From an uncultured Gammaproteobacteria bacterium (GTDB lineage Bacteria; Pseudomonadota; Gammaproteobacteria; Eutrophobiales; Eutrophobiaceae), in NCBI GenBank assembly GCA_943788815.1, contig CALSRS010000001.1, positions 682,001 to 746,000 on the forward strand: a stretch of 64,000 nt of DNA, in the 5' to 3' direction. The notes beneath the pieces are model-generated. The model saw only the letters and a list, made by a program, of their open reading frames with translations. It was not told where the DNA came from and made no database searches. Both the position numbers and the translations under genes were made by a program. Shown piece by piece: positions 1-64,000 of this stretch (position 1 is the first letter of the stretch; each line of letters begins with the position of its first letter).

Positions 1-436
1 TTTTTCCGAATAGTTTCGCATCCAGGCTGAACGGTCCCGGACCATAGGCAAAGATAGCCATAAAAACAAGAAAATATACCGTGGCCAGTTCACCGCCGTT
101 AAAGGTGGGGAACCATGCCGCATGTGATGACAGATAGGCCATAACCATGAGGATGGCCGTTAAAAGGGCTGCAGGACGGGTAAACAAGCCGAGTATAATC
201 AACAGCCCGACATAAAATTCAATAACGCCAGCCACAAACAGCATATTAATTCCAACATCTATCCCAAAAAAATCTTTGCCACCGGTAAGGGCTTGTGCTC
301 TCTCACCAAACATCTTTCCATATCCATGACCAAACACCATCATGATCCCACATCCTATCCTTAGACACTCCCAACTGATGGTCTGGATCTTGTTTGCGAT
401 AGATTCAAGCCTGGCATTGATTGAAGTAAAGATCAT
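1..436 (-). CDS. DoxX family membrane protein (3' end cut by the window)
   Basis: An open frame reads from ATG at 436 to the window edge without a stop, giving about 145 residues. The protein is hydrophobic with four likely membrane spans, and contains the family-like stretches FGHGYGKMFGE, VIEFYVGLLIILGLFTRPAA and, near the end, GPGPFSLDAKLFG. DoxX/DoxD-type proteins are small inner-membrane proteins of about 130-160 residues, so only a few residues should be missing. The start has a good ribosome site (AAGGAG at 442-447, five bases upstream). DoxX members are linked to thiosulfate:quinone oxidation or redox stress in some organisms, but most have no known job, and none is assigned here. Confidence 0.8.
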   Translation of the reverse strand, partial: MIFTSINARLESIANKIQTISWECLRIGCGIMMVFGHGYGKMFGERAQALTGGKDFFGIDVGINMLFVAGVIEFYVGLLIILGLFTRPAALLTAILMVMAYLSSHAAWFPTFNGGELATVYFLVFMAIFAYGPGPFSLDAKLFGK

Positions 437-457
437 TGTTTGCTCCTTGGTCAGTTT

Positions 458-559
458 TTAATAGATAGTATCGGGGACAGAAGACAGCTTTTGTTGAGCT
501 GAAAGTGGAGCAGCAACTAGCAACAATAAAACTATGGTTCCATATATTCGATTGCTCAA
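458..559 (-). CDS. possible 33-residue exported micropeptide
   Basis: A short frame starting with TTG (557-559) encodes 33 residues that look like a Sec signal peptide with a tiny mature part: a hydrophobic core (TIVLLLLVAA) and the cleavage-like site PLSA before QQKLSSVPDTIY. AGGA lies 11 bases upstream across an A-run. It ends 21 bases before the DoxX start on the same strand, so the two may be co-transcribed. It may be a genuine small protein, a leader peptide, or the remnant of a longer exported gene. The only evidence is composition, so confidence is low. Confidence 0.3.
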   Translation of the reverse strand: MSNRIYGTIVLLLLVAAPLSAQQKLSSVPDTIY

Positions 560-828
560 ATGTTTTTTTTTCCTGATTTTAGTATTTAACTAGGGCCTAG
601 CGAGTCATATTGTGCCAATTTTCAAGCTAATCATAGAACAAATAGCGCTGGCTTGCATACCACAACTTAAGCCGTAATATTAATATTTCCTTTAATTTAA
701 CAAGTAAATGTTTAAAATCAGTATGCAAGTATTATGAAATCTTCAGCAACACCTTAAAAATTATTTAAGTTAAATAAATATTTCCATATAGTGGGACTTA
801 TAAGGTTTAACTAACACAGGCAATCAAT

Positions 829-1965
829 ATGATTAAATTCAAAATTAAATATGCAATTATTATTGCACTTGGCATTTCTCCGATTGCATCACTACAAGCA
901 CAGAATCTAGACCAGCAAACCGCCTTATTGGTCGAGGAACTGAGACTGGAAGAATCTGATATGGCGATGAGGGATCTCCCACGCTGGAAAAAACCGGATA
1001 AAGTCTATATAAATATCTCAAGATTTACCCCTGACAGCGAAGAACAAAAAATGATGCTCGACGCGGCGAGAGAGGTAGCGGGTGATGTGGAAATCATCCC
1101 TGTTAAGAATAATCTGGATGAGGAAATCGTAAATAACATGGAGGTATTAATTAGTCGCTGCGACATCGATGACATGCTGAATGCGAAAAACCTTCTTTGG
1201 TTTCAACATTCAGCCCATGGTGTAGATGATTGTCTAACACCTGACACAATAAGAAAGGACTTTGTCCTCACCAATGCACAGCATACCTCGGGACCACCCA
1301 TAGCTGAGCATGTCATAGGCATGATAATGATGATGAGTCGGGGCTTGCTACAACTACATTCGGCCCAGATAGAGCATAATTGGATCCGTCGTGCTTCAGG
1401 TATACCCATAATTGAAATCAAGGGTAAAACATTGCTTGTAGCAGGACTTGGAGGCATAGGCACAGCTGTAGCATACAGGGCCCACGCCCTAGGGATGCGT
1501 GTATTGGCAACGCGTAACTCCAGCCGGAGTGGACCTGATTTTGTTGAATACGTAGGACTGTCTGATGAATTATATGAACTTTCCAAACAGGCTGACGTGG
1601 TCGTAAATACCCTGCCCATGACACCAGATACGGCTGGCTTATTTAATAAACAGTTTTTCGACACGGTAAAGAAAGGCGCCTATTACATATCTGTAGGCAG
1701 AGGCGAGACCACGGTAACCAGTGACCTGATAGACGCCCTTAAGGATGGTAGACTGACCGCCGCTGGCCTTGATGTGACCGTTCCTGAACCCTTACCCAGT
1801 GATCATGAACTGTGGACCTTACCCAATATTATAATCACACCGCATATTGCGGCCCTTACTGATCAAGGTCGCTGGCGGCGTTGGCTAGTCGTCAGGGAAA
1901 ACCTGAGACGATATATCAATGGAGACAAGCTCCTGAATGTTGTTAACAAGGAATTGGGATATTAA
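829..1965 (+). CDS. D-2-hydroxyacid dehydrogenase homologue with a Sec signal peptide
   Basis: 378 residues. The C-terminal two thirds is a standard NAD(P)-binding D-isomer 2-hydroxyacid dehydrogenase: the nucleotide motif GLGGIG at 206-211, then the catalytic Arg (R291 in SVGRGE), Glu (E320 in TVPEPLP) and His (H339 in ITPHIAA). Such enzymes interconvert 2-oxoacids and D-2-hydroxyacids. What is odd is the first 24 residues, a clear Sec-type signal (KFKIKY, then a hydrophobic core, then SLQA before QN), with no twin arginine. Residues 25-60 are an extra segment absent from usual cytosolic relatives. If exported, the enzyme would lack easy access to NAD(H). The neighbouring carboxylate transporter and anion symporter suggest an organic-acid context. 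Confidence 0.85.
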   Translation: MIKFKIKYAIIIALGISPIASLQAQNLDQQTALLVEELRLEESDMAMRDLPRWKKPDKVYINISRFTPDSEEQKMMLDAAREVAGDVEIIPVKNNLDEEIVNNMEVLISRCDIDDMLNAKNLLWFQHSAHGVDDCLTPDTIRKDFVLTNAQHTSGPPIAEHVIGMIMMMSRGLLQLHSAQIEHNWIRRASGIPIIEIKGKTLLVAGLGGIGTAVAYRAHALGMRVLATRNSSRSGPDFVEYVGLSDELYELSKQADVVVNTLPMTPDTAGLFNKQFFDTVKKGAYYISVGRGETTVTSDLIDALKDGRLTAAGLDVTVPEPLPSDHELWTLPNIIITPHIAALTDQGRWRRWLVVRENLRRYINGDKLLNVVNKELGY

Positions 1966-1976
1966 TAGTTTGTGAT

Positions 1977-2013
1977 GTGGGAGTGTCATTGCTCACTCCC
2001 ACTTGTTATTTTT
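1977..2013 (+). terminator. Rho-independent terminator after the dehydrogenase gene
   Basis: A perfect 9-bp stem, GTGGGAGTG (1977-1985) with CACTCCCAC (1994-2002), has an 8-base loop and is followed by TTGTTATTTTT. It begins 12 bases after the stop codon of the plus-strand dehydrogenase and lies between convergent genes. Confidence 0.85.
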
Positions 2014-2199
2014 AGTATCTTAGGTCTGAGTAATATATCAGTTACTCGTTACCGCAAATTATTCACCATGCCAATTTGCAATGTCGTTATTATCTGAATC
2101 CCACTCTCATGAGTCTGAGAGTCTAAATGTAATTAATCCCGTCCATAGTCATTTTTATCAGCTTATCAAACTACTGTTTGCGATATTGATGATTAACTG

Positions 2200-3120
2200 T
2201 TATTGCATGGTTTGTTGTTTTACGAGATCAGCAAATGCCTCGCCCTGCAGGTAACCGTTATACATATTCGCATTGGTCATGAATTGCTGGAACTCAGGAT
2301 GAACAACAACTTTTGAAAGCATCGCATCAAGTTTGGCAACCACATCATCGGGGACATCTTTCGATGCCATAACTCCTCGCCAGTGCTCGGTTACTACCTC
2401 ATAACCTTTTTCTGCAAATGTAGGTGCCTCTTCAAATGGTGCAAATCGTTCTTGGGTAGCTAATGCAAGTACCCGTAATTTACCTGCCTTATAATTAGCG
2501 ATCATTTCACTGGGGTTTGCTACGGCCACATCGATATGACCACCGAGGACGGCAACGACAGGTTCACTTCCACCACGATAGGGGATGTAATTTAAATCAA
2601 TACCAGCTGCAGCTTCAAAATCCTTCACCAGGCTTTCATCCACAGATTTGATACTGAAGCCACCTATCGAGATCTTATTTGAATTCACCTTGGCATCTGC
2701 GACCAGGTCTTCGATAGTTTGATAAGGGCTGTCTTGCTTTACTAACATAACAAAGGGATCCCTGACGACTCGGCTTACATATTTGAAATCATCTATAGAT
2801 AACCTGCCGTTGGGATCAGGAAATAATTCAGTCATACTTCTTGTATTAGTCATGATGATATATCCATCGGTTTTTTGACCAAGGACATAACTCATTGCTA
2901 CCTTACCTGAGCCACCTTCCTTATTAACAACGACAATAGGCTGTCCAATATATTGTTCTCCAACCTTTGCTATCATCCTTGCCATCAGGTCATGACCCGA
3001 ACCCGCGCTGGACCAGCATATTAGTGTAATAGGCTTTTCCGGGTATTCAGCCTGGACCGGTACGCTTAGTACCAAACCCATCAGGATTGATACGATTAAA
3101 CTGGTAAATTTTCCCCACAT
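2200..3120 (-). CDS. tctC: TctC/Bug family periplasmic solute-binding protein of a tripartite tricarboxylate transporter
   Basis: 306 residues from the start chosen here. An in-frame ATG 13 codons upstream (3159) exists, but ATG at 3120 has a good GGAG ribosome site 7 bases ahead and begins directly with a Sec signal (MWGKFTSL to PVQA, before EYPEKPI). The mature protein has family hallmarks: YPEKPITLI, the ligand-loop stretch SSAGSGHDLMAR and the IPYRGGSEPVVAVLGGHID region. TctC-type proteins capture carboxylates for TctAB. It lies at the end of the tctB-tctA-prpD-like-tctC block but 210 bases past the previous gene, so it may also have its own promoter. The ligand cannot be told from sequence. 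Confidence 0.9.
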   Translation of the reverse strand: MWGKFTSLIVSILMGLVLSVPVQAEYPEKPITLICWSSAGSGHDLMARMIAKVGEQYIGQPIVVVNKEGGSGKVAMSYVLGQKTDGYIIMTNTRSMTELFPDPNGRLSIDDFKYVSRVVRDPFVMLVKQDSPYQTIEDLVADAKVNSNKISIGGFSIKSVDESLVKDFEAAAGIDLNYIPYRGGSEPVVAVLGGHIDVAVANPSEMIANYKAGKLRVLALATQERFAPFEEAPTFAEKGYEVVTEHWRGVMASKDVPDDVVAKLDAMLSKVVVHPEFQQFMTNANMYNGYLQGEAFADLVKQQTMQ

Positions 3121-3330
3121 AATAATTCTCCAGATTATTTGTTTAATAAAGCTTTGCATGAGTCCATCCAGAACTTCTCAGAACAAGCAAAGCAAAATAT
3201 CATTTTCACTTCGTTTACAAAATCAAATATCGATCATATTTAATTTTGGCCGCAGTTCCATGGACAACATGAATATCTGATTCTAATCAGTGTTTCGTAA
3301 AATTATATCTCAGTTTGCAACTTTAAGTTT

Positions 3331-4773
3331 TTAGGCTACTTCACCCTGAATTAATCCTGCTAATACGCTTACATCATTCATCTCCACAATACCCTGACTT
3401 TGCTCTATCAACAATTCCGTCTGCTCTGAATTCAATACACCTTCACAGCAATTTCTGACTTTATCGTTTAGTTGGTCCTGAGTTAATGGATTTTCTGGAC
3501 CGCCCCGATATCTTTCATCGGCGTCACCCGTAATAACCTCGCCATTTTCCAGTTCAATGATGATGGAGGAACGCATTTTATCAAATCCCATAGCTTCAAT
3601 ATCAGGATCAAATTCTGTCACCATACGAAGTTGCATGGCCTGCATGGCATCTCCTTGTACAAATGCATCTTCAAACTCCACTTTCCCAGCCTTACGGTTC
3701 AGGGCAATCATAGAGAGCACCGCCTGTAATGAGAATTTCGCCTGCAAGTGATTATTGGCAATAGGATAGCGAATAGGATTTAGGATATTGGAACCGGCCT
3801 TGATAGTGACCTGCTTGATGGAATCTGCCTGGATATCATTTTCTATCACTAGTTTTAACATCAGGTCTATGGTCGGGTGTGTTAATACGCCGCAGGGATA
3901 AGGTTTGATACTGACTCCCGGATCGATAATAGTCCAGGGCGCGCCAAAATCCACATTCAAGGTTTTGGCCTCTGTCAGACCGCCTCCATGTACCGCAAAA
4001 TAACCCCAGGGTCCATCGAGTGATGATTTATCGGCGGTATATCCCATACTTGCCAATATTGCAGCGGTCACACCATTCTCAGATGCCCTGCCCACATGCA
4101 AAGGCTTGGTCATGGTTCCAAAATTACAACGTATCCCTGCAGCAAAGCTGGCCGCAATCCCAAAGCCTTGACGTAACTCGTCTCCGGATAAATCTAATAA
4201 TTTTGCCGCGGCTGCATAGGCGCCAAAGGTCCCAACCGTACCACTGGAATGAAATCCTTGCTTGTAATGCTGGGAATACATCCACTCTGATATCTTGCAC
4301 TCCACCTCAAAACCAGTCAGAAACGCAAGCATAAACGTTTCCCCTGTTACCTTTCCGAGCTTCTGGCTGATAACCAGTGATGCAGTTAATGGAGGAATGG
4401 TTGGGTGGGTTAATAAACCATATATATGATCAGGATCTTCGCTGACCTGTGAATCATCCCAGTCATGGGCATGACCTGCGGTACCAAGTACCCTGGCGGC
4501 GGCGGGTGCCGGCACCCTGGTTCCTGGATATCCCAGTAACTCTGCTTCCTCCTTGCCACCTTGCTCTGCTGCCAGTTTTGACAGTATCAAGGCCGTCTCA
4601 TGATCTGAACCGGCGACATACAAGCCCAGTCCATCGAGCAGACACCGTTTACCTATGGCAATCGCCTCCTTGGGAATCGTCTCAAATCGAGTGGACTCAA
4701 TAAACGTTGCTGCCCTTTGTGTTATCTGACTATCAGCAGGGACTTCGGCAAACGGATTGTGTTGAATAGACAT
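3331..4773 (-). CDS. MmgE/PrpD family protein (2-methylcitrate dehydratase-like)
   Basis: 480 residues, the usual length for the family, with AHDWDDS near residue 100 and KPYPCGVLTHPTIDLML near residue 300. The family includes 2-methylcitrate dehydratase, cis-aconitate decarboxylase and epimerase or hydrolase relatives acting on di- and tricarboxylates. AGGAAA stands five bases before the ATG. It is wedged between tctA (29-base gap) and tctC, so the most natural guess is that it works on the acid brought in by this transporter. No methylcitrate synthase or lyase is present, so I do not call it prpD. Confidence 0.85.
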   Translation of the reverse strand: MSIQHNPFAEVPADSQITQRAATFIESTRFETIPKEAIAIGKRCLLDGLGLYVAGSDHETALILSKLAAEQGGKEEAELLGYPGTRVPAPAAARVLGTAGHAHDWDDSQVSEDPDHIYGLLTHPTIPPLTASLVISQKLGKVTGETFMLAFLTGFEVECKISEWMYSQHYKQGFHSSGTVGTFGAYAAAAKLLDLSGDELRQGFGIAASFAAGIRCNFGTMTKPLHVGRASENGVTAAILASMGYTADKSSLDGPWGYFAVHGGGLTEAKTLNVDFGAPWTIIDPGVSIKPYPCGVLTHPTIDLMLKLVIENDIQADSIKQVTIKAGSNILNPIRYPIANNHLQAKFSLQAVLSMIALNRKAGKVEFEDAFVQGDAMQAMQLRMVTEFDPDIEAMGFDKMRSSIIIELENGEVITGDADERYRGGPENPLTQDQLNDKVRNCCEGVLNSEQTELLIEQSQGIVEMNDVSVLAGLIQGEVA

Positions 4774-4802
4774 TCAAGTTTCCTCATCAAATAATTAGTT
4801 AA

Positions 4803-6281
4803 TCAGTTGGTAGGTTTTGCCAACCGGTTCATAATAATCGGGCTTAACAGTGACAATACTGCCATGACCAGTAGTCCAGCGCTAATAGGCTGTTTTACAA
4901 AGACAGTATAATCACCGCCTGAAATAATCAGGGCTCGTCGGAAATTCTCCTCCAGAATGCCGCCTAGTACCAGAGCAAGTATGATTGGAGAGGCAGGAAA
5001 ATCCAGTTTCTTCAGGATATATCCTAATAAGCCAAATGCGAACATGACCCACACATCCACAATACTGTTGTTATAGCCATAAGACCCGACCACCGATATT
5101 GCCGCTATCACCGATAACAGCAAGGGTTTAGGTGCCGAGATCACCTTGATCCAAAGTGGCACACCGATTAATCCCAGAATTAACTGTGCAATACAAGCAA
5201 CAAATAATCCGGCAAAGATGCCATAAACAATTTCGCCATTTGTTTGAAACAACAAGGGCCCGGGTTGAATATTGTGGAGCATCAAAGCACCCAGCAAAAC
5301 AGCGGAGGTGGCCGACCCCGGAATCCCCAGCGTTAATAATGGCACCAATGATCCCCCTACGACGGCATTATTACCAGCTTCTGGTGCAGCGACCCCTTCC
5401 AGGCATCCCTTACCAAACTTTTCCTTGTTACTGGAAAACCGCTTTACTTCGTTATAACAAATAAACGCCGTGATTGTTGCGCCCGCGCCGGGTAAAACAC
5501 CGATAATAGAACCGAGAATAGAGGAATGCAGATAGACCTTCCATAGGCCCAGTAATTCACGCATTTTTGGCATGGCGTAAGACAGCACCACCGACTTTGT
5601 CTTAGTGAATCCTTTCTCTATGTCATAAAAAACTGATGACATGGCAAACAAACCGATTAAGGCCGGAATGAAACTTATCCCATCCATCAACTTTGGAATG
5701 CCAAAGGTAAAACGTTCCTCACCGGTAAAGCCATCCAAACCTATCGTCGTTAGAAACAAGCCTATTAACATAACGAGAAAACCCTTGAGCAGATTGTCAC
5801 TAGCCAGACTGGCGATGATTGCTAATCCAAACACAGCCAGGGAAAAGTATTCTGGTGCCCCAAACGACAGGGCTACCCTGGCAAGGGGTTCTGAAAACGC
5901 AAATAGCACTATTGCACCAATCATACCGCCAATACTTGACGCCACCACGGAGGTCGTCAAGGCAAGACCCGGTTTACCTTGTTTTGTCAGTTCATAACCG
6001 TCCAGCAAGGTTGCGGCGGCCGGCGGTGTGCCCGGTGTTCCTATGGCAATCGCCGTAATCGAACCACCATATTCACCAGCGAGATAGACTGAGACCAGTA
6101 GCAGGACAGACACAACGGGATCCATGCCAAAGGTAAACGGCACCATCAGGGCAACGGCTGTGGATGCGCTTAAACCTGGCAGTACGCCACAAAGAATACC
6201 AATTAGCACACCTGAAATTATGGCAATTAAGGCTGGTAGATTTGCAATTGTGGAGAAACCCAATATGAGATTATCTAGCAT
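4803..6281 (-). CDS. tctA: TctA family large membrane subunit of a tripartite tricarboxylate transporter
   Basis: 492 residues, close to the usual 500, with about twelve hydrophobic spans. Conserved glycine-rich segments are visible: GILCGVLPGLSASTAVALM near residue 35, AIAIGTPGTPPAAATLLDGY near 78 and its second-half counterpart LGIPGSATSAVLLGALMLH near 320. This is the channel-forming subunit that moves the carboxylate with a cation. Its start lies 3 bases after the tctB stop, indicating co-transcription and probably coupled translation. Confidence 0.95.
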   Translation of the reverse strand: MLDNLILGFSTIANLPALIAIISGVLIGILCGVLPGLSASTAVALMVPFTFGMDPVVSVLLLVSVYLAGEYGGSITAIAIGTPGTPPAAATLLDGYELTKQGKPGLALTTSVVASSIGGMIGAIVLFAFSEPLARVALSFGAPEYFSLAVFGLAIIASLASDNLLKGFLVMLIGLFLTTIGLDGFTGEERFTFGIPKLMDGISFIPALIGLFAMSSVFYDIEKGFTKTKSVVLSYAMPKMRELLGLWKVYLHSSILGSIIGVLPGAGATITAFICYNEVKRFSSNKEKFGKGCLEGVAAPEAGNNAVVGGSLVPLLTLGIPGSATSAVLLGALMLHNIQPGPLLFQTNGEIVYGIFAGLFVACIAQLILGLIGVPLWIKVISAPKPLLLSVIAAISVVGSYGYNNSIVDVWVMFAFGLLGYILKKLDFPASPIILALVLGGILEENFRRALIISGGDYTVFVKQPISAGLLVMAVLSLLSPIIMNRLAKPTN

Positions 6282-6284
6282 GGA

Positions 6285-6740
6285 TTATTCCCCTAACAAA
6301 CCTTGAGGCAAGGGGATATTCAGCACTTCAACAAAAACACCATACAGTCCTGCCGTTACCAGGATGACACTGATCAACATCAATGGGTAACGTCTTAACC
6401 CGGCAAGCATAGGTATGATAAACAAAACAACCGGGGTAAGAATGAAAAAACCTATGGTCTCCAGGAGTGAGATGTATGCGATCATAATTATGATAACCAC
6501 TATCCCCCGGCAGGATTTTGCATTTTGTGTTTTGCTGGTATTGGCAGGCCTGATAATTAACAATGTCGAGACAAAAATGATACTAGCAAGGACCACACGC
6601 GGGTAGGTGGAAGCGGACATTGCACCGGGGGAATATGGTTCATCCATGCCACCTATCAAAGCATACATGACCATAGCGATGATTATCATCATCAGTGCAA
6701 ATAAACGATCGCTATTTTTAAAAAAATTAATTACTTTCAT
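6285..6740 (-). CDS. tctB: TctB family small membrane subunit of a tripartite tricarboxylate transporter
   Basis: 151 residues with four hydrophobic spans, the expected size and topology for TctB. The N-terminal stretch FALMMIIIAMVMYALIGG and the segment SPGAMSASTYPRVVL fit the family. It is the first gene of the minus-strand block and is divergent from the DASS symporter gene across 235 bases (6741-6975), which must hold both promoters. I could not single out a convincing promoter there. Confidence 0.9.
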   Translation of the reverse strand: MKVINFFKNSDRLFALMMIIIAMVMYALIGGMDEPYSPGAMSASTYPRVVLASIIFVSTLLIIRPANTSKTQNAKSCRGIVVIIIMIAYISLLETIGFFILTPVVLFIIPMLAGLRRYPLMLISVILVTAGLYGVFVEVLNIPLPQGLLGE

Positions 6741-6975
6741 TGTGAAAATCCACCTAGATACAAGAATATAATATCATCAACTTCTAGCAACAAGTCGTCT
6801 TCAATGTCGCAATTTAATAAATATTTTCATGAACTGATTAAGCTGAATCTTACATTTATATATTATCCCCCCACATGGAGCCACATTATGGATAAAAAGT
6901 GTATTACAGTTGTTTACCATGACTATTAGCATTATCCTTGTGACTAATAATTAATAACCTAAAACTGTATTTTTA

Positions 6976-8466
6976 ATGTCCCGCGCAAATATTGGACTAA
7001 TTTCTGGTATAGCATTATTTACTGTATTAATACTAATACCAACACCCGAAGGCATGCCCGTTGCTGCCCAGTATGTTGCGGCCGTTGCTGCACTGATGGC
7101 CGTATTCTGGATGACCGAAGCAATCCCTATTCCCGCCACGTCTTTGTTACCAATATTCCTGTACCCATTATTTGGAGTAATGCCTGGTACTCAGGTCACA
7201 CTTTCCTATGCTAATCATTTAATTTACCTGTACATGGGTGGTTTCTTAATTGCAGTCACCATGGAGAAGTGGAATCTACATAAACGGATTGCCCTACAGA
7301 CCATTAGATTGATTGGAATCACACCCGACAGGATCGTCCTTGGATTTATGGTTGCCACAGGTTTTCTTTCCATGTGGATTAGTAATACCGCCGCATCCAT
7401 GATGATGGTTACAATAGCCATGGCGGTCGTCAGTCAGATCATCCGAGAAATCCAGGCCGACGAAACACTATCCGTAAATACCAGCATCGGACAATTCAAC
7501 TTTGCCGCCGCTTTAATGTTGGGCATCGCCTACAGCGCCTCAGTCGGTGGCGTTGCCACTTTGGTTGGGACACCTACTAATGCCGTGTTTGCCGGTATAG
7601 TTGAGAGCACATTTGGCATCACTATCAGCCTGGTGGACTGGATGAAAATAGGATTTCCCCTGGCTGTAGTCATGTTATTTATTACCTGGTTTCTCCTGGT
7701 GAAAGTGATTTATCCAAGCGAGATTAAGCACCTGCCCGGCGGCAAGGAAACCATAAATCGCGAATTAAAACTTCTGGGAAAAATGACTAAAGAAGAAAAG
7801 ATGGTATTAACCGTTTTTTTAAGCGTCGCTACTTTGTGGTTACTTCGTGGGTTTATCAAAATCGATGCACTGAGTATGGTAGCCGACTCCACCATTGCTG
7901 TTGGTGGCGCGGTGCTATTATTTATCATGCCTTCTAATTTCAAAAAACGTGAATTTTTACTGGACTGGAACACCGCGGTTAAAATTCCATGGGACATCTT
8001 GCTTCTGTTTGGTGGTGGCTTTGCTCTGGCAACGGGATTCAGTGAATCAGGCTTGACTACTTACATGGCCACTCGGCTGACCATACTGGAAGGAACCAGT
8101 ATCTTTTTAATCATTCCCGTGATTGCCGCCATGATAATATTTCTAACAGAATTGACATCCAATACGGCTACAAACTCTATCATGCTCCCCATCATGGCTG
8201 CATTGGCAGGCGCCATGAGCGTGCATCCTTTTGGTTTAATGATAACAACTACCATCGCAGCATCATTTGCCTTTATGTTGCCAGTTGCCACTCCTCCCAA
8301 TGCCATTGTATTTGGAAGCCGATTTATTAACATTGATCAAATGATTAAGGCAGGTGTTTGGCTGAACATCATTGGAATAATTCTTATCTCAATTGTTGTC
8401 TTGTTCTTGTTGCCTGCTGTCTGGGACATCGACCTTAACGTCAATTCACTCGCGTTACCCAATTAA
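6976..8466 (+). CDS. DASS (SLC13/NadC-like) family sodium:anion symporter
   Basis: 496 residues with about eleven to twelve hydrophobic spans. Both Ser-Asn-Thr signatures of the divalent anion:sodium symporters are present: WISNTAAS near residue 136 in the first half and TSNTATNS near residue 397 in the second. MTEAIPIPATSLLPI near residue 46 is also typical. Family members import succinate, malate, citrate or sulfate with sodium. I see no strong ribosome site before ATG 6976, so the start is less certain than the identity. Its place opposite TctABC gives two organic-acid importers back to back. Confidence 0.9.
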   Translation: MSRANIGLISGIALFTVLILIPTPEGMPVAAQYVAAVAALMAVFWMTEAIPIPATSLLPIFLYPLFGVMPGTQVTLSYANHLIYLYMGGFLIAVTMEKWNLHKRIALQTIRLIGITPDRIVLGFMVATGFLSMWISNTAASMMMVTIAMAVVSQIIREIQADETLSVNTSIGQFNFAAALMLGIAYSASVGGVATLVGTPTNAVFAGIVESTFGITISLVDWMKIGFPLAVVMLFITWFLLVKVIYPSEIKHLPGGKETINRELKLLGKMTKEEKMVLTVFLSVATLWLLRGFIKIDALSMVADSTIAVGGAVLLFIMPSNFKKREFLLDWNTAVKIPWDILLLFGGGFALATGFSESGLTTYMATRLTILEGTSIFLIIPVIAAMIIFLTELTSNTATNSIMLPIMAALAGAMSVHPFGLMITTTIAASFAFMLPVATPPNAIVFGSRFINIDQMIKAGVWLNIIGIILISIVVLFLLPAVWDIDLNVNSLALPN

Positions 8467-8503
8467 AAATTCTCTTGTGTACGCTTAGCGAATACAGGAT
8501 GAC

Positions 8504-9511
8504 ATGGATTTATTAACTCAGGGATTACTCGGTGCCAGTACCGCCCAGGCTGGTGCAAAACGCGGTGAATTTCGCATAGCATCTATCACCGGATTAATCG
8601 CAGGATTACTACCTGATCTAGATACGCTAATTCGTAGCCAGGACAACCCCTTATTGGTACTCGAGTACCACCGACATTTTACACATTCATTCATTTTTAT
8701 ACCTGTTGGTGCACTGTTGGTATCAGCAATGATCTGGTTAATAAACCGAAAAAAATATCCGTTTAAATCTCTGTATTGGTATTCCCTGCTGGGTATATGT
8801 CTGGCAGGAATACTAGATGCCTGCACCAGTTATGGAACCAGCTTGTTGTGGCCAATCTCAAACGACAAAATTGCCTGGAACCTGATCGCAATAGTAGATC
8901 CAATTTTTTCATTGGTATTACTTATACCCTTAATCATTGGCCTTAAAAAACGATCCCACATTTTCACCAGGACCGGATTGACTCTGGCACTTATGTATTT
9001 GCTTTTGGCCTGGGGACAGTCTCAACGGGCGGAAGAAATTGCAATGAATTTGATAGCTGACAGAAGCCACTCGACGATCAAAAAAATTATCAAACCGACT
9101 ATGGGTAATATAGTTCTCTGGAAATCCATTTATATACACGATGAAAAAATTTATACCGATGCGATTCGTGTCGGGATGTTTGGTAGCAACAAAATATATA
9201 CTGGTAACAGCCTACCGCTATTGAACTCGCAGGGCGATAACCCATTTGTAGATGATAATCAGGCAGGTCGTGATTTTTTACGTTTTGCTGAAATATCAGA
9301 TCACTGGTTGGGTGTTCATCCCTCACGACCAGATATGGCGGGGGACGTTCGCTATACAATGTTACCCATCAGTACCGAACCGCTATGGGGCGTGAATCTA
9401 GAGATAATTGACCAGGAAAAACACCTTGAGGTCATCACCAATCGAAGATTTACGCCATTTATGCGCCAACAGTTTATAAACATGCTACTTGGTAGAAATC
9501 TGGAACAGTGA
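8504..9511 (+). CDS. YdjM-type inner-membrane metal-dependent hydrolase family protein
   Basis: 335 residues. The N-terminus (MDLLTQGLLGASTAQAG), LLPDLDTLI near residue 40 and EYHRHFTHSF near residue 55 are the hallmarks of the YdjM/DUF457 membrane family, with His and Asp residues proposed to bind metal. About four to five membrane spans fill residues 1-165; the remaining 170 residues look like a soluble domain. In E. coli ydjM is an SOS gene, but no LexA-like box is obvious here and no enzymatic activity is firmly known for the family. It follows the symporter by 37 bases and could be read through from it. Confidence 0.85.
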   Translation: MDLLTQGLLGASTAQAGAKRGEFRIASITGLIAGLLPDLDTLIRSQDNPLLVLEYHRHFTHSFIFIPVGALLVSAMIWLINRKKYPFKSLYWYSLLGICLAGILDACTSYGTSLLWPISNDKIAWNLIAIVDPIFSLVLLIPLIIGLKKRSHIFTRTGLTLALMYLLLAWGQSQRAEEIAMNLIADRSHSTIKKIIKPTMGNIVLWKSIYIHDEKIYTDAIRVGMFGSNKIYTGNSLPLLNSQGDNPFVDDNQAGRDFLRFAEISDHWLGVHPSRPDMAGDVRYTMLPISTEPLWGVNLEIIDQEKHLEVITNRRFTPFMRQQFINMLLGRNLEQ

Positions 9512-9577
9512 CATTAATATGATATGCTGAAAATAGTAAAATAAAGTACATCGCATCGCAAAACCCGGAATGTTTCT

Positions 9578-10747
9578 ATGAATTACCTATTACAACATCA
9601 TCTTCTCCTAATTCTTAACATATACATATTTGCAGCTACGATATTTACACCTATTACTGTTACCGCCGACAATCTTAAATTCGCGTCCAATAAAGCCAAT
9701 TTTACAACTGAAGTCCTTATTGAAGATCTGAGCCATCCCTGGGGAATGGTATTCCTGAATGATAGTGACATGCTGATCACCGAACGCACGGGGAAACTTC
9801 GCAAAGTCGTGAACTGGGAACTCCAGGACAAGGAAGTACAAGGTCTACCCAACATACGCGAAATTGGACAAGGGGGCCTGCTGGGCATCACGCTGCATCC
9901 TGATTTTAAACGTAATAAGCTTGTCTACCTGTCCTACGCTGGCAAGGAAAAAAGTCTGTATGGCACAGAGGTCCTGCGAGGAAAACTAAACAATAACCGT
10001 CTTGATAACATTGAGGTTATATTTAAGGCTCAACCTAAACAAAATCGTGGACATCATTTCGGGTCGCGATTGGTTTTTGCTGATGACGGTACATTATTTA
10101 TCAGTCTGGGTGATCGTGGTGCTAGTCCATCTCAGGGACGCGGCCACCCTGCACAGCAGCTCAATAACCATATTGGCTCACTGATTAGAGTTAATGACGA
10201 TGGCACTGTCCCGCAGGATAATCCTTATCTGGAAAAAGCTGGTGCTAAAGATGAGATTTACACTATAGGTAATCGCAATATGCAGGGTATGGCCATAAAC
10301 CCTCAGACTCGTGAGATCTGGACCCATGAACACGGTCCCCAAGGTGGCGATGAAATCAATATTATGCAAGCTGGTGTCAATTATGGCTGGCCAGTTATTA
10401 CCTATGGTGTTAATTACGGAAGGGGTACCAAGATTGGGGAAGGGACACATGACCGATACATGGAACAGCCCATATACAAGTGGGTCCCCTCTATTGCACC
10501 ATCGGGCATGATGTTTTATTCGGGAGATCAATTCCCTGGATGGAAGGGAAATCTGTTTGTCGGCTCATTGAAATTTGGGAATCTCGTCAGACTGGAACTG
10601 GATGGAGATAATATTGTCGATGAAGAACGCTTATTAAAATTTGAATTTGGTCGAATACGAGATGTCGTGCAGGGACCAGACGGTCTCATCTATTTATTGA
10701 CGGACAGTTCGAATGGAAAATTGTTGAGGTTAAGTCCGGCAAAGTAG
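9578..10747 (+). CDS. PQQ-dependent soluble aldose sugar dehydrogenase (YliI/Asd-like)
   Basis: 389 residues with an N-terminal Sec signal (hydrophobic 8-30, ending TVTA before DNLKF). The rest is a beta-propeller of the PQQ-dependent sugar dehydrogenase family: SHPWGMVFL, GQGGLLGITLHPDF, RGHHFGSRLVF (candidate catalytic His near 159-160), TIGNRNMQGM and the metal/PQQ-associated HEHGPQGGDEIN, then NYGWPVITYG. These periplasmic enzymes oxidise aldoses to lactones and pass electrons toward the respiratory chain. No pqq biosynthesis genes are in the window, so the cofactor must come from elsewhere in the genome or the environment. Confidence 0.9.
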   Translation: MNYLLQHHLLLILNIYIFAATIFTPITVTADNLKFASNKANFTTEVLIEDLSHPWGMVFLNDSDMLITERTGKLRKVVNWELQDKEVQGLPNIREIGQGGLLGITLHPDFKRNKLVYLSYAGKEKSLYGTEVLRGKLNNNRLDNIEVIFKAQPKQNRGHHFGSRLVFADDGTLFISLGDRGASPSQGRGHPAQQLNNHIGSLIRVNDDGTVPQDNPYLEKAGAKDEIYTIGNRNMQGMAINPQTREIWTHEHGPQGGDEINIMQAGVNYGWPVITYGVNYGRGTKIGEGTHDRYMEQPIYKWVPSIAPSGMMFYSGDQFPGWKGNLFVGSLKFGNLVRLELDGDNIVDEERLLKFEFGRIRDVVQGPDGLIYLLTDSSNGKLLRLSPAK

Positions 10748-10822
10748 TCCTACACTCACTTTTACTTCATAAAATCCAGATTAGCTGCTGTTTCATATTT
10801 TTTTATTTTTTATATAAAACCA

Positions 10823-12658
10823 ATGTTTGTTTTTTTTGAAAATTTAATTAAGCCATTTCCGCCAACGGAGCCAGAACAGCCACCGGACAGTATTTATGCC
10901 TTTTGTCGGCATTATACCCAGGGGATTGAGCCCTATTTAATTTTGATGTCGGTTTTAACTGCGCTGATTGCCATCATGGAGATCTCCCTGTTTGCTTTTT
11001 TGGGGAAACTGGTTGACTGGCTGAATGTCAGTGACCCCGGGATATTTTTTGCATTACATAAAAACGACCTGGTTCAATGGAGTGTCATCATCCTTATATG
11101 TCTACCCAGTGCTGTCGCCCTACACGCCTTGATTATCCATCAGTCCTTATTGGGGAATTTTCCCATGAGCATACGGTGGCGCGCCCACCGTCATCTGCTG
11201 GGGCAAAGCCTGTCCTTCTATCAAGATGAATTTGCTGGACGTATCTCAACCAAATTAATGCAAACATCCCTGGCAGTAAGAGAAGCTGTCTTGAAATTAC
11301 TGGATGTGATGATGTATGTCACTGTCTACTTTGGTGGACTGATCATCATGATTGCTTACGCTGACATAAGACTGACTATCCCACTATTAGTCTGGCTGGG
11401 TCTGTATATCTGTATTCTATTTTTTTACATACCCAGACTTGGTCAGGTCTCAACTCGCCAGGCTGATGCACGATCTGATATGACTGGGCGTATTGTTGAT
11501 ACCTATACCAATATGACAACCGTTAAACTTTTTTCACACTCAAGACGTGAATCAGAATATGCCAAACAAGGCATGGAAGTATTTCTGAATACTGTATATG
11601 AGCAAATGAGATTGGTTACCAAGTTGATAATATCCGTATGGACTATTAATGTCATAATGGTCTTTTCCATCTGCGCAATGTCGATTCATCTTTGGACTTT
11701 ATCAGCGATAAGCACCGGTATCATTGCGGCGTCTATAGGCCCGTCTATCAGATTATTTGGTATGTCACAGTGGGTGATGTGGGAATTTTCAGCCTTATTT
11801 GAAAACCTGGGAACGGTTCAAGACGGACTAAATACACTTTCGCGACCCAAACTCGTACAAGATATAAAGGACGCGCCGACATTGAATATTAGCAAGGGTG
11901 AAATTCAATTTAAGGATGTCTCCTTTCATTATGGAAAAGGTGGAGGGGTCATCGACAATTTTAGTTTAACAATTTCGGCTGGTGAAAAGGTTGGCCTGGT
12001 TGGGCGATCGGGTGCCGGGAAATCCACCCTGGTCAATTTGTTACTGCGTTTTTATGATTTAGAAGGGGGTCGCATCCTCATCGATGGACAAGATATATCC
12101 CAGGTCACTCAGGAATCTTTGCGGGAACAAATCGGCATGGTCACCCAGGACACGTCATTGTTACATCGTTCGATTAGGGACAACATTGTCTACGGCAAAC
12201 CGGGCGCAACTGATTCGGATATGAAACGTGCTGCAGAACAGGCTCGTGCCCATGAATTTATCCTGGAACTCTCTGATAAGCACGACCGTTACGGTTACGA
12301 TGCCCATGTAGGTGAACGCGGCATCAAATTATCGGGGGGGCAAAGGCAACGTATTGCTATCGCCCGGGTCCTGCTCAAAGATGCCCCTATACTCATAATG
12401 GATGAGGCAACATCAGCACTAGACTCAGAAGTTGAAGCGGCCATACGCGAAAATCTCTATACATTAATGCGTGGGAAATCCGTCATCGCTATCGCCCACA
12501 GACTTTCAACTATAGCTGCGCTTGATCGTCTTGTTGTCGTTGATGAGGGTAAAATTATTGAAGAAGGAACCCATACGACCCTGATAGCAAAGAATGGTCT
12601 GTATGCCCAGCTATGGGCAAGGCAATCTGGTGGCTTTCTGGCAGATGATGTTGCTTAA
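10823..12658 (+). CDS. ABC-type exporter, fused permease and ATPase
   Basis: 611 residues, a half-transporter that should work as a dimer in the inner membrane. Six membrane spans fill roughly residues 40-320. The ATPase domain has Walker A GRSGAGKST (394-402), the signature LSGGQRQR (503-510), Walker B ILIMDEATS (523-531) and the switch His in AIAHRLST (H559). It resembles MsbA/LmrA-type lipid or drug exporters, but the substrate cannot be inferred. No good ribosome site precedes the ATG at 10823, which follows a T-rich stretch. A seven-G run encodes part of the signature motif. Confidence 0.9.
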   Translation: MFVFFENLIKPFPPTEPEQPPDSIYAFCRHYTQGIEPYLILMSVLTALIAIMEISLFAFLGKLVDWLNVSDPGIFFALHKNDLVQWSVIILICLPSAVALHALIIHQSLLGNFPMSIRWRAHRHLLGQSLSFYQDEFAGRISTKLMQTSLAVREAVLKLLDVMMYVTVYFGGLIIMIAYADIRLTIPLLVWLGLYICILFFYIPRLGQVSTRQADARSDMTGRIVDTYTNMTTVKLFSHSRRESEYAKQGMEVFLNTVYEQMRLVTKLIISVWTINVIMVFSICAMSIHLWTLSAISTGIIAASIGPSIRLFGMSQWVMWEFSALFENLGTVQDGLNTLSRPKLVQDIKDAPTLNISKGEIQFKDVSFHYGKGGGVIDNFSLTISAGEKVGLVGRSGAGKSTLVNLLLRFYDLEGGRILIDGQDISQVTQESLREQIGMVTQDTSLLHRSIRDNIVYGKPGATDSDMKRAAEQARAHEFILELSDKHDRYGYDAHVGERGIKLSGGQRQRIAIARVLLKDAPILIMDEATSALDSEVEAAIRENLYTLMRGKSVIAIAHRLSTIAALDRLVVVDEGKIIEEGTHTTLIAKNGLYAQLWARQSGGFLADDVA

Positions 12659-12757
12659 GCCGTGACTATATATTGAAATCAGAATAAATATAACTAAACG
12701 GCTTATGTTGTCGATAATAAAATAAAGTTAGATTATTGGTCTTAATTTAAATTTGAG

Positions 12758-13162
12758 CTACTTAGGTGCTCCATCGAATTCTGGTATTGATTCCAGGTTC
12801 TGATACCAGCGGGCTTTATCAGCAGAATAAATTTTTACATCCGGATTAACGTCGGGATCAGAGTCCAAGCTACCTGCCGGTATAACGATTTTTGTTCCAT
12901 CTATGCTTAGACATGGAACTGGTGATCCACAGGTTTTACAAAAAGCCCTGCTAAACCTTTCAGCTTCAGGGAATTCAAAACGCGTTACGTTATCAGCGCC
13001 AGATAACCATTCAATCTGATTGGCGTTAGCAAACAGGTTGGATGCATGCGCTGAACCGGTTACTTTACGACACCGGCTGCAGTAACATAGGGCAAACCGG
13101 GAATAAGGACTTTCAGTCGTAAAAGTGACCTTATTACATAAGCAACTGCCTGAATTTTTCAT
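12758..13162 (-). CDS. GFA/CENP-V family zinc-binding protein
   Basis: 134 residues with the cysteine pattern of the glutathione-dependent formaldehyde-activating (GFA) fold: GSCLCNKVTF at the N-terminus, CYCSRCRKVTG near residue 28 and FCKTCGSPVP near residue 80. These cysteines hold structural and catalytic zinc ions. Most bacterial members have no proven substrate, so formaldehyde activation should not be assumed. It is divergent from the HDAC-like gene. A second GFA member is found at 47129-47500; the two are only distantly alike. Confidence 0.85.
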   Translation of the reverse strand: MKNSGSCLCNKVTFTTESPYSRFALCYCSRCRKVTGSAHASNLFANANQIEWLSGADNVTRFEFPEAERFSRAFCKTCGSPVPCLSIDGTKIVIPAGSLDSDPDVNPDVKIYSADKARWYQNLESIPEFDGAPK

Positions 13163-13287
13163 GAAGAATTCCTTAATTTATTAAGTTTTATAATTATCAG
13201 TTACATTGACCAATGTATCGGCATCATCAAAAATGATGATAATATGATTGCTGTTCATTTGCATTCGTTGTAATACCGGGAGGCTAG

Positions 13288-14199
13288 ATGCTATTTATTT
13301 CACATCCTGATTGTGAATTACATGACATGGGGACAGAGCATCCTGAAAGTCCTTTGCGTATTGATGCTATCAAGAAACTGCTTGAAACCTCTACTATAAA
13401 TGAAAAGATAAAATATCTTGAGGCCCCATTGGTAGACAAAGCTCATCTATACCGTGTACATGAAAACGAATATGTAGATGCCGTATTCAGCAATGCACCG
13501 ACTGAAGGAATCCTAAGACTGGATCCTGATACCAGCATGAACCCACACTCACTGAATGCTGCGCGTCGAGCTTCTGGCGCAGTGGTCCATGCCGTAGATC
13601 TGATCATTGCAACCTCTACCGAAAGCGCTTTTTGCTGTGTTCGTCCTCCTGGGCATCATGCTGAACGGGGCAGGGCAATGGGATTTTGTATTTTCAATAA
13701 TGTTGCAGTGGGCGCCGCGCACGCACTCAATACCCATGGCTTATCACGCGTAGCTATAGTCGATTTTGACGTACACCACGGCAACGGAACAGAGGATATA
13801 TTCCAGGATAATCCAGCCATCATGCTATGTTCGAGTTTTCAGCATCCTTTTTATCCCAACTCAGGAGCAACTACTAAATCAGATCATATAATTAATTTAC
13901 CATTGCCGGCTGGCACCGATGGTCATGCATTCCGTAATGCCGTAGAAATGAATTTTTTGCCTGCACTGGAATCATTTCAACCTGAGTTGATCATGTTCTC
14001 TGCGGGATTTGATGCCCATAAAGATGACCCCCTGGCGAGCTTCATGCTTGAAGAAGATGATTATCGCTGGATTACAAATGAAGTGAAGAAAATTGCAGGC
14101 AAGCATGCCGATGGCCGAATTATTTCTGTGCTTGAGGGAGGTTATGACCTGACGGCCCTGGGCAATAGTGCACTGGCACATTTAGAAGCCCTGGTTTAA
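13288..14199 (+). CDS. HDAC/AcuC family deacetylase
   Basis: 303 residues covering a full arginase/deacetylase fold. Visible residues: EHPESPLR near 17-24, the active-site pair HH in PPGHHAE (H123-H124), the zinc ligands D161 and H163 in DFDVHHGNGT, and D242 in SAGFDAHKDDPL, then LEGGYDL near the end. Bacterial relatives remove acetyl groups from polyamines or acetyl-lysine; the native substrate is not predictable. GGGAGG lies just upstream of ATG 13288. It is convergent with the dienelactone hydrolase gene and shares a terminator region with it. Confidence 0.9.
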   Translation: MLFISHPDCELHDMGTEHPESPLRIDAIKKLLETSTINEKIKYLEAPLVDKAHLYRVHENEYVDAVFSNAPTEGILRLDPDTSMNPHSLNAARRASGAVVHAVDLIIATSTESAFCCVRPPGHHAERGRAMGFCIFNNVAVGAAHALNTHGLSRVAIVDFDVHHGNGTEDIFQDNPAIMLCSSFQHPFYPNSGATTKSDHIINLPLPAGTDGHAFRNAVEMNFLPALESFQPELIMFSAGFDAHKDDPLASFMLEEDDYRWITNEVKKIAGKHADGRIISVLEGGYDLTALGNSALAHLEALV

Positions 14200-14210
14200 A
14201 CATGAAATAA

Positions 14211-14239
14211 AAAAAAGGCCGCTGTAAGCGACCTTTTTT
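14211..14239 (-). terminator. terminator between convergent genes
   Basis: The arms AAAAAAGG-CCGC and GCGA-CCTTTTTT pair with a 5-base loop. The one C-A mismatch on the plus strand becomes a G-U pair in minus-strand RNA, so the hairpin is complete for the dienelactone hydrolase transcript (minus). It may also stop the deacetylase transcript. Confidence 0.8.
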
Positions 14240-14257
14240 ATTAAACAAATTGAAAGC

Positions 14258-15139
14258 TTAGGCTAGATTCTTTCTGAAAAAATCAATTGTCCTTCCCCAG
14301 GCCAACCTGGCTGCAGGCTCGTTGTAACGAGGTGTAGAATCATTATGAAAACCATGGCCACAACCTTCATACATGAACATTTCATACTCTTTGCCATGTT
14401 TTTTCAAGGCAGCCTCATAATCTGACCAGCCCGCATTAATGCGGGCATCATCACCAGCATAGTGAATTTGTAACGGGGCATTAATCTTGGCAGTGTCTGC
14501 TTCGCTTACCTGTCTACCATAAAAAGGTGCCGATGCACCAAACCAGGACAACCTGGCAGCCAGCTTATTACAGACTCCACCGCCAGAACAAAAGCCCACG
14601 GCACCTACTTTACCAGTGGAGTGATCATGATTACGGAGGAATTCTGCTGCTGCGACAAAATCTTCAAATATTTTATCGCCGTCCATGGAACTCTGCATAG
14701 CTCGACCGTCCTCATCATTGCCAGGATATCCGCCTATGGGTGCCAGGGCATCAGGGGCAAATGCAATGAAGCCTTCTAGAGCCGCGCGTCGCGCCACATC
14801 TTCAATATGAGGATTCAAGCCACGGTTTTCATGAACTACCAGAATTCCTGGTAGCTTACCTGTGTGGTTTGCCGGCATTGACAGTAAGCCGCTGGACGTA
14901 CCATGTCCGTTTGGTGAGTCAAATTCAACATACTTGTTGCTTAGCCTGCTATCGTGCCACGAGGTCTGTTGTGCCTCAGCGTAATTTGGCTCCAGGCTTT
15001 TGAGAATCGCGATGGCAGTCAAACCGCCCACAGCAAATTTACCGACGCGGTCCAGGAATTCACGACGGTTAATCTTGTCATGAACGTAAAGGTTAAAGAG
15101 GTCCAGGACCTCTGGATCATAATCACTGGCTTTTTTCAT
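14258..15139 (-). CDS. Tat-exported dienelactone hydrolase family protein
   Basis: 293 residues. The N-terminus carries a twin-arginine type signal after a short cytoplasmic lead: NRREFLDRVGKFAVGG (arginines 25-26) and a hydrophobic stretch up to about 56. The alpha/beta-hydrolase domain shows the dienelactone hydrolase triad: Cys184 in VGFCSGGG, Asp230/231 in YAGDDARIN and His262 in CGHGFHND. A strong GGAGGG site lies before the start. Classical family members open dienelactone in chloroaromatic degradation; exported YghX-like relatives have unknown substrates. The MarR gene 220 bases upstream on the same strand could be its regulator, but a terminator separates the two. Confidence 0.9.
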   Translation of the reverse strand: MKKASDYDPEVLDLFNLYVHDKINRREFLDRVGKFAVGGLTAIAILKSLEPNYAEAQQTSWHDSRLSNKYVEFDSPNGHGTSSGLLSMPANHTGKLPGILVVHENRGLNPHIEDVARRAALEGFIAFAPDALAPIGGYPGNDEDGRAMQSSMDGDKIFEDFVAAAEFLRNHDHSTGKVGAVGFCSGGGVCNKLAARLSWFGASAPFYGRQVSEADTAKINAPLQIHYAGDDARINAGWSDYEAALKKHGKEYEMFMYEGCGHGFHNDSTPRYNEPAARLAWGRTIDFFRKNLA

Positions 15140-15321
15140 TTATACCCTCCTGTGGAATTTTCCCGTGTTATTAATTCTTACTTAATCCGAAGTTTAAACG
15201 TTTTTTATAACAACTATCAAACAAACCGAAAAATAACAATAACAGGTTAGTGACTCAAAGTAATAATAAACATTATTCTTCAGTAACTTAGACGCCTATT
15301 GCATATATTATTCGAGAATAA

Positions 15322-15355
15322 GAACGGGAAAATTATTAGAATCATTTTCCCGTTC
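15322..15355 (-). terminator. Rho-independent terminator of the marR-like gene
   Basis: A perfect 12-bp inverted repeat, GAACGGGAAAAT (15322-15333) and ATTTTCCCGTTC (15344-15355), with a 10-base loop. It lies 6 bases beyond the MarR stop codon. The minus-strand tail is TTATTC, only moderately T-rich. Confidence 0.7.
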
Positions 15356-15361
15356 CTGGAT

Positions 15362-15895
15362 TTATGAATTAAAAGCTACCTGACTATTGAGATTTGAATC
15401 CAAACCAACTTTATTGTGTATGGAGCCAAGATTTGAATCCAGATCGCCTGTTTGGAGTATGGGGGCTGCATCAAGACCCTCTGCATCCATCATATAAGCA
15501 ATCCGCTGCAAGGTGCTTAACATTGTGGTTTGTTCCCATTCATTGAGATTATTAAAGTGATTTATAAAATTTTCTTGTAGTGGTGCAGGTGCATTAGTGA
15601 CTTTTTCAAGACCAAAATCCGTCAGAGACACATGTACTTTTCGTTTGTCTATTTTTGAAGCCTGCCTAACAACCATGCCGCGTTCCTCCAGACGATCCAA
15701 TATGGTCGTTACCGTTGCCTGACTTAAATTAATTTCATCTGCCAGCTTACCAATGGTGGCAGTTTCATTGTCTCTAATTGACTGCATTAAAAGTAACTGG
15801 GCTGTGGTTAAGCCATGGTTTTTCACCAGGGCTTTTGAATGTAAGTCCATAGCCCTGCTAATACGTCGTAATGATTTTAATACATCGTTTATCAT
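15362..15895 (-). CDS. MarR family transcriptional regulator
   Basis: 177 residues; the first ~140 form a MarR winged-helix repressor: the N-terminal dimer helix, HGLTTAQLLLMQSIRDNE, the recognition-helix region LADEINLSQATVTTILDRLEERGMV near 75-100 and the wing with KIDKRKVHVSLTD. The last ~35 residues (about 143-177) extend beyond the typical family end. GAGGAA lies upstream of ATG 15895, and a 16-bp palindrome adjoins this ribosome site, as expected for self-repression. Such regulators often respond to phenolic or aromatic ligands; the nearest candidate target is the dienelactone hydrolase gene. Confidence 0.9.
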   Translation of the reverse strand: MINDVLKSLRRISRAMDLHSKALVKNHGLTTAQLLLMQSIRDNETATIGKLADEINLSQATVTTILDRLEERGMVVRQASKIDKRKVHVSLTDFGLEKVTNAPAPLQENFINHFNNLNEWEQTTMLSTLQRIAYMMDAEGLDAAPILQTGDLDSNLGSIHNKVGLDSNLNSQVAFNS

Positions 15896-15908
15896 TTTAA
15901 TTCCTCGA

Positions 15909-15924
15909 AAGTAATTTATTACTT
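15909..15924. promoter_or_regulatory. candidate MarR operator palindrome
   Basis: Perfect palindrome AAGTAAT-TT-ATTACTT, ending 14 bases before the marR-like start and just upstream of its ribosome site. MarR proteins bind palindromes of this length and usually repress themselves. A second interrupted palindrome, AATTAA-TTC-TTAATT, lies at 15984-15998. Binding is inferred, not shown. Confidence 0.5.
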
Positions 15925-16163
15925 ATACAACAAAGATTTTAGTCCATTTTCTATTAGCAGCAACTAAGATATCTTTATTACATAATTAATTCTTAATTGA
16001 ATATATGGAAACTATAGATAGCGGTGAGGGGAGACTATGAGGGTGAAAACAAAAAAAATAATAAGTAGATGCATAAACAATTGATGAATGTAAAAAGCTA
16101 ACTTATTAATAAAGAAATATTTTTTTCACATAAATTCATTTAGTGTTGTAAGTGTTAATTTTT

Positions 16164-17060
16164 TTAAATATCAGGTGCTGTATCATATAACGTCTTAAGA
16201 CTTTCGCATGCGCGTTTATTTCCAAATTCGATCAATCTTGAAGCCTTGTAGAATTCGAAAAAATCACATACATCCCTTGGGATATGAATAATAACATCGG
16301 GTTTATAAGCCGCCATCCTGAAATTTGCAATCGTAGTCTGCATGGCATCCATGGAACGCATTAGCAGATCATAAAAGTTCGGGATATCATCCTGGGTATC
16401 ATCATCACTGGAAAATAGATCTTCGATAAATTTAACGAGCTTTGTACGATATTCACTATGGTTTTGATTGTTTTCTGATATCTCAGCTGGTTCCAGTTGA
16501 ATTTCCTCTGCGGGCGCGTTGAGATCAACCACTATCGTCATCATAGAATCATCATTTAAAGTTGGCGCAATGGGAATTGGATTGACCAGACCCCCATCAA
16601 CCAATAGACGCTTACCAATTTTTACAGGCTCAAATACCATGGGTACGGCAACTGATGCCTTGATAGCATCAAACAATGGCCCCTGATTCAACCAGATTTC
16701 TTTTTCGGTATTAAGATCGGTAGCCACTGCAGTAAATCCAATGGGCAGGTCCTCAATATTAGCGTCCCCGACTAACTGTCTTAAAACCCCGATTATTTTC
16801 TCTCCCTTGAACAACGCACCCCGTGTGAAAGATAAATCCAGCAATCGTACGACATCCGTCCTGTCCAGTTCCCTGACCCAGCGCTCGTATTCATCGAGTT
16901 TACCTGCCGCATATATACCACCAATTAATGCGCCTATAGAGGTTCCAGCGATATATTTGATTTCATAGCCCCGTTCTATAAGACAACGGATTACACCGAT
17001 ATGCGCCAGCCCTCTTGCTCCTCCACTACCTAGAACAAGCGATACAGTTTTTTTACTCAT
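16164..17060 (-). CDS. patatin-like phospholipase (RssA/YchK-like)
   Basis: 298 residues. The N-terminus contains the oxyanion motif GSGGARG (11-17), the nucleophile elbow GTSIG (Ser41) and the catalytic Asp in VDGG (D155), so the Ser-Asp dyad is complete. Such enzymes hydrolyse acyl esters of phospholipids or related lipids, acting at the cytoplasmic side of the membrane. The last ~100 residues are less conserved and contain an acidic stretch (SSDDDTQDD). It is a single gene with no clear operon partner, and its ribosome site is weak. Confidence 0.9.
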   Translation of the reverse strand: MSKKTVSLVLGSGGARGLAHIGVIRCLIERGYEIKYIAGTSIGALIGGIYAAGKLDEYERWVRELDRTDVVRLLDLSFTRGALFKGEKIIGVLRQLVGDANIEDLPIGFTAVATDLNTEKEIWLNQGPLFDAIKASVAVPMVFEPVKIGKRLLVDGGLVNPIPIAPTLNDDSMMTIVVDLNAPAEEIQLEPAEISENNQNHSEYRTKLVKFIEDLFSSDDDTQDDIPNFYDLLMRSMDAMQTTIANFRMAAYKPDVIIHIPRDVCDFFEFYKASRLIEFGNKRACESLKTLYDTAPDI

Positions 17061-17194
17061 AAGGATAGGGTGGTCGCAGATTAATATTGGTTAAAATAAA
17101 GACATAATCCCAGAGAAACGCACATAAGACACTACATTCATGTCTGCATGCACTGTTAATCTGGAATTATCTACGAGTACCGGATTATCCTGAA

Positions 17195-18865
17195 CTAATA
17201 GCCCGATGCGTCAAAATATTTCCCGGTAAATGGCTCTGCGCCTAAGCTCAATAGCAATTCTGCCATTTCTTCATTGGCGCCGGTCCCCGGTGTGACACCT
17301 GGCCGACGATAGCGATGGTCATAATCACCATCACCAATTTGCCTATAGTATCGACCTTCCGGGTCTCCAAGGGCTATCATTAGTGGCGTCATACCATAGC
17401 GATCGGCAGCATTGATATCCGCTCCCTGTTCTACCAGAAATTCCACCATCTTTTTCCAACCGCGGTAGGTAGCAAAGTGCAAGGCGGTACGACCGTCAAC
17501 AACACCCTTCTTAGGTCCGTCTTCAGCCAGATGGATAAGTCTGTCATTGATAGCACCACCACCCAGTTCCAGGGCACGTTTTGCTGCTTCAATGGCACGG
17601 TCTTCATCTTTTCCAGTATAGGCACGTTTCTCCGGACCTGCTCCGGTAGCAAGCATAAATAATGAAGCGCCTCCACTGGTCTTAGCCCCCACATCAGCAA
17701 CTTCCTCAAGAATGTTCATGGCATCGATATCTCCAGAAACAGCGGCGAGTAATATAGGGGTTGCGCCCACAGGTGATATCATCGCTGGATTCTGGGTATG
17801 CCTTGCCACCAAATGATAATCCTGGAAAGGAAATGCATATTCTACCTGGGCGTTGGGGTCTGCGCCGTAATCCAGCAATAGATTAATCATGGCAGTCATA
17901 TTTGGACGTTCCCAACCCACCTTATCTGTAGGTTTTTGACTGGCACCCTGTAACTTCAAAAATCCTTCGTGTAATGCATAATGCAGAGGTGAAAGACCCC
18001 ACGCATCTTTGATATTTGGATCTGCCCCCTTCTCTAGCAGCAGTCTCGCCACTGCTTCGCGACCACTGGCCATGGCAACCACCAGCGGGCTACCATGTTC
18101 TGGATGAGGTTCATTCACATTTGCGCCCGCCCCTATTAATATTCTGGCTGACTCTAAATCACCCTGTTGGGCAGCAAAATACAGCGCAGTAAAACCACCA
18201 GATACTTCCTGAAACCGTATGGTTGGAGGGTAGTTTGAACCCCAGATACTGGTACCTGGTTCAATGTCAATGATATAGGGTTTAGGTTCCGGGATAACCT
18301 TTGATTTAATATGGATATTTGCCCCTCTATCAACGAGTACTTTTGTCACCGCAGGATGTCTTTCCGCAACCGCCCACATTAGTGCAGTCTGCCCTTCGTG
18401 GTTTTCCTTGGCATTAATTTCTGCACCATTATCAATAAGCAAACCGACGCTTTTTGCATCCCCTGTATTGGTGCAGGTCATCAGTGGAGTCTCACCTGTC
18501 TGCTTGGCCAGATTAGGATTTGCCCCTGCCTTAAGTAAGCGGCTGAGAATTTCCGTATCACCATTTCTGCATGCCAGATATAACGGAGTAACACCATAAT
18601 CATTGGCCGCATTAACATCGGCATCTGACTTAAGTAATAGCTCAACGGCACGGTCATCGCTTTTATAAACTGCCCAGGCAAGTGCTGTTGTGCCATCTGC
18701 GCGGGCTGAATTGACGTTTGTCTTACCTCTGAGCAAAGACCTGATTGAATCAATATCACCCTGTTGCACCGCAGCTATTAACGGCAATTCCTCAGCAATG
18801 ACATTGGTAGCTGAAAGACTAAACACCAGGATGCTTATTGCAAAAACCTTTAATTCAGGCGCCAT
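17195..18865 (-). CDS. exported ankyrin-repeat protein
   Basis: 556 residues with a Sec signal (core AISILVFSLSATNVIA, then EELPLIAAV). The mature protein is built of roughly ten ankyrin repeats, seen as recurring units such as DGTTALAWAVYKSDDRAVELLL, YGVTPLYLACRNGDTEILSRLL and GRTALHFATYRGWKKMVEFLV. It has no enzymatic motif. A good GGAGGG site precedes the start. It follows the DUF1552 gene by 50 bases with a hairpin between, and forms the third gene of the DUF1592-DUF1552-ankyrin set. Ankyrin repeats bind proteins, so it probably acts as a periplasmic scaffold or partner of the other two. Confidence 0.9.
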   Translation of the reverse strand: MAPELKVFAISILVFSLSATNVIAEELPLIAAVQQGDIDSIRSLLRGKTNVNSARADGTTALAWAVYKSDDRAVELLLKSDADVNAANDYGVTPLYLACRNGDTEILSRLLKAGANPNLAKQTGETPLMTCTNTGDAKSVGLLIDNGAEINAKENHEGQTALMWAVAERHPAVTKVLVDRGANIHIKSKVIPEPKPYIIDIEPGTSIWGSNYPPTIRFQEVSGGFTALYFAAQQGDLESARILIGAGANVNEPHPEHGSPLVVAMASGREAVARLLLEKGADPNIKDAWGLSPLHYALHEGFLKLQGASQKPTDKVGWERPNMTAMINLLLDYGADPNAQVEYAFPFQDYHLVARHTQNPAMISPVGATPILLAAVSGDIDAMNILEEVADVGAKTSGGASLFMLATGAGPEKRAYTGKDEDRAIEAAKRALELGGGAINDRLIHLAEDGPKKGVVDGRTALHFATYRGWKKMVEFLVEQGADINAADRYGMTPLMIALGDPEGRYYRQIGDGDYDHRYRRPGVTPGTGANEEMAELLLSLGAEPFTGKYFDASGY

Positions 18866-18902
18866 ACCAAAACTCCCTCCGATATACCTGTTAGTTAAGA
18901 AT

Positions 18903-18929
18903 AAGACCTTACCTGTCAGGCAAGGTCTT
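18903..18929 (-). other. intercistronic RNA hairpin at the end of the DUF1552 gene
   Basis: Arms AAGACCTT-A-CCT and AGG-C-AAGGTCTT with a 3-base loop span the DUF1552 stop codon. The A-C mismatch on the plus strand becomes a U-G pair in minus-strand RNA, giving a continuous 12-bp stem. No strong T-run follows, so it is more likely an attenuator or RNA-processing or stability element between the two genes than a full terminator. Confidence 0.6.
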
Positions 18930-20268
18930 TCAACACCCCGGTAGCATCCGCCGTTTCATTGGAGAAATATTCTTCCGTTGGTGCGCCAGTCATTCCAACT
19001 ACGGACAGGTGCAGGTTTGATAAGGGCTCATCCATATGGACAATATGCCGGTTTCCCCTAACCTTACCCTGTGCACCGCCAAATACAGCAACCGGTACTT
19101 TGTTATGCACATGGTTATTCGCATCGCTCAAACCACCTCCGGCAACGATGACAGAGTTGTCCAGCATCGTTGATCCATCTGCTTCTTTGGCATTTTTCAT
19201 CTTATCGAGAAAATATGCCAGCATATTACTCTGGTACAGGTCTACCTTCTTCAACAGACTGATCGCCGTAGGATCACCCTTATGATGAGACAATGAATGG
19301 TGTCCATCGGTTGCACCAAGTTCAGTATAGTTACGATTGGTGCCTTCATGTCCGAACATGAAAGAGATCACCCGCGTCATGTCTGAACGATAGGCAAGGA
19401 ACATCAGGTCAAAAATCAGGTGACTGTGGGTCATGACATCTGTGGGTATGCCGGTTGGGCGACTGATATCCACCTGGGACATACTATCACCGCTAGCAGT
19501 TCTGGATTCCACCGCCTGTATACCACGCTCAACCTCACGAACAGCGCTCAGGTATTCATCCAGTTTATATCTGTCACTGGCACCGATATCCTTCATTAGG
19601 CGCTGTACACGATCACTGACTGAATCCAGTACACTGCTCTGTCTGCTGATTCGGCGTTTCATGGCATCCTGACTCATGGAGTCAGTATCCCCAAATAATC
19701 TTTCAAAGACCTTTCTTGGGTTATTCTCCACAGGTAACGGTGTTGTTGGTGTTCGCCAGCTCATGGTAGCAGTATAGAATGGCTGGTAGTCACCTCCCCC
19801 CTGTCCAACCCATTCAGGGGTATCCAGACTTAATTCCAGCGACAACAGCGGGCTGTCCTGTCCAATGTGTTTGGCAATGATTTGATCCATGGAAGTACCA
19901 ACTCGATCTCCAAACGGGTGCACGCCTGTTAAATAGGCGGCGCATGGCCGTGCATGTGGACCACCTCGTTCACCGGGTAACAGGTCTGAACATTTTATGT
20001 CCATTCCGCTGATGACCAGCATCTGATCCTTATAGGGCGCAAAGGGTTCAAGTGTTGGCGTTAATTCAAAATTTTCTCCGACTGTTTTTGGTGTCCAGGA
20101 ATCCATGACCCTGCCAGTAGTCAGATAGACATTCCCGACCTTTAGGGATGGTTTAACATCAGATGCAGCAAGCGCTGGCACCATGGCATCGAGGAACGGT
20201 AACGCGATTGTCGCGCCTGCGCCTTTTATAAATGTACGTCTTGGAATCGCCCGTTTAAATATCATCAT
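18916..20268 (-). CDS. Tat-exported DUF1552 protein
   Basis: 450 residues. It begins with a twin-arginine signal (KRAIPRRTFIKGAG, arginines 10-11, then a hydrophobic run to about residue 34). The rest matches the DUF1552 family, with PGERGGPHARPCAAYLTG, SRQSSVLDSV and GATDGHHSLSHHKGDP. The family is common in planctomycetes, verrucomicrobia and some marine gammaproteobacteria, nearly always beside a DUF1592 protein, and its function is unknown; sulfatase-like or metal-binding folds have been guessed. Its first codon overlaps the end of the DUF1592 gene by 4 bases, with GGAGGG inside that gene, so the two are translationally coupled. Confidence 0.9.
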   Translation of the reverse strand: MMIFKRAIPRRTFIKGAGATIALPFLDAMVPALAASDVKPSLKVGNVYLTTGRVMDSWTPKTVGENFELTPTLEPFAPYKDQMLVISGMDIKCSDLLPGERGGPHARPCAAYLTGVHPFGDRVGTSMDQIIAKHIGQDSPLLSLELSLDTPEWVGQGGGDYQPFYTATMSWRTPTTPLPVENNPRKVFERLFGDTDSMSQDAMKRRISRQSSVLDSVSDRVQRLMKDIGASDRYKLDEYLSAVREVERGIQAVESRTASGDSMSQVDISRPTGIPTDVMTHSHLIFDLMFLAYRSDMTRVISFMFGHEGTNRNYTELGATDGHHSLSHHKGDPTAISLLKKVDLYQSNMLAYFLDKMKNAKEADGSTMLDNSVIVAGGGLSDANNHVHNKVPVAVFGGAQGKVRGNRHIVHMDEPLSNLHLSVVGMTGAPTEEYFSNETADATGVLKDLA

Positions 20269-22709
20269 TTTCTTACCCTCCTGTATTGGAATGGTGTGCT
20301 TTCAATTATACCTAAGATTAGTGAAGACCATTTGTAATCATCATTCTCCAAGTTTTCTGCAATTTCGCGTACGGCAGGCATATCGTAATACTCGATGCTT
20401 CTACCCAGGGCATAGGTCATAACCTTTTGGGTCACCGTGTTGACAAACCTGTCAGAATGCTTGAGGAAATTCTTTTTAAACCCTTCTGTATCATCGAAGG
20501 TACTGCCATCAAATAATATACCAGACGAGTCGACATCGGCATCTGCTTCTTCATACCTGAGCCGGTATGAACCGACTGCATCGAAATTCTCCAGTGCAAA
20601 GCCGATGGGGTCCATTAGCTTGTGACAGGATGCACACACCGGGTTGGCCCGATGCGCCTCCATGGCCTCTTTAAGTGTTAACACCTTACCTGAATCATCC
20701 TCCAGGATAAGCTGGGCCACTACACTATCCGGTGGTGGTGGCGGTGGCATACTCAGCAGGGTCTCAAGCACCCATTTACCCCTGACAACTGGGGAGGTAC
20801 GATTATTGAATGCCGTACCGGCCAGGATACCGCCTTTACCCAACAACCCTTTTCTCTGTTCAAAAGAATCAAGGTCGATCTTTCTAAACCGGCTTCCATA
20901 TATACCCGGTATCCCGTAGTGTTTGGCCAGCCGCTCGTTTATAAATGTATAGTCAGAGGTCAATACTTCCAGGATGCTTTCATCACTTCTTACCATACTG
21001 GTAAACCAGAGTTGCAATTCCTGTTTAAAGGCCTGACGTAGTTCCTCGTCAAATTCGGGGAATATTTCCTGGTTTGGGGCAGAGGCATCAATGTTCCGCA
21101 CCGCCAGCCATTGCCTGCCGAAATTATTAATAAAGGCGGATGACCGCGGATCCTGCAGCATCCGCTGCACCTGTTTTTTCAGTTCCCGACCGTTTCTTAA
21201 TCTGCCTTTTTCAGCCGCGGCTAATAATTCATCATCTGGGATGGTACTCCAGAGAAAGAATGATAACCTCGAAGCTAATTCCAGGTCGCTAACGGGGTAG
21301 ACTTCACCAGGCGCCAGCCCTTCAGGCTCCTGTTCAATCCTGAATAGAAATTCAGGACCAGCCAGGACACTCTGTATCGCCAGTTCAATTCCGCCATCAA
21401 AACCGCCATCCTCAATTCCACTGCGAAACAGTTGCATGAGTCCATCCAATTCATTTTTTTCCACCGGACGCCGATAGGCAAGCCGGGTGATCTTACCCAG
21501 TATCTGTCTGGCGCAGGCTTCATCCCGGGTAGAAGACGGTTCGCAGACAAATATTCTTTCCCTGCTTGGTGTGTTACCAGGCCCTTTCGCATCAAATGGC
21601 CCGGTGATGGTTACACTTGCTACTTCAGGTATACCGCCCTTATAGGACTGAATATCGGCGAGTGGCAACTCAGGTTCATAAATACCTGTAGGTTTGGTGC
21701 TCTTGCCTACAAACGTAACACCGACCAGATGGGTCCCTGCCTTTGCCTGGAACCGATAATTCAGTTTCTCATCAGCAGTGAATTCATATCCTACCTGTTC
21801 CGGGTCACCCGAGTAATGAACCACCTGATTCTCGGTAAATATTGGCCCTGGTCGACCAAAAAACTCGCCACCAATCTCTGCCGAACCAATCTGTTCATGA
21901 TCCAGGCGGACATCAATGATATGTTTTTTTCTTAACCCCCGGATATATCCTTCTATATTTCTTTCCAAATCCACCTTAATCGTATATTCACCGTCAGCAG
22001 GAAAATAATGTTTTATAAGGGTGCCGCCGCGGGAGCCAAATGGCAGGTCTTCACTCATCTGGTAGTTCTGTCTATACTCGCCTGGGACGACATATTGTTC
22101 ACTGGCAGGCTGCATGGCCTGTGGTCCAACGGCCAACCGCGCAATCCGTCCTGCTGCAAACATATATCGTTCCATCAGTAATGGTGAGACAGAAAGAATT
22201 TCAGCGATGTTATCAAAACCGTCCCCCAGATTATCTGGCGGTAACAATGCCGGGGCATCGATTTCCAAAGCCAGTAAATCACGAATGGCGTTAGCATATT
22301 CGGTACGATTCAGCCTATGCACAGTCGGTCGACCGGGATTCAGATCCGCGCTTGCCGCCTTGTCTAACTCACTGTAAAGATAACCAAGAATATCCTCATA
22401 TTCCTGCTCAGACGGCCTGAGAGGAATTCCTACCGGCGGCATGGCACGCAGGGACAATTTTGTGATGACCTTTTCCCATAACGCTGGGTCTTCACTGACA
22501 TCATGAATATTGGCCTTATCAAGCATTAGACCAGCTGTCTTCAAGACCTCATTATGACAGGAGACACAATTTTTATTTAACAGACTCTGATATTTGGCAG
22601 CCTCTGATGAACCCTGTTGGGCGTGACTGACTGTCCCGCTCAAGCTGATTAAAACAAACAATAAACTGAACAAATATTTTAAAAATTGATTTGAATGTTT
22701 ATCCAACAC
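20265..22709 (-). CDS. exported DUF1592-type multidomain cytochrome (DUF1587/1592/1588/1585 with haem motif)
   Basis: 814 residues with a Sec signal (to about residue 30). Near the N-terminus is a haem-c motif, CVSCH (48-52), within a planctomycete-type cytochrome domain. It is followed by a DUF1587-like segment (PTVHRLNRTEYANAIRDLL), then a region with the look of a carbohydrate- or ligand-binding beta domain, then DUF1592/DUF1588 stretches (LASRLSFFLWSTIPDDELL, NNRTSPVVRGKWVLETLL). A second CxxCH, CASCHKLMDPIGFALENFD, lies near residue 720, and the DUF1585 end near 760-800. It is probably a periplasmic redox protein. It opens the three-gene exported operon. The reaction is unknown. Confidence 0.9.
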   Translation of the reverse strand: MLDKHSNQFLKYLFSLLFVLISLSGTVSHAQQGSSEAAKYQSLLNKNCVSCHNEVLKTAGLMLDKANIHDVSEDPALWEKVITKLSLRAMPPVGIPLRPSEQEYEDILGYLYSELDKAASADLNPGRPTVHRLNRTEYANAIRDLLALEIDAPALLPPDNLGDGFDNIAEILSVSPLLMERYMFAAGRIARLAVGPQAMQPASEQYVVPGEYRQNYQMSEDLPFGSRGGTLIKHYFPADGEYTIKVDLERNIEGYIRGLRKKHIIDVRLDHEQIGSAEIGGEFFGRPGPIFTENQVVHYSGDPEQVGYEFTADEKLNYRFQAKAGTHLVGVTFVGKSTKPTGIYEPELPLADIQSYKGGIPEVASVTITGPFDAKGPGNTPSRERIFVCEPSSTRDEACARQILGKITRLAYRRPVEKNELDGLMQLFRSGIEDGGFDGGIELAIQSVLAGPEFLFRIEQEPEGLAPGEVYPVSDLELASRLSFFLWSTIPDDELLAAAEKGRLRNGRELKKQVQRMLQDPRSSAFINNFGRQWLAVRNIDASAPNQEIFPEFDEELRQAFKQELQLWFTSMVRSDESILEVLTSDYTFINERLAKHYGIPGIYGSRFRKIDLDSFEQRKGLLGKGGILAGTAFNNRTSPVVRGKWVLETLLSMPPPPPPDSVVAQLILEDDSGKVLTLKEAMEAHRANPVCASCHKLMDPIGFALENFDAVGSYRLRYEEADADVDSSGILFDGSTFDDTEGFKKNFLKHSDRFVNTVTQKVMTYALGRSIEYYDMPAVREIAENLENDDYKWSSLILGIIESTPFQYRRVRK

Positions 22710-23151
22710 TTATCTCAGCCTCCGGTTCCACAGATCATCAACGATGGTGAATGTATCTGCTTGAATTAAGTAAAAAACGACTACTACACTAACAGCGAAT
22801 TATAGAACAAATTCTAGCATCATTTAACCAGATTATCTCAATACATAGCAGCCCATACTTAAGTTCAAATTAGCTATAACTATATGTTTTTAAATTAATT
22901 TTACTATTGTGGGGAATAAAAATCATTCACACCCCGCCGGACAACATATTAATTCATGACCAAATACATATTATCCTCAAAGATAATCTATTGATAGAGG
23001 CGTGCATCTCAGCCATTGGCTGTATCCTCAGACAAGTAACACTGAGTGAACGGACAAACATACCTTGCATTCACTTATCAAGGCTGACATATAAAAAAAG
23101 GGCATGGCGATAATTGCCATGCCCTTATCATTGTGCTTAAGACTTACTATA
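22710..23151. other. 442-base intergenic stretch
   Basis: This stretch lies between the DUF1592 gene start and the end of the first TonB receptor. It holds the upstream region of the DUF1592 operon (AT-rich, promoter not resolved) and, at its right end, the terminator of the receptor gene. A plus-strand frame of 68 codons (22907-23113) has no ribosome site or recognisable content and runs into the terminator, so I do not call it a gene. Confidence 0.6.
23100..23124 (-). terminator. terminator of TonB receptor 1
   Basis: Perfect 9-bp stem GGGCATGGC (23100-23108) and GCCATGCCC (23116-23124), 7-base loop, followed on the minus strand by CTTTTTTTAT. It lies 28 bases past the receptor stop codon. 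Confidence 0.9.
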
Positions 23152-25896
23152 TTAAAAAAAGTTATACTTCAGCCTTGCACCATAAGTCGCAAAATTTGAT
23201 GTGGTCACCTGAGCGCTGGATTCAGCCACACCTTCCCCTGCGAAATCTGCGTCTGCATGATATACAGGCTTAAGCTCCATCAGGTTACGTCCATACAACA
23301 ATACTGACCAGCGATCATCTTCCCCACCAAACTCATAGGAGAGATTCACGTCCCAGCCGCTATCGTAGGAATAGACATTTGAGAAATCACGATCGGTGGT
23401 ATAGGCAGATGTACCGGTTACCGTCACGTCAAAGTTAGACTTGTAACCTGCCAGGATGGTGGGCAATTCATAGCGGATGTTACCGGTATACTGCCAGTTC
23501 GGTGCATTTCTTGCCTCCTGTCCAGAACGATCTGCTGCTCCCGGGGTACTACCCGTGGCAACAGACCCATCAGCGGCAACACAGCGTCCAGCAACCCGAT
23601 CATCATCGGTACAGATCGAGGTGGTAAAATCCAGAACAACACCATCGAGTAACGCCAGGTAACTACTGAGTGTGAGCCTGTCTGAAGCGGCATATCTGAC
23701 ACTTAACTCAATACCATCTGACTTCTGTGCACCCACATTCTGGGTCACGTTACGATCAACCCCATCTGAACGGTCAACAAAGGAAACCTGTGTGCCCTTG
23801 ATGTCTGTTGCAAACGCGGTCAACTCGGCAGCCATCCGGCCATCCATGAACGTACCACGCATGCCGATCTCAAAGATCTCATAAGTCTCTGGCCCGAATG
23901 CGAAATCATCTTCACGCAAGGGTAACTCGGATACACCCATATCATAGCCACCGGACTTGAACGAGGTAGCATACTTGCCATAAAAAGAAATATCATCATT
24001 CGGCCGGTATCGCAGTACGATCTGCGGATCAAAGGAATCATCACTAAACGACAGGTTATGGGTGACACAATGGGACAGACCTAAACTTCCCATAAGATTG
24101 GGATCATTGTCTGCCAGATAAGAACCGCATTTATCCGTAATGGGTGTACGCCCAACAACCGAGGCATTAACTAGACCGGGATTTGCTGCAAGATAGGCGG
24201 CAGCCCTTGCTTGTCGACCCCCACCACCAGTGGCATCCAACCCATAGGGTAACTGTACATAGTCACCGGTAATAGCATCTTCAACGATCCATTCCGCAAT
24301 TCGGTTGGTACCGCCACCTGTCTTGCTGATGTCTGTGTAGCGGGCACCTACGTCCAGAGAGAACTGTTCGTAGAAATTTAAGGTCACTGCCGCAAAGCCA
24401 CTGACCCATTTTGCATCTTCAAATGTTCTGGAGGAACGGATAGGGTTCCGGGAGTTTGAGCGGTAGGCATCAGACCAGGCATCCAGATTGTTCTTCTGCC
24501 AGTACAGGCCGGCCATCCACTCGATGGTGCCCCCAGTAGGTGATGAAATCCGGAATTCCTCACTCCACTGTCCGAAGAATTCACCACGCTGTCTGGCATT
24601 GGTGATAAATGCACCACCACCGGAGTTGTATGGGGAGTTCCAGAACTCCTGATAGCTATACCCGGTCTTTGAGGTAAGTTCGATACCATTTTCCAACCGG
24701 TAAGTCAGATCCATAATGGCATGCCAGGGCTTGGAGCCAGAGCGATCTTTCATATCACAATTGTCGTAATAGTCGAGCACTGGACCGATACCACTGCCGC
24801 CAGGCGCAACAACAGTGCCGCCGCCCACCAGGGCATCACCACCCCTGAATACCTGTAATCCACCTTCACGAAAGCACTGGGTTAAATCCATCACGATGCC
24901 GGAGTTACTGCCGGAGGCCTCGGTCAGGCGAGGCAAACCTGCTGCCTCTCTCAAATCGGACTCAACACGGGGATTGAGAAACGTGTCATACAGAATACCT
25001 GTTTGGGTAAACTCACCCACCTTTTGGTTCACAGGGGGCACATTGGCGCTGAGGATACCGGTAACTGGTGAACTCAAGCCATGAGTTAGTTTGGCTTCAG
25101 CGAGGTTTCCCCTGCTCTCCAGTAAAACTGGTTGCGCCCTGGGTCCAAGGTTATTATCGGAAACCTCGTACTTAAAGGTAGCTTCAAAATTATCTGTGGG
25201 TGCCCACTGGGTGGTAATACGGAAGGTCTTGTATTCCCGTTCCGGGAATTTTTTACCGGTGAAATAGTCACGTAAAAATCCATCAAATCGATAGTACTTG
25301 GCGGCGACTCGCACACCAAAGGTATCGGTAATGGGGCCACCAAAGGCCCCTTCAACAGACTTTTTGCCAAAATTACCAAAATCACCACTAAGGGTACCTT
25401 CCCACTCATCACCGGGCTTACGAGTTTCTATGTTTAGTGCGCCGGCTGCAGCGTTCTGTCCAAAGAACACTGGCTGGGGTCCCTTCAGGACTTCCACTCG
25501 TTGAACATCCAGGTAACTACTGAGCACCTGGGAACCACGGCCCATATGAATGCCATCGATAAAGGTTGGCACTCCCTGTTCGATACCCAAGTTCTTACTC
25601 TGGGTGCCGGCACCGCGCAGGATTAATCCCTGCTCTTCTGACCAGGCCTTGATAACCAGACCGGGCGCATAAGTAGAAAGAGATTCTAATGTATCAAATC
25701 CCTGGCGGGACATGTCATCACCAGTAAAGCTTTGTAATGAGACCGGGACGTCCTGGAGACTCTGTTCACGGCGCTGTGCCGTGACCACGATTTCTTCCAG
25801 TTCCTGTGCGCTTGTGACAGGCACATTACCCAATGCAATGCACAGCACCAGTCCAGTAAATATAAGTTTCTTATTAATTAGTAGATTAGCCATCAT
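23152..25896 (-). CDS. TonB-dependent outer-membrane receptor, paralogue 1
   Basis: 914 residues: Sec signal to about residue 30, then the TonB-box region QELEEIVVTAQRRE, a plug domain (DVPVSLQSF, IDGIHMGRGSQV, VEVLKGPQPVFFGQNAAAGA) and a 22-strand barrel ending in ARLKYNFF with the terminal Phe used for outer-membrane insertion. It imports an unknown ligand using TonB energy. Of the four tandem paralogues it is the most divergent, yet it keeps the plug almost unchanged. It has three cysteine pairs in predicted outer loops, near residues 342/372, 598/622 and 769/778. GGGGAAA precedes the start. A candidate promoter and its own terminator flank it. Confidence 0.95.
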   Translation of the reverse strand: MMANLLINKKLIFTGLVLCIALGNVPVTSAQELEEIVVTAQRREQSLQDVPVSLQSFTGDDMSRQGFDTLESLSTYAPGLVIKAWSEEQGLILRGAGTQSKNLGIEQGVPTFIDGIHMGRGSQVLSSYLDVQRVEVLKGPQPVFFGQNAAAGALNIETRKPGDEWEGTLSGDFGNFGKKSVEGAFGGPITDTFGVRVAAKYYRFDGFLRDYFTGKKFPEREYKTFRITTQWAPTDNFEATFKYEVSDNNLGPRAQPVLLESRGNLAEAKLTHGLSSPVTGILSANVPPVNQKVGEFTQTGILYDTFLNPRVESDLREAAGLPRLTEASGSNSGIVMDLTQCFREGGLQVFRGGDALVGGGTVVAPGGSGIGPVLDYYDNCDMKDRSGSKPWHAIMDLTYRLENGIELTSKTGYSYQEFWNSPYNSGGGAFITNARQRGEFFGQWSEEFRISSPTGGTIEWMAGLYWQKNNLDAWSDAYRSNSRNPIRSSRTFEDAKWVSGFAAVTLNFYEQFSLDVGARYTDISKTGGGTNRIAEWIVEDAITGDYVQLPYGLDATGGGGRQARAAAYLAANPGLVNASVVGRTPITDKCGSYLADNDPNLMGSLGLSHCVTHNLSFSDDSFDPQIVLRYRPNDDISFYGKYATSFKSGGYDMGVSELPLREDDFAFGPETYEIFEIGMRGTFMDGRMAAELTAFATDIKGTQVSFVDRSDGVDRNVTQNVGAQKSDGIELSVRYAASDRLTLSSYLALLDGVVLDFTTSICTDDDRVAGRCVAADGSVATGSTPGAADRSGQEARNAPNWQYTGNIRYELPTILAGYKSNFDVTVTGTSAYTTDRDFSNVYSYDSGWDVNLSYEFGGEDDRWSVLLYGRNLMELKPVYHADADFAGEGVAESSAQVTTSNFATYGARLKYNFF

Positions 25897-25924
25897 TTTC
25901 CCCTAAAGAAAAAAAGTGGGGGTA

Positions 25925-25954
25925 CTTATACTACACGTCGCAAATTAAAAACAA
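25925..25954 (-). promoter_or_regulatory. candidate promoter of TonB receptor 1
   Basis: On the minus strand TTGTTT (25949-25954) is followed after 18 bases by TATAAG (25925-25930), 29 bases before the start codon. The end of the spacer and the -10 (ACGTGTAGTATAA) closely match those of the receptor 2 promoter (ACGTAGTATAA). Confidence 0.5.
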
Positions 25955-26227
25955 CCGGTTTTTAATCGTAACTATTTGTATTTATTGATTTTTTAAATTG
26001 TGCTCAAAATAATATTAAGTTTTTTATGTGACGAGAATATAAATTAGCAACATTTATTGCCTTGATAATTGAATTTACGAAGCACCCCCGGGAGAAAATT
26101 TTAGTTTCGTACTCTAATTTTTTTCAAAGGGTCCTATATAAAATATTTCTTAAGATTTTTATTTGATAATAGCCAGGCTAATGACATTAACCTTGATATT
26201 AATACTTAATAAATCTAAGTAAAAAAA

Positions 26228-26259
26228 AACGGGGGATGACTAACTCATCATCCCCCGTT
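26228..26259 (-). terminator. terminator of TonB receptor 2
   Basis: Perfect 12-bp stem AACGGGGGATGA (26228-26239) and TCATCCCCCGTT (26248-26259) with an 8-base loop, followed on the minus strand by a run of T. It lies about 20 bases past the stop codon. The rest of the 385-base gap (25897-26281) holds the receptor 1 promoter and AT-rich sequence in which I see no gene. Confidence 0.92.
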
Positions 26260-26281
26260 CTTAAGTTTAAAAGTTGGTGAC

Positions 26282-28969
26282 TTAGAAGAAGTTAAACTTC
26301 ACCCTGGCACCATAGGAAGCAAAGTTAGACAAGGATGACTGCGCCTCGGATTCCAGTACCCCTTCTCCCGCCAAATCCAGTTCCGGATTGTATACCTGGG
26401 TATTACCTATCAGGTTACGACCAAAAAACAGGATACTCCAGCGACCATCCACATCTCCCACCTCATAGGACAGGTTGACGTCCCAGGCCTTGGGAAAATT
26501 AACCGTATCAGAGAAAGATCTGTCTGTGGTGTAGCTATCGGTACCGGTCACCGTCGCATCAAACGTAGAGACATAACCATCAAAGATGGTCGGCAGTTCA
26601 TAGCGCATATTGCCAGTGAACTGCCAGTCCGGGGAATTTCTTGCCTCCGCACCGGATCGGTCTGCTACGTCATCGATACATACCCCTGTCAATCGTTCAT
26701 CTTCAGTACAGGATGCATTCTTGTATTCCACCACGGTGGCATCCAGGATGGACAGGTAGGCACTCAGTGTCATCCTGTCGGTGGCGGCAAACTGACCGCT
26801 CAGCTCAATGCCCTTGGATTCCTGCTTGGCAATATTACGTGTAATATTACGTTCCAGGATGGGATCGATATACGACACCTGTACCCCTTTGATATCGGTT
26901 AAGTAACCGGTAATCTCCGCTGCTATTCGGCCATCCAGGAAGGACCCTCGACCACCTAACTCATAGGTCTCATATTCTTCCGGACCAAATTGAAAGTCCT
27001 CAGCAAATTCCGGGACTGTGGACACACCCATATCAAAGGCACCTGACTTGAAGGACGTCGCGTACTTGGCATACAGAGACACATCGTCACTAGGACGGTA
27101 ACGCAGCACCACCTGTGGGTCAAAAGAACTGTCATCAATGGCGGCATCGATAGAGACACAACGGCTCGAAGTAATTCGGCCCGCCGGATGAGTGGCACCC
27201 AGCAAGGTATCACAGTTCAGGGTGATCTTGGAGCGACCGATAACCTCGGCATTGGGTAGCCAGGGGTTAGCGGCAATCAAGTTTTCTAATGCAACACGTC
27301 TAAGACCCGCAGCTGACGTCGTGGAAGTACCACCTTGTGTTAAGTCCATACCAAATGGCAGGCGCATGGGGACTTCGTTCACCGGGTCCCAGACATACCA
27401 TTCACCAATACGGTTTTTACCAATGGCGTCCTTCTTGATATCGGTATAACGGGCACCCACGTCCAGGGAGAACTGTTCATAAAAGTTAAAGGTCACCGTA
27501 GCAAAACCGCTGAGCCAACGGGAGTCTTCCTCGGTACGGGTGGACCTGATGGGTAGACGCCAACTCGCAACATAGGCATCAGACCATGCCTCCAGGGCAT
27601 TGTCCTGCCAGTAGACACCGGCCATCCATTCAATCTGTTCACCCACCGGTGAGGTTACCCGGAACTCCTGACTCCATTGGCTGAAAAACTCACCGCGATT
27701 ACGGTTGTTGGTAGAAAAAGCACCACCACCAGAGTTATAAGGAGTATTCCAGAATTCCTGGTTGCTGTATCCCGTTGTAGATTTCAACTCAATCCCATTA
27801 TCAAGGGTATAAGCGAGGTCCATAATCGCATGCCAGGGTTTGGAACCGGATTCATCAGTAAAATTACAACTCTCAAACTGGCTGGGTCGGATTGGTTGTA
27901 TCCCACCGGATTCAAATACCTGCAGACCACCGGCCTTCTGGCAGTCCTGAAAACTCAATACCATCCCACCGTTACTACTGGAGGCCTCAGTCAGGGGAGG
28001 CAGACCGGCCGCTATCCTGGCTTCAGATTCTACCCGGGGATTGATGAAGGTTGGGCCATACTTGATACCGGTACGGGTGAACTCGCCGATCTTCTGATCC
28101 ACAGGTCCAACGTTGGCAGAGAGTATGCCAAGTATGGGGGCACTGTGGCCGTGATAGAGTTTTGCATCTGCGGGATTGGAAAATTTATCAAACACCAGGG
28201 GTTGTGCCCGGGGACCGAGATCATTATCAGCGATCTCCACTTTCCAGGAAGCTTCAAAATTCTCGGTGGGCCGCCAGACTGAAGTAATACGCCCAGTCAT
28301 ATATTCGCGCTGGGGGAATTTATCACCCGTCCACCAGTCACGCATAAAACCTTCAAGGCGGTAATACTTTGCCGCAACGCGGACACCAAAGGTATCTGTG
28401 ATGGGACCACCCACGGCTCCCTCAACAATGGCCTTACCAAAGCGACCATACTCACCACTCAGGTAGCCATTCCATTCATCACCGGGTTTGCGGGTGGTGA
28501 CATTCAGGGCACCGGCAGCGGCATTCTGGCCAAAGAACACCGGCTGGGGACCTTTTAGGACCTCCAGTCGTTCAATGTCCATGTAGGAATTCAACACCTG
28601 TGAACCACGACCCATGTGGATACCATCGATAAAGGTTGGCACCCCTTGCTCAATACCAAGGTTCTTACTCTGGGTACCAGCACCACGGAGGATTAATCCC
28701 TGCTCTTCGGAGGCACTCTTGATCACCAGACCCGGGGCGTACATGGTCAACTCGTTAAGGGTATCAAAACCCTTGTCTGACATGGCATCCCCTGAGAAAG
28801 TCTGTAAGGATACCGGGACGTCCTGAAGATTCTGCTCACGACGCTGGGCCGTAACCACGATTTCTTCCAGTTGCTGGGCTTGTGTATCCGGTATCTGACT
28901 AATAAAAATTGATAATGTTACTCCAGCCAGAGTAAATATTTTATTTAGAGTTGGACGATGTTTAGACAT
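26282..28969 (-). CDS. TonB-dependent outer-membrane receptor, paralogue 2
   Basis: 895 residues from ATG 28969, chosen because GGAGGTAGC stands directly before it; an in-frame ATG seven codons upstream has no ribosome site. Signal peptide ends DTQA before QQLEEIVVTAQRRE (TonB box). Plug and barrel follow as in the neighbours, with C-terminal ARVKFNFF. By eye it is closest to paralogue 3, sharing long identical stretches such as VPVSLQTFSGDAMSDKGFD and SFDPQVVLRYRP. The three loop cysteine pairs are conserved (CQKAGG..., NCDTLLG...SSRC, SCTEDE...GVC). The ligand is unknown. Long frames antisense to it arise from codon bias and are not genes. Confidence 0.95.
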   Translation of the reverse strand: MSKHRPTLNKIFTLAGVTLSIFISQIPDTQAQQLEEIVVTAQRREQNLQDVPVSLQTFSGDAMSDKGFDTLNELTMYAPGLVIKSASEEQGLILRGAGTQSKNLGIEQGVPTFIDGIHMGRGSQVLNSYMDIERLEVLKGPQPVFFGQNAAAGALNVTTRKPGDEWNGYLSGEYGRFGKAIVEGAVGGPITDTFGVRVAAKYYRLEGFMRDWWTGDKFPQREYMTGRITSVWRPTENFEASWKVEIADNDLGPRAQPLVFDKFSNPADAKLYHGHSAPILGILSANVGPVDQKIGEFTRTGIKYGPTFINPRVESEARIAAGLPPLTEASSSNGGMVLSFQDCQKAGGLQVFESGGIQPIRPSQFESCNFTDESGSKPWHAIMDLAYTLDNGIELKSTTGYSNQEFWNTPYNSGGGAFSTNNRNRGEFFSQWSQEFRVTSPVGEQIEWMAGVYWQDNALEAWSDAYVASWRLPIRSTRTEEDSRWLSGFATVTFNFYEQFSLDVGARYTDIKKDAIGKNRIGEWYVWDPVNEVPMRLPFGMDLTQGGTSTTSAAGLRRVALENLIAANPWLPNAEVIGRSKITLNCDTLLGATHPAGRITSSRCVSIDAAIDDSSFDPQVVLRYRPSDDVSLYAKYATSFKSGAFDMGVSTVPEFAEDFQFGPEEYETYELGGRGSFLDGRIAAEITGYLTDIKGVQVSYIDPILERNITRNIAKQESKGIELSGQFAATDRMTLSAYLSILDATVVEYKNASCTEDERLTGVCIDDVADRSGAEARNSPDWQFTGNMRYELPTIFDGYVSTFDATVTGTDSYTTDRSFSDTVNFPKAWDVNLSYEVGDVDGRWSILFFGRNLIGNTQVYNPELDLAGEGVLESEAQSSLSNFASYGARVKFNFF

Positions 28970-29023
28970 GCTACCTCCGATCATTGACATAGATTAAAAA
29001 TTAAAATCGTTAACAATGACGCG

Positions 29024-29053
29024 TTTATACTACGTGCAACTATTTAAATACAA
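29024..29053 (-). promoter_or_regulatory. candidate promoter of TonB receptor 2
   Basis: On the minus strand TTGTAT (29048-29053), an 18-base spacer, then TATAAA (29024-29029), about 55 bases before the start codon. It shares the spacer end and -10 with the promoter of receptor 1, suggesting common descent or a shared regulator. Confidence 0.5.
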
Positions 29054-29253
29054 ACAGAAAATCGAGGGTATTAATACAGTTCTAAATATTAATTATTATT
29101 TATTATAAATATTATTTTTAAATTTATTTTGCCAGCGATATTTTCTATCTATTTCTCTAGTTGTTATTGAATATATGTTGAAATAAAAATCAAATAACAT
29201 AGGAAGTTATACTGATTTTATTAGTAAGAACTAAAAGTAATTAATTTATTCGT

Positions 29254-29312
29254 TATAATCATCTGCAAGGATATCAACACTCCAGCCTTAAATTACCCAG
29301 TTGATATCCTTG
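29254..29312 (+). other. TATAAT followed by a 13-bp stem-loop in the receptor 2-3 gap (possible small RNA)
   Basis: In the 487-base gap 28970-29456, a perfect -10-like TATAAT (29254-29259) is followed by a perfect 13-bp inverted repeat, CAAGGATATCAAC (29266-29278) and GTTGATATCCTTG (29300-29312), with a 21-base loop. Further on, AATTTTGAGA (29335-29344) pairs with TCTCAAAATT (29377-29386). A transcript could end at the hairpin at 29402-29439. No convincing -35 box is seen, so a small RNA is only a possibility; an operator or recombination remnant is the alternative. Confidence 0.25.
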
Positions 29313-29401
29313 AATACAAAAATACAGGAAAAATAATTTTGAGAATAAGTTAACTTTTTTAAACAAATAAAATGAGTCTCAAAATTTTAAACGGCAGCAA
29401 A

Positions 29402-29439
29402 AAAAACGGGGCATGACAATTATGCCATACCCCGTTTTT
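29402..29439 (-). terminator. terminator of TonB receptor 3
   Basis: Arms AAAAACGGGG-C-ATGAC and GCCAT-A-CCCCGTTTTT with a 6-base loop. Both mismatches on the plus strand become G-U pairs in minus-strand RNA, giving a 16-bp stem with a T-rich tail. It lies 18 bases past the receptor 3 stop. Its right arm also gives a T-run on the plus strand, so it may act both ways. Confidence 0.88.
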
Positions 29440-29456
29440 GTCTTGATTGTATCTAC

Positions 29457-32132
29457 TTAGAAAAAGTTAAACTTCACCCTTGCACCGTAGGAAGCAAAGT
29501 TAGACAGGCTTGTCTGGACTTCTGAGTCCAGTATACCTTCACCCCGAATGTCAAATTCCGGATTGTACCGCTGAGTGTTACCTATCAGGTTGCGTCCATA
29601 GAACAGGATGCTCCAGCGACCTTCCATATCTCCCACCTCATAGGACATGCTGACGTCCCAGGAACTGGGGTAGTTAACAACATTTGTAAAAGAACGGTCA
29701 GTTTTATATTCAGCTGTACCTGTCACTGTGGCATCGAAGGTCGATGTGTAATCATCAAATATCGTCGGTAACTCATAGTTGGTGTTAAAGGTCATCTGCC
29801 AGTCCGGTGCGTTCCTCGCATCAGTACCGGAACGGTCTGCCACACCATCAACACACAGCCCTGCCACGACTTCGTCTTCGATACAGGAGGCATTGGTATA
29901 TTCCACCACCTCGGCATCCAGCATGGAGAGGTAACCACTCAGGGTCAGGCGGTCCGTGGCGGCAAACTGCGCACTCAGCTCTATGCCCTTGGATTCCTGC
30001 TTGGCGATATTACGGGTAATATTTCGTTCCAGGATGGGATCGATATAAGACACCTGTACACCTTTAATATCCGTAAAAAAACCGGTGATCTCAGCAGCCA
30101 GACGACCATCGAAGTAGGAACCCCTGGCACCCAGTTCATAGGTCTCATACTCTTCGGGACCGAAGGCAAAGTCTTCCTCGAATTGGGTAACCGTGGAGAC
30201 CCCCATGTCAAAGGCACCAGACTTAAAGGAGGTGGCATACTTGGCATAGAGAGACACATCATCATTAGGACGGTATCGCAACACCACCTGCGGGTCAAAA
30301 GAACTGTCATCAATGCTACTCGCGATGTCTACACAACGGCTGGAGGTGATGCGGCCTGCAGGATGGGTTGCCCCCAGCAGTGCATCACAGTTCAGGGTAA
30401 TCTGGGAACGGCCAATGACCTCGGCGGTGGGCAGCCAGGGATTGGCATCAACCAATGCCTGTCCCGCCGCGGCCCGTGCTGCACCGGCAGCACCACCTTG
30501 TGTCAAATCCATACCAAACGGCAGGCGAAACGGCACTTCGTTTACAGGGTCCCAGACATACCATTCACCGATACGGTTCTTACCGATGGCGTCTTTTTGA
30601 ATATCGGTATAACGGGCACCTACATCCAGAGAAAACTGTTCCATGAAATTAAACGTCAGCGTGGCAAAGCCACTCATCCATCGGGAATCTTCCTCGGTGC
30701 GGGTTGAACGGATCGGTAGACGCCAGCTGGCTACAAAGGCATCAGACCAGGCTTCCAGGTCGTAGGACTGCCAGTACACGCCACCCATCCATTCGATGGC
30801 ACCACCCACAGGTGAAGTCACCCGGAACTCCTGGCTCCACTGGCTGAAATACTCACCACGGGAACGGGCATTGGAGGCAAAGGCACCGCCGCCGGAGTTA
30901 TAGGGGGTATTATTGAACCGGGTATAGCTGTAGCCGGTCTTGGCATTGACCTCGATACCGTTGTCAAGCATGTAGTTAAGATCCATGTTGGCATGCCAGG
31001 GACTGGAGCTGGATATATCGCTACGATCACAGGCCTCAAAGTGGTCAGGCCGCTCTGGCTGGATACCACCGGCATCATACTGGATTAATCCACCGGCCTT
31101 CTGACAGTCAGCAAAGCTTAGGAGCATACCGGCATTACTGCTTGAGGCCTCGGTCAATAAAGGTACTCCAGCTGCCAGCCTCGCCTCGTTTTCCACACGG
31201 GGATTGATGAAGGTCGGTCCATACTTAAACCCCGTTCGGGTAATTTCGCCAATCTTCTGATCCACCGGAGGTGTATTGGTAGAAAAGATACCCAGTATCG
31301 GGGCACTATGGCCATGATAGTCTTTTCTTTCATCCGGATCGAAAGCGAATTTATCAAACACCACAGGCTGTACCCGGGGACCGAGGTCATTATGGGCCAC
31401 CTCTACCTTCCAGGAGGCAGAGAAATTCTCCGTCGGTTTCCATTCGGTGGTAATACGCCCGGTCATGTATTCACGCTGGGGAAATTTTTCACCGGTCCAA
31501 TAGTCACGCATGAAGCCTTCCAGGCGGTAGTACTTGGCGGCCACCCGCACACCGAAGGTATCGGTGATGGGACCACCCACGGCGCCCTCGACAACGGCCT
31601 TGCCAAACCGGCCATAATCACCGCTCAAATAACCTTCCCAGGCATCACCCGGTTTGCGCGTGGTGATGTTAAGCGCACCGGCGGCGGCATTCTGTCCGAA
31701 GAATACCGGTTGGGGACCTTTGAGGACCTCAAGGCGCTCGATGTCCATGTAGGAATTCAAGACCTGTGAACCACGGCCAAAATGGATACCATCAATAAAG
31801 GTAGGTACCCCTTGTTCAATACCGAGGTTCTTGCTCTGGGTGCCGGAACCACGCAGGACCAGACCCTGTTCCTCTGAAGTACTCTTAACGACTAATCCGG
31901 GGGCATACATGGTCAACTCATTTAGGGTATCAAACCCTTTGTCAGACATGGCATCACCGGAAAATGTCTGCAGAGATACAGGAACATCCTGCAGGTTCTG
32001 CTCACGACGCTGGGCCGTCACCACGATCTCTTCGAGTTGCTGGGCCTGCAAGTTTGGTATCAACCCAAAGACCATGGATGCAATAACGCTAGAAAGTATG
32101 GAAATTTTGTTTATCGAATATGAACTAGTCAT
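29457..32132 (-). CDS. TonB-dependent outer-membrane receptor, paralogue 3
   Basis: 891 residues. The signal peptide ends NLQA before QQLEEIVVTAQRRE; GGGGGA lies 4 bases before the ATG. The plug contains IDGIHFGRGSQVLNSY, where the other three have HMGRGSQV. The barrel ends ARVKFNFF. It retains the paired loop cysteines (FADCQKAGG...FEACD, NCDALLG...SSRC, SCIEDE...GLC). It is nearest to paralogue 2, with differences concentrated in predicted outer loops, as expected if the copies now bind different ligands. Base use is slightly more GC-rich than its neighbours, mostly at third positions. Confidence 0.95.
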   Translation of the reverse strand: MTSSYSINKISILSSVIASMVFGLIPNLQAQQLEEIVVTAQRREQNLQDVPVSLQTFSGDAMSDKGFDTLNELTMYAPGLVVKSTSEEQGLVLRGSGTQSKNLGIEQGVPTFIDGIHFGRGSQVLNSYMDIERLEVLKGPQPVFFGQNAAAGALNITTRKPGDAWEGYLSGDYGRFGKAVVEGAVGGPITDTFGVRVAAKYYRLEGFMRDYWTGEKFPQREYMTGRITTEWKPTENFSASWKVEVAHNDLGPRVQPVVFDKFAFDPDERKDYHGHSAPILGIFSTNTPPVDQKIGEITRTGFKYGPTFINPRVENEARLAAGVPLLTEASSSNAGMLLSFADCQKAGGLIQYDAGGIQPERPDHFEACDRSDISSSSPWHANMDLNYMLDNGIEVNAKTGYSYTRFNNTPYNSGGGAFASNARSRGEYFSQWSQEFRVTSPVGGAIEWMGGVYWQSYDLEAWSDAFVASWRLPIRSTRTEEDSRWMSGFATLTFNFMEQFSLDVGARYTDIQKDAIGKNRIGEWYVWDPVNEVPFRLPFGMDLTQGGAAGAARAAAGQALVDANPWLPTAEVIGRSQITLNCDALLGATHPAGRITSSRCVDIASSIDDSSFDPQVVLRYRPNDDVSLYAKYATSFKSGAFDMGVSTVTQFEEDFAFGPEEYETYELGARGSYFDGRLAAEITGFFTDIKGVQVSYIDPILERNITRNIAKQESKGIELSAQFAATDRLTLSGYLSMLDAEVVEYTNASCIEDEVVAGLCVDGVADRSGTDARNAPDWQMTFNTNYELPTIFDDYTSTFDATVTGTAEYKTDRSFTNVVNYPSSWDVSMSYEVGDMEGRWSILFYGRNLIGNTQRYNPEFDIRGEGILDSEVQTSLSNFASYGARVKFNFF

Positions 32133-32208
32133 GTTTTCCCCCGAAAATGGAAATTTATAAAATTAAGTACTGTATTTAAAAGCAGATGTTCTACTAAATA
32201 ATATTGAG

Positions 32209-32237
32209 AATATAACATAGATTGTTTACATCTGTAA
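32209..32237 (-). promoter_or_regulatory. candidate promoter of TonB receptor 3
   Basis: On the minus strand TTACAG (32232-32237), a 17-base spacer and TATATT (32209-32214), about 75 bases before the start codon. It does not share the spacer end found at receptors 1 and 2. Nothing else gene-like is seen in the 306-base gap 32133-32438 apart from the terminator of receptor 4. Confidence 0.4.
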
Positions 32238-32380
32238 GCATAAAAATACATCTAATACTTCATATATTTTAATAAGTTAACGATTTTATATTACGTTTAA
32301 GGATAGCTTTTTGTATTTATGTGTTTACTACTGCTTATTTTATACAAATATTTTGCAATCAATATAATTATCAACAAAAA

Positions 32381-32411
32381 AAGGGGCATGACCAACCAGG
32401 TCATACCCCTT
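32381..32411 (-). terminator. terminator of TonB receptor 4
   Basis: Arms AAGGGG-C-ATGACC (32381-32393) and GGTCAT-A-CCCCTT (32399-32411), loop AACCA. The C-A mismatch becomes U-G in minus-strand RNA, making a 13-bp stem followed by a T-run (complement of the A-run at 32375-32382). It is similar in sequence to the terminator of receptor 3. Confidence 0.9.
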
Positions 32412-32438
32412 ATTATTGACTAACTACTTATTCTAACT

Positions 32439-35141
32439 TTAGAAGAAGTTAAACTTCACCCTGGCACCGTATGATGCGAAGTTAGACAGGGAGGTCTGGG
32501 CACTGGATTCCAGTAAGCCGTCACCACGAAGATCCAGTTCTGGGTTGTATACCTGGGTGTTACCAATCAGGTTACGACCATAGAACAGAATGCTCCAACG
32601 ATTGTCTGACGGTCCAACTTCATACGAGAGATTCACGTCCCAGGCCTTGGGATAATTCACAATGTCAGTGAATGTACGATCTGTGGTGTAATCATCCGTA
32701 CCAGTCAGTGTCGCATCAAAGGTAGAGACATAACCATCAAATATGGTAGGCAACTCATAATTCAAGTTATAGGTCATCTGCCAGTCCGGTGCATTTCTTG
32801 CCCGTGAATTATTACGGTCAATGGTGCCTTCCAGTGAGTCGTCGCCTACAAGCGCAATAGACTCTGCTTCATCACGGCATGAACCCAGTAAGATCTCATC
32901 TTCAGTGCAGACGGCATCGTTAAATTCCACCACGGTGGCATCTAGCAATGAAAGGTATGCACTCAAGGTCAGTCGGTCAGAGGCGGCAAATTGAGCACTC
33001 AACTCAACGCCCTTGTGTTCCTGCTTGGCGACGTTCTGGGTAATATTTCTATCCAGCACACGACTGACAAAAGATACCTGTACACCTGTGATATCGGTCA
33101 TGAACCCGGTTGCTTCCAGGGCCAGTCGGCCATCCATAAAGCTACCGCGTGCACCGATCTCCCAGGTCTCGTATTCTTCTGGACCAAAAACAAAATCCTC
33201 ATCATTTTCCGGGACGTTGGATACTGCCATGTCAAAGGCACCGGACTTGAAGGACGTCGCGTACTTGGCATACAAGGAGACGTCATCATTGGGGCGATAA
33301 CGCAACACGACCTGTGGGTCGAAGGAGCTATCATCGATAACACCGGACACATCGGCGCAGTTTTGGCCAACGATTCTTCCCTCAGGGGCAGTAGCACCTT
33401 GCAGGACATCACAGTTATTTGTTACTTGTGAACGGCCTATGACTTGCGCATTGAGCAACCACGGATTGGCGGCCAGTAAGGCCTCGGCGGCACCACGTCG
33501 ACCGGCGTTACCCTGAGTAACATCTGTTCCATAGGAGAGTCGGAAGGGGTCACCTGTGGTGGGGTCTTCTACATACCACTCACCGATACGGTTGACGCCC
33601 TGACCTTCCTTATGAATATCAGTGTAGCGTGCACCTACGTCCAGTGAAAACTGCTCATAGAAGTTAAAGGTCACTGTGGCAAACGCACTCATCCAACGCG
33701 AATCGTCTTCAGTACGGGTCATGCGGATCTGGTTACGCCAGTTGGCACGGTAGGCATCGGACCACGCAGCCAGGTCATTATCCTGCCAGTAGGCACCAGC
33801 CATCCATTCGATGGTCTCGCCAACGGGTGATGACACACGGAACTCTGTACTCCACTGGCTAAAGAATTCACCGCGGGCACGGTTATTCGTAGGGAATGGG
33901 CCACCACCTGAGTTGTATGGTGAATTATAGAATTTCTGGTAGCTGTAACCGGTCTTGGACGCCAGCTCTATGCCGTTATCCAGAGTATAGGTCAGATCCA
34001 TAACAGCATGCCAGGGACGGGATCCGGACTCATCCGTAAAGTTACAGCTCTCAAACTGAGAAGGCCGAACAGGCTGAATACCACCAGCACCAAATACCTG
34101 TAACCCACCAGCTTTCTGACACTGGGTAAAATCCAGGACCACGCCAGATTCACTGGCAGATGCTTCGATGATGGGGTCTATTCCAGCAGCAATACGTGCC
34201 TGATTCTCTGCCGCAATACTAAGAAAGGTCGGACCGTATTTTCTGCCGGTACGGGTGAACTCACCCACCTTCTGATCAACGGGTCCTACATTTGCCGTAT
34301 ATAGACCGGTGATCGCCGTACTGAGTCCATCTCCCAGGAACGGGTCATCAAATGCAAATTTATCAAATACCACAGGCTCAACACGAGGTCCGAGGTCATT
34401 GTGTGATACTTCCACTTTCCAGGAGGCCTCAAAGTTTTCTGTAGGACGCCAAACGGAGGTGATTCGTCCAGTCAGGTATTCACGCTGGGGATATTTGTCT
34501 CCAGTCCACCAGTCACGCATGAAGCCTTCCAGACGGTAATACTTGGCTGCCACCCGAATACCAAAGGTATCGGTAATAGGACCACCTACTGCACCATCTA
34601 AAATGAATTTGCCAAAGCGACCATAATCGGCACTGAGATTACCTTCCCATTCATCGCCAGGCTTGCGGGATGTAATGTTCAATGCACCTGCAGCGGCATT
34701 CTGACCAAAGAATACAGGCTGGGGACCTTTAAGTACCTCAAGGCGTTCAATATCCATGTAGGAATTTAAGACCTGTGAACCACGACCCATGTGAATACCG
34801 TCGATGAATGTAGGCACCCCTTGCTCGATACCGAGGTTCTTACTCTGGGTACCGGCACCACGGAGGATTAGACCCTGCTCTTCGGAGGTACTCTTGACCA
34901 CGAGGCCAGGGGCGTAGTAGGTCAGCTCATTAAGGGTGTCAAAGCCCTTATCATTCATGGATTCACCAGAAAAGGTCTGCAAAGAAACCGGGACGTCCTG
35001 GAGGTTCTGCTCACGACGCTGGGCCGTAACCACGATCTCTTCCAGTTGCTGCGCCTGGGCGACTAATACCGGCCCAATACCCATAACAATGGAGAGTCCT
35101 CCGAGGATAAGATATTTAATTGATTTGAAGTTTGATGACAT
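32439..35141 (-). CDS. TonB-dependent outer-membrane receptor, paralogue 4
   Basis: 900 residues from ATG 35141. The frame is open 57 codons further upstream, but that part overlaps the promoter and does not look like coding sequence, whereas AGGA lies before ATG 35141 and the peptide then starts with a normal signal (SIKYLILGGL to AQA, before QQLEEIVVTAQRRE). Plug and barrel match paralogues 2 and 3, ending ARVKFNFF. An insertion of about 20 residues (DEAESIALVGDDSLEGTIDR) follows the third cysteine pair in a predicted outer loop and is unique to this copy. Its promoter is the best of the four. Confidence 0.95.
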   Translation of the reverse strand: MSSNFKSIKYLILGGLSIVMGIGPVLVAQAQQLEEIVVTAQRREQNLQDVPVSLQTFSGESMNDKGFDTLNELTYYAPGLVVKSTSEEQGLILRGAGTQSKNLGIEQGVPTFIDGIHMGRGSQVLNSYMDIERLEVLKGPQPVFFGQNAAAGALNITSRKPGDEWEGNLSADYGRFGKFILDGAVGGPITDTFGIRVAAKYYRLEGFMRDWWTGDKYPQREYLTGRITSVWRPTENFEASWKVEVSHNDLGPRVEPVVFDKFAFDDPFLGDGLSTAITGLYTANVGPVDQKVGEFTRTGRKYGPTFLSIAAENQARIAAGIDPIIEASASESGVVLDFTQCQKAGGLQVFGAGGIQPVRPSQFESCNFTDESGSRPWHAVMDLTYTLDNGIELASKTGYSYQKFYNSPYNSGGGPFPTNNRARGEFFSQWSTEFRVSSPVGETIEWMAGAYWQDNDLAAWSDAYRANWRNQIRMTRTEDDSRWMSAFATVTFNFYEQFSLDVGARYTDIHKEGQGVNRIGEWYVEDPTTGDPFRLSYGTDVTQGNAGRRGAAEALLAANPWLLNAQVIGRSQVTNNCDVLQGATAPEGRIVGQNCADVSGVIDDSSFDPQVVLRYRPNDDVSLYAKYATSFKSGAFDMAVSNVPENDEDFVFGPEEYETWEIGARGSFMDGRLALEATGFMTDITGVQVSFVSRVLDRNITQNVAKQEHKGVELSAQFAASDRLTLSAYLSLLDATVVEFNDAVCTEDEILLGSCRDEAESIALVGDDSLEGTIDRNNSRARNAPDWQMTYNLNYELPTIFDGYVSTFDATLTGTDDYTTDRTFTDIVNYPKAWDVNLSYEVGPSDNRWSILFYGRNLIGNTQVYNPELDLRGDGLLESSAQTSLSNFASYGARVKFNFF

Positions 35142-35237
35142 TATTAATTTCCTATCTTGTTGATTTATAGAATATTTCCGAAGAATTAGTGGCATATGCG
35201 CAACACCAACCATCCAACCCCTTGGATACAATAGCGC

Positions 35238-35266
35238 ATTACAAAGAGTTAAAGGTAAGATGTCAA
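35238..35266 (-). promoter_or_regulatory. promoter of TonB receptor 4
   Basis: On the minus strand a consensus -35 TTGACA (35261-35266), a 17-base spacer and TGTAAT (35238-35243), one base off the consensus -10, about 95 bases before the start codon. This long leader is also why the upstream in-frame start codon is rejected. Confidence 0.65.
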
Positions 35267-35388
35267 GCAATATGAATAGTAGTGTAAATAATTTTGGCGT
35301 CAAAATTATCAATATATGCGTTGTTTTATAACAACAAGCAGATATTTCAATTGCTTTTACAATTGAGTGCTAAATTTTATTGATGTAA

Positions 35389-37500
35389 CTATCTGGTTTT
35401 TCTTTTTATGGTCGGCAACCCGGTATGCTGGGTTAAAAAGGCCCTGGATTTTCCTGTGACTTTATTTCCTGGTTGATTTCTCGGTATCAGGCTGTCTTTG
35501 CCATATCCAATCAGGTCTGCCCTCCCCATACGTTTCAATGCGGCACGCAACATGGGCCAGTTTTTTGGATCGTGATAGCGTAGAAAGGCCTTATGTAAGC
35601 GTCGTACCCGAATTCCCCGTGCGACGGGTATGGCCTCCCCGTCACGCCTGACTTTTCGCAAAGGGTTAGTACCACTGTGATACATGGCGGTGGCAAGCGC
35701 CATGGGGGAAGGTAAAAAGGTCTGTACCTGGTCTGCCCGAAAACCATTTTTCTTTAACCAGATGGCAAGCTGCATCATGTCCTTGTCGGTCGTTCCGGGA
35801 TGCGCCGCAATAAAGTAAGGAATGAGATATTGCTTTTTACCTGCGGCCTTTGAATATTGTTCAAACAGCTGCTTGAACCGATCATAGGCCCCCATGCCCG
35901 GTTTCATCATCATGGACAAGGGGCCACTTTCTGTATGTTCCGGAGCAATCTTCAGATAGCCCCCAACGTGATGTGTCACCAGTTCCTTGACATACTTGGG
36001 TGATTTGATGGCAAGGTCATAACGAACACCAGAGGCAATCAGGACCTTTTTTATCCCGGGGAGCGAACGCGCCTTTTGGTATAACTGGATCAATGACGAA
36101 TGGTCAGTATTTAAATTTGGGCACACACCAGGATAAACACAAGACGGCTTACGACACATCTGCTCAATCTCACGAGACTTGCAGGCAATACGATACATGT
36201 TCGCCGTGGGTCCACCCAGGTCTGATATGACACCGGTAAATCCAGGAACAGTGTCTCTGATGATTTCGACTTCATCAAGGATAGACTTCTCAGACCTGTT
36301 CTGAATAATCCGACCTTCATGCTCGGTGATGGAACAAAACGAACAACCTCCAAAACACCCCCGCTGAATAGTGACCGAAAACCGGATCATTTCATAAGCA
36401 GGTATTTTTTTATTTTCGTAATGTGGGTGAGGTTGACGTGTATAGGGAAGCTCATAAACGAAATCCATTTCCTTTGTGGTCAATGGTATGGGGGGGGGGT
36501 TAATCCAGACCTCCCGATCACCGTGTTGCTGAACCAATGCCCGGGCATTGCCAGGATTGGTCTCTGCATGCATAACCCGTGCTGCATGGGCATATAACAC
36601 AGGATCATCTTTGACCTTATCGTAATCTGGCAAGCGGACGACAGTATTTCCTGATTCAGTTTTTTTATGAAATCGCTCCAGCTTGATCATGACGGGCTCG
36701 TCTGGATTTTTTACCGCCTCATTACAAGTCTTTTTTGTTGGGGTCATCGCATAGGGATCAGGGTGTGAGTATGCCGTTGCGGGGACGTCTACCTCGCTTG
36801 AATCTAGCTCTTCCCAATCGGCAGGTATCGCTTTGAGACTGAAAGCGGTACCTCGAAGGTCGTTAATATTTTTTGCTTTTTCACCCGCGGCAATACGGTG
36901 GGCGATTTCAACAATTTGTCGTTCTGCATTGCCGAATACTAATAGGTCAGCCTTGCTATCCAGCAAGATTGACCTTCGAACTTTTTCAGACCAGTAATCA
37001 AAATGCGCAATGCGTCTGAGTGATGCCTCAATACCACCGATGACAAGCTGGGATTCAGGATAGGCCTCGCGGCAACGTTGAGAATACACGAGTACTGACC
37101 GATCAGGGCGCCTGCCGGGCTCACCATCTGGTGTATAGGCGTCGTTGGAACGAATCTTACGATCCGCCGTATAGCGATTCACCATGGAATCCATGTTGCC
37201 AGCGGATACCCCAAAGAACAGGTTTGGAGGACCCAGTGCCTGAAAGGCATCAACGGATGTCCAGTCGGGTTGGGCAATAATGCCAACGCGAAACCCCTGG
37301 GATTCCAACAGGCGTCCCACCAGCGCCATACCAAAGCTGGGGTGATCAACATAGGCATCACCACAGACAATAATAATGTCACAGCAATCCCAACCCAGGA
37401 TGTCCATTTCTTCTCGTGACATGGGTAATACCGGGGCAGGCAATAGTTTATTGGCCCAGTATTTTTTATAGGAAAATAGTTTAGCTGCAGACTGTATCAT
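35389..37500 (-). CDS. ygiQ: YgiQ family radical SAM protein
   Basis: 703 residues, normal for YgiQ. The N-terminal part has [17 protein letters not shown] and [11 protein letters not shown], as in the family. The radical SAM cluster motif is [19 protein letters not shown] near residue 385. The C-terminus is basic, as usual. The reaction is not known; the protein is widespread and is presumed to be an iron-sulfur SAM enzyme. The coding sequence contains a run of ten C on the coding strand (36490-36499), which encodes part of NPPPIP and could be prone to slippage. Confidence 0.95.
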
Positions 37501-37619
37501 TCTAATTTCGGCTTATGTGGTTTTGGAAATATTTTTATAAGTGTGCATTGTAGCAATTTGCAAAACTTCTCGTTTTATTTCTAATCGTATAACTTAAGCT
37601 ATGATGACCGGAGAGCATG

Positions 37620-38918
37620 TTATTGAGACAATGCCATTTTATAAACGGCAAGCGCCCGTTGTCTGGCATCACGATAGTCGATCATGGGCGGTGGATAATC
37701 AGCTGTATCAAATTCCGGCACCCATTTCTTAATATATTTATGTTCAGGGTCAAACTTCTTAATCTGGGTATCGGGATTGAAGATGCGAAAATACGGCGCG
37801 GCATCACACCCTGAACCGGCACTCCACTGCCAGCCTCCTATATTATTTGCCATCTCATAATCCAGTAGTTTCTCAGCAAACCATTTCTCACCCCATCGCC
37901 AGTCGACAAGTAACAGCTTGCTCAAAAAGTTGGCAGTAATCATTCTGACCCGGTTATGCATATAACCAGTCTCCTTTAACTGGCGCATTCCCGCATCCAC
38001 TATAGGAAAACCGGTTTTACCATTGCACCATTTGTTAAATTCCTTTTTATTATTTCGCCAGGGAATGGCATCGTACTTCTCACGAAATGATTTTGAGGCC
38101 GTACGGGGAAAGTGAGAAAGTATCTGAATAAAAAACTCCCGCCAGATAAGCTGGTTGAGCCAGGTCTCATTCATATCCAATGCGATACTTACGACTGTCC
38201 TGATACTGATTGTTCCAAATCGCAGGTGCGGTCCGATATAGCTGCTAGCATCTTCATGAGGATAGTCACGGGTCCTGTGATAGCGTTGTAATATGTCAGG
38301 CTCAAGACAGGGTTCTTCTACACCATGTTCTACCTGCACAAACCCGATATCATCAAGATTCAGTAAGGCTGCCGGTTTTTGTTTTTTAAACTGGTGACTT
38401 AAATCCTCGCTTGCATAATGTTCATACTGTACCTCAGCTAATCTCTTTTTCCAGGCACGCATATAAGGGGTATATATAATGTATGGGGTATCGTCTTTTT
38501 TCAGAACCTCATTCGACTCAAAGATCACATGGTCCTTGATGAGTTCAAGCCTGACGTTATTTTTTCTCAACAGGGTCTGAACCTGGGCGTCGCGTTTTAC
38601 GGCATAAGGTTCGTAATCCTTACATGCATAGACACAATCAATCTGAAAGTCCTTAAGCAGCTGCCTAAAGATGTCTACCGGTTTACCATGAAACACAAGT
38701 AGCGTCCCGCCTGTACTGTCTATCTCGTTTTTTAAGTACTGGATTTTTTCATAGATAAAACTCACACGACGGTCATTTGTGTCACTGAGTTTATCCAGGA
38801 TATTGGCGTCAAAAATAAAGATGGGGAGCGTTTCGCCTGATTGCAGCGCGGAGAATAACCCCGCATTGTCTTCAAGCCTCAAGTCTCGTCTGAACCAGAA
38901 TATATTCATATTCAACAT
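37620..38918 (-). CDS. phr: deoxyribodipyrimidine photolyase (cryptochrome/photolyase family)
   Basis: 432 residues: N-terminal antenna-binding domain starting NIFWFRRDLRLEDNAGL, and C-terminal FAD-binding domain with LIWREFFIQIL, GKTGFPIVDAGMRQL, MHNRVRMITANFL, DWRWGEKWFA and NNIGGWQWSAGSGCDAAPYFR, all typical of class I cyclobutane pyrimidine dimer photolyases. It uses blue light to split UV-induced dimers. Two starts (38918 and 38909) are possible; neither has a good ribosome site. It is divergent from the two-component system genes, and the TTCAC repeats in the shared region could serve both. Photolyase beside lipid-modifying genes fits a light-stress module. Confidence 0.93.
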   Translation of the reverse strand: MLNMNIFWFRRDLRLEDNAGLFSALQSGETLPIFIFDANILDKLSDTNDRRVSFIYEKIQYLKNEIDSTGGTLLVFHGKPVDIFRQLLKDFQIDCVYACKDYEPYAVKRDAQVQTLLRKNNVRLELIKDHVIFESNEVLKKDDTPYIIYTPYMRAWKKRLAEVQYEHYASEDLSHQFKKQKPAALLNLDDIGFVQVEHGVEEPCLEPDILQRYHRTRDYPHEDASSYIGPHLRFGTISIRTVVSIALDMNETWLNQLIWREFFIQILSHFPRTASKSFREKYDAIPWRNNKKEFNKWCNGKTGFPIVDAGMRQLKETGYMHNRVRMITANFLSKLLLVDWRWGEKWFAEKLLDYEMANNIGGWQWSAGSGCDAAPYFRIFNPDTQIKKFDPEHKYIKKWVPEFDTADYPPPMIDYRDARQRALAVYKMALSQ

Positions 38919-38983
38919 TTATATTTAAAAATTTGTGATGTCACTATGCCACAAAGCACGCATTTTGCCCTTTATCATCTTAA

Positions 38984-39005
38984 TTCACATCAATTTCACG
39001 TAAAC
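38984..39005 (+). promoter_or_regulatory. two 11-bp direct repeats upstream of the response regulator
   Basis: TTCACATCAAT (38984-38994) is followed immediately by TTCACGTAAAC (38995-39005): tandem 11-bp units sharing TTCAC, 41 bases before the regulator start and in the region shared with the photolyase. OmpR/PhoB-type regulators bind such 11-bp direct repeats. The same motif recurs in an array before the desaturase gene. Self-regulation is inferred. Confidence 0.55.
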
Positions 39006-39046
39006 TGTTAAAAAATAAACTTGATATTTTTCTAAGCTTAAAAAAA

Positions 39047-39763
39047 ATGGAATCCGAATTACAACATAACTCATTGCTTCTAATAGAAGATCATCATGAC
39101 ATTGCGGACATGGTATGCGAATACCTGGAAGCTGAAGGCTATGTCATGGATTATGCGGCAGATGGTATTACAGGTTTGCACCTGGCAGTGAGTAATCAAT
39201 ATGACGCCATCATCCTGGATCTTAACCTGCCGGGCATGGATGGTATCAGTCTATTGGAAAATGTCAGGACCCAGGCAAGATCGGATGTCCCGGTATTAAT
39301 CCTGACTGCCCAGGACACATTACAAAACAAAATTGCCGGACTTGATACCGGTGCCGATGATTATCTGGTGAAACCATTTGAGATACGAGAATTATCCGCC
39401 AGAATTCGATCCCTCATCAGGCGTAAAAAGGGGCTCGTGAGTTCCGAGATACTGAAAGTTGGCGACCTTATATTTGATACGGCAACAATGAACGTCACTC
39501 GCAACAGACAAAACCTGAAACTGACGCCGATAGGCATGCAAATATTGAAAATATTAATGAAGGCATCACCCAAGGTAGTTAGTCGACGTTCAATTGAGCG
39601 TGAGATATGGGGTGATATTCTGCCGGACAGTGATACCTTACGTAGTCATATGTATACCTTAAGGAAAGCCATTGATAAGCCATTTGATGTTTCCTTATTA
39701 AACACTGTTCAAAATGCCGGATATAAACTCGTAAAACCAGACGATGAAACGACACGGGATTAA
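39047..39763 (+). CDS. OmpR/PhoB family response regulator
   Basis: 238 residues. The receiver domain has the acidic pair in IEDHHD, phospho-acceptor D58 (ILDLNLPGMDG), the conserved Thr in LTAQD and Lys in DDYLVKPFE. The C-terminal winged helix (about 140-235) contains LTPIGMQILKILMKASPKVVSRRSIEREIWGD and the recognition helix region LRSHMYTLRKAID. It should bind tandem direct repeats as a dimer when phosphorylated. Its end overlaps the histidine kinase start by 20 bases. The TTCAC repeats at its own promoter and before the downstream lipid operon are the likely targets. Confidence 0.95.
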   Translation: MESELQHNSLLLIEDHHDIADMVCEYLEAEGYVMDYAADGITGLHLAVSNQYDAIILDLNLPGMDGISLLENVRTQARSDVPVLILTAQDTLQNKIAGLDTGADDYLVKPFEIRELSARIRSLIRRKKGLVSSEILKVGDLIFDTATMNVTRNRQNLKLTPIGMQILKILMKASPKVVSRRSIEREIWGDILPDSDTLRSHMYTLRKAIDKPFDVSLLNTVQNAGYKLVKPDDETTRD

Positions 39764-41015
39764 CCAACAACTCTGGCAGGCATTTCTTATCCAGGCCGGA
39801 CTTATCAGTTTAGTCGCTATTCTGAGTATATATGCAGCAAGGTATGTACTCAGTGATGTGCTTATAGAACGTGCCCTTACAGAAGAGGCAGATCATTTTT
39901 GGTCATTATTCGAAAGTGACCCATCCATCAGTAGACCCAATACCTATAACCTGACTGGATTTCTATATCCGATAGATGAGATACCAGCGTATATGCGGCC
40001 GTTGAATAACGGTTTTCACCAGATTGAAGTTGATAATGGTGTGCTAACTATGGTGCAAGTCAGCAATCTTGAAGATAAAAAACTGTATCTCGAGTTTGAT
40101 AATGAACAGGTTGGGAATCTTGTACTATTATTTGGGATGTTACCCTTGTCAGTCATACTATTAATCATTTACCTGTCTAGCTGGATTGCCTACCGGTTTT
40201 CATCCCAGGCGGTATCTCCAATCATTCAGCTTGCCAAAGACGTCGAACAACTCGACCCGTCAAGTGAAGAATTCTCAAAAACCATTAAACAAAACCTTAA
40301 TTACAGCCAAAACCGAGAAGTAAGGAGCCTGGCAGATGCGCTGTTTGGGCTAACGGAAAGAATTGCCCAGTTTTTAGAGCGCGAACGAAATTTTACCCGC
40401 GACGCTTCTCATGAACTGCGTAGTCCGATAACAGTGATCAAAATGGCGTCCGAACTATTACTTAATGAGGACGGACTCAATGAAAAATCACGAAAACAGG
40501 TAGAACGTATCCAGAGAAATGCGAATGATATGGAGGAACTAATTGAAACCCTGTTAGTGCTTGCCAGAGAATCAGACCATCTCCTGTCATCTGAGAATAT
40601 TTCTGTAAACGATATTGTTCGAGAAGAAATTGAAAGAGCTGAGAGTCTGCTGAACGATAAAAATATAAATATCACAATAAATGAAAATCAAAAATTGATC
40701 GTTAAAGCCCCGGACAAGGTACTCTCGGTCATGATAGGCAATATCATACGTAATGCTTTTTCCTATACCGATGAAGGTCAAATAGTCATTACTGTCACTA
40801 ATTCCAGCTTGATAGTAGAAGATAGTGGGATAGGAATTCCAGATAATCAAATCGATCGCATATTTACTGCATTTGAAAGAGGAAAACAACGTGGTGGATA
40901 TGGTGTTGGACTCACAATTGTAAAAATGATTTCTGACAGATTTAACTGGCCAATTGATATAGACAGCAAATTAAACAAAGGTACAAAGGTTGAAATTCAA
41001 TTCCAGGATATCTGA
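39744..41015 (+). CDS. membrane sensor histidine kinase
   Basis: 423 residues: TM1 about 12-36, a periplasmic sensor region of about 85 residues (SDVLIERALTEE to EFDNEQVGN), TM2 about 125-150, a HAMP-like linker, then the phospho-acceptor His223 in ASHELRSPI, an N-box (NIIRNAFSYTDEG), G1 (DSGIGIP) and G2 (RGGYGVGLTIVK). It pairs with the response regulator, which it overlaps by 20 bases. The signal is unknown: the short sensor region has no named domain that I recognise. Since it controls lipid and probably photolyase genes, membrane damage, light or reactive oxygen are reasonable guesses. Confidence 0.93.
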   Translation: MKRHGINQQLWQAFLIQAGLISLVAILSIYAARYVLSDVLIERALTEEADHFWSLFESDPSISRPNTYNLTGFLYPIDEIPAYMRPLNNGFHQIEVDNGVLTMVQVSNLEDKKLYLEFDNEQVGNLVLLFGMLPLSVILLIIYLSSWIAYRFSSQAVSPIIQLAKDVEQLDPSSEEFSKTIKQNLNYSQNREVRSLADALFGLTERIAQFLERERNFTRDASHELRSPITVIKMASELLLNEDGLNEKSRKQVERIQRNANDMEELIETLLVLARESDHLLSSENISVNDIVREEIERAESLLNDKNINITINENQKLIVKAPDKVLSVMIGNIIRNAFSYTDEGQIVITVTNSSLIVEDSGIGIPDNQIDRIFTAFERGKQRGGYGVGLTIVKMISDRFNWPIDIDSKLNKGTKVEIQFQDI

Positions 41016-41090
41016 TTCACTATAGATCATAATATTCTTCACATAGTTTTCACATCGACTGCACACATCATTCACCTGACTTTGTATAAG
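41016..41090 (+). promoter_or_regulatory. phased array of 11-bp direct repeats with -10 box before the desaturase operon
   Basis: Units start at 41016 (TTCACTATAGA), 41038 (TTCACATAGTT), 41049 (TTCACATCGAC), 41060 (TGCACACATCA) and 41071 (TTCACCTGACT), all on one 11-bp register (the unit at 41027 does not match). They run up to TATAAG (41085-41090), a -10 box with no -35 consensus; the array covers the -35 position. This is the layout of a PhoB-type activated promoter. The operon start ATG follows at 41125, and the array starts right after the histidine kinase stop codon. Confidence 0.65.
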
Positions 41091-41124
41091 CTGTCGGAAT
41101 GAAAGTACTAACGAGCCAGATTTA

Positions 41125-42075
41125 ATGCAGTCAATTTCAAATAAGAATTCTTTTGCCAGGAAACTTTGGATGTGGGTGAGTAATCATGATGCGACCTACT
41201 CTCATCTACAAACATCTGATCTGGAAGAGATCGATTATATCAGATTGAGTCTGTATATATTGTTCCATGCAAGCATACTGGGAGTTATATATACCGGGCT
41301 TAGTGCTGCTGCAGTTTTGTTTGCACTAACGATGTATGTAATACGTATGTTCTTCATTACCGGCTTTTACCATAGATATTTTTCACACAAGAGTTTTTCC
41401 ACAGGGAGGATATTTCAATTCATTATGGCAGCAGCAGGATGCACAGCCGGGCAACGCGGGCCTCTATGGTGGGCCAGCCATCACCGTCAACATCACATAA
41501 ATTCTGACACGCCAAAAGACCCTCATACTCCTTCAAAAGGATTTATGGAAAGTCACATACTATGGATATTTAAAAAGGAGAACTTCAAGGTTAAGCATGA
41601 AAAAATACGGGACTTAAGCAAGTATCCCGAACTGCTTGTATTGGAAAGGTTACACTGGGTACCATTTTTATTATATGGATATTTCTGTTTTCTAACTGGC
41701 GAATTTCTTAATCGCCACTACCCCCTGTTAGGAACAAATGGTACCCAGTTACTTATTTGGGGATTTTTTATATCTACTACCGTTCTTTATCATGCTACGT
41801 TTACTATCAATTCTCTTGCGCACAGATTTGGTAATAAGCGATTCGCTACTAATGATGACAGTAAAAATAATTTTTTTCTGGCGTTACTGACATTAGGTGA
41901 AGGTTGGCATAACAATCATCACCGATATCCTGTCTCCACTCGCCAGGGCTTTTACTGGTGGGAAATTGATATCAGCTATTTGTTGCTAAAGTTTCTTTCC
42001 TATTTTGGTCTGGTCTCCAGGCTTAGATCAGTCCCTGCCAGCATACTTGCAGAAGGAAAAGGCAAGACGGCATGA
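41125..42075 (+). CDS. acyl-CoA/acyl-lipid desaturase (delta-9 type)
   Basis: 316 residues with four membrane spans. The three histidine boxes of membrane di-iron desaturases are intact: HRYFSH near residue 90, HHRQHH near 118 and HNNHH near 273. Such enzymes insert a cis double bond into acyl chains using oxygen and electrons from a reductase. It is the first gene of a seven-gene operon and overlaps the next gene by 4 bases. It would supply unsaturated chains as substrate for the downstream methyltransferase and redox enzymes. Transcription probably depends on the TTCAC repeats just upstream. Confidence 0.93.
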   Translation: MQSISNKNSFARKLWMWVSNHDATYSHLQTSDLEEIDYIRLSLYILFHASILGVIYTGLSAAAVLFALTMYVIRMFFITGFYHRYFSHKSFSTGRIFQFIMAAAGCTAGQRGPLWWASHHRQHHINSDTPKDPHTPSKGFMESHILWIFKKENFKVKHEKIRDLSKYPELLVLERLHWVPFLLYGYFCFLTGEFLNRHYPLLGTNGTQLLIWGFFISTTVLYHATFTINSLAHRFGNKRFATNDDSKNNFFLALLTLGEGWHNNHHRYPVSTRQGFYWWEIDISYLLLKFLSYFGLVSRLRSVPASILAEGKGKTA

Positions 42076-43322
42076 AGATCGGAATAGTCGGTACAGGTAT
42101 TTCAGGGCTAAGCTGTGCCCATCTGCTACAACATGATCACGATATTACTTTGTTTGAATCTAATAATTACGCAGGAGGTCATACCAATACGATTCAAGTG
42201 AATGACAATGGTAAAAATATAAACGTGGATACTGGATTTATTGTTTATAACAATGAAAATTATCCAAACCTATGCAAGCTGTTTGATTTACTTGATGTGC
42301 AGGGAAGAAATTCTGATATGAGTTTCAGTGTGGTCAATGAAAAAACAGGTCTTGAATATAATGGTTCGGGGTTTAACAAGCTTTTTTGTCAACGACAGAA
42401 CCTGCTCAATCCAGGTTTCTGGAAGATGCTAAGAGATATCTTCAAATTTAATGATAAGGCTCCGGGATTGCTGCTTAATGGTCTGGATGACAAAATGACT
42501 GTTAATGATTTCGTAAAAAAAAATGCTTACAGCAATCAATTTATAAATGAATATCTGATCCCCCTGGGCGCCTCTTTGTGGTCTGCTCCAGCTGGTGAAT
42601 TCCTGCAATATCCAATCCGTTTTGTCATTGAGTTTCTGAATAACCACCGCATGTTGCAAGTAGCTAACAGACCAGCCTGGAAAACTGTTAAAGGCGGATC
42701 AAATACCTATGTAAAGAAAATACTCGATAGTTTCCATGGACAACTGAGACTTAACACTCCCGTTAAGCATGTAACACGGTCTAAGAACAAAATTGACATA
42801 ACACTGGCCAGTGGACAATCAGAAACATTTGACGAAGTCATTCTTGCATCGCATGCAGATCAATGTTTGCAGATGGTACAAAATCCCGGCGGTATAGAAC
42901 GAGGCTTACTTGGTATGTTTCCCTACCAGTACAATGAAGCCATACTTCATTATGATACGGAGATATTACCGTCAAATAATAATGCATGGGCAAGCTGGAA
43001 TTACAGGATCCCATCACAAGAAGCTGACCACGTGACTGTGACTTACAATATGAATATGCTTCAGGGTTTAGATGCCTCCAGGACTTATTGCGTTTCACTT
43101 AACCAGTCATCTGGAATTGCAAATTCTAAAATCATTAAACGAATTCAATATCATCACCCTGTATTTCAACCTGGTCGTGCCGATGCCCAGGCCAGCCATC
43201 ATAGACTCATCAGACATCAACGCATTTCCTATTGTGGAGCGTACTGGGGTTATGGTTTCCATGAAGATGGGATTAAAAGCGCATTGGCAGTTTGTTCTGC
43301 TTATGGCAAGGAGTTAAATTAA
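42072..43322 (+). CDS. FAD-dependent amine-oxidase-like oxidoreductase (lipid cluster)
   Basis: 416 residues with an N-terminal dinucleotide-binding motif (IVGTGISGLSCAHLL, then FESNNYAGGHTNT). It belongs to the flavin amine-oxidase/desaturase-like family typically found next to DUF1365 and CFA-synthase-like genes. In Rhodobacter sphaeroides, genes of this kind are, as I recall, assigned to methylated furan fatty acid synthesis (UfaD-like desaturation). Here it could oxidise or desaturate a methylated acyl chain. Its start overlaps the desaturase stop, and the next gene begins directly after its stop codon, so coupling is tight. Confidence 0.88.
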   Translation: MKIGIVGTGISGLSCAHLLQHDHDITLFESNNYAGGHTNTIQVNDNGKNINVDTGFIVYNNENYPNLCKLFDLLDVQGRNSDMSFSVVNEKTGLEYNGSGFNKLFCQRQNLLNPGFWKMLRDIFKFNDKAPGLLLNGLDDKMTVNDFVKKNAYSNQFINEYLIPLGASLWSAPAGEFLQYPIRFVIEFLNNHRMLQVANRPAWKTVKGGSNTYVKKILDSFHGQLRLNTPVKHVTRSKNKIDITLASGQSETFDEVILASHADQCLQMVQNPGGIERGLLGMFPYQYNEAILHYDTEILPSNNNAWASWNYRIPSQEADHVTVTYNMNMLQGLDASRTYCVSLNQSSGIANSKIIKRIQYHHPVFQPGRADAQASHHRLIRHQRISYCGAYWGYGFHEDGIKSALAVCSAYGKELN

Positions 43323-44093
43323 ATGAATAGCTGTATTTATCACGGCAAGGTTATTCATAGCCGATTCATTCCGCATATCCATATCTTTAATTACAAGCTC
43401 TACATGATGTGCCTGGATTTAAGTGAACTTCCAGATCTATTCAACAAGTTCTCATTATGGTCAGCAGGGAAACCTTCCATCGCCTGGTTCAGACGAAAGG
43501 ATCATTACGGTGATCCGTCCCAGACACTCGATCAGTCGATTAGAGAACTCGTACTTGAATCTACCGGAAAAAACCATACCGGTCCTATCCATCTCATGAC
43601 CCATCTACGATATTTCGGTATCTGTATGAACCCGGTCAGTTTCTATTACTGCTGGGACAAGGACATGCAGGATTTGGAATTTATTGTCGCCGAGGTCCAC
43701 AACACGCCCTGGAATGAAATTCATTGCTACGTCCTCGATTGTGATACAGCAAAAAAATTTAAAATTGGCTACAGCTTCGATTTCCCAAAACGTTTTCACG
43801 TGTCCCCGTTTATGTCTATGCAGCAAGACTACGAATGGTACCTTTCAATTCCTGGCGACAGGCTACATGTCAGCATGGATACTATTGAGCAGGACAAAAA
43901 AATGTTCAAGGCACAAATGCAGCTTGAACGCCTCCCTATAAATTCGAAAAATCTTTCAAAAGTTCTGCTTTCTTATCCACTCATGACCATCAAAGTCATG
44001 ACGGCAATCTATTGGCAGGCACTGAAACTCTGGATTAAAAAAACTCCATTTTTTCCCCATCCAAAATATATGAGCAATGAGATAAAACAATGA
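43323..44093 (+). CDS. DUF1365 family protein (lipid cluster)
   Basis: 256 residues. It begins [20 protein letters not shown] and has [21 protein letters not shown] near residue 100, [17 protein letters not shown] near 120 and [15 protein letters not shown] near 160, all typical of DUF1365. Members almost always stand between the FAD protein and the CFA-like methyltransferase. From memory, a family member (UfaO) is thought to add oxygen in furan fatty acid synthesis, but this should be checked. It overlaps the methyltransferase gene by 4 bases. Confidence 0.9.
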
Positions 44094-45349
44094 AAATAAG
44101 CACAACAACTTACCCAGCAGAAACACTCAAACCTGGATTCATAAACAAGATTGCCAGAAAGTTGGTCCAGCAAAGACTGGTGGATATTCAAGGCGCTATG
44201 ATCGAAATCCAGGATCCCATAGAAACATGGTATGCAGGACACGGTGACAAAGCAGATATCATCATCTCTGTGAAAAACCTGGATTTCTACAGTGAAGTCA
44301 TGTTTTCCGGGAGTAAAGGTGCCGCTGCCGCATATAGAGACGGGATGTGGACCTCGTCCGACCTGGTTAAGTTACTTCGAATCATGACCAGAAATATTGA
44401 CCTGCTAGACGGCTTTGAATCAGGTTCAGCTAAAATTATGAATCTGATTAATTCACTTACTCATAGAGCCAGAAGTAATACCCGCAGTGGGAGCAAAAAA
44501 AATATTCATGCCCACTATGATCTTGGAAATGACATGTTCAAAGTATTCCTGGATCCCACCATGACCTACTCCTGTGGAATTTTCCCTGATAAGAAAGCAA
44601 GCCTGGAGCAAGCCTCTATAGAAAAACTGGATACAATATGTAGAAAATTAAATATAGGTCCTGAAGATCATGTTGTGGAGATTGGTACTGGCTGGGGAAG
44701 TTTTGCCATACATGCCGCCAGCAGATATGGATGCAATGTTACGACAACGACAATTTCACAAGATCAACATGAGCTTGCACAAAGTAGAATTAAAGAGGCC
44801 GGCCTGGAAGATAAAATAACCTTGCTGTTGAGTGATTATCGTGACCTCAATGGTAAATTTGACAAGCTGGTCTCAATAGAAATGATCGAAGCTGTGGGTG
44901 ATGACCATCTCGGTGAATATTTTTCCAAATGCGCATCACTGGTAAAACAGGATGGTCAACTCCTGATACAGGCAATCACTATGCCAGACCGACGTTATGC
45001 TCAATACCTGAAGCGTTCAGACTTTATCCAGCAATTTATATTCCCGGGCAGTTGTGTCCCCTCCCTTACCGCAATGATGAACTATATCAGTGGTCACACA
45101 GACCTGAGAGTTGAAAATATTGAGAACATAGGACCACACTATGCAGATACACTAAATCAGTGGCATGAAAATTTCATGGGCAATACTGATAAAATTCGTT
45201 CCCTGGGTTACAGCAACGAATTTATAAAACTATGGCAGTACTACCTTTGTTACTGCGAAGCAGGTTTCCGAGAAAAATACCTTGGGACATTGCATTTACA
45301 TTTAAGCCGACCTGGATACGACGTCCCCGACATTAAGGACAGTAAATGA
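44090..45349 (+). CDS. cyclopropane-fatty-acid-synthase-like SAM methyltransferase
   Basis: 419 residues. The N-terminal ~130 residues form a lipid-binding domain. Then comes the family motif [22 protein letters not shown] (142-163, with the active-site Cys162) and the SAM site [10 protein letters not shown] (197-206). It has SIEMIEAVG where E. coli Cfa has a VGMFEHVG-like stretch, which places it with the subgroup found in FAD/DUF1365 clusters rather than with standard Cfa. It transfers a methyl or methylene group to the double bond of a phospholipid acyl chain. The product could be a cyclopropane, methyl-branched or furan-precursor chain. Confidence 0.9.
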
Positions 45350-45885
45350 AATTAATTCTACTAAATTTTATTCTGTTCCAAATTGCCTGGTTTATCACAG
45401 TCTATTCGGCATCCCTGGGTCTGGTGTGGTTTGGCCCCGTTTTTAGCATGTGCTGGCTGTACACTCATTTAGTTCTCCATAAAAACAACTGGAAAGTTGA
45501 TCTTCAAATCGTTGTTATCTCAGCCATCATCGGTTTTATACTGGATTCAATGATGGTGTTATCCGGCATATTCAGTTTTTCAGAAAATGCTAGCTTCGGA
45601 TACCCCTCGTCAATATGGATGGTTGCACTATGGGTTAATCTCGCCCTTACACTGAATTATTCCCTCGGGTGGCTTAAACAGAAACTGGGATTAAGTTCAC
45701 TTTTTGCAGCAGTGGGTGGTCCTCTGGCCTACTACGCCGGGAGCAAAATCGGCGCAATTAATTTCGAAAACGATACCCACTCAATTATTGCCTTGTCTGT
45801 CATGTGGGCAATTGCTATGCCATTACTAATTTACATTCTTGAATTATTAACCCTAAGAACCCGTACCGAGGTAATCCCAACATGA
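45346..45885 (+). CDS. DUF2878 family membrane protein (lipid cluster)
   Basis: 179 residues with five or six hydrophobic spans and characteristic stretches FQIAWFITVYSAS, GFILDSMMVLSGIF, WMVALWVNLALTLNYSLGWL and AVGGPLAYYAGSKIGA. The family is regularly found in operons with DUF1365 and CFA-like genes; its biochemical role is unknown. Start and stop overlap both neighbours by 4 bases (ATGA), so it is translated as part of the chain. It might handle lipid transfer or hold the complex in the membrane. Confidence 0.85.
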   Translation: MKLILLNFILFQIAWFITVYSASLGLVWFGPVFSMCWLYTHLVLHKNNWKVDLQIVVISAIIGFILDSMMVLSGIFSFSENASFGYPSSIWMVALWVNLALTLNYSLGWLKQKLGLSSLFAAVGGPLAYYAGSKIGAINFENDTHSIIALSVMWAIAMPLLIYILELLTLRTRTEVIPT

Positions 45886-46676
45886 GTAATTTCGAACTTA
45901 TTCTCTATGCCTTCCTCATGTCTTCACTGGTGATGACGGTGCTATGGTATATACAACTAAAAACCCATAATGCCGGTACAGTCGATGTCGCCTGGTCTTT
46001 TTTAACTCCACTGGTGGGTAGCTGGTTAATCTTGTTTGACACAACAATAGATAATATTCGCCAATATTTAATTATCTTACTAGCAATAATATGGGGCTTC
46101 AGATTAGGGATATATCTATATAACCGGGTCATGAACGAAACCGAAGATGGTCGTTACCGCTACTTCCGTGAATATGCCGGAAACAATGCGCCCTTAGTCA
46201 TGTTTCTTTTTTTCCAGGTGCAGGCAAGCTGGACAGTTTTATTCGCATTACCTTTCTGGGCAGCATCAAAAAACACATCTGCCGACATTGGGATTCTGGA
46301 TATGCTAGGTATTGCTATATGGATAATTGCAATAGGCGGTGAAATATTAAGTGATAAACAACTGAAAAAATTCAAGCAGGATGCATCTAATAAAGGTCAA
46401 GTATGCCAGTCAGGTCTTTGGAAATACAGCCGACACCCGAACTACTTTTTTGAATGGTTACACTGGCTGGCCTATGTATTGATTGGCTTTTACTCATCTT
46501 ACTGGTGGCTGACAGTAACTGGAGTACTGGTAATGTATGTTTTTATCACCCAGATTACCGGAATACCATTTACTGAAAAGCAGTCTGTCCGTAGTAAAGG
46601 AGCGCTCTACAAAGAGTATCAGAAGACTACGAGTAAATTTTTCCCCCTTCCCAGATCAAACCCGGAAAAATCCTGA
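45882..46676 (+). CDS. DUF1295 family (steroid-5-alpha-reductase-like) membrane protein
   Basis: 264 residues with about six to seven membrane spans. The C-terminal part carries the family motif SRHPNYFFEWLHWLAYVLIG near residue 185, shared with 5-alpha-reductases and isoprenylcysteine methyltransferase-like proteins, which suggests an enzyme acting on a lipid with NAD(P)H or SAM. In this operon it may reduce a double bond of the modified acyl chain. It overlaps DUF2878 by 4 bases, and its stop overlaps the next start by one base. Confidence 0.88.
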   Translation: MSNFELILYAFLMSSLVMTVLWYIQLKTHNAGTVDVAWSFLTPLVGSWLILFDTTIDNIRQYLIILLAIIWGFRLGIYLYNRVMNETEDGRYRYFREYAGNNAPLVMFLFFQVQASWTVLFALPFWAASKNTSADIGILDMLGIAIWIIAIGGEILSDKQLKKFKQDASNKGQVCQSGLWKYSRHPNYFFEWLHWLAYVLIGFYSSYWWLTVTGVLVMYVFITQITGIPFTEKQSVRSKGALYKEYQKTTSKFFPLPRSNPEKS

Positions 46677-47065
46677 TGCAGATCAGTCAACCTACTCATA
46701 ATGTTATGGACTCACAAAGAAAGTCGTTCCTGAGTTTCCGTTTACTCGTCGCCCTGGTCTTATCAGGTGTCCTGGTAATGGGCTATTTCCTGCTGCTCGC
46801 GATTGAACATGGAAACCTCGCGGTGGAAGGTCCATTATTACTTGAAATGCCATGGGGTTTTCTATCACTGGTTGATATTTATACCGGCTTAGGCCTTGTT
46901 TCCTGCTGGATAATCTGGCGTGAAAATAACCTGTTTATATCTCTATCCTGGGTAGCATTAATACTGGTACTGGGTAACATGGGCACCTGCATCTATGTAC
47001 TAAAATGCCTGCGTGAATCAAAAGGAAATTCATCTATGTTCTTCATGGGGGAAAAAGTAACATAG
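46676..47065 (+). CDS. small three-span membrane protein, last gene of the lipid operon
   Basis: 129 residues with three hydrophobic spans: about 25-45, 60-82 and 90-110. The stretch PWGFLSLVDIYTGLGLVSCWIIWRE resembles DUF1475/DUF2834-type small membrane proteins, but I am not certain of the family. The start codon overlaps the DUF1295 stop (TGATG), so it belongs to the operon. No function can be given; it is followed by 63 bases before the GFA gene. Confidence 0.7.
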   Translation: MQISQPTHNVMDSQRKSFLSFRLLVALVLSGVLVMGYFLLLAIEHGNLAVEGPLLLEMPWGFLSLVDIYTGLGLVSCWIIWRENNLFISLSWVALILVLGNMGTCIYVLKCLRESKGNSSMFFMGEKVT

Positions 47066-47128
47066 GCGAATCGAAATAATTCATTTTATATGTGTTCTAA
47101 CCATAATTCATAAGGAGGTCACAATAAA

Positions 47129-47500
47129 ATGGAAACAAAATCAGGCAGCTGCCACTGTAATAGCATCACTTTTGAAGTTGACCTGGCCAATGGGCTTGAA
47201 AATCTTCGTCGATGTAATTGTTCCCTGTGCAAAAAGAAAAATGCAATTATGGCCTGTGTCCCGGTAGAACATTTCAGGATCCTCACAGGTAAAAATAGTC
47301 TAAGTGTTTATAAATGGAATACCAGGGTAGCAGAACATTTCTTCTGTAGTATATGTGGCATCTATACCCATCACCGCAGAAGGTTAAATCCCATGGAGTA
47401 TGGTTTTAATGTTGCCTGCATTGATGGCATAGACCCTAACGAGCTTACAAATGTGACGATATTCGACGGAACTACCCTCTCACTAGTAGCCTCAAAATAA
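47129..47500 (+). CDS. GFA/CENP-V family zinc-binding protein
   Basis: 123 residues with GSCHCNSITFEVDL at the start, RRCNCSLCKKKNA near 28-40 and FFCSICGIYTHH near 72-83, the zinc-cysteine pattern of the GFA fold. A strong ribosome site (AAGGAGG) precedes it, so it is well translated on its own. It is not closely similar to the GFA protein at 12758-13162. Substrate unknown. Confidence 0.85.
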   Translation: METKSGSCHCNSITFEVDLANGLENLRRCNCSLCKKKNAIMACVPVEHFRILTGKNSLSVYKWNTRVAEHFFCSICGIYTHHRRRLNPMEYGFNVACIDGIDPNELTNVTIFDGTTLSLVASK

Positions 47501-47572
47501 ATATTCTTTCATATTGTATTTGGCTGAACTCGACTACACTATTGTGGTGAAAAATATTGACTGGGGTGATGT

Positions 47573-48373
47573 ATGAATAAATTTTTTTTGGGTCTGGCAA
47601 TCAGTCTTGTCATTATTGCGATATTTCTGGCATTTAAAATCAGGCAACCTGAAGTAAGTGAAACCATAAGCTTCGAAATTCCTCCACCTGTACAACAGCC
47701 ACAGGTACAAAGAGAGACCAACTCCACGCCTGAAATACAACACCCGATCCCCGAAGTGATTACACAGACTCCCAGACCATTACCTCCACTGGACGAAAGT
47801 GACGAATCTGTCCAACAAGAATTTCAGGAACTCGTGACAGATACGCAACTATCTGAGCTGTTGTTGTTTAAAACCTTCATACGTAATTTTGTCGTGATCA
47901 CAGATAATCTGTCAGGGCGACTGCTGCCACAAAAATTTTATTTCTTTCAACCGCCAAAAGGAAAATTTCAGGTGGTAGAAACAGAGGACGGGAAACTCTA
48001 CTTGGATCCTTCCAATTATTCTCGCTATGAACCATTTGTAAAACTGTTGAATTCACTCGATATAGACCGACTTTCTGACATTTATCTATTCTTGTATCCA
48101 CTGTTTCAGCAGGCCTATGAAGAGCTAGGTTACCCAGACAGTTACTTTAATGACCGTTTGATCGAAGTCATAAACATGCTCGTAGAAACACCCGTGGTTG
48201 CAGATCCCGTTGAGCTGGTGCAACCCGCAGTTTATTACAAATTTGCCCGTCCAGAACTTGAGTCCTTGACCTCAGGACAGAAACTATTAATCAGGATTGG
48301 TCCCAAGAATGCGGAGGTGGTCCGATCCAGGCTGGAGTTAGTACGAGAGAAGCTCACAGCACACAGGCAATAA
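47573..48373 (+). CDS. DUF3014 family membrane-anchored protein
   Basis: 266 residues: one N-terminal membrane span (about 5-22), a Pro/Gln-rich linker (SFEIPPPVQQPQVQ and following, to about residue 65), then a globular periplasmic domain with FIRNFVVITDNLSGRLLPQ, YEPFVKLLNSLDIDRLSDIYLFLYPLFQQAYEELGYPD and a C-terminal QKLLIRIGPKNAEVVRSRL. This matches DUF3014, common in proteobacteria and without known function. It stands alone between the GFA gene and the molybdenum enzyme genes. Confidence 0.85.
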   Translation: MNKFFLGLAISLVIIAIFLAFKIRQPEVSETISFEIPPPVQQPQVQRETNSTPEIQHPIPEVITQTPRPLPPLDESDESVQQEFQELVTDTQLSELLLFKTFIRNFVVITDNLSGRLLPQKFYFFQPPKGKFQVVETEDGKLYLDPSNYSRYEPFVKLLNSLDIDRLSDIYLFLYPLFQQAYEELGYPDSYFNDRLIEVINMLVETPVVADPVELVQPAVYYKFARPELESLTSGQKLLIRIGPKNAEVVRSRLELVREKLTAHRQ

Positions 48374-48446
48374 TCAGTAAATAATATTGTCAGCCATATT
48401 GGCATATGTAACACTAATACGTATTTAAAATCGGAGGAATTAATTC

Positions 48447-48947
48447 ATGCCAGATATTCAGCTAGAGGTAAACGGTCGCGATTATGAAATCAAGGACATC
48501 GCACCGGACACCCCATTATTATGGGCGATCAGAGATCATGTTGGTCTGGTCGGAACAAAATTCGGATGCGGTGGCGGATTTTGTGGGGCCTGTACCGTAC
48601 ACCTGGACGGAAATCCTGTCCGTTCATGCTCTGTTCTAGCAACGTCTGCTGTTGGCAAGAAAGTCACGACCATTGAAGGCATTGCGGTCGATGACACCGT
48701 GTTGCACCCACTCCAGGAAGCCTGGATTGAACATGACGTTCCCCAATGTGGTTATTGCCAGGCAGGACAAATCATGTCCGCGGCTGCACTGTTAAGTAAA
48801 AATTCTAATCCTTCTGATTCTGATATTGATGATGCCATGAGTGGCAACTTGTGCCGTTGTGCCACCTATATTCGAATCAGACGTGCCATAAGAACCGCCG
48901 CCGCAAAAATCTCCGGCAACACATCACGGACTGGAGGTAACGTATGA
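48447..48947 (+). CDS. iorA: 2Fe-2S subunit of an IorAB-type molybdenum hydroxylase
   Basis: 166 residues with two [2Fe-2S] clusters: the plant-ferredoxin type with C41, C46, C49 and C61 ([15 protein letters not shown]), and the helical one with C101, C104, C136 and C138 (CGYCQAGQ and LCRC). This is the electron-transfer subunit of xanthine-oxidase family enzymes. GGAGGAATTAATTC provides the ribosome site. It overlaps the large subunit gene by 4 bases. Two-subunit enzymes without an FAD subunit, as here, resemble isoquinoline 1-oxidoreductase and pass electrons to cytochromes instead of NAD or oxygen. Confidence 0.92.
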
Positions 48948-51190
48948 ACCAGATACCAACGCAAGACATAATTGAAGAAATGGAAAATACTCGTCCAGGC
49001 ATACTGGATCTCAGAGTTGTTGACCGCCGAACTTTTCTGAAGTTAACAGGTGTGACCAGTACAGGTCTGGTGCTCGGATTTACTATTCGAGACGCTGCTT
49101 CCCCAGTATTTGCTGCTGCTGACAATGAATTTACCGCAAACGAATTTGTCCGTATCGCAACAGACGGAAATATTTACCTGTATTCAAAAAATCCGGAAAT
49201 CGGCCAGGGGATTAAAACAGCCGTTCCCATGATCATAGCTGAGGAGCTGGATGCCGACTGGAGTGATGTCATTGTTGAACAAGCGCCCATAAACGAAGAG
49301 GTATATGGTCGACAATCTGCAGGTGGTTCCAGATCATTAACGACGGCATGGGACCAGGTCAGAAAGGCAGGTGCTGCTGCGAGGGCCATGCTTGTCTCAG
49401 CTGCCGCTAAAGAATGGGGTGTCCCGGAATCTGAATGTCGAACAGAGGCAAGTTCAGTATTTCACGACGCCAGTAATCGCAAAGCTGCATATGCCAGGTT
49501 GGCCTTAAAAGCAGCAGAAGAACCGCTGCCGGACCTCGACGCATTAGTCCTGAAAAAACGATCTGAATATAAACTTCTGGGTAAACGTATCACCGGTGTA
49601 GACAATCATAAGGTAGTCACAGGTCAACCACTGTTTGGTGTAGATGCTGTGATTCCTGGGATGCGTTATGCATCCTATCTCAAATGCCCGGCTGCAGGTG
49701 GCCGAGTCAAATCAGCTAACCTGGATGAGATCAAGGCTTTACACGGAGTGGAAGATGCATTTGTTATCGAAGGCAATAATGAACCCACCGAACTAATGCC
49801 CGGCGTAGCCATTGTTGCCAATTCAACCTGGGCTGCCATCAGTGCAAAAAACAAACTCAAGGTAGAATGGGATGAATCCCAAGCAACAAAAGCCAGTTGG
49901 ACTGAGGCACAAAAAAATGCCAGAGACATCGCTAAAAATAAATCCGGCGACGTTCTTTACGATATTGGCAATATAGATGGAAAATTTGCAGAAGCTGAAA
50001 AAAGTTATGAAGCTTTTTACGAGTATCCATTTCTGTCGCATGCGCCGCTGGAACCTCAAAACTGTACTGCATGGGTCCATGACGGCAAGGCTGAACTGTG
50101 GGCTCCCACCCAGCGACCAGAACAAGGTGGTAACAGCGTGGCTGGAATACTTGGTATCGACAAAAAAAATGTTGAAGTACATCAGTTGCGTGTTGGTGGT
50201 GGTTTTGGCCGTCGACTGATGAACGACTATATGTGCGAGGCTGCAGCAATTTCTGCACAAGCAGGCGTCCCGGTTAAATTACAATGGACCCGAGAAGACG
50301 ACATGGCCCATGACTTTTACCGTGTCGGTGGATTTCATGCATTAAAGGGAGCCATTGATAAAGAGGGCAAACTCAGTGCCTGGCATGATCATTTTATTAC
50401 CTTTATGGGATCCAACAAGAAACCGGTCACCGGTGGTGACATGAGAAACAGTGAATTCCCCATCGACTTTTTTCCAGACACCCGTATTACGCAAACCATG
50501 CTGCCATTACGTGTACCTACCGGCCCATGGCGTTCGCCACGTTCGTGCGGTATAGCCTTTGCGGTTCAAAGTTTTATCTCAGAACTGGCTGAAGAAGCTG
50601 GCCGTGATCATGTGGAATTCTTGCTGGATATGTTAGGGGAACCCAGATGGCTGGAACAGGGTAATATCGATGCCATGAATACAGGCCGAGCTGCCCGAGT
50701 CATTAAGCTGGCTGCCGAGAAAGCTGGCTGGGGCAAACCCATGCCCAAAGGCCGTGGACTGGGCATGGCATTTCACTTTAGCCATGCAGGACATTTTGCG
50801 GAAGTCGCGGATATCAGCGTAGATGAAAATAAAAAACTGACTATCCATAAAATTACAGTGGCGGGTGACGTTGGACCTATTATCAATCTAAGTGGCGCAG
50901 AAAATCAGAGCCAGGGAGCAGTAATAGATGCATTAAGTACCACCTTAGGATTACAGCTCTCCATAGAAAACGGTCGCATCCAGGAGACAAACTTTCATCA
51001 GTACCCAATCCTGCGTATGAACAAGGCCCCGGACGTTGCGGTTCATTTCATTGAAAGCGACTACCGGCCAACTGGGCTGGGAGAGCCTGCCCTTCCACCT
51101 GCCGCACCGGCAATTTGTAATGCCATCTATGCCGCAAGTGGAATCCGGGTAAGAGACCTGCCTCTAAGCAAACACGGCTTTAGCGTCTGA
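48944..51190 (+). CDS. iorB: molybdopterin-binding large subunit of an IorAB-type hydroxylase, Tat-exported
   Basis: 748 residues. It has a twin-arginine signal after a ~28-residue lead ([13 protein letters not shown] then a hydrophobic stretch ending VFAAA). The molybdenum-cofactor domain shows [28 protein letters not shown] and the active-site Glu in [13 protein letters not shown] near the end. It should hydroxylate an N-heterocycle or aldehyde in the periplasm. The small subunit has no signal and would be carried across by the Tat system with it. Substrate not predictable; no maturation (XdhC-like) gene is adjacent. Confidence 0.92.
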
Positions 51191-51200
51191 TTCCCATGTA

Positions 51201-51234
51201 AATAAACTCTCCGGTGATAATCGGAGAGTTTATT
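51201..51234 (+). terminator. terminator after the IorB gene
   Basis: Perfect 13-bp stem AATAAACTCTCCG (51201-51213) and CGGAGAGTTTATT (51222-51234) with an 8-base loop, 11 bases past the stop codon. The arm itself ends in a T-rich stretch (GTTTATTATTA). Confidence 0.85.
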
Positions 51235-51320
51235 ATTAAAATCTTCATGCACACATAAGTATGTGGCGCATAGACATTGGGATCGATAAAATACCCCAAT
51301 TTCTCATTGTCTGAACGAAC

Positions 51321-51914
51321 ATGTATAACGACATTACTGCCATATTATCAGAGTTAATCAACGCGGGCCATATATTACACACGCTTAACATGGTGCCTGC
51401 GACCAGTGGTAATTTTTCTGCTAGGCTAGATGATAATAAAATTGCTATGACCGTATCTGGGGCACATAAAGGCAGATTATGCGAACAGGACATCCTGGTC
51501 ATGGACATGGAGGGAAATTATTCAGGTGAGAAAAAACCCTCTGCTGAAGCAGGATTACATATTCAACTTTATCACAGCAAACCCGAAATCAATGCCGTAC
51601 TGCATGTGCATTCCAAATCAGCTACTCAAACAAAAAAAACGGGGAAGAAATTCATTTGTCTTGAAGGATATGAATTATTAAAAGCCTTCGAAGCTGTTGA
51701 GTCGCATGATGTTGTTATGGGAATACCCATCATTGAAAACAATCAGGACATTAACGCATTGGCTGGTTCCATTGATGCATTTTTACATGGCCATGAAGCG
51801 ATACACGCATATATCATTCGGGGCCATGGATTTTATACCTGGGCTTCATCAATAGAAGCAGCATTACAACAATGTGAAGCACTCGAATTCCTGTTGCAAT
51901 GTGAGTTAAGCTAA
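51321..51914 (+). CDS. mtnB: methylthioribulose-1-phosphate dehydratase
   Basis: 197 residues of the class II aldolase fold. Key stretches: NMVPATSGNFSARLDD near 28-43, VLHVHSKSATQ near residue 95 (zinc-binding His pair) and IIRGHGFYTWA near 173. It dehydrates 5-methylthioribulose-1-phosphate in methionine salvage. It is the first of three genes in the order mtnB-mtnD-mtnC, 27 bases before mtnD. A ribosome site is not obvious before ATG 51321, but later starts would delete conserved sequence. Confidence 0.93.
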   Translation: MYNDITAILSELINAGHILHTLNMVPATSGNFSARLDDNKIAMTVSGAHKGRLCEQDILVMDMEGNYSGEKKPSAEAGLHIQLYHSKPEINAVLHVHSKSATQTKKTGKKFICLEGYELLKAFEAVESHDVVMGIPIIENNQDINALAGSIDAFLHGHEAIHAYIIRGHGFYTWASSIEAALQQCEALEFLLQCELS

Positions 51915-51941
51915 CGCTAATAGTATTTTCGGAGATTAAAC

Positions 51942-52505
51942 ATGACCGTAATGAGTATATACCCTGAAGACAATGGGTCTAAACCTGAACACATCAGAGA
52001 TTATTCTGAAATTTCATCCAGGCTAAATCAGGTAGGTGTACTGTTTGAACGTTGGGAAGCGAACAATCCTTTAAGTGAGAATGCTGAGCAGGATGAAGTC
52101 CTGTCTACCTTTAAAGATTCTATTGATAAACTAAATACTCAATTTGGCTTTCAATCTATGGATGTTGTTGCTTTAAAGCCGGACAATCCCAAGCGAGATG
52201 AATTTCGCAGCATGTTTCTGGCAGAACATATACACAGAGATTTTGAAATACGCTTTTTTGTCGACGGGCGTGGGCTTTTCTACCTGCATATTGATAATAA
52301 GGTCTATCTGGTTCTTTGTGAAAAAGGCGATTTGATTTCTGTGCCTGCTAATACGACACATTGGTTTGATATGGGTAAAGCGCCTGATTTCAAGGCAATA
52401 CGATTATTTACCACTGATGAAGGCTGGGTCGCAGAATTTACCGGAGATGATATAGCAACACGTTTCCCGGATTTTGATGAATATCTGGCGCTGGTGACGA
52501 TTTAA
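51942..52505 (+). CDS. mtnD: acireductone dioxygenase
   Basis: 187 residues of the cupin fold. The metal ligands H96, H98, E102 and H140 (EHIHRDFEIRFFVDG and ANTTHWFD) are at the very positions known for the Klebsiella enzyme. With iron it makes the 2-oxoacid precursor of methionine plus formate; with nickel it makes a non-productive product and CO. CGGAGA stands before the start. It is the middle gene of the salvage operon. Confidence 0.95.
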   Translation: MTVMSIYPEDNGSKPEHIRDYSEISSRLNQVGVLFERWEANNPLSENAEQDEVLSTFKDSIDKLNTQFGFQSMDVVALKPDNPKRDEFRSMFLAEHIHRDFEIRFFVDGRGLFYLHIDNKVYLVLCEKGDLISVPANTTHWFDMGKAPDFKAIRLFTTDEGWVAEFTGDDIATRFPDFDEYLALVTI

Positions 52506-52514
52506 ATTAATAGG

Positions 52515-53198
52515 ATGGTCACGGCCATAATTACTGATATTGAAGGCACAACCACCTCGGTTTCCTTTGTCTATGACGTCCTGTTTCCTTACGCCAGAGA
52601 GCACATACCATCGTATATAAAAAATCACAGCCAGCAGATCAATGTTATTGAACAATTGAAATTAATCAATACTGAAGTAGGTAGGTCATTATCGATAAAT
52701 GAAGCCATTGAACAACTTTTGCAATGGATGGATGAAGACAAAAAAATCACACCCTTGAAAAACTTGCAGGGCATGATCTGGGAAGACGGTTATAAGACCA
52801 ATGGATTTCAAGGAGATGTATATGAAGACGTACCTGCAAACATTAAAAAATGGCATGATATGGGCGTGCCGGTATATATATATTCATCAGGTTCTATCAA
52901 GGCGCAAAAATTATTATTTAGTCATTCAATAGCGGGAGATTTAACACCCTGGTTATCTGGATATTTTGATACAACAATAGGCGCCAAAAAGGACCATCAA
53001 TCCTATCTGAGAATAGCCAAAGAAATTAACAAGTCACCAGCAGAGATACTTTTCCTATCTGACATCACAGATGAATTAGACGCAGCAAATCAGACGGGAA
53101 TGCAGACAGTACTATTAATCAGAAATAAAAATGACAATTCGTTTCAGTCAGATCACATCTTCGCTGAAAATTTCAATCAAATACAGCTCAACGAATAA
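52515..53198 (+). CDS. mtnC: acireductone synthase (enolase-phosphatase E1)
   Basis: 227 residues of the HAD superfamily: motif I IITDIEGTTTSVSFVYDVLFPYA (Asp8, Glu10), motif II in YIYSSGSIKAQKLLF and motif III/IV in FLSDITDELDAA. It converts the 2,3-diketo phosphate to acireductone, the substrate of MtnD. It starts 9 bases after mtnD and is followed at 9 bases by the diguanylate cyclase gene. No mtnK, mtnA or mtnN is within view, so the early steps must be encoded elsewhere. Confidence 0.94.
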   Translation: MVTAIITDIEGTTTSVSFVYDVLFPYAREHIPSYIKNHSQQINVIEQLKLINTEVGRSLSINEAIEQLLQWMDEDKKITPLKNLQGMIWEDGYKTNGFQGDVYEDVPANIKKWHDMGVPVYIYSSGSIKAQKLLFSHSIAGDLTPWLSGYFDTTIGAKKDHQSYLRIAKEINKSPAEILFLSDITDELDAANQTGMQTVLLIRNKNDNSFQSDHIFAENFNQIQLNE

Positions 53199-53207
53199 AC
53201 TAACTTC

Positions 53208-54446
53208 ATGTCAGCTTACCGTAGATTAATCTTGCCTTTTATCATCCTGGTAATTGCTCTGTTCACCAGGCAATACATGATTAATTATTATGACGAATAC
53301 GGCCAGTTATTTGACTGGATGCCATACCTGTTAATTACGGCATCAATACTCCTTGCAATATTTTTCAACCTGAGTAGAAATTTTATTGCCTCCCTATATA
53401 CCCTGATTGTATATCAAATTATTCAAACTGAATTACAGATAACGCTAGATGACTTTTCTGCCCTTTATGCTTATTCATCTTTATGTTTAGTTTCTCCTGT
53501 TCTGGTTTTATATCTCTTTTTCATTCCAGAAAAAGGCTTAAGAAATAAATTTGGTTTCATCAATTTAAGCCTGTCCATTTTAATAATGGCTATACCTTTT
53601 GTTTTAAGAATGTTTTTAAATGAGCAAGAGCTAACTGGCCACATTAATTCTTTACTCCCTATACGACCTGTAGATGGATATATTCAATCAATTAATTCCA
53701 GTATTTTTTTTCTACTGACATTTATCATCGGCATGGTCACGCTACACAAAGCAAATAAAGATTTCATCTCGGCCAGCCTGGCCTTGTTGCTTATTCTGTT
53801 TATAACACTCAGCTTTTTTCATGTTGAAAAGATATCGACCGTTTTATTTATGGCAATATCTATCATCCTTATCTCCAGTTCACTACGCAGTTCCTACAAT
53901 CTTGCATACCGTGATGAACTGACAGGCTTACTTGGAAGAAGGGCCTTAAATGATCGCTTGAAGACCCTGGGTAGAAAGTATGTTATTGCCATGATGGACG
54001 TGGACCATTTTAAAAAATTCAATGACACCTATGGCCACGATATTGGAGATGACGTACTTAAAATGGTGGCAAATAAACTCGATTCGGTTAAGGGTGGCGG
54101 CACTACATACCGCTACGGCGGAGAAGAGTTCTGTATAATATTTCCGGGCAAGATAATGGAGGAGACCGAACCCTACCTTGAAGCTGTGAGAAAAACGGTC
54201 GAAAATTATCAAATGGTCGTTAGAAACCTGGATCACCGACCTGATTCCATGGAAAAAGGTTTGGAAAGACGAGGTAGAAGGAAGCAGAACCGGGAAAATA
54301 ATGTTGTCTCTGTAACTATTAGTATTGGCGTTGCTCAGAGAAATGAGACAAAACAAACTCCGGAAGAAACCTTAAAAAATGCAGATACTGCCCTTTATAC
54401 TGCAAAACAAAACGGCAGAAACTGTGTGATCTTACACAAGGCTTGA
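53208..54446 (+). CDS. membrane-bound GGDEF diguanylate cyclase
   Basis: 412 residues. The first ~225 residues hold seven or eight membrane spans. The GGDEF domain begins at YRDELTGLLGRRAL, with MMDVDHFKKFNDTYGHDIGDDVL and the active-site motif RYGGEEF, so it should make cyclic di-GMP. The usual inhibitory RxxD before the motif is replaced (KGGG), so product feedback is probably lost. Between the conserved helix (YLEAVRKTVENYQM) and VSVTISIGVAQ there is an extra basic segment of about 26 residues (HRPDSMEKGLERRGRRKQNR). It may be read through from the mtn operon. Confidence 0.9.
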   Translation: MSAYRRLILPFIILVIALFTRQYMINYYDEYGQLFDWMPYLLITASILLAIFFNLSRNFIASLYTLIVYQIIQTELQITLDDFSALYAYSSLCLVSPVLVLYLFFIPEKGLRNKFGFINLSLSILIMAIPFVLRMFLNEQELTGHINSLLPIRPVDGYIQSINSSIFFLLTFIIGMVTLHKANKDFISASLALLLILFITLSFFHVEKISTVLFMAISIILISSSLRSSYNLAYRDELTGLLGRRALNDRLKTLGRKYVIAMMDVDHFKKFNDTYGHDIGDDVLKMVANKLDSVKGGGTTYRYGGEEFCIIFPGKIMEETEPYLEAVRKTVENYQMVVRNLDHRPDSMEKGLERRGRRKQNRENNVVSVTISIGVAQRNETKQTPEETLKNADTALYTAKQNGRNCVILHKA

Positions 54447-54483
54447 AATTATGCTTGCTGTCTAGAATGATGAGAGTTTACTT

Positions 54484-54837
54484 ATGAAATATAAAATCGC
54501 AGCCCTGTTAGCTATATACTTACAAATGAGCACGGTGAATCTTCATGCATCTCCCGATGGATCTGATTTGCTGTTAGCTTGTAACCACGCCCTGGATACG
54601 GGATTTGATTCAATACAGGGGCAAATGTGTACCTGGTATGTACTACCCTGCAATTGCAGTTACGATGAAGAGTTACCAGCCGTTTGTGCGCCGGACGATA
54701 TAGAAGTAAGCGCACTGGCCAGAATTATCGTTACTGGGCTAAAAAACAATGAAGATTTTATGAACCAAACTGCAACAAATTCTGCGACAATAATATTATC
54801 GAAGACATTCCCCTGTCACGATTATAGTGATGAGTGA
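54484..54837 (+). CDS. Rap1a/Tai-like small exported protein
   Basis: 117 residues with a Sec signal ending LHA before SPDGS. The mature part shows the spacing of the Rap1a/Tai immunity family: GSDLLLACNHAL, QGQMCTWYVL, a central Cys in PAVCAPDDIEVS, then helices (ALARIIVTGLKNNEDFM) and the end KTFPCHDY; the five or so cysteines would form disulfides in the periplasm. Family members neutralise type VI amidase effectors, but no effector or secretion gene is nearby, and many family members have other or unknown roles. The assignment is by pattern. Confidence 0.6.
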   Translation: MKYKIAALLAIYLQMSTVNLHASPDGSDLLLACNHALDTGFDSIQGQMCTWYVLPCNCSYDEELPAVCAPDDIEVSALARIIVTGLKNNEDFMNQTATNSATIILSKTFPCHDYSDE

Positions 54838-54864
54838 ACAACTATTCAGATTAGGAACGACATT

Positions 54865-56547
54865 GTGAAAAAGACAAAAAATTCAGATCTTTATTTTGAA
54901 AAATTTGACCTTACAAAAGATCCTTTTCCTGTTGATAGCTATGACAACATTTTATTTTTGACGCCTGAATTAACTAACAGGATTCAGCAAATAAAAAAGC
55001 TGATTGCTGAAACAGATAAATTAATTGTCGTTAGTTCTGTCTTTGGCGCGGGAAAATCTTCCCTGGCTGATTACCTGGAATCGATCAAAGAAAAGAACTG
55101 GAAGGCCTGCCTGGTACGGGCAATATCAGACATGGACCGTGAAACACTGGCCTATGAAATAATCCAACAGGTATCTCCTGACAAGGCCGATGAAAAGGGT
55201 ATGTCTGTACCTCAACTGTACAAATTCCTGGAATTTTCATCTAAAACTGAAAGCCTACCTGTCTTTATTATAGATGATGCCGACAAATTACCATTGAACA
55301 CATTGGAATTTATACTGGAGTTATCAGCAATTAAGTATCAGGAAACTTCCTATCATTTTGTCCTGTTTGCCAATGAAGCCGTCACGGACAAACTCAATAA
55401 TGAAAACCTTTTGGATTTAACATCGCAGTTGGTCACATATTTACATTTGCCCTCATTATCTTTGACGCAGCTTAAAGAATATATAGACAATCGACTTGGA
55501 TCTTGTGGTGAAATTAATGAGTATCCATTTACTGATTCTGACATAGAAGATATTTATAATATTTCGGGTGGACTCCCCAGGGGAGTCAACAACCTGGCCC
55601 GGCAAAAAATGATCGACAAAATCACACCAAAACCTGGCTCAAACGTACTACTCAAAGTATCCGCAGCGGCGGTAATCATCATTGTATTGGTCGTTGGATT
55701 TTATTATACGAGTATGCGTAATGATGACAGCACGCAAACTCAAGCAGTAATTAATGCAGCGCCGCCTCAACCCTCCTCACTACCAGTAGTGGCAAGCCCT
55801 CCCCCACCAATAGAATTGACGATCCCACAGCAGGAGGAATTATCAATACCCATAGCACAGCAAAATGAACAAGATATCATTGAGCCCATAATGGATGTGG
55901 AAGTAGAACAGGTCGAAGCTGAAGTAATTATTGAACAAGTAACAAGCATCGAAACTAATATGGCTGAAGCTGTAATAGCGACACCTGCTTCTCCAATAGA
56001 GATTGAAACCACCTCAGTGCAAGAGGAGCAAATGGTAATAGAATCACCAGAACCTGAAATAGTCACTAACCCTCAAGACATAACGGATGACCAGGAACAA
56101 CAAGCATTGCTAGTAGAGAATGAGAATTTAGACCGCAACTTACAAACGAGTTCTACAGTTGACAATGTGGCAAGCAATACGGGCGAAAACATTTATAAAC
56201 TTGACTCGATACCTCAGGAACTTCGTGGACTCAAAGGTGAAAGTTGGTTCCGACAGCAACCCAGCTCATCTTATGTTCTACAGTTAATCTCGGCCAGTGA
56301 GCTGGATAATGTGCTGAGCCTAATTGAAGGATTGGAAGATTTCCATGAAGACTTATCCGGATATGTTAAATACACGCCATCGGGCAGACCGCGTTACCTA
56401 CTATTCTTTGGAATCTACACTGACCGGGACACTGCTTCCAATTCATCTTCTTCAATGCCAGAAAAATTAAGACCAATTACACCCTATCCGAGATCCATTG
56501 GGAGTATCATTGATGAAATTGAAGAGTTAGGTGATTGGCCGAGGTAA
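54865..56547 (+). CDS. DamX/ExeA-like AAA ATPase with membrane span and C-terminal SPOR domain
   Basis: 560 residues from a GTG start with AGGA 9 bases ahead. The N-terminal ~250 residues are an ExeA-type ATPase: KFDLTKDPFPVDSYDN, a P-loop in SSVFGAGKSSLADYL (61-67), and Walker B VFIIDDADKL. One membrane span lies at about 265-287. A long acidic, Glu/Pro/Ile-rich periplasmic linker follows (to about 455), then a SPOR domain (SYVLQLISASELDNVLSLIEGL to the end), which binds denuded septal glycans. This layout fits DamX-type division proteins with an intact ATPase domain. It probably acts at the septum. Confidence 0.88.
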   Translation: MKKTKNSDLYFEKFDLTKDPFPVDSYDNILFLTPELTNRIQQIKKLIAETDKLIVVSSVFGAGKSSLADYLESIKEKNWKACLVRAISDMDRETLAYEIIQQVSPDKADEKGMSVPQLYKFLEFSSKTESLPVFIIDDADKLPLNTLEFILELSAIKYQETSYHFVLFANEAVTDKLNNENLLDLTSQLVTYLHLPSLSLTQLKEYIDNRLGSCGEINEYPFTDSDIEDIYNISGGLPRGVNNLARQKMIDKITPKPGSNVLLKVSAAAVIIIVLVVGFYYTSMRNDDSTQTQAVINAAPPQPSSLPVVASPPPPIELTIPQQEELSIPIAQQNEQDIIEPIMDVEVEQVEAEVIIEQVTSIETNMAEAVIATPASPIEIETTSVQEEQMVIESPEPEIVTNPQDITDDQEQQALLVENENLDRNLQTSSTVDNVASNTGENIYKLDSIPQELRGLKGESWFRQQPSSSYVLQLISASELDNVLSLIEGLEDFHEDLSGYVKYTPSGRPRYLLFFGIYTDRDTASNSSSSMPEKLRPITPYPRSIGSIIDEIEELGDWPR

Positions 56548-56630
56548 GGTATAAAAGCATTATCTATACAAGTCTATTCCAATCATGCTTTCATTACGTG
56601 ATCAGATTTTATTAAACTCTATGTATGAGC

Positions 56631-56861
56631 CTATAAATTATGCCAGTGCTGGTGCTCTTCAGACCATACCCGATTTGTAGGTTCACCACCATAATTCCTA
56701 ATAGAACTGACTAGTAGTATCAAACATACTATCAGGATGACACCACCCAGACTGAGTATAATCTTGCTCTGAAGAGACAAATCCTGCTTTGCTTTCAGGC
56801 AACATTGCTTGTATTTTTTTTCCGAACCACAAGGGCAAGGGTCATTACGTCCGACTTTCAT
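56631..56861 (-). CDS. small SEC-C motif protein with a membrane anchor
   Basis: 76 residues from ATG 56861, preferred over the in-frame ATG six codons earlier because GGAGGAGAGA lies immediately before it. The first 25 residues are a SEC-C zinc motif ([20 protein letters not shown]), as at the end of SecA. A single membrane span (about 34-54) and a short His-rich tail follow. Such motifs bind zinc and often contact SecB or ribosomes. Possibly a membrane-tethered partner of the export machinery; function unknown. Confidence 0.8.
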
Positions 56862-56894
56862 TCTCTCCTCCATGGTCAAACTAAATCTATGATA

Positions 56895-57020
56895 GACAAG
56901 ATTAACAGGATTTTTAATACTTTTTCCAAATAAGATTTAACATGTACTAATTACTAAATAATATCTCAATATTACTATAAATATAGTATCAATATCTTGT
57001 AAATCTTGTAAATCCTGTCC
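56895..57020. repeat. imperfect inverted repeat, about 18 bp arms
   Basis: The arm GACAAGATTAACAGGATT (56895-56912) and its inverse AATCTTGTAAATCCTGTC (57002-57019) match at 15 of 18 positions and flank an AT-rich stretch. Inside the right arm AATCTTGT-type units are tandem. Similar acaggatt-type elements are scattered in many proteobacterial genomes. It could be a small non-coding interspersed repeat. Confidence 0.4.
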
Positions 57021-57028
57021 AATATTTT

Positions 57029-57625
57029 TTATTTTCCACGAGAAGATTCCAGAAAATTTAAAGCAATTTCTATTTTAGATTCAAAATTGCTAAAACTGTG
57101 GTCACCACCCTCCTCTATCAATAATTCACAGCCAGCATATTTTTTTTCCGCCAGGCGATAATCCAGAACGTCATCACCGGTTTGTAACATAACAAAGTAG
57201 TTTTGTAATCTTGATATCGACTTAATATTAATACGATGAAACTCATCAATATCCGATTCAGTTAATTCATAGATATCATCAGTATGATAATTTTTTAGTG
57301 GTGTATTGATATATCCCTGGTTAAACAGGCTTAATTTAACTGCAGGATTAATTAATACTGCTTTGAGATTATATTTTTCTACTAACCAAGTTGCCCAAAA
57401 ACCACCCAGGGAACTACCCATTAAATACACATTAGCTTTAGAGGTCATCATTGCATTTTCTACGAGACGCTCCAGGGTTTCTCGAGTATCCCCTGGGTAA
57501 GGTGTTAAAAACGGACAGATAAATTTTATGTGTGGTCTGTGAAGAGACAACCAGTTTTTTACCTGGACGGCCTTTTCAGATTGGGGCGAACTTAAAAACC
57601 CATGTATGTACAGCAGGGTAGCCAT
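57029..57625 (-). CDS. YqiA/YcfP family alpha/beta-hydrolase (esterase)
   Basis: 198 residues. Key stretches: LLYIHGFLSSPQSEKA at the start, LMGSSLGGFWATWL with nucleophile Ser72, and the final Asp and His in LQTGDDVLDY and EEGGDHSF. This is the YqiA-type esterase family, which hydrolyses short acyl-CoA or ester substrates; the true substrate is unknown. In E. coli yqiA is near parE, a linkage not seen here. It is 28 bases after the TlpA-like gene, so it is probably in its transcript. Confidence 0.88.
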   Translation of the reverse strand: MATLLYIHGFLSSPQSEKAVQVKNWLSLHRPHIKFICPFLTPYPGDTRETLERLVENAMMTSKANVYLMGSSLGGFWATWLVEKYNLKAVLINPAVKLSLFNQGYINTPLKNYHTDDIYELTESDIDEFHRINIKSISRLQNYFVMLQTGDDVLDYRLAEKKYAGCELLIEEGGDHSFSNFESKIEIALNFLESSRGK

Positions 57626-57653
57626 TGATTGAATAGAGTATAAGCTTATGTTT

Positions 57654-58235
57654 CTACTGCGCCATACGCTCTTGCATTAATATTTCCAGTTCATTAACCA
57701 TATCGAGCTGGGCCTGCTCAAATGGCAAGTCACCTGACTTAATTTTGAAGATTTTATCAAGGATGATATCTATCTCTTCCCTGTGAATTTCCTCCACCTG
57801 CATCCAGAATATTCGCCCCTGATGATCAAGAAAGATTGTAAACGGCAATACCAGAAAACTGTTGCTGAATTGAAATGCCACATCCTGTGACTTATCCTCA
57901 TCTGCCAGGGTTTCGTATTCAAGTGGAATGACCTGCATAAATTTCTGAATATTTTCTATTGTATCGACCGCGATGCCCAATACTTCAAAGTCTCTCCCCT
58001 GATATTCCAGGGAAAGTTCATTCAACATGGGAATTTCACGCTTACAGGGTATACACCATGTGGCCCAGAAATTAATTAATAGGGCCTTGCCGTCCCATTC
58101 AGATATCGAACGTTCCACACCTTGCAAATCCGCGAGACTAAATTCTGGACGACGATAGTCAATTTCCTGAGCATGTAAACTAATCGTCTGCAAACTCATG
58201 AAAATAAAAGTTATGTATAATTGATGTTTTAACAT
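57654..58235 (-). CDS. TlpA/ResA-like thioredoxin-fold protein
   Basis: 193 residues with a Sec signal (core FIFMSLQTISLHA). The redox site is WCIPC (Cys61 and Cys64) after INFWATW. The rest matches the TlpA/ResA redoxin family, including the GIAVDTIENI segment. It should reduce periplasmic disulfides, for example in cytochrome maturation. The trxB gene lies 80 bases upstream on the same strand, and the esterase gene is downstream. The C-terminal ~40 residues (DKIFKIKSGDLPFEQAQL...) look like an extra helix. Confidence 0.9.
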   Translation of the reverse strand: MLKHQLYITFIFMSLQTISLHAQEIDYRRPEFSLADLQGVERSISEWDGKALLINFWATWCIPCKREIPMLNELSLEYQGRDFEVLGIAVDTIENIQKFMQVIPLEYETLADEDKSQDVAFQFSNSFLVLPFTIFLDHQGRIFWMQVEEIHREEIDIILDKIFKIKSGDLPFEQAQLDMVNELEILMQERMAQ

Positions 58236-58315
58236 GAAAATATTTTAAGTTTCAATCTGTGTGATCGAAGTATATAACAATTCAGAATTTAATTATTGAT
58301 GCTGACAAATTACGT

Positions 58316-59272
<957 letters not shown>

Positions 59273-59291
59273 TTATATATGGGCAAAACTG

Positions 59292-59990
59292 TCATTCATC
59301 AAGCTCATCAAGGCTATCTAAATAAATCAGACCGGCTTCTTTGAGACCAGGACGCATATTATACATGTCCAGTCCAAGGATTCCGTCAGCCAGTTTCTTT
59401 CGTTTGGTATCTTCGTTGGCCTCTCGGGCTTGTGCTGATGCTAATACCTCTGATGCCTTGTTGCGAGGGACTATAACCACCCCATCATCATCTGCCACCA
59501 CGATATCACCGGGGTTAATATATTCTCCGGCACATACCACAGGTACGTTTACACACCCAAGGGTATTCTTCACCGTCCCCTTGGCTGAAATGGCCCTGGA
59601 CCACACGGGAAACCTCATGTTTTCCAGATCCATAACATCTCTAACGCCCGCATCCACCACCAGACCCTTTACACCACATGCCATAGCAGATGTAGCCAGT
59701 AGATCACCAAACATGCCATCCGTATTTTGTGTGGTACAGGCCACCACCAGGATGTCACCTTCCTGGCAAAGCTCTATTGCCACATGAATCATCCAGTTAT
59801 CTCCGGGTTGAGCTAATATAGTAATCGCACTTCCACCAATTCGAGCATGAGGATAAATCGGTCGCATATAGGGTTGCAGTAAGCCAGTGCGTCCCTGGGC
59901 TTCATGTACTGTAGCCACGCCAAGATTTCCCAATGCTTCAATGGTGGCTTTATCTGCGCGTTCAATATTTTTAACGGCAACCGTTTTCAT
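59292..59990 (-). CDS. RraA-fold aldolase, likely 4-carboxy-4-hydroxy-2-oxoadipate aldolase (LigK/GalC type)
   Basis: 232 residues of the RraA/class II pyruvate aldolase family: [62 protein letters not shown] (metal and substrate residues D and R in VRD) and [16 protein letters not shown]. The length and sequence suit the aldolase that cleaves 4-carboxy-4-hydroxy-2-oxoadipate to pyruvate and oxaloacetate, rather than RraA itself (about 160 residues). Its neighbours, the LigI-like lactonase and GalD-like tautomerase upstream on the same strand, support that reading, although 277 bases and a repeat separate them. Confidence 0.85.
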
Positions 59991-60059
59991 TTGGAGTACT
60001 CCTTATTTATGTTGCATTCAGTTTGAAGTGTCTGCTATGTGGAGCCATTATTTCATTGG

Positions 60060-60206
60060 ATACTGGCTTTCGCCAGTATGACGAATTACCTTACTCGTCA
60101 TTGCTCAAAAGGGTACAGGATAATGAGCCTGAATTTAAATCAGAGGCAAGTTCTCGTCAGTATGACTGGCACTCCTCCATTATCCTTGCTTCGCGGGAAT
60201 CACGAG
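60060..60206. repeat. REP-like palindromic repeat cluster
   Basis: ATACTGGC (60060-60067) and GCCAGTAT (60072-60079) form a perfect hairpin, followed by GACGA. A related unit CGTCAGTATGACTG occurs at 60155-60168, and a GCTTCGCGGGAATCACGAG stretch at 60188-60206. Palindromes ending in such GTATGACG or GGAATGACG tails are typical of extragenic REP-type repeats. It sits between the aldolase and lactonase genes. Confidence 0.5.
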
Positions 60207-60267
60207 TAAGAATATTCCAGTGACTCTCTATCCTTTTTCTCCTTTCTCCTAACACCTCACTATTATC

Positions 60268-61143
60268 TTACTCATCAAAACCGTAAAGACGTGCGGGATT
60301 GTCGACCAGGACTTTTTTCTGCAAGGTCTCGTCCAACGCAAATAAGGGAATAAGATCAACCAAATCACCATCATTGGGCATATGTTCCTTAATGTTCGGA
60401 TGGGGCCAGTCAGTGCCCCAAAGGATCCTGTCTGGCGCAACCTGTATGAGTGCCTGTGCATAAGGAATAGCATCATAAAACGGTGGTCCTGCCTGGGATA
60501 TCCGCTCAGACCCACATACCTTAACCCAGAAATCTTCTCGTTCCATAAAATTCAATAGAATTTGAAACGGCTGTTGATGGATTCCTCCAGAAGTCGGCAC
60601 ACGACCCATATGGTCAATAACCTTGGGCATATCAATACTGGCAAACAAGTCTTCAAATTCGATGAGATCAGCAGCATCCATGTGGATTACCAGGTGCCAA
60701 CCAAGAGGTTTCACCCGGTCAACAACTTTTTTCATTTGTTCAATATCAGGTGTACCACCCAGGTGCTTAACAAAGTTAAACCGAACACCTCTAACACCGC
60801 CTTCGTGCAGGCGTTCAAATTCGTCATTGGAATAGGAATCCGAGGCCATACATACACCGCGATAATTATCTTTATTATTTGCTATGGCATCGAGCATGGC
60901 GCTGTTATCCACACCATGGCAACTTGCCTGCACCAGCACTACACGTTCTACACCAAGCTTTTCATGTAGTTCTTTTAATTTTTCCCTGGGTGCATCCGGT
61001 GGGGTATATGATCGTTCTGCTGCATAAGGAAACTTGTCTCCAGGGCCAAAGACATGACAATGGGCATCACAGGACTTGGCTGGCATTTTAAATACGGGTG
61101 TCCGGGTATCCGGATCCGGTGGCATACAGGATTTTATTGTCAT
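60268..61143 (-). CDS. ligI: amidohydrolase, likely 2-pyrone-4,6-dicarboxylate lactonase (LigI type)
   Basis: 291 residues of the amidohydrolase superfamily. Metal-ligand region KSCDAHCHVFGPG (His28, His30), then FPYAAERSYTPPDAP, VQASCHGVDNSAMLDA, GVRGVRFNFV, HMDAADLIEF, KVIDHMGRVP and ILWGTDWPHPNI. The last contains the general-base Asp. This is the pattern of 2-pyrone-4,6-dicarboxylate hydrolase, which opens the lactone in the protocatechuate 4,5-cleavage pathway. Its ATG overlaps the GalD-like stop by one base, so the two are coupled. Confidence 0.85.
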   Translation of the reverse strand: MTIKSCMPPDPDTRTPVFKMPAKSCDAHCHVFGPGDKFPYAAERSYTPPDAPREKLKELHEKLGVERVVLVQASCHGVDNSAMLDAIANNKDNYRGVCMASDSYSNDEFERLHEGGVRGVRFNFVKHLGGTPDIEQMKKVVDRVKPLGWHLVIHMDAADLIEFEDLFASIDMPKVIDHMGRVPTSGGIHQQPFQILLNFMEREDFWVKVCGSERISQAGPPFYDAIPYAQALIQVAPDRILWGTDWPHPNIKEHMPNDGDLVDLIPLFALDETLQKKVLVDNPARLYGFDE

Positions 61144-62234
61144 TATTTATTTCCATTCCATATTGATGAGGGGATATAGGTTTCCCCCTTGCTAATTAAT
61201 CTTGCTGTCCTCAACAATCCCGCTTTAATGACCTCTGGTGATTCTGATGAGCCTGCAATTTCAAGGTTTACCGAAAATTCTCCGGAAGGATGTTCTACCG
61301 AAATATTTTTTGGGTTACCTTCTGGAATAACGGCAATACCCTCAGCAACCGACCCCGGCATGACGCAGGCAGTAGCAACGGATACTGCTCCCAATACCCC
61401 TACTGCGGTATGACATACATGAGGAATAAATGTCCGTGTGCAGATATGTCCACCCTCTTTTGCTGCTGCAATGAATGACATTTTAGGTACTACCTTATCT
61501 GTCACTTCTCCTAAATTCATCATCGGGCCCAATTGTATTCGGATCGATTCCAATTTTTCTTTAAGAACTGTATTTGCATTTAATTCATCGGAAGACTCAT
61601 AACCAGTAATATCAAAGTCTTCGGCCCGAAGTAAAACCACGGGCATACCATTATCAATACAGGTCACAGATATTCCATCGACGATATCCAAGATATTACC
61701 GGTTGGTAACAAAGCACCACAAGCAGAACCGGCCAGGTTCATATAATTACAAATAACAGGCGATGCACTTCCGGGTACTCCATCAATGCGGGCATTTCCC
61801 TGATAGCTAATTTCACCCTGCGAGGTCATGACCTGTAATTCACAACGGTTTCCGCTATTGACCATATATATCTGTACCCGGGTCTCACCCTCGCGCGCTT
61901 TCACCAGACCAGATTCAATGGCAAACGGCCCTACACCAGCAAGTATATTGCCGCAGTTAGGTGTTGTGTCTACCCGGTCTTCACCCACGACCGCCTGAAC
62001 AAACAGATAATCCACATCAATTCCTTCACGCTGGGATGGACATATAATGCCAATCTTACTTGTAAGTGGATGTGCCCCACCCAATCCATCAATTTGTCTG
62101 GCGTCACCTCCACCCATGACGGCAAGCAAGACCTTGTTACGTAAGGCTTCATCTTCGGGTAAATCTGATGCGAGGAAATATACGCCTTTTGAACTGCCTC
62201 CGCGGAACTGCATGTAAGGTATGGCGGTCTGCAT
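61143..62234 (-). CDS. galD: PrpF family isomerase, likely 4-oxalomesaconate tautomerase
   Basis: 363 residues with family motifs MQFRGGSSKGVYFLASDLP at the start, GGGDARQIDGLGGAHPLTSKIGI near 41, VDTTPNCGNILAGVGPFAIE near 92 and HVCHTAVGVLGAVSVATACVMPG. This is the PrpF/GalD group. GalD turns the keto form of 4-oxalomesaconate to the enol form before hydration in gallate and protocatechuate breakdown. The overlap with the LigI-like gene and the DUF1932 gene 11 bases upstream make one transcript. PrpF proper (aconitate isomerase) is less likely because no prp genes accompany it. Confidence 0.85.
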   Translation of the reverse strand: MQTAIPYMQFRGGSSKGVYFLASDLPEDEALRNKVLLAVMGGGDARQIDGLGGAHPLTSKIGIICPSQREGIDVDYLFVQAVVGEDRVDTTPNCGNILAGVGPFAIESGLVKAREGETRVQIYMVNSGNRCELQVMTSQGEISYQGNARIDGVPGSASPVICNYMNLAGSACGALLPTGNILDIVDGISVTCIDNGMPVVLLRAEDFDITGYESSDELNANTVLKEKLESIRIQLGPMMNLGEVTDKVVPKMSFIAAAKEGGHICTRTFIPHVCHTAVGVLGAVSVATACVMPGSVAEGIAVIPEGNPKNISVEHPSGEFSVNLEIAGSSESPEVIKAGLLRTARLISKGETYIPSSIWNGNK

Positions 62235-62245
62235 CGTTTACAAAT

Positions 62246-63046
62246 TTATTTTGAATTTATATGTGGAACAGGTGGCACGCCATTTTCGAGCACCCGCTGG
62301 TGGCTCTCCACCGTTGAACGGGTCATGACAGGGTCCACTCCAAGTTCTTCCAGTAGTGCCATGGATGCCTGCATTTCATGTAAACGTCGAAGTGCATGGG
62401 TCTGCGTCCCCGTAATTAGTCGAGATAGAACTTTTTCATTAGCAGATGTTAATTGGTCAGACAGGTTTTTCCATAACCATTCTTCGCAACCAGCCGCATA
62501 CCCTGCCTGCATGGCTTCTACTACCAATGAGGCCAGGCCTTTCATCATGATGCTGCGTAATAACTTTCTGGTTGCTGCATCCCCCGGAATATCGCTAATA
62601 GCTTCTACTGGAACTCCCAGTGGGGAAAATAGTGATACATAATGATCTGCCCCCGGTCCGGACGCCAATGCAGGTGTGCGCATGCCATTACCGGGAACGA
62701 TAGTCATCAGGGCTATATCTGCAAAACGTAATCCCCTGGTACCGGCGATATCAGCAAGTTCCATTTTGACTAAAGCAGAACTGGTGGAAAGGTCTGCGTA
62801 TAAACTATCGGGTTTTATGGAATCCAGTGCCTGGCTAATAGCCGTAAGGGCATCTGCTGATGCTGTAATTCCCATTATGACATCGGCATCAATAACAGCT
62901 TCATGGGGATCGCTAACCCGACGGACGCCATCAGGCGTTGTTACATCTGCTGGATCGAAACCGGTAACTTTAGCACCAGATTCTGCAAGATCCGCAGATA
63001 TTAATGCCCCTGCTTCTCCTAGACCAAAGACGGCAACTTTTAACAA
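62246..63046 (-). CDS. NAD(P)-binding DUF1932 (6-phosphogluconate-dehydrogenase-like) protein
   Basis: 266 residues. The N-terminal Rossmann fold starts VAVFGLGEAGALISADLA (GxGxxG at 8-13), and the C-terminal helical half contains RKLLRSIMMKGLASLVVEAMQAG, typical of DUF1932. Relatives are beta-hydroxyacid-dehydrogenase-like and are often seen in clusters with LigI- and GalD-like genes. It might oxidise a hydroxyacid or semialdehyde of the same pathway. It starts the minus-strand group of three (DUF1932-galD-ligI). Confidence 0.85.
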   Translation of the reverse strand: MLKVAVFGLGEAGALISADLAESGAKVTGFDPADVTTPDGVRRVSDPHEAVIDADVIMGITASADALTAISQALDSIKPDSLYADLSTSSALVKMELADIAGTRGLRFADIALMTIVPGNGMRTPALASGPGADHYVSLFSPLGVPVEAISDIPGDAATRKLLRSIMMKGLASLVVEAMQAGYAAGCEEWLWKNLSDQLTSANEKVLSRLITGTQTHALRRLHEMQASMALLEELGVDPVMTRSTVESHQRVLENGVPPVPHINSK

Positions 63047-63089
63047 TTCACTTCTCTCCTAGTCTCGAATATTTGAAACTACCATATTA

Positions 63090-63506
63090 CTACCTGTTTC
63101 GAACAAACCAGTGTAGTAATAGTACAAACACACCGACCAGAATAGCGCTTAAGCCATTTCTAAATGACTCATATTCCCCGCCCAGGATGGCATCACCAGG
63201 GTTTGCAGGAGAATAATAAACCACTACCCTTTCTTCTAACAGCTGCGTTGGTTTGCTTCAGGAATATTTTTTTCACTACCGTTGCTTACAAAATAATTAT
63301 TGCCTACATGATAAGCGACCAGTAAAGAATAGCACTCGCCTACTCCCTTACCACAGGCCATGGTATGACGTTCAAAATCAACGACGACACCTTCAGTTTT
63401 ATCCCAGTTGATAGAATAATAGGTGGCCTTGGCCACATTTTACCCACCCCATAACAGTACACATATACCACCAATAAAGAGTACCTTGATATTTTGTTCA
63501 GGAACG
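63090..63506 (-). pseudogene. broken DUF3592 gene
   Basis: Minus-strand remains of a DUF3592 protein lie in three pieces. The first is a hydrophobic N-terminal stretch (IKVLFIGGICVLLWGG) ending at an in-frame TAA and with no visible ATG. The second, starting with GTG at 63436 (AKATYYSINWDKTEGVVVDF to PEANQRSC), ends at a stop at 63236. The third, in another frame, continues exactly the expected tail (LLEERVVVYYSPANPGDA, then a hydrophobic end HWFVRNR) to a stop at 63090. So there is one stop and one frameshift near 63240. A sequencing error could explain one of them, less easily both. Confidence 0.65.
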
Positions 63507-63548
63507 GCTATTTAATTCCCTAATGGTGCAATACTTGTTTTTAATTCT

Positions 63549-64000
63549 TTAAGATTCTTTCTTATCGTTTTCCGAATCCATCATCTTCATGAAGGTCTCG
63601 TTGTATCGATCACCTTGCACAGTAGTATCATTGATCAATAGGTCGAGACGTTGAATCACTGTTGCACTCAACTTGATGTCACCGGCCTCGGCGTTTTCTT
63701 CAACATAAGTAACATGCTTGGTTCCGGGTATAGGAATAACCGTCTCGTCCCTGGACAATAACCAGGCCAGCGCCAGTTGTGCGGGGGTACAATTATTTTC
63801 ACTGGCAATTTTTTCATACTCTTCCAGCAAACTAAGATTTTGCTCGAAATTTTCTCCCAGAAACCGGGGCATAGTTAAACGTAAATCATCTTCACCTACT
63901 TTTGACATGTCCTGCAATTTTCCAGTCAAGAATCCACGTCCCAGGGGGCTGAACGGCACAAAGGTGATCCCCAGTTCATGACAGGTAGACAGGGCTTTTA
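63549..64000 (-). CDS. aldo/keto reductase (5' end beyond the window)
   Basis: The open frame continues to the window edge, so an internal ATG or GTG near 63959 is not the true start. The visible C-terminal ~150 residues contain LSTCHELGITFVPFSPLGRGFLTG, then AQLALAWLLSRDETVIPIPGTKHVTYVEENA, matching the usual end of the NADPH-dependent aldo/keto reductases (the strand 7 Ser and the PGTK nucleotide-binding loop). The final ~45 residues are less conserved. Substrate unknown. Confidence 0.9.
   Translation of the reverse strand, partial: KALSTCHELGITFVPFSPLGRGFLTGKLQDMSKVGEDDLRLTMPRFLGENFEQNLSLLEEYEKIASENNCTPAQLALAWLLSRDETVIPIPGTKHVTYVEENAEAGDIKLSATVIQRLDLLINDTTVQGDRYNETFMKMMDSENDKKES

Follow-up and report, generated by a model that had tools for sequence, protein, structure and literature searches.

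Which of two divergent genes does a repeat in their shared gap serve, and what would bind it there? In the window (the whole 64-kb stretch of DNA analyzed here), a 128-bp gap with a repeat pair lies between a photolyase open reading frame (ORF) on the minus strand (37620..38918), a possible target identified by family search and the sole photolyase homologue found in the window's genome, and a divergent response-regulator ORF on the plus strand (39047..39763). The original prediction had placed two abutting 11-bp units here, and re-reading of positions 38984-39005, TTCACATCAATTTCACGTAAAC, confirmed them. Unit 1, TTCACATCAAT (38984..38994), and unit 2, TTCACGTAAAC (38995..39005), abut directly on the plus strand, as supported by the sequence, a gap alignment and a locus survey, and the regulator gene starts 47 bp downstream of the pair. 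TTCAC-N6-TTCAC occurs twice in the window (at 38984 and 41038) versus 0.16 occurrences expected, and 1 of 100 shuffles of the window reached at least two pairs. The earlier observation of the repeat pair is correct but understated. We propose, with a probability of roughly 0.8, that the pair is a binding site of the adjacent regulator, which would activate its own operon and further targets in a PhoB-like manner upon a photo-oxidative stress signal. The repeats, their period, orientation and conservation, and the -10 offset are read from the sequence, while binding by the regulator, activation and the signal are what we infer.

Conservation of the pair was scored in loci collected by a kinase-alignment scan of named genome contigs and supplemented with earlier loci. 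This set comprises 88 loci, 80 of which have a readable regulator upstream region (the exceptions are L143, L146, L151, L159, L160, L174, L206, and L212); L044, L045, and L047, from the same genomes as L139, L142, and L140, and the copies L135 (of L040) and L189 (of L043) are not among the 80. For each locus, the best match to the ten TTCAC-TTCAC positions was taken on the sense strand of the stretch before the regulator. In the regulator's orientation, 57 of the 80 loci have a pair with no more than one mismatch and 23 do not, counts that do not represent independent events because many of these loci are closely related. The best match has no mismatch in 13 loci, 1 in 44, 2 in 6, 3 in 7, and 4 in 10. 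On the antisense strand, a pair is found in 3 of 80 loci (L046, L157, and L214), all exact, with none at one mismatch. When the upstream stretches were shuffled (200 rounds), pairs with at most one mismatch appeared in a mean of 0.47 and a maximum of 2 loci, and a scan of periods from 7 to 18 bp gave 57 loci at 11 bp versus 0 to 5 at each of 7 to 10 and 12 to 18 bp. Among five genomes of the window's genus, the two units form the main invariant block of the gap, and the remainder has diverged, the photolyase side included. Judged from sequence comparison, the repeat is a real and widely conserved control site.

The presumed binder of the repeats is a 238-residue regulator of the OmpR/PhoB class, with receiver (Response_reg) and winged-helix (Trans_reg_C) domains in Pfam. 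Its nearest NCBIfam model is CztR/SilR/CopR, with a score below the cut-off, and related regulators of solved structure include BasR, KdpE, and PhoB. The partner sensor histidine kinase (423 residues; 39744..41015, plus strand) shows HisKA and HATPase_c only, and no light-sensing domain was found in it by Pfam scan; its predicted structure, with a mean pLDDT of 64, is too weak to indicate its signal. Activator promoters of the PhoB/PmrA type carry head-to-tail half-sites with an 11-bp period that replace the -35 element. The promoters described here are alike in all three respects and differ in the half-site itself, TTCAC, and in the four units, the third weak, of most listed targets. Upstream of the regulator, a putative -10 hexamer, AAAAAT (39011..39016, plus strand), is a weak match at the offset preferred in relatives, +27 from unit 1: in the 57 regulator promoters with a pair, the most frequent position of a -10-like hexamer is +27 (12 promoters; the next offset has 4). 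The original prediction that the regulator controls itself is well supported by a sense-oriented box at the -35 position, conserved in 57 of 80 loci, and by a preferred distance between the box and a -10-like hexamer.

The second pair in the window belongs to a longer box. Four units at an 11-bp period (41038..41075, plus strand), TTCAC at 41038, TTCAC at 41049, TGCAC at 41060, and TTCAC at 41071, precede a lipid operon on the same strand, with a weakly matching putative -10 hexamer, TAAGCT (41087..41092), at +49. The operon begins with a fatty acid desaturase (41125..42075), followed by an FAD-dependent amine-oxidase-like protein (42072..43322), a DUF1365 protein (43323..44093), a CMAS-family lipid methyltransferase (44090..45349), and DUF2878, DUF1295, and DUF1475 proteins (45346..47065); all were assigned by family search. 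The furan fatty acid oxygenase UfaO also carries DUF1365, according to the available part of one report (PMC7380195), and the DUF1365 protein is therefore a candidate UfaO. UfaD has been described with an NAD-FAD-binding domain, which makes the amine-oxidase-like protein its candidate counterpart, and the methyltransferase may be UfaM or a cyclopropane synthase. DUF1365 is present in all 10 genomes that have the regulator and in none of the 10 without it.

Does the four-unit layout recur? In a list of 38 target promoters compiled by hand, the -10-like hexamer most often lies at +49 (22 promoters; the next offset has 6). This is no census, because the list was hand-picked from exact intergenic pairs, blind to the -10, and other such pairs were left off it (e.g., L070, L071, L083, L090, L095, L116, L118, L145, L147, L156, L169, and L183). 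Of the 38, 26 have a unit with no more than one mismatch at offset 33, and 13 have one at offset 22; most listed promoters have four units, and the third is usually weak. Two three-unit target promoters have the hexamer at +38. In the +27, +38, and +49 cases alike, the -10-like hexamer begins 16 bp past the start of the last unit. A box at the -35 position with a fixed step to the putative -10 is the layout of an activator that replaces the -35 element.

A genome-wide scan for the pair, the check proposed with the original prediction, yielded 13 exact pairs in the window's genome (3.23 Mb) versus 4 in a reversed control, a result that speaks against matches at a random rate. Seven of the 13 are intergenic, and the 6 inside ORFs are probably due to chance. 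The nine genomes in which the regulator has a close orthologue (65 to 86% identity) contain 69 exact pairs versus 22 in controls, and ten genomes of the family without one (best match 45% identity among the matches listed, with none listed for G018) contain 29 versus 24. The enrichment of pairs therefore follows the regulator.

In the window's genome, intergenic pairs precede the regulator gene, the lipid operon, and folB-folE-folM, as well as genes for a SOUL heme-binding protein, a DUF6134 protein, a protein resembling TonB-dependent receptors, and a MipA/DUF2141 protein, the last with TspO divergent from it. This supports the earlier suggestion of a regulon reaching past the lipid genes. 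Units 1, 2, and 4, taken together as a pattern, have exact matches at three sites only (lipid operon, folB, and DUF6134), and with at most two mismatches this pattern has 14 matches in this genome versus 6 in reversed controls. Several boxed genes recur in other genomes: folB in G002, G010, and G025; DUF6134 in G001 and G004, and also in G002, where it is part of a boxed operon; and the TonB-type receptor in G002. Boxes also precede folE2 in G001 and G004 and a lipocalin in G010, G017, and G028, where the G004 folE2 and the G017 lipocalin are named from matching place and size. The lipocalin is a recurrent boxed target outside the window's genus (L113:2654, L093:1501, and L119:2495). Separately, the minus strand of the window itself carries a tandem of two similar TonB-dependent-receptor-like ORFs, so named by eye (29457-32132 and 32439-35312).

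Whether photolyase belongs to this regulon, as originally predicted, is the point on which the evidence divides. One regulator dimer on the shared-gap box might activate both divergent promoters, that of photolyase included, a possibility that we rate at somewhat below even odds. In 5 of 5 genus genomes, photolyase and the regulator are divergent, with the box in between. A photolyase lies inside the fetched kinase flanks in 10 of 88 loci, other lineages included; beyond the genus genomes, it is near the kinase, in other arrangements, in five loci (L050, L142, L143, L146, and L204). The proposed regulon includes the pterin genes folB-E-M, and phrB is listed among LitR regulons with similar genes in the available part of PMC9758184. 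However, the shared-gap box faces away from photolyase. A photolyase-oriented box was found in 0 of 5 genus genomes (best matches with 3, 3, 4, 4, and 4 mismatches), and the photolyase side of the gap lacks conservation among them, whereas in G025 (L046) a divergent folB has an exact, folB-oriented repeat of its own. At the loci with other arrangements, a search upstream of the L204 and L050 photolyases yielded no pair at two or fewer mismatches; the L143 photolyase has only a 2-mismatch candidate, and that of L146 has a 1-mismatch candidate. For the distant photolyases in G010, G013, G017, G025, and G028 (six loci, L125-L129 and L131), no upstream box was found in five of the loci, and L131 has a single 1-mismatch match at position 944, about 310 bp ahead of the distant photolyase ORF. 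Since no photolyase-oriented box exists in the genus genomes and folB has its own oriented repeat, the gap box favors self-control of the regulator, not control of photolyase. What stands of the claim is the recurrence of photolyase beside the two-component system: control of photolyase by the regulator is suggested, and co-regulation would require activation from an opposite-facing box, which is possible.

The sign of regulation is not given by sequence alone, and the repeats could in principle bind a repressor, or the regulator could repress its own gene. We consider this improbable, since boxes at -35 with a fixed 16-bp step, and a -10 that shifts as units are added (+27, +38, and +49), are the layout of an activator. 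In the activation mechanism that we prefer, the partner kinase would phosphorylate the regulator, and the phosphorylated form would bind head-to-tail TTCAC-N6 half-sites in lieu of a -35 element and recruit sigma70 RNA polymerase to a -10 starting 16 bp past the start of the last half-site. Two half-sites would drive the regulator-kinase operon, amounting to autoregulation, and mostly four would drive the targets, including the desaturase/FAD-oxidase/DUF1365/CMAS operon, folB-folE-folM, DUF6134, the TonB-type receptor, and others. The SOUL gene would also be under the regulator's control.

Another question is whether the sites belong to this regulator at all, since TTCAC-N6-TTCAC is identical to the cre/blr tag of CreB and BlrA, as given in the available parts of PMC4689548 and PMC3660660, and this tag is also seen before E. 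coli creD. CreBC and BlrAB of E. coli and Aeromonas resemble the present system in having this direct repeat before their targets and, in the same partial sources, an OmpR-type regulator that binds it. The boxes described here could thus be occupied by a CreB/BlrA-type regulator encoded elsewhere in the genome, which we regard as very improbable. Every protein of the window's genome scores below the 273-bit cut-off of the CreB model, and the best scorer on that model (227 bits) fits BaeR better (318.9) and adjoins a BaeS-like kinase. The boxes, moreover, track the window's regulator across genomes and precede its own gene. This regulator is itself distinct from CreB: it is 33% identical to the E. 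coli protein over 229 positions, reaches 133.6 bits with the CreB model versus 406.5 for E. coli CreB, and reads RSHMYTLRKAI where CreB has DTHIKTLRAKL. Unlike in CreBC/BlrAB, the targets here are lipid, pterin, and related genes. A scan of ten neighboring proteins gave no match to a CreD model. On model scores and genome distribution, we reject CreB ownership of the sites. A chance origin of the repeat pair is ruled out by the shuffles, the conservation in 57 of 80 loci, and the restriction to an 11-bp period.

To what signal would the regulator respond? Of the genes known from photo-oxidative regulons, lipid and pterin genes are boxed here, and photolyase is adjacent to the regulator. LitR is a MerR-type regulator, and the LitR system pairs it with a LOV photoreceptor; the present system is of the two-component type and goes with TTCAC repeats. 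The gene set of the LitR/LOV light regulons of Pseudomonas overlaps the proposed regulon: the LitR regulon includes phrB, ufaM, an FAD-dependent oxidoreductase, folE, folM, and folX in the available part of PMC9758184. Furan fatty acid genes, for which the proposed regulon has candidates, are in the core sigmaE-ChrR (ECF11) singlet-oxygen regulon of Rhodobacter, according to the available parts of PMC6852236 and PMC7380195. Control in that system is by an ECF sigma factor and here by a response regulator; ChrR was above its cut-off in 0 of 20 genomes of the window's family, with sub-threshold matches in 5 of 20. Because the regulon matches light and singlet-oxygen gene sets, the signal is, from gene content alone, most likely photo-oxidative membrane stress. 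Our literature search, among sources available in part, found no two-component system reported as controlling the lipid/pterin/photolyase set. The new element is a two-component system that apparently governs a gene set described under LitR or sigmaE-ChrR; the motif itself is already known. A broader reading, to which we give a little less than half of our confidence, is that a widespread and apparently undescribed gammaproteobacterial two-component system took over the photo-oxidative regulon (photolyase, furan fatty acids, and pterins, elsewhere under LitR or sigmaE-ChrR), with a kinase that senses membrane damage, not light. This comparison suggests one defense gene set against light and singlet oxygen under three unrelated kinds of regulator.

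The promoter code obtained here is precise, with n TTCAC units of 11 bp and a -10 starting 16 bp past the start of the last unit, and predicts the regulon of an apparently uncharacterized two-component system in many gammaproteobacteria. TTCAC-N6-TTCAC is also found directly upstream of paralogous response regulators that share about 45% identity with that of the window (L051:7496 and L053:747); therefore, the motif may predate the subfamily of the window's regulator. Two further one-mismatch four-unit boxes were seen in the window's genome. One (L245:1501-1538; C1:875443-875480) has CATAGT at +49 and is a second box some 430 bp upstream of that of folB, past the end of an FAD-oxidoreductase gene and with no clear gene of its own before a 58-residue ORF and folB. 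The other (L248:1501-1538; C1:2014131-2014168) precedes a 160-residue fasciclin-like ORF, with a Dps-like ORF farther downstream, both named by eye, and the boxed gene is possibly an oxidative-stress target.

Follow-up and report, generated by a model that had tools for sequence, protein, structure and literature searches.

Genes for furan fatty acids, pterins, and photolyases respond to light or singlet oxygen through switches of known kinds—a sigma/anti-sigma pair or LitR-type regulators. The core ChrR-sigmaE regulon includes furan fatty acid genes (PMC6852236), and the pathway itself comprises a DUF1365 protein (UfaO), a SAM methylase (UfaM), and an NAD/FAD-binding protein (UfaD) (PMC7380195). 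In Pseudomonas (P. putida, P. mendocina), LitR governs the light induction of phrB, UfaM, folX-folE-folM, and cryB (PMC9758184), and in Vibrio cholerae the blue-light response is shared by ChrR and a MerR protein (PMC5241685). Among OmpR-family regulators, ColR of P. putida has footprinted sites such as TTCACACTTTTTTCAC (PMC2689224) and represses some of the promoters that it controls (PMC4074579). Our literature search, which covered few subscription papers, found no report of furan fatty acid or photolyase genes under two-component control.

In the window, by which we mean the whole 64-kb stretch of DNA analysed, a response regulator and a sensor kinase lie between a photolyase gene and a lipid operon:

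37620 to 38918, minus strand: DNA photolyase, divergent from the regulator gene, with no TTCAC array facing it
39047 to 39763, plus strand: OmpR/PhoB-family response regulator (receiver and Trans_reg_C domains)
39744 to 41015, plus strand: sensor histidine kinase, with a periplasmic domain of about 85 aa flanked by two membrane helices, plus HisKA and HATPase domains
41125 to 42075, plus strand: fatty acid desaturase (PF00487), first gene of the operon
42072 to 43322, plus strand: FAD-dependent amine-oxidase-like protein (PF01593), UfaD-like, its role assigned by analogy with PMC7380195
43323 to 44093, plus strand: DUF1365 protein (PF07103), UfaO-like
44090 to 45349, plus strand: cyclopropane-synthase-like SAM methyltransferase (PF02353), UfaM-like or Cfa-like
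45346 to 47065, plus strand: DUF2878, DUF1295, and DUF1475 membrane proteins (by domain matches), end of the operon

The regulator belongs to the OmpR/PhoB family by its domains (PF00072, E 1.4e-27; PF00486, E 3.5e-16), and its close orthologues all share, without change, the recognition-helix region PDSDTLRSH. Assignment as PhoB was rejected (TIGR02154, 165 bits against a cut-off of 296), as were PmrA/BasR, QseB, and CztR/CopR, all of which scored well under their curated cut-offs. The periplasmic domain of the kinase (approximately residues 34-122) contains no Cys and folds, in a predicted model (pLDDT 85), as one long helix and four strands; it matched no Pfam family, no PDB sequence, and no structure at E <= 0.001 (best, 0.15). 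Searches found no photosensory domain in the kinase and, with the sensor domain also unmatched, light or singlet oxygen is a candidate signal put forward from gene content. UfaM-, UfaD-, and UfaO-type genes occur together downstream at the level of domains (CMAS, FAD amine oxidase, and DUF1365), and given these shared protein classes the operon looks like one of furan-fatty-acid type, with a predicted product. No array faces the photolyase gene, either in the window or in same-genus loci, which counts against the reading that we prefer below.

The repeats that may connect this regulator with the operon, together with a related site ahead of the regulator gene, are the following:

38984 to 38999, plus strand: two-unit site TTCACATCAATTTCAC ahead of the regulator gene, conserved in orthologous loci
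41016 to 41020, plus strand: extra TTCAC in the same register, directly 3' of the kinase stop codon, with no counterpart in orthologues
41038 to 41081, plus strand: four-unit 11-bp operator TTCACATAGTT TTCACATCGAC TGCACACATCA TTCACCTGACT, conserved in orthologous loci and scoring far above random
41087 to 41092, plus strand: -10 hexamer TAAGCT, fitting YANNNT, whose offset of 49-54 relative to the first unit is conserved

The original prediction had described five repeats on a single 11-bp register, and all five are where it placed them (TTCAC at 41016, 41038, 41049, and 41071, and TGCAC at 41060). Because the unit at 41016 lacks a counterpart in orthologous promoters, the conserved array consists of the four units TTCAC, TTCAC, TGCAC, and TTCAC that span 41038-41075, the third being degenerate (T..AC) among the aligned sites; the TTCAC at 41016 probably lies outside the operator. 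An OmpR/PhoB-family operator is expected to have direct repeats spaced by one helical turn (10-11 bp) close to the promoter, and the array shows this arrangement. The pair TTCAC-N6-TTCAC occurs exactly twice in the window, once at the desaturase promoter and once at 38984-38999, and random sequence matched to the window in dinucleotide content yields arrays of the form (0,11,33) about 0.0003 times per 64 kb, both strands counted. A weight matrix of 54 columns, trained on other genomes only, with the window held out, scored 40.6 bits at 41038, compared with a best score of 9.6 in 1 Mb of random sequence.

Sites from the window and other genomes (n = 41) were aligned on their first unit and had been picked by TTCAC alone, so the -10 offset was not built in. 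At offset 49-54 these sites show a fixed YANNNT, with A50 in 33/41 and T54 in 35/41, which makes the -10 element here TAAGCT; the TATAAG originally proposed (41085-41090) lies two bases off. The absence of a -35 consensus was borne out—there is no -35 hexamer, and units 3 and 4 occupy its place, much as PhoB sites cover the -35 position (PMC3348028). The two-unit site at 38984-38999, overlooked earlier, is followed by TAAGCT at 39033-39038, with offset and hexamer identical to those of the desaturase promoter, and is a candidate for autoregulation. This -10 hexamer lies 8 nt before the annotated ATG of the regulator (39047), so the regulator may be translated from a leaderless mRNA, or its true start could be further in; transcription beginning almost at the ATG is a point against the reading that we prefer below.

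Orthologues of the regulator, 65-86% identical, are encoded in nine related genomes, and in 9/9 a TTCAC array in 11-bp register precedes the desaturase position. All of the orthologous desaturase promoters examined carry at least three TTCAC units in this register (four units in most; a shifted three-unit form in loci L020 and L021), and most of the nine genomes also have the two-unit site ahead of the regulator gene. Loss of TTCAC phasing from orthologous operons, the outcome that the original prediction had named as counting against it, was thus seen in none of the nine.

A scan of GTDB genomes gave 58 loci, 52 of which (L096-L147) were analysed. Same-strand TTCAC pairs at spacings of 11, 22, and 33 occurred 35, 22, and 17 times in these 52 loci, compared with at most 4 times for any other spacing from 5 to 49, and control words showed no peaks at 11/22/33. 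Of the loci whose regulator shares at least 51% identity with that of the window, 31/36 had arrays, as did 0/16 with more distant regulators, while shuffling left arrays in 0-1 of the 36; sequences from related species are not independent here, though the arrays precede different genes in different gene orders. Counting against the reading that we prefer below, the strict array criterion was failed by five loci with good regulators (L109, L114, L121, L122, and L123), of which L122 has a relaxed array, and the GC-rich L118 is a doubtful case among the 31 positives. In genome G048, likewise, the regulator is 57% identical, no array lies within 1.5 kb of its gene, and ChrR is present. Two loci from MAG records titled Klebsiella pneumoniae (L097, L125) carry a regulator 76% identical to that of the window; they share contigs with genomes placed in the window's genus, so the titles look wrong. 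In L025 and L123-L127, the regulator-kinase pair is immediately preceded by a DUF4397-like gene, a context found in Microbulbifer and in one more distant relative without an array.

The motif also recurs elsewhere in the genome to which the window belongs (3.23 Mb), with 13 exact TTCAC-N6-TTCAC sites versus 4 for a reversed control, and 83 versus 30 when up to two mismatches to the consensus are allowed. Exact sites within coding sequence (L001, L005, L008, L009, L012, and L013) are probably due to chance. Intergenic sites precede the regulator gene, the desaturase operon, a SOUL protein, folX-folE-folM, DUF6134, a TonB receptor, and a MipA/DUF2141 protein. In a set of 58 relatives, regulator-bearing genomes (n = 10) contain 38 sites versus 4 in the control (ninefold), whereas the 48 regulator-less genomes contain 42 versus 30 (1.4-fold; Fisher p = 2.5e-4). 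DUF1365 was found in 10/10 genomes with the regulator and 8/48 without it, counts that come from mostly draft assemblies.

Arrays ahead of folX-folE were found in four genomes with differing gene orders (in relatives, L104, L154, and L159), and others precede methyltransferase-DUF2878-DUF1295 operons (L108, L119, L120), fasciclin (L117), DUF2878 plus fasciclin (L147), a CRP-like gene (L110), lipocalin (L161), and, in Microbulbifer, DUF4397 proteins (L124, L126). Two-unit sites ahead of genes for RND-efflux membrane-fusion proteins in L157, L158, and L160 raise the possibility of a further branch of the regulon. On the minus strand of L105 (2735-3778), an array is followed by a MerR-B12 LitR-like gene, a methyltransferase, DUF2878, and DUF1295; in this lineage, the two-component system may stand above a light regulator. 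A second four-unit array in the window's own genome (G000, contig C1, 875465-875480, minus strand; locus L167) reads TTTAC, TTCAC, CATAC, TTCAC, with CATAGT at the -10 offset, and the folX array follows it on that strand after about 430 bp. No ORF of at least 45 aa starts within 250 bp past it, and its transcript may be a long leader or a small RNA.

The gene set marked by arrays overlaps the LitR and ChrR-sigmaE regulons, yet in the ten genomes with a close regulator and arrays, ChrR was above cut-off in 0/10, and no ChrR was found in the window's own genome. Likewise, we found no LitR-type MerR-B12 regulator in nine of these ten genomes, the exception being a weak match in G013, and none at E <= 1e-15 in the window's own genome.

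The array, its conservation, the fixed -10 phase, the co-occurrence with one regulator subfamily, and the gene content can be read from the sequences themselves, whereas binding by the regulator, activation rather than repression, and the nature of the signal are inferred. The repeats are likely the docking site of an undescribed sensor-regulator pair that switches on genes protecting membrane and DNA. Specifically, 41038-41092 would be an activator-dependent promoter at which the phosphorylated regulator (39047-39763) binds the four TTCAC units head-to-tail, as two dimers on one face of the DNA, with units 3 and 4 covering the place of the absent -35 hexamer. The bound regulator would then recruit RNA polymerase with the housekeeping sigma factor to the YANNNT, 11 nt past the last TTCAC, and would control its own gene via the pair of units at 38984. 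Across the genome, this operator would mark a regulon made up of the furan-type lipid operon, folX-folE-folM, SOUL, DUF6134, the TonB receptor, and MipA/DUF2141, turned on against photo-oxidative or membrane damage when the kinase senses a periplasmic or membrane signal. We hold this reading as a whole—an activator promoter, autoregulation, and a photo-oxidative/membrane-stress regulon under a PhoB-like regulator—with good though not full confidence. The link between the two-component system and the lipid operon that the original prediction had drawn is supported, as a prediction, by the specificity of arrays for loci with this regulator subfamily, by recurrence of the motif ahead of the regulator gene and other operons, and by the match to the half-site and spacing of ColR (PMC2689224).

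Other explanations differ in how much of this they would change. It is less likely that the regulator does act through the array but governs a general response to envelope or metal stress, as ColRS does, and not a photo-oxidative one: ColR boxes have this half-site and spacing, metals act through ColR on membrane genes, and genes for RND efflux, TonB, and MipA carry sites too. Against this, the sensor domain of the kinase does not conserve the metal-binding ExxE of ColS, and folX-folE-folM, UfaM/UfaO-type genes, SOUL, the LitR-like gene, and fasciclin do not make up a metal-response set. Repression, in which the active regulator shuts the operon off, appears improbable given the lack of a -35 hexamer and the fixed, activator-like phase of the -10 element, as in PhoB-activated promoters, even though the site overlies the -35 position and ColR represses some promoters (PMC4074579).

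Binding of the array by some other transcription factor is similarly improbable. Proximity by itself is no proof of binding, and TTCAC-type direct repeats serve more than one member of the family (ColR; Streptomyces PhoP, with GTTCACC), but arrays track the regulator subfamily (31/36 versus 0/16) and also precede the regulator gene, and the window's own genome encodes no other response regulator matching this one at E <= 1e-40. Taken together, the near-absence of ChrR and LitR, the co-occurrence of DUF1365 with the regulator, the enrichment of sites in regulator-bearing genomes, and the similar ColR box suggest that it is the adjacent regulator that binds. For functionless repeats arising by chance or from low complexity, with a probability that we consider negligible, the sole argument is the small number of units in any one promoter; conservation, periodicity, and matrix scores all run against it, and shuffles, the held-out matrix, and the comparative data rule out a chance origin.

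The system might represent a third, previously undescribed photo-oxidative/furan-lipid circuit, spread through Gammaproteobacteria, in which a periplasm-sensing two-component system and a four-unit operator replace ECF11/ChrR and LitR, and in L105 stand above a LitR-like gene; we regard the arguments for and against this broader proposal as evenly balanced. The operator can be searched for by a concrete rule—TTCAC repeated in 11-bp steps, with YANNNT following at offset 49—that ties the regulator to its gene set and to the unknowns DUF6134, DUF2878, DUF1295, SOUL, and DUF4397, and it raises the question of which signal the unclassified periplasmic sensor domain detects.

Compared with described systems, the locus resembles ChrR-sigmaE (ECF11) of Rhodobacter sphaeroides in having UfaM/UfaD/UfaO-type furan-fatty-acid genes in the regulon; that system, however, uses an alternative sigma factor and an anti-sigma factor rather than a two-component system. 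The LitR/PplR regulon differs in that its MerR-type LitR regulators are tied to LOV photoreceptors. With PhoB and the pho box of E. coli, the window shares head-to-tail binding to direct repeats overlapping the -35 position (predicted here), and the PHO box unit of Streptomyces coelicolor PhoP, GTTCACC, contains TTCAC; unlike PhoB, the window's regulator lies far under the PhoB cut-off, and no phosphate genes are among the targets found. Membership of ColRS itself is doubtful: the box TTCAC-N6-TTCAC is present in the window, but the ExxE motif near the end of the periplasmic domain, through which ColS senses metals, is not conserved in the kinase. (An FExRE found in L043 and L026 falls within response regulators and so says nothing about their kinases.) The ColR box also has two units where the window has four, and the target genes differ, whereas the half-site, the 11-bp step, the T-rich spacer, and membrane-related targets are common to both.
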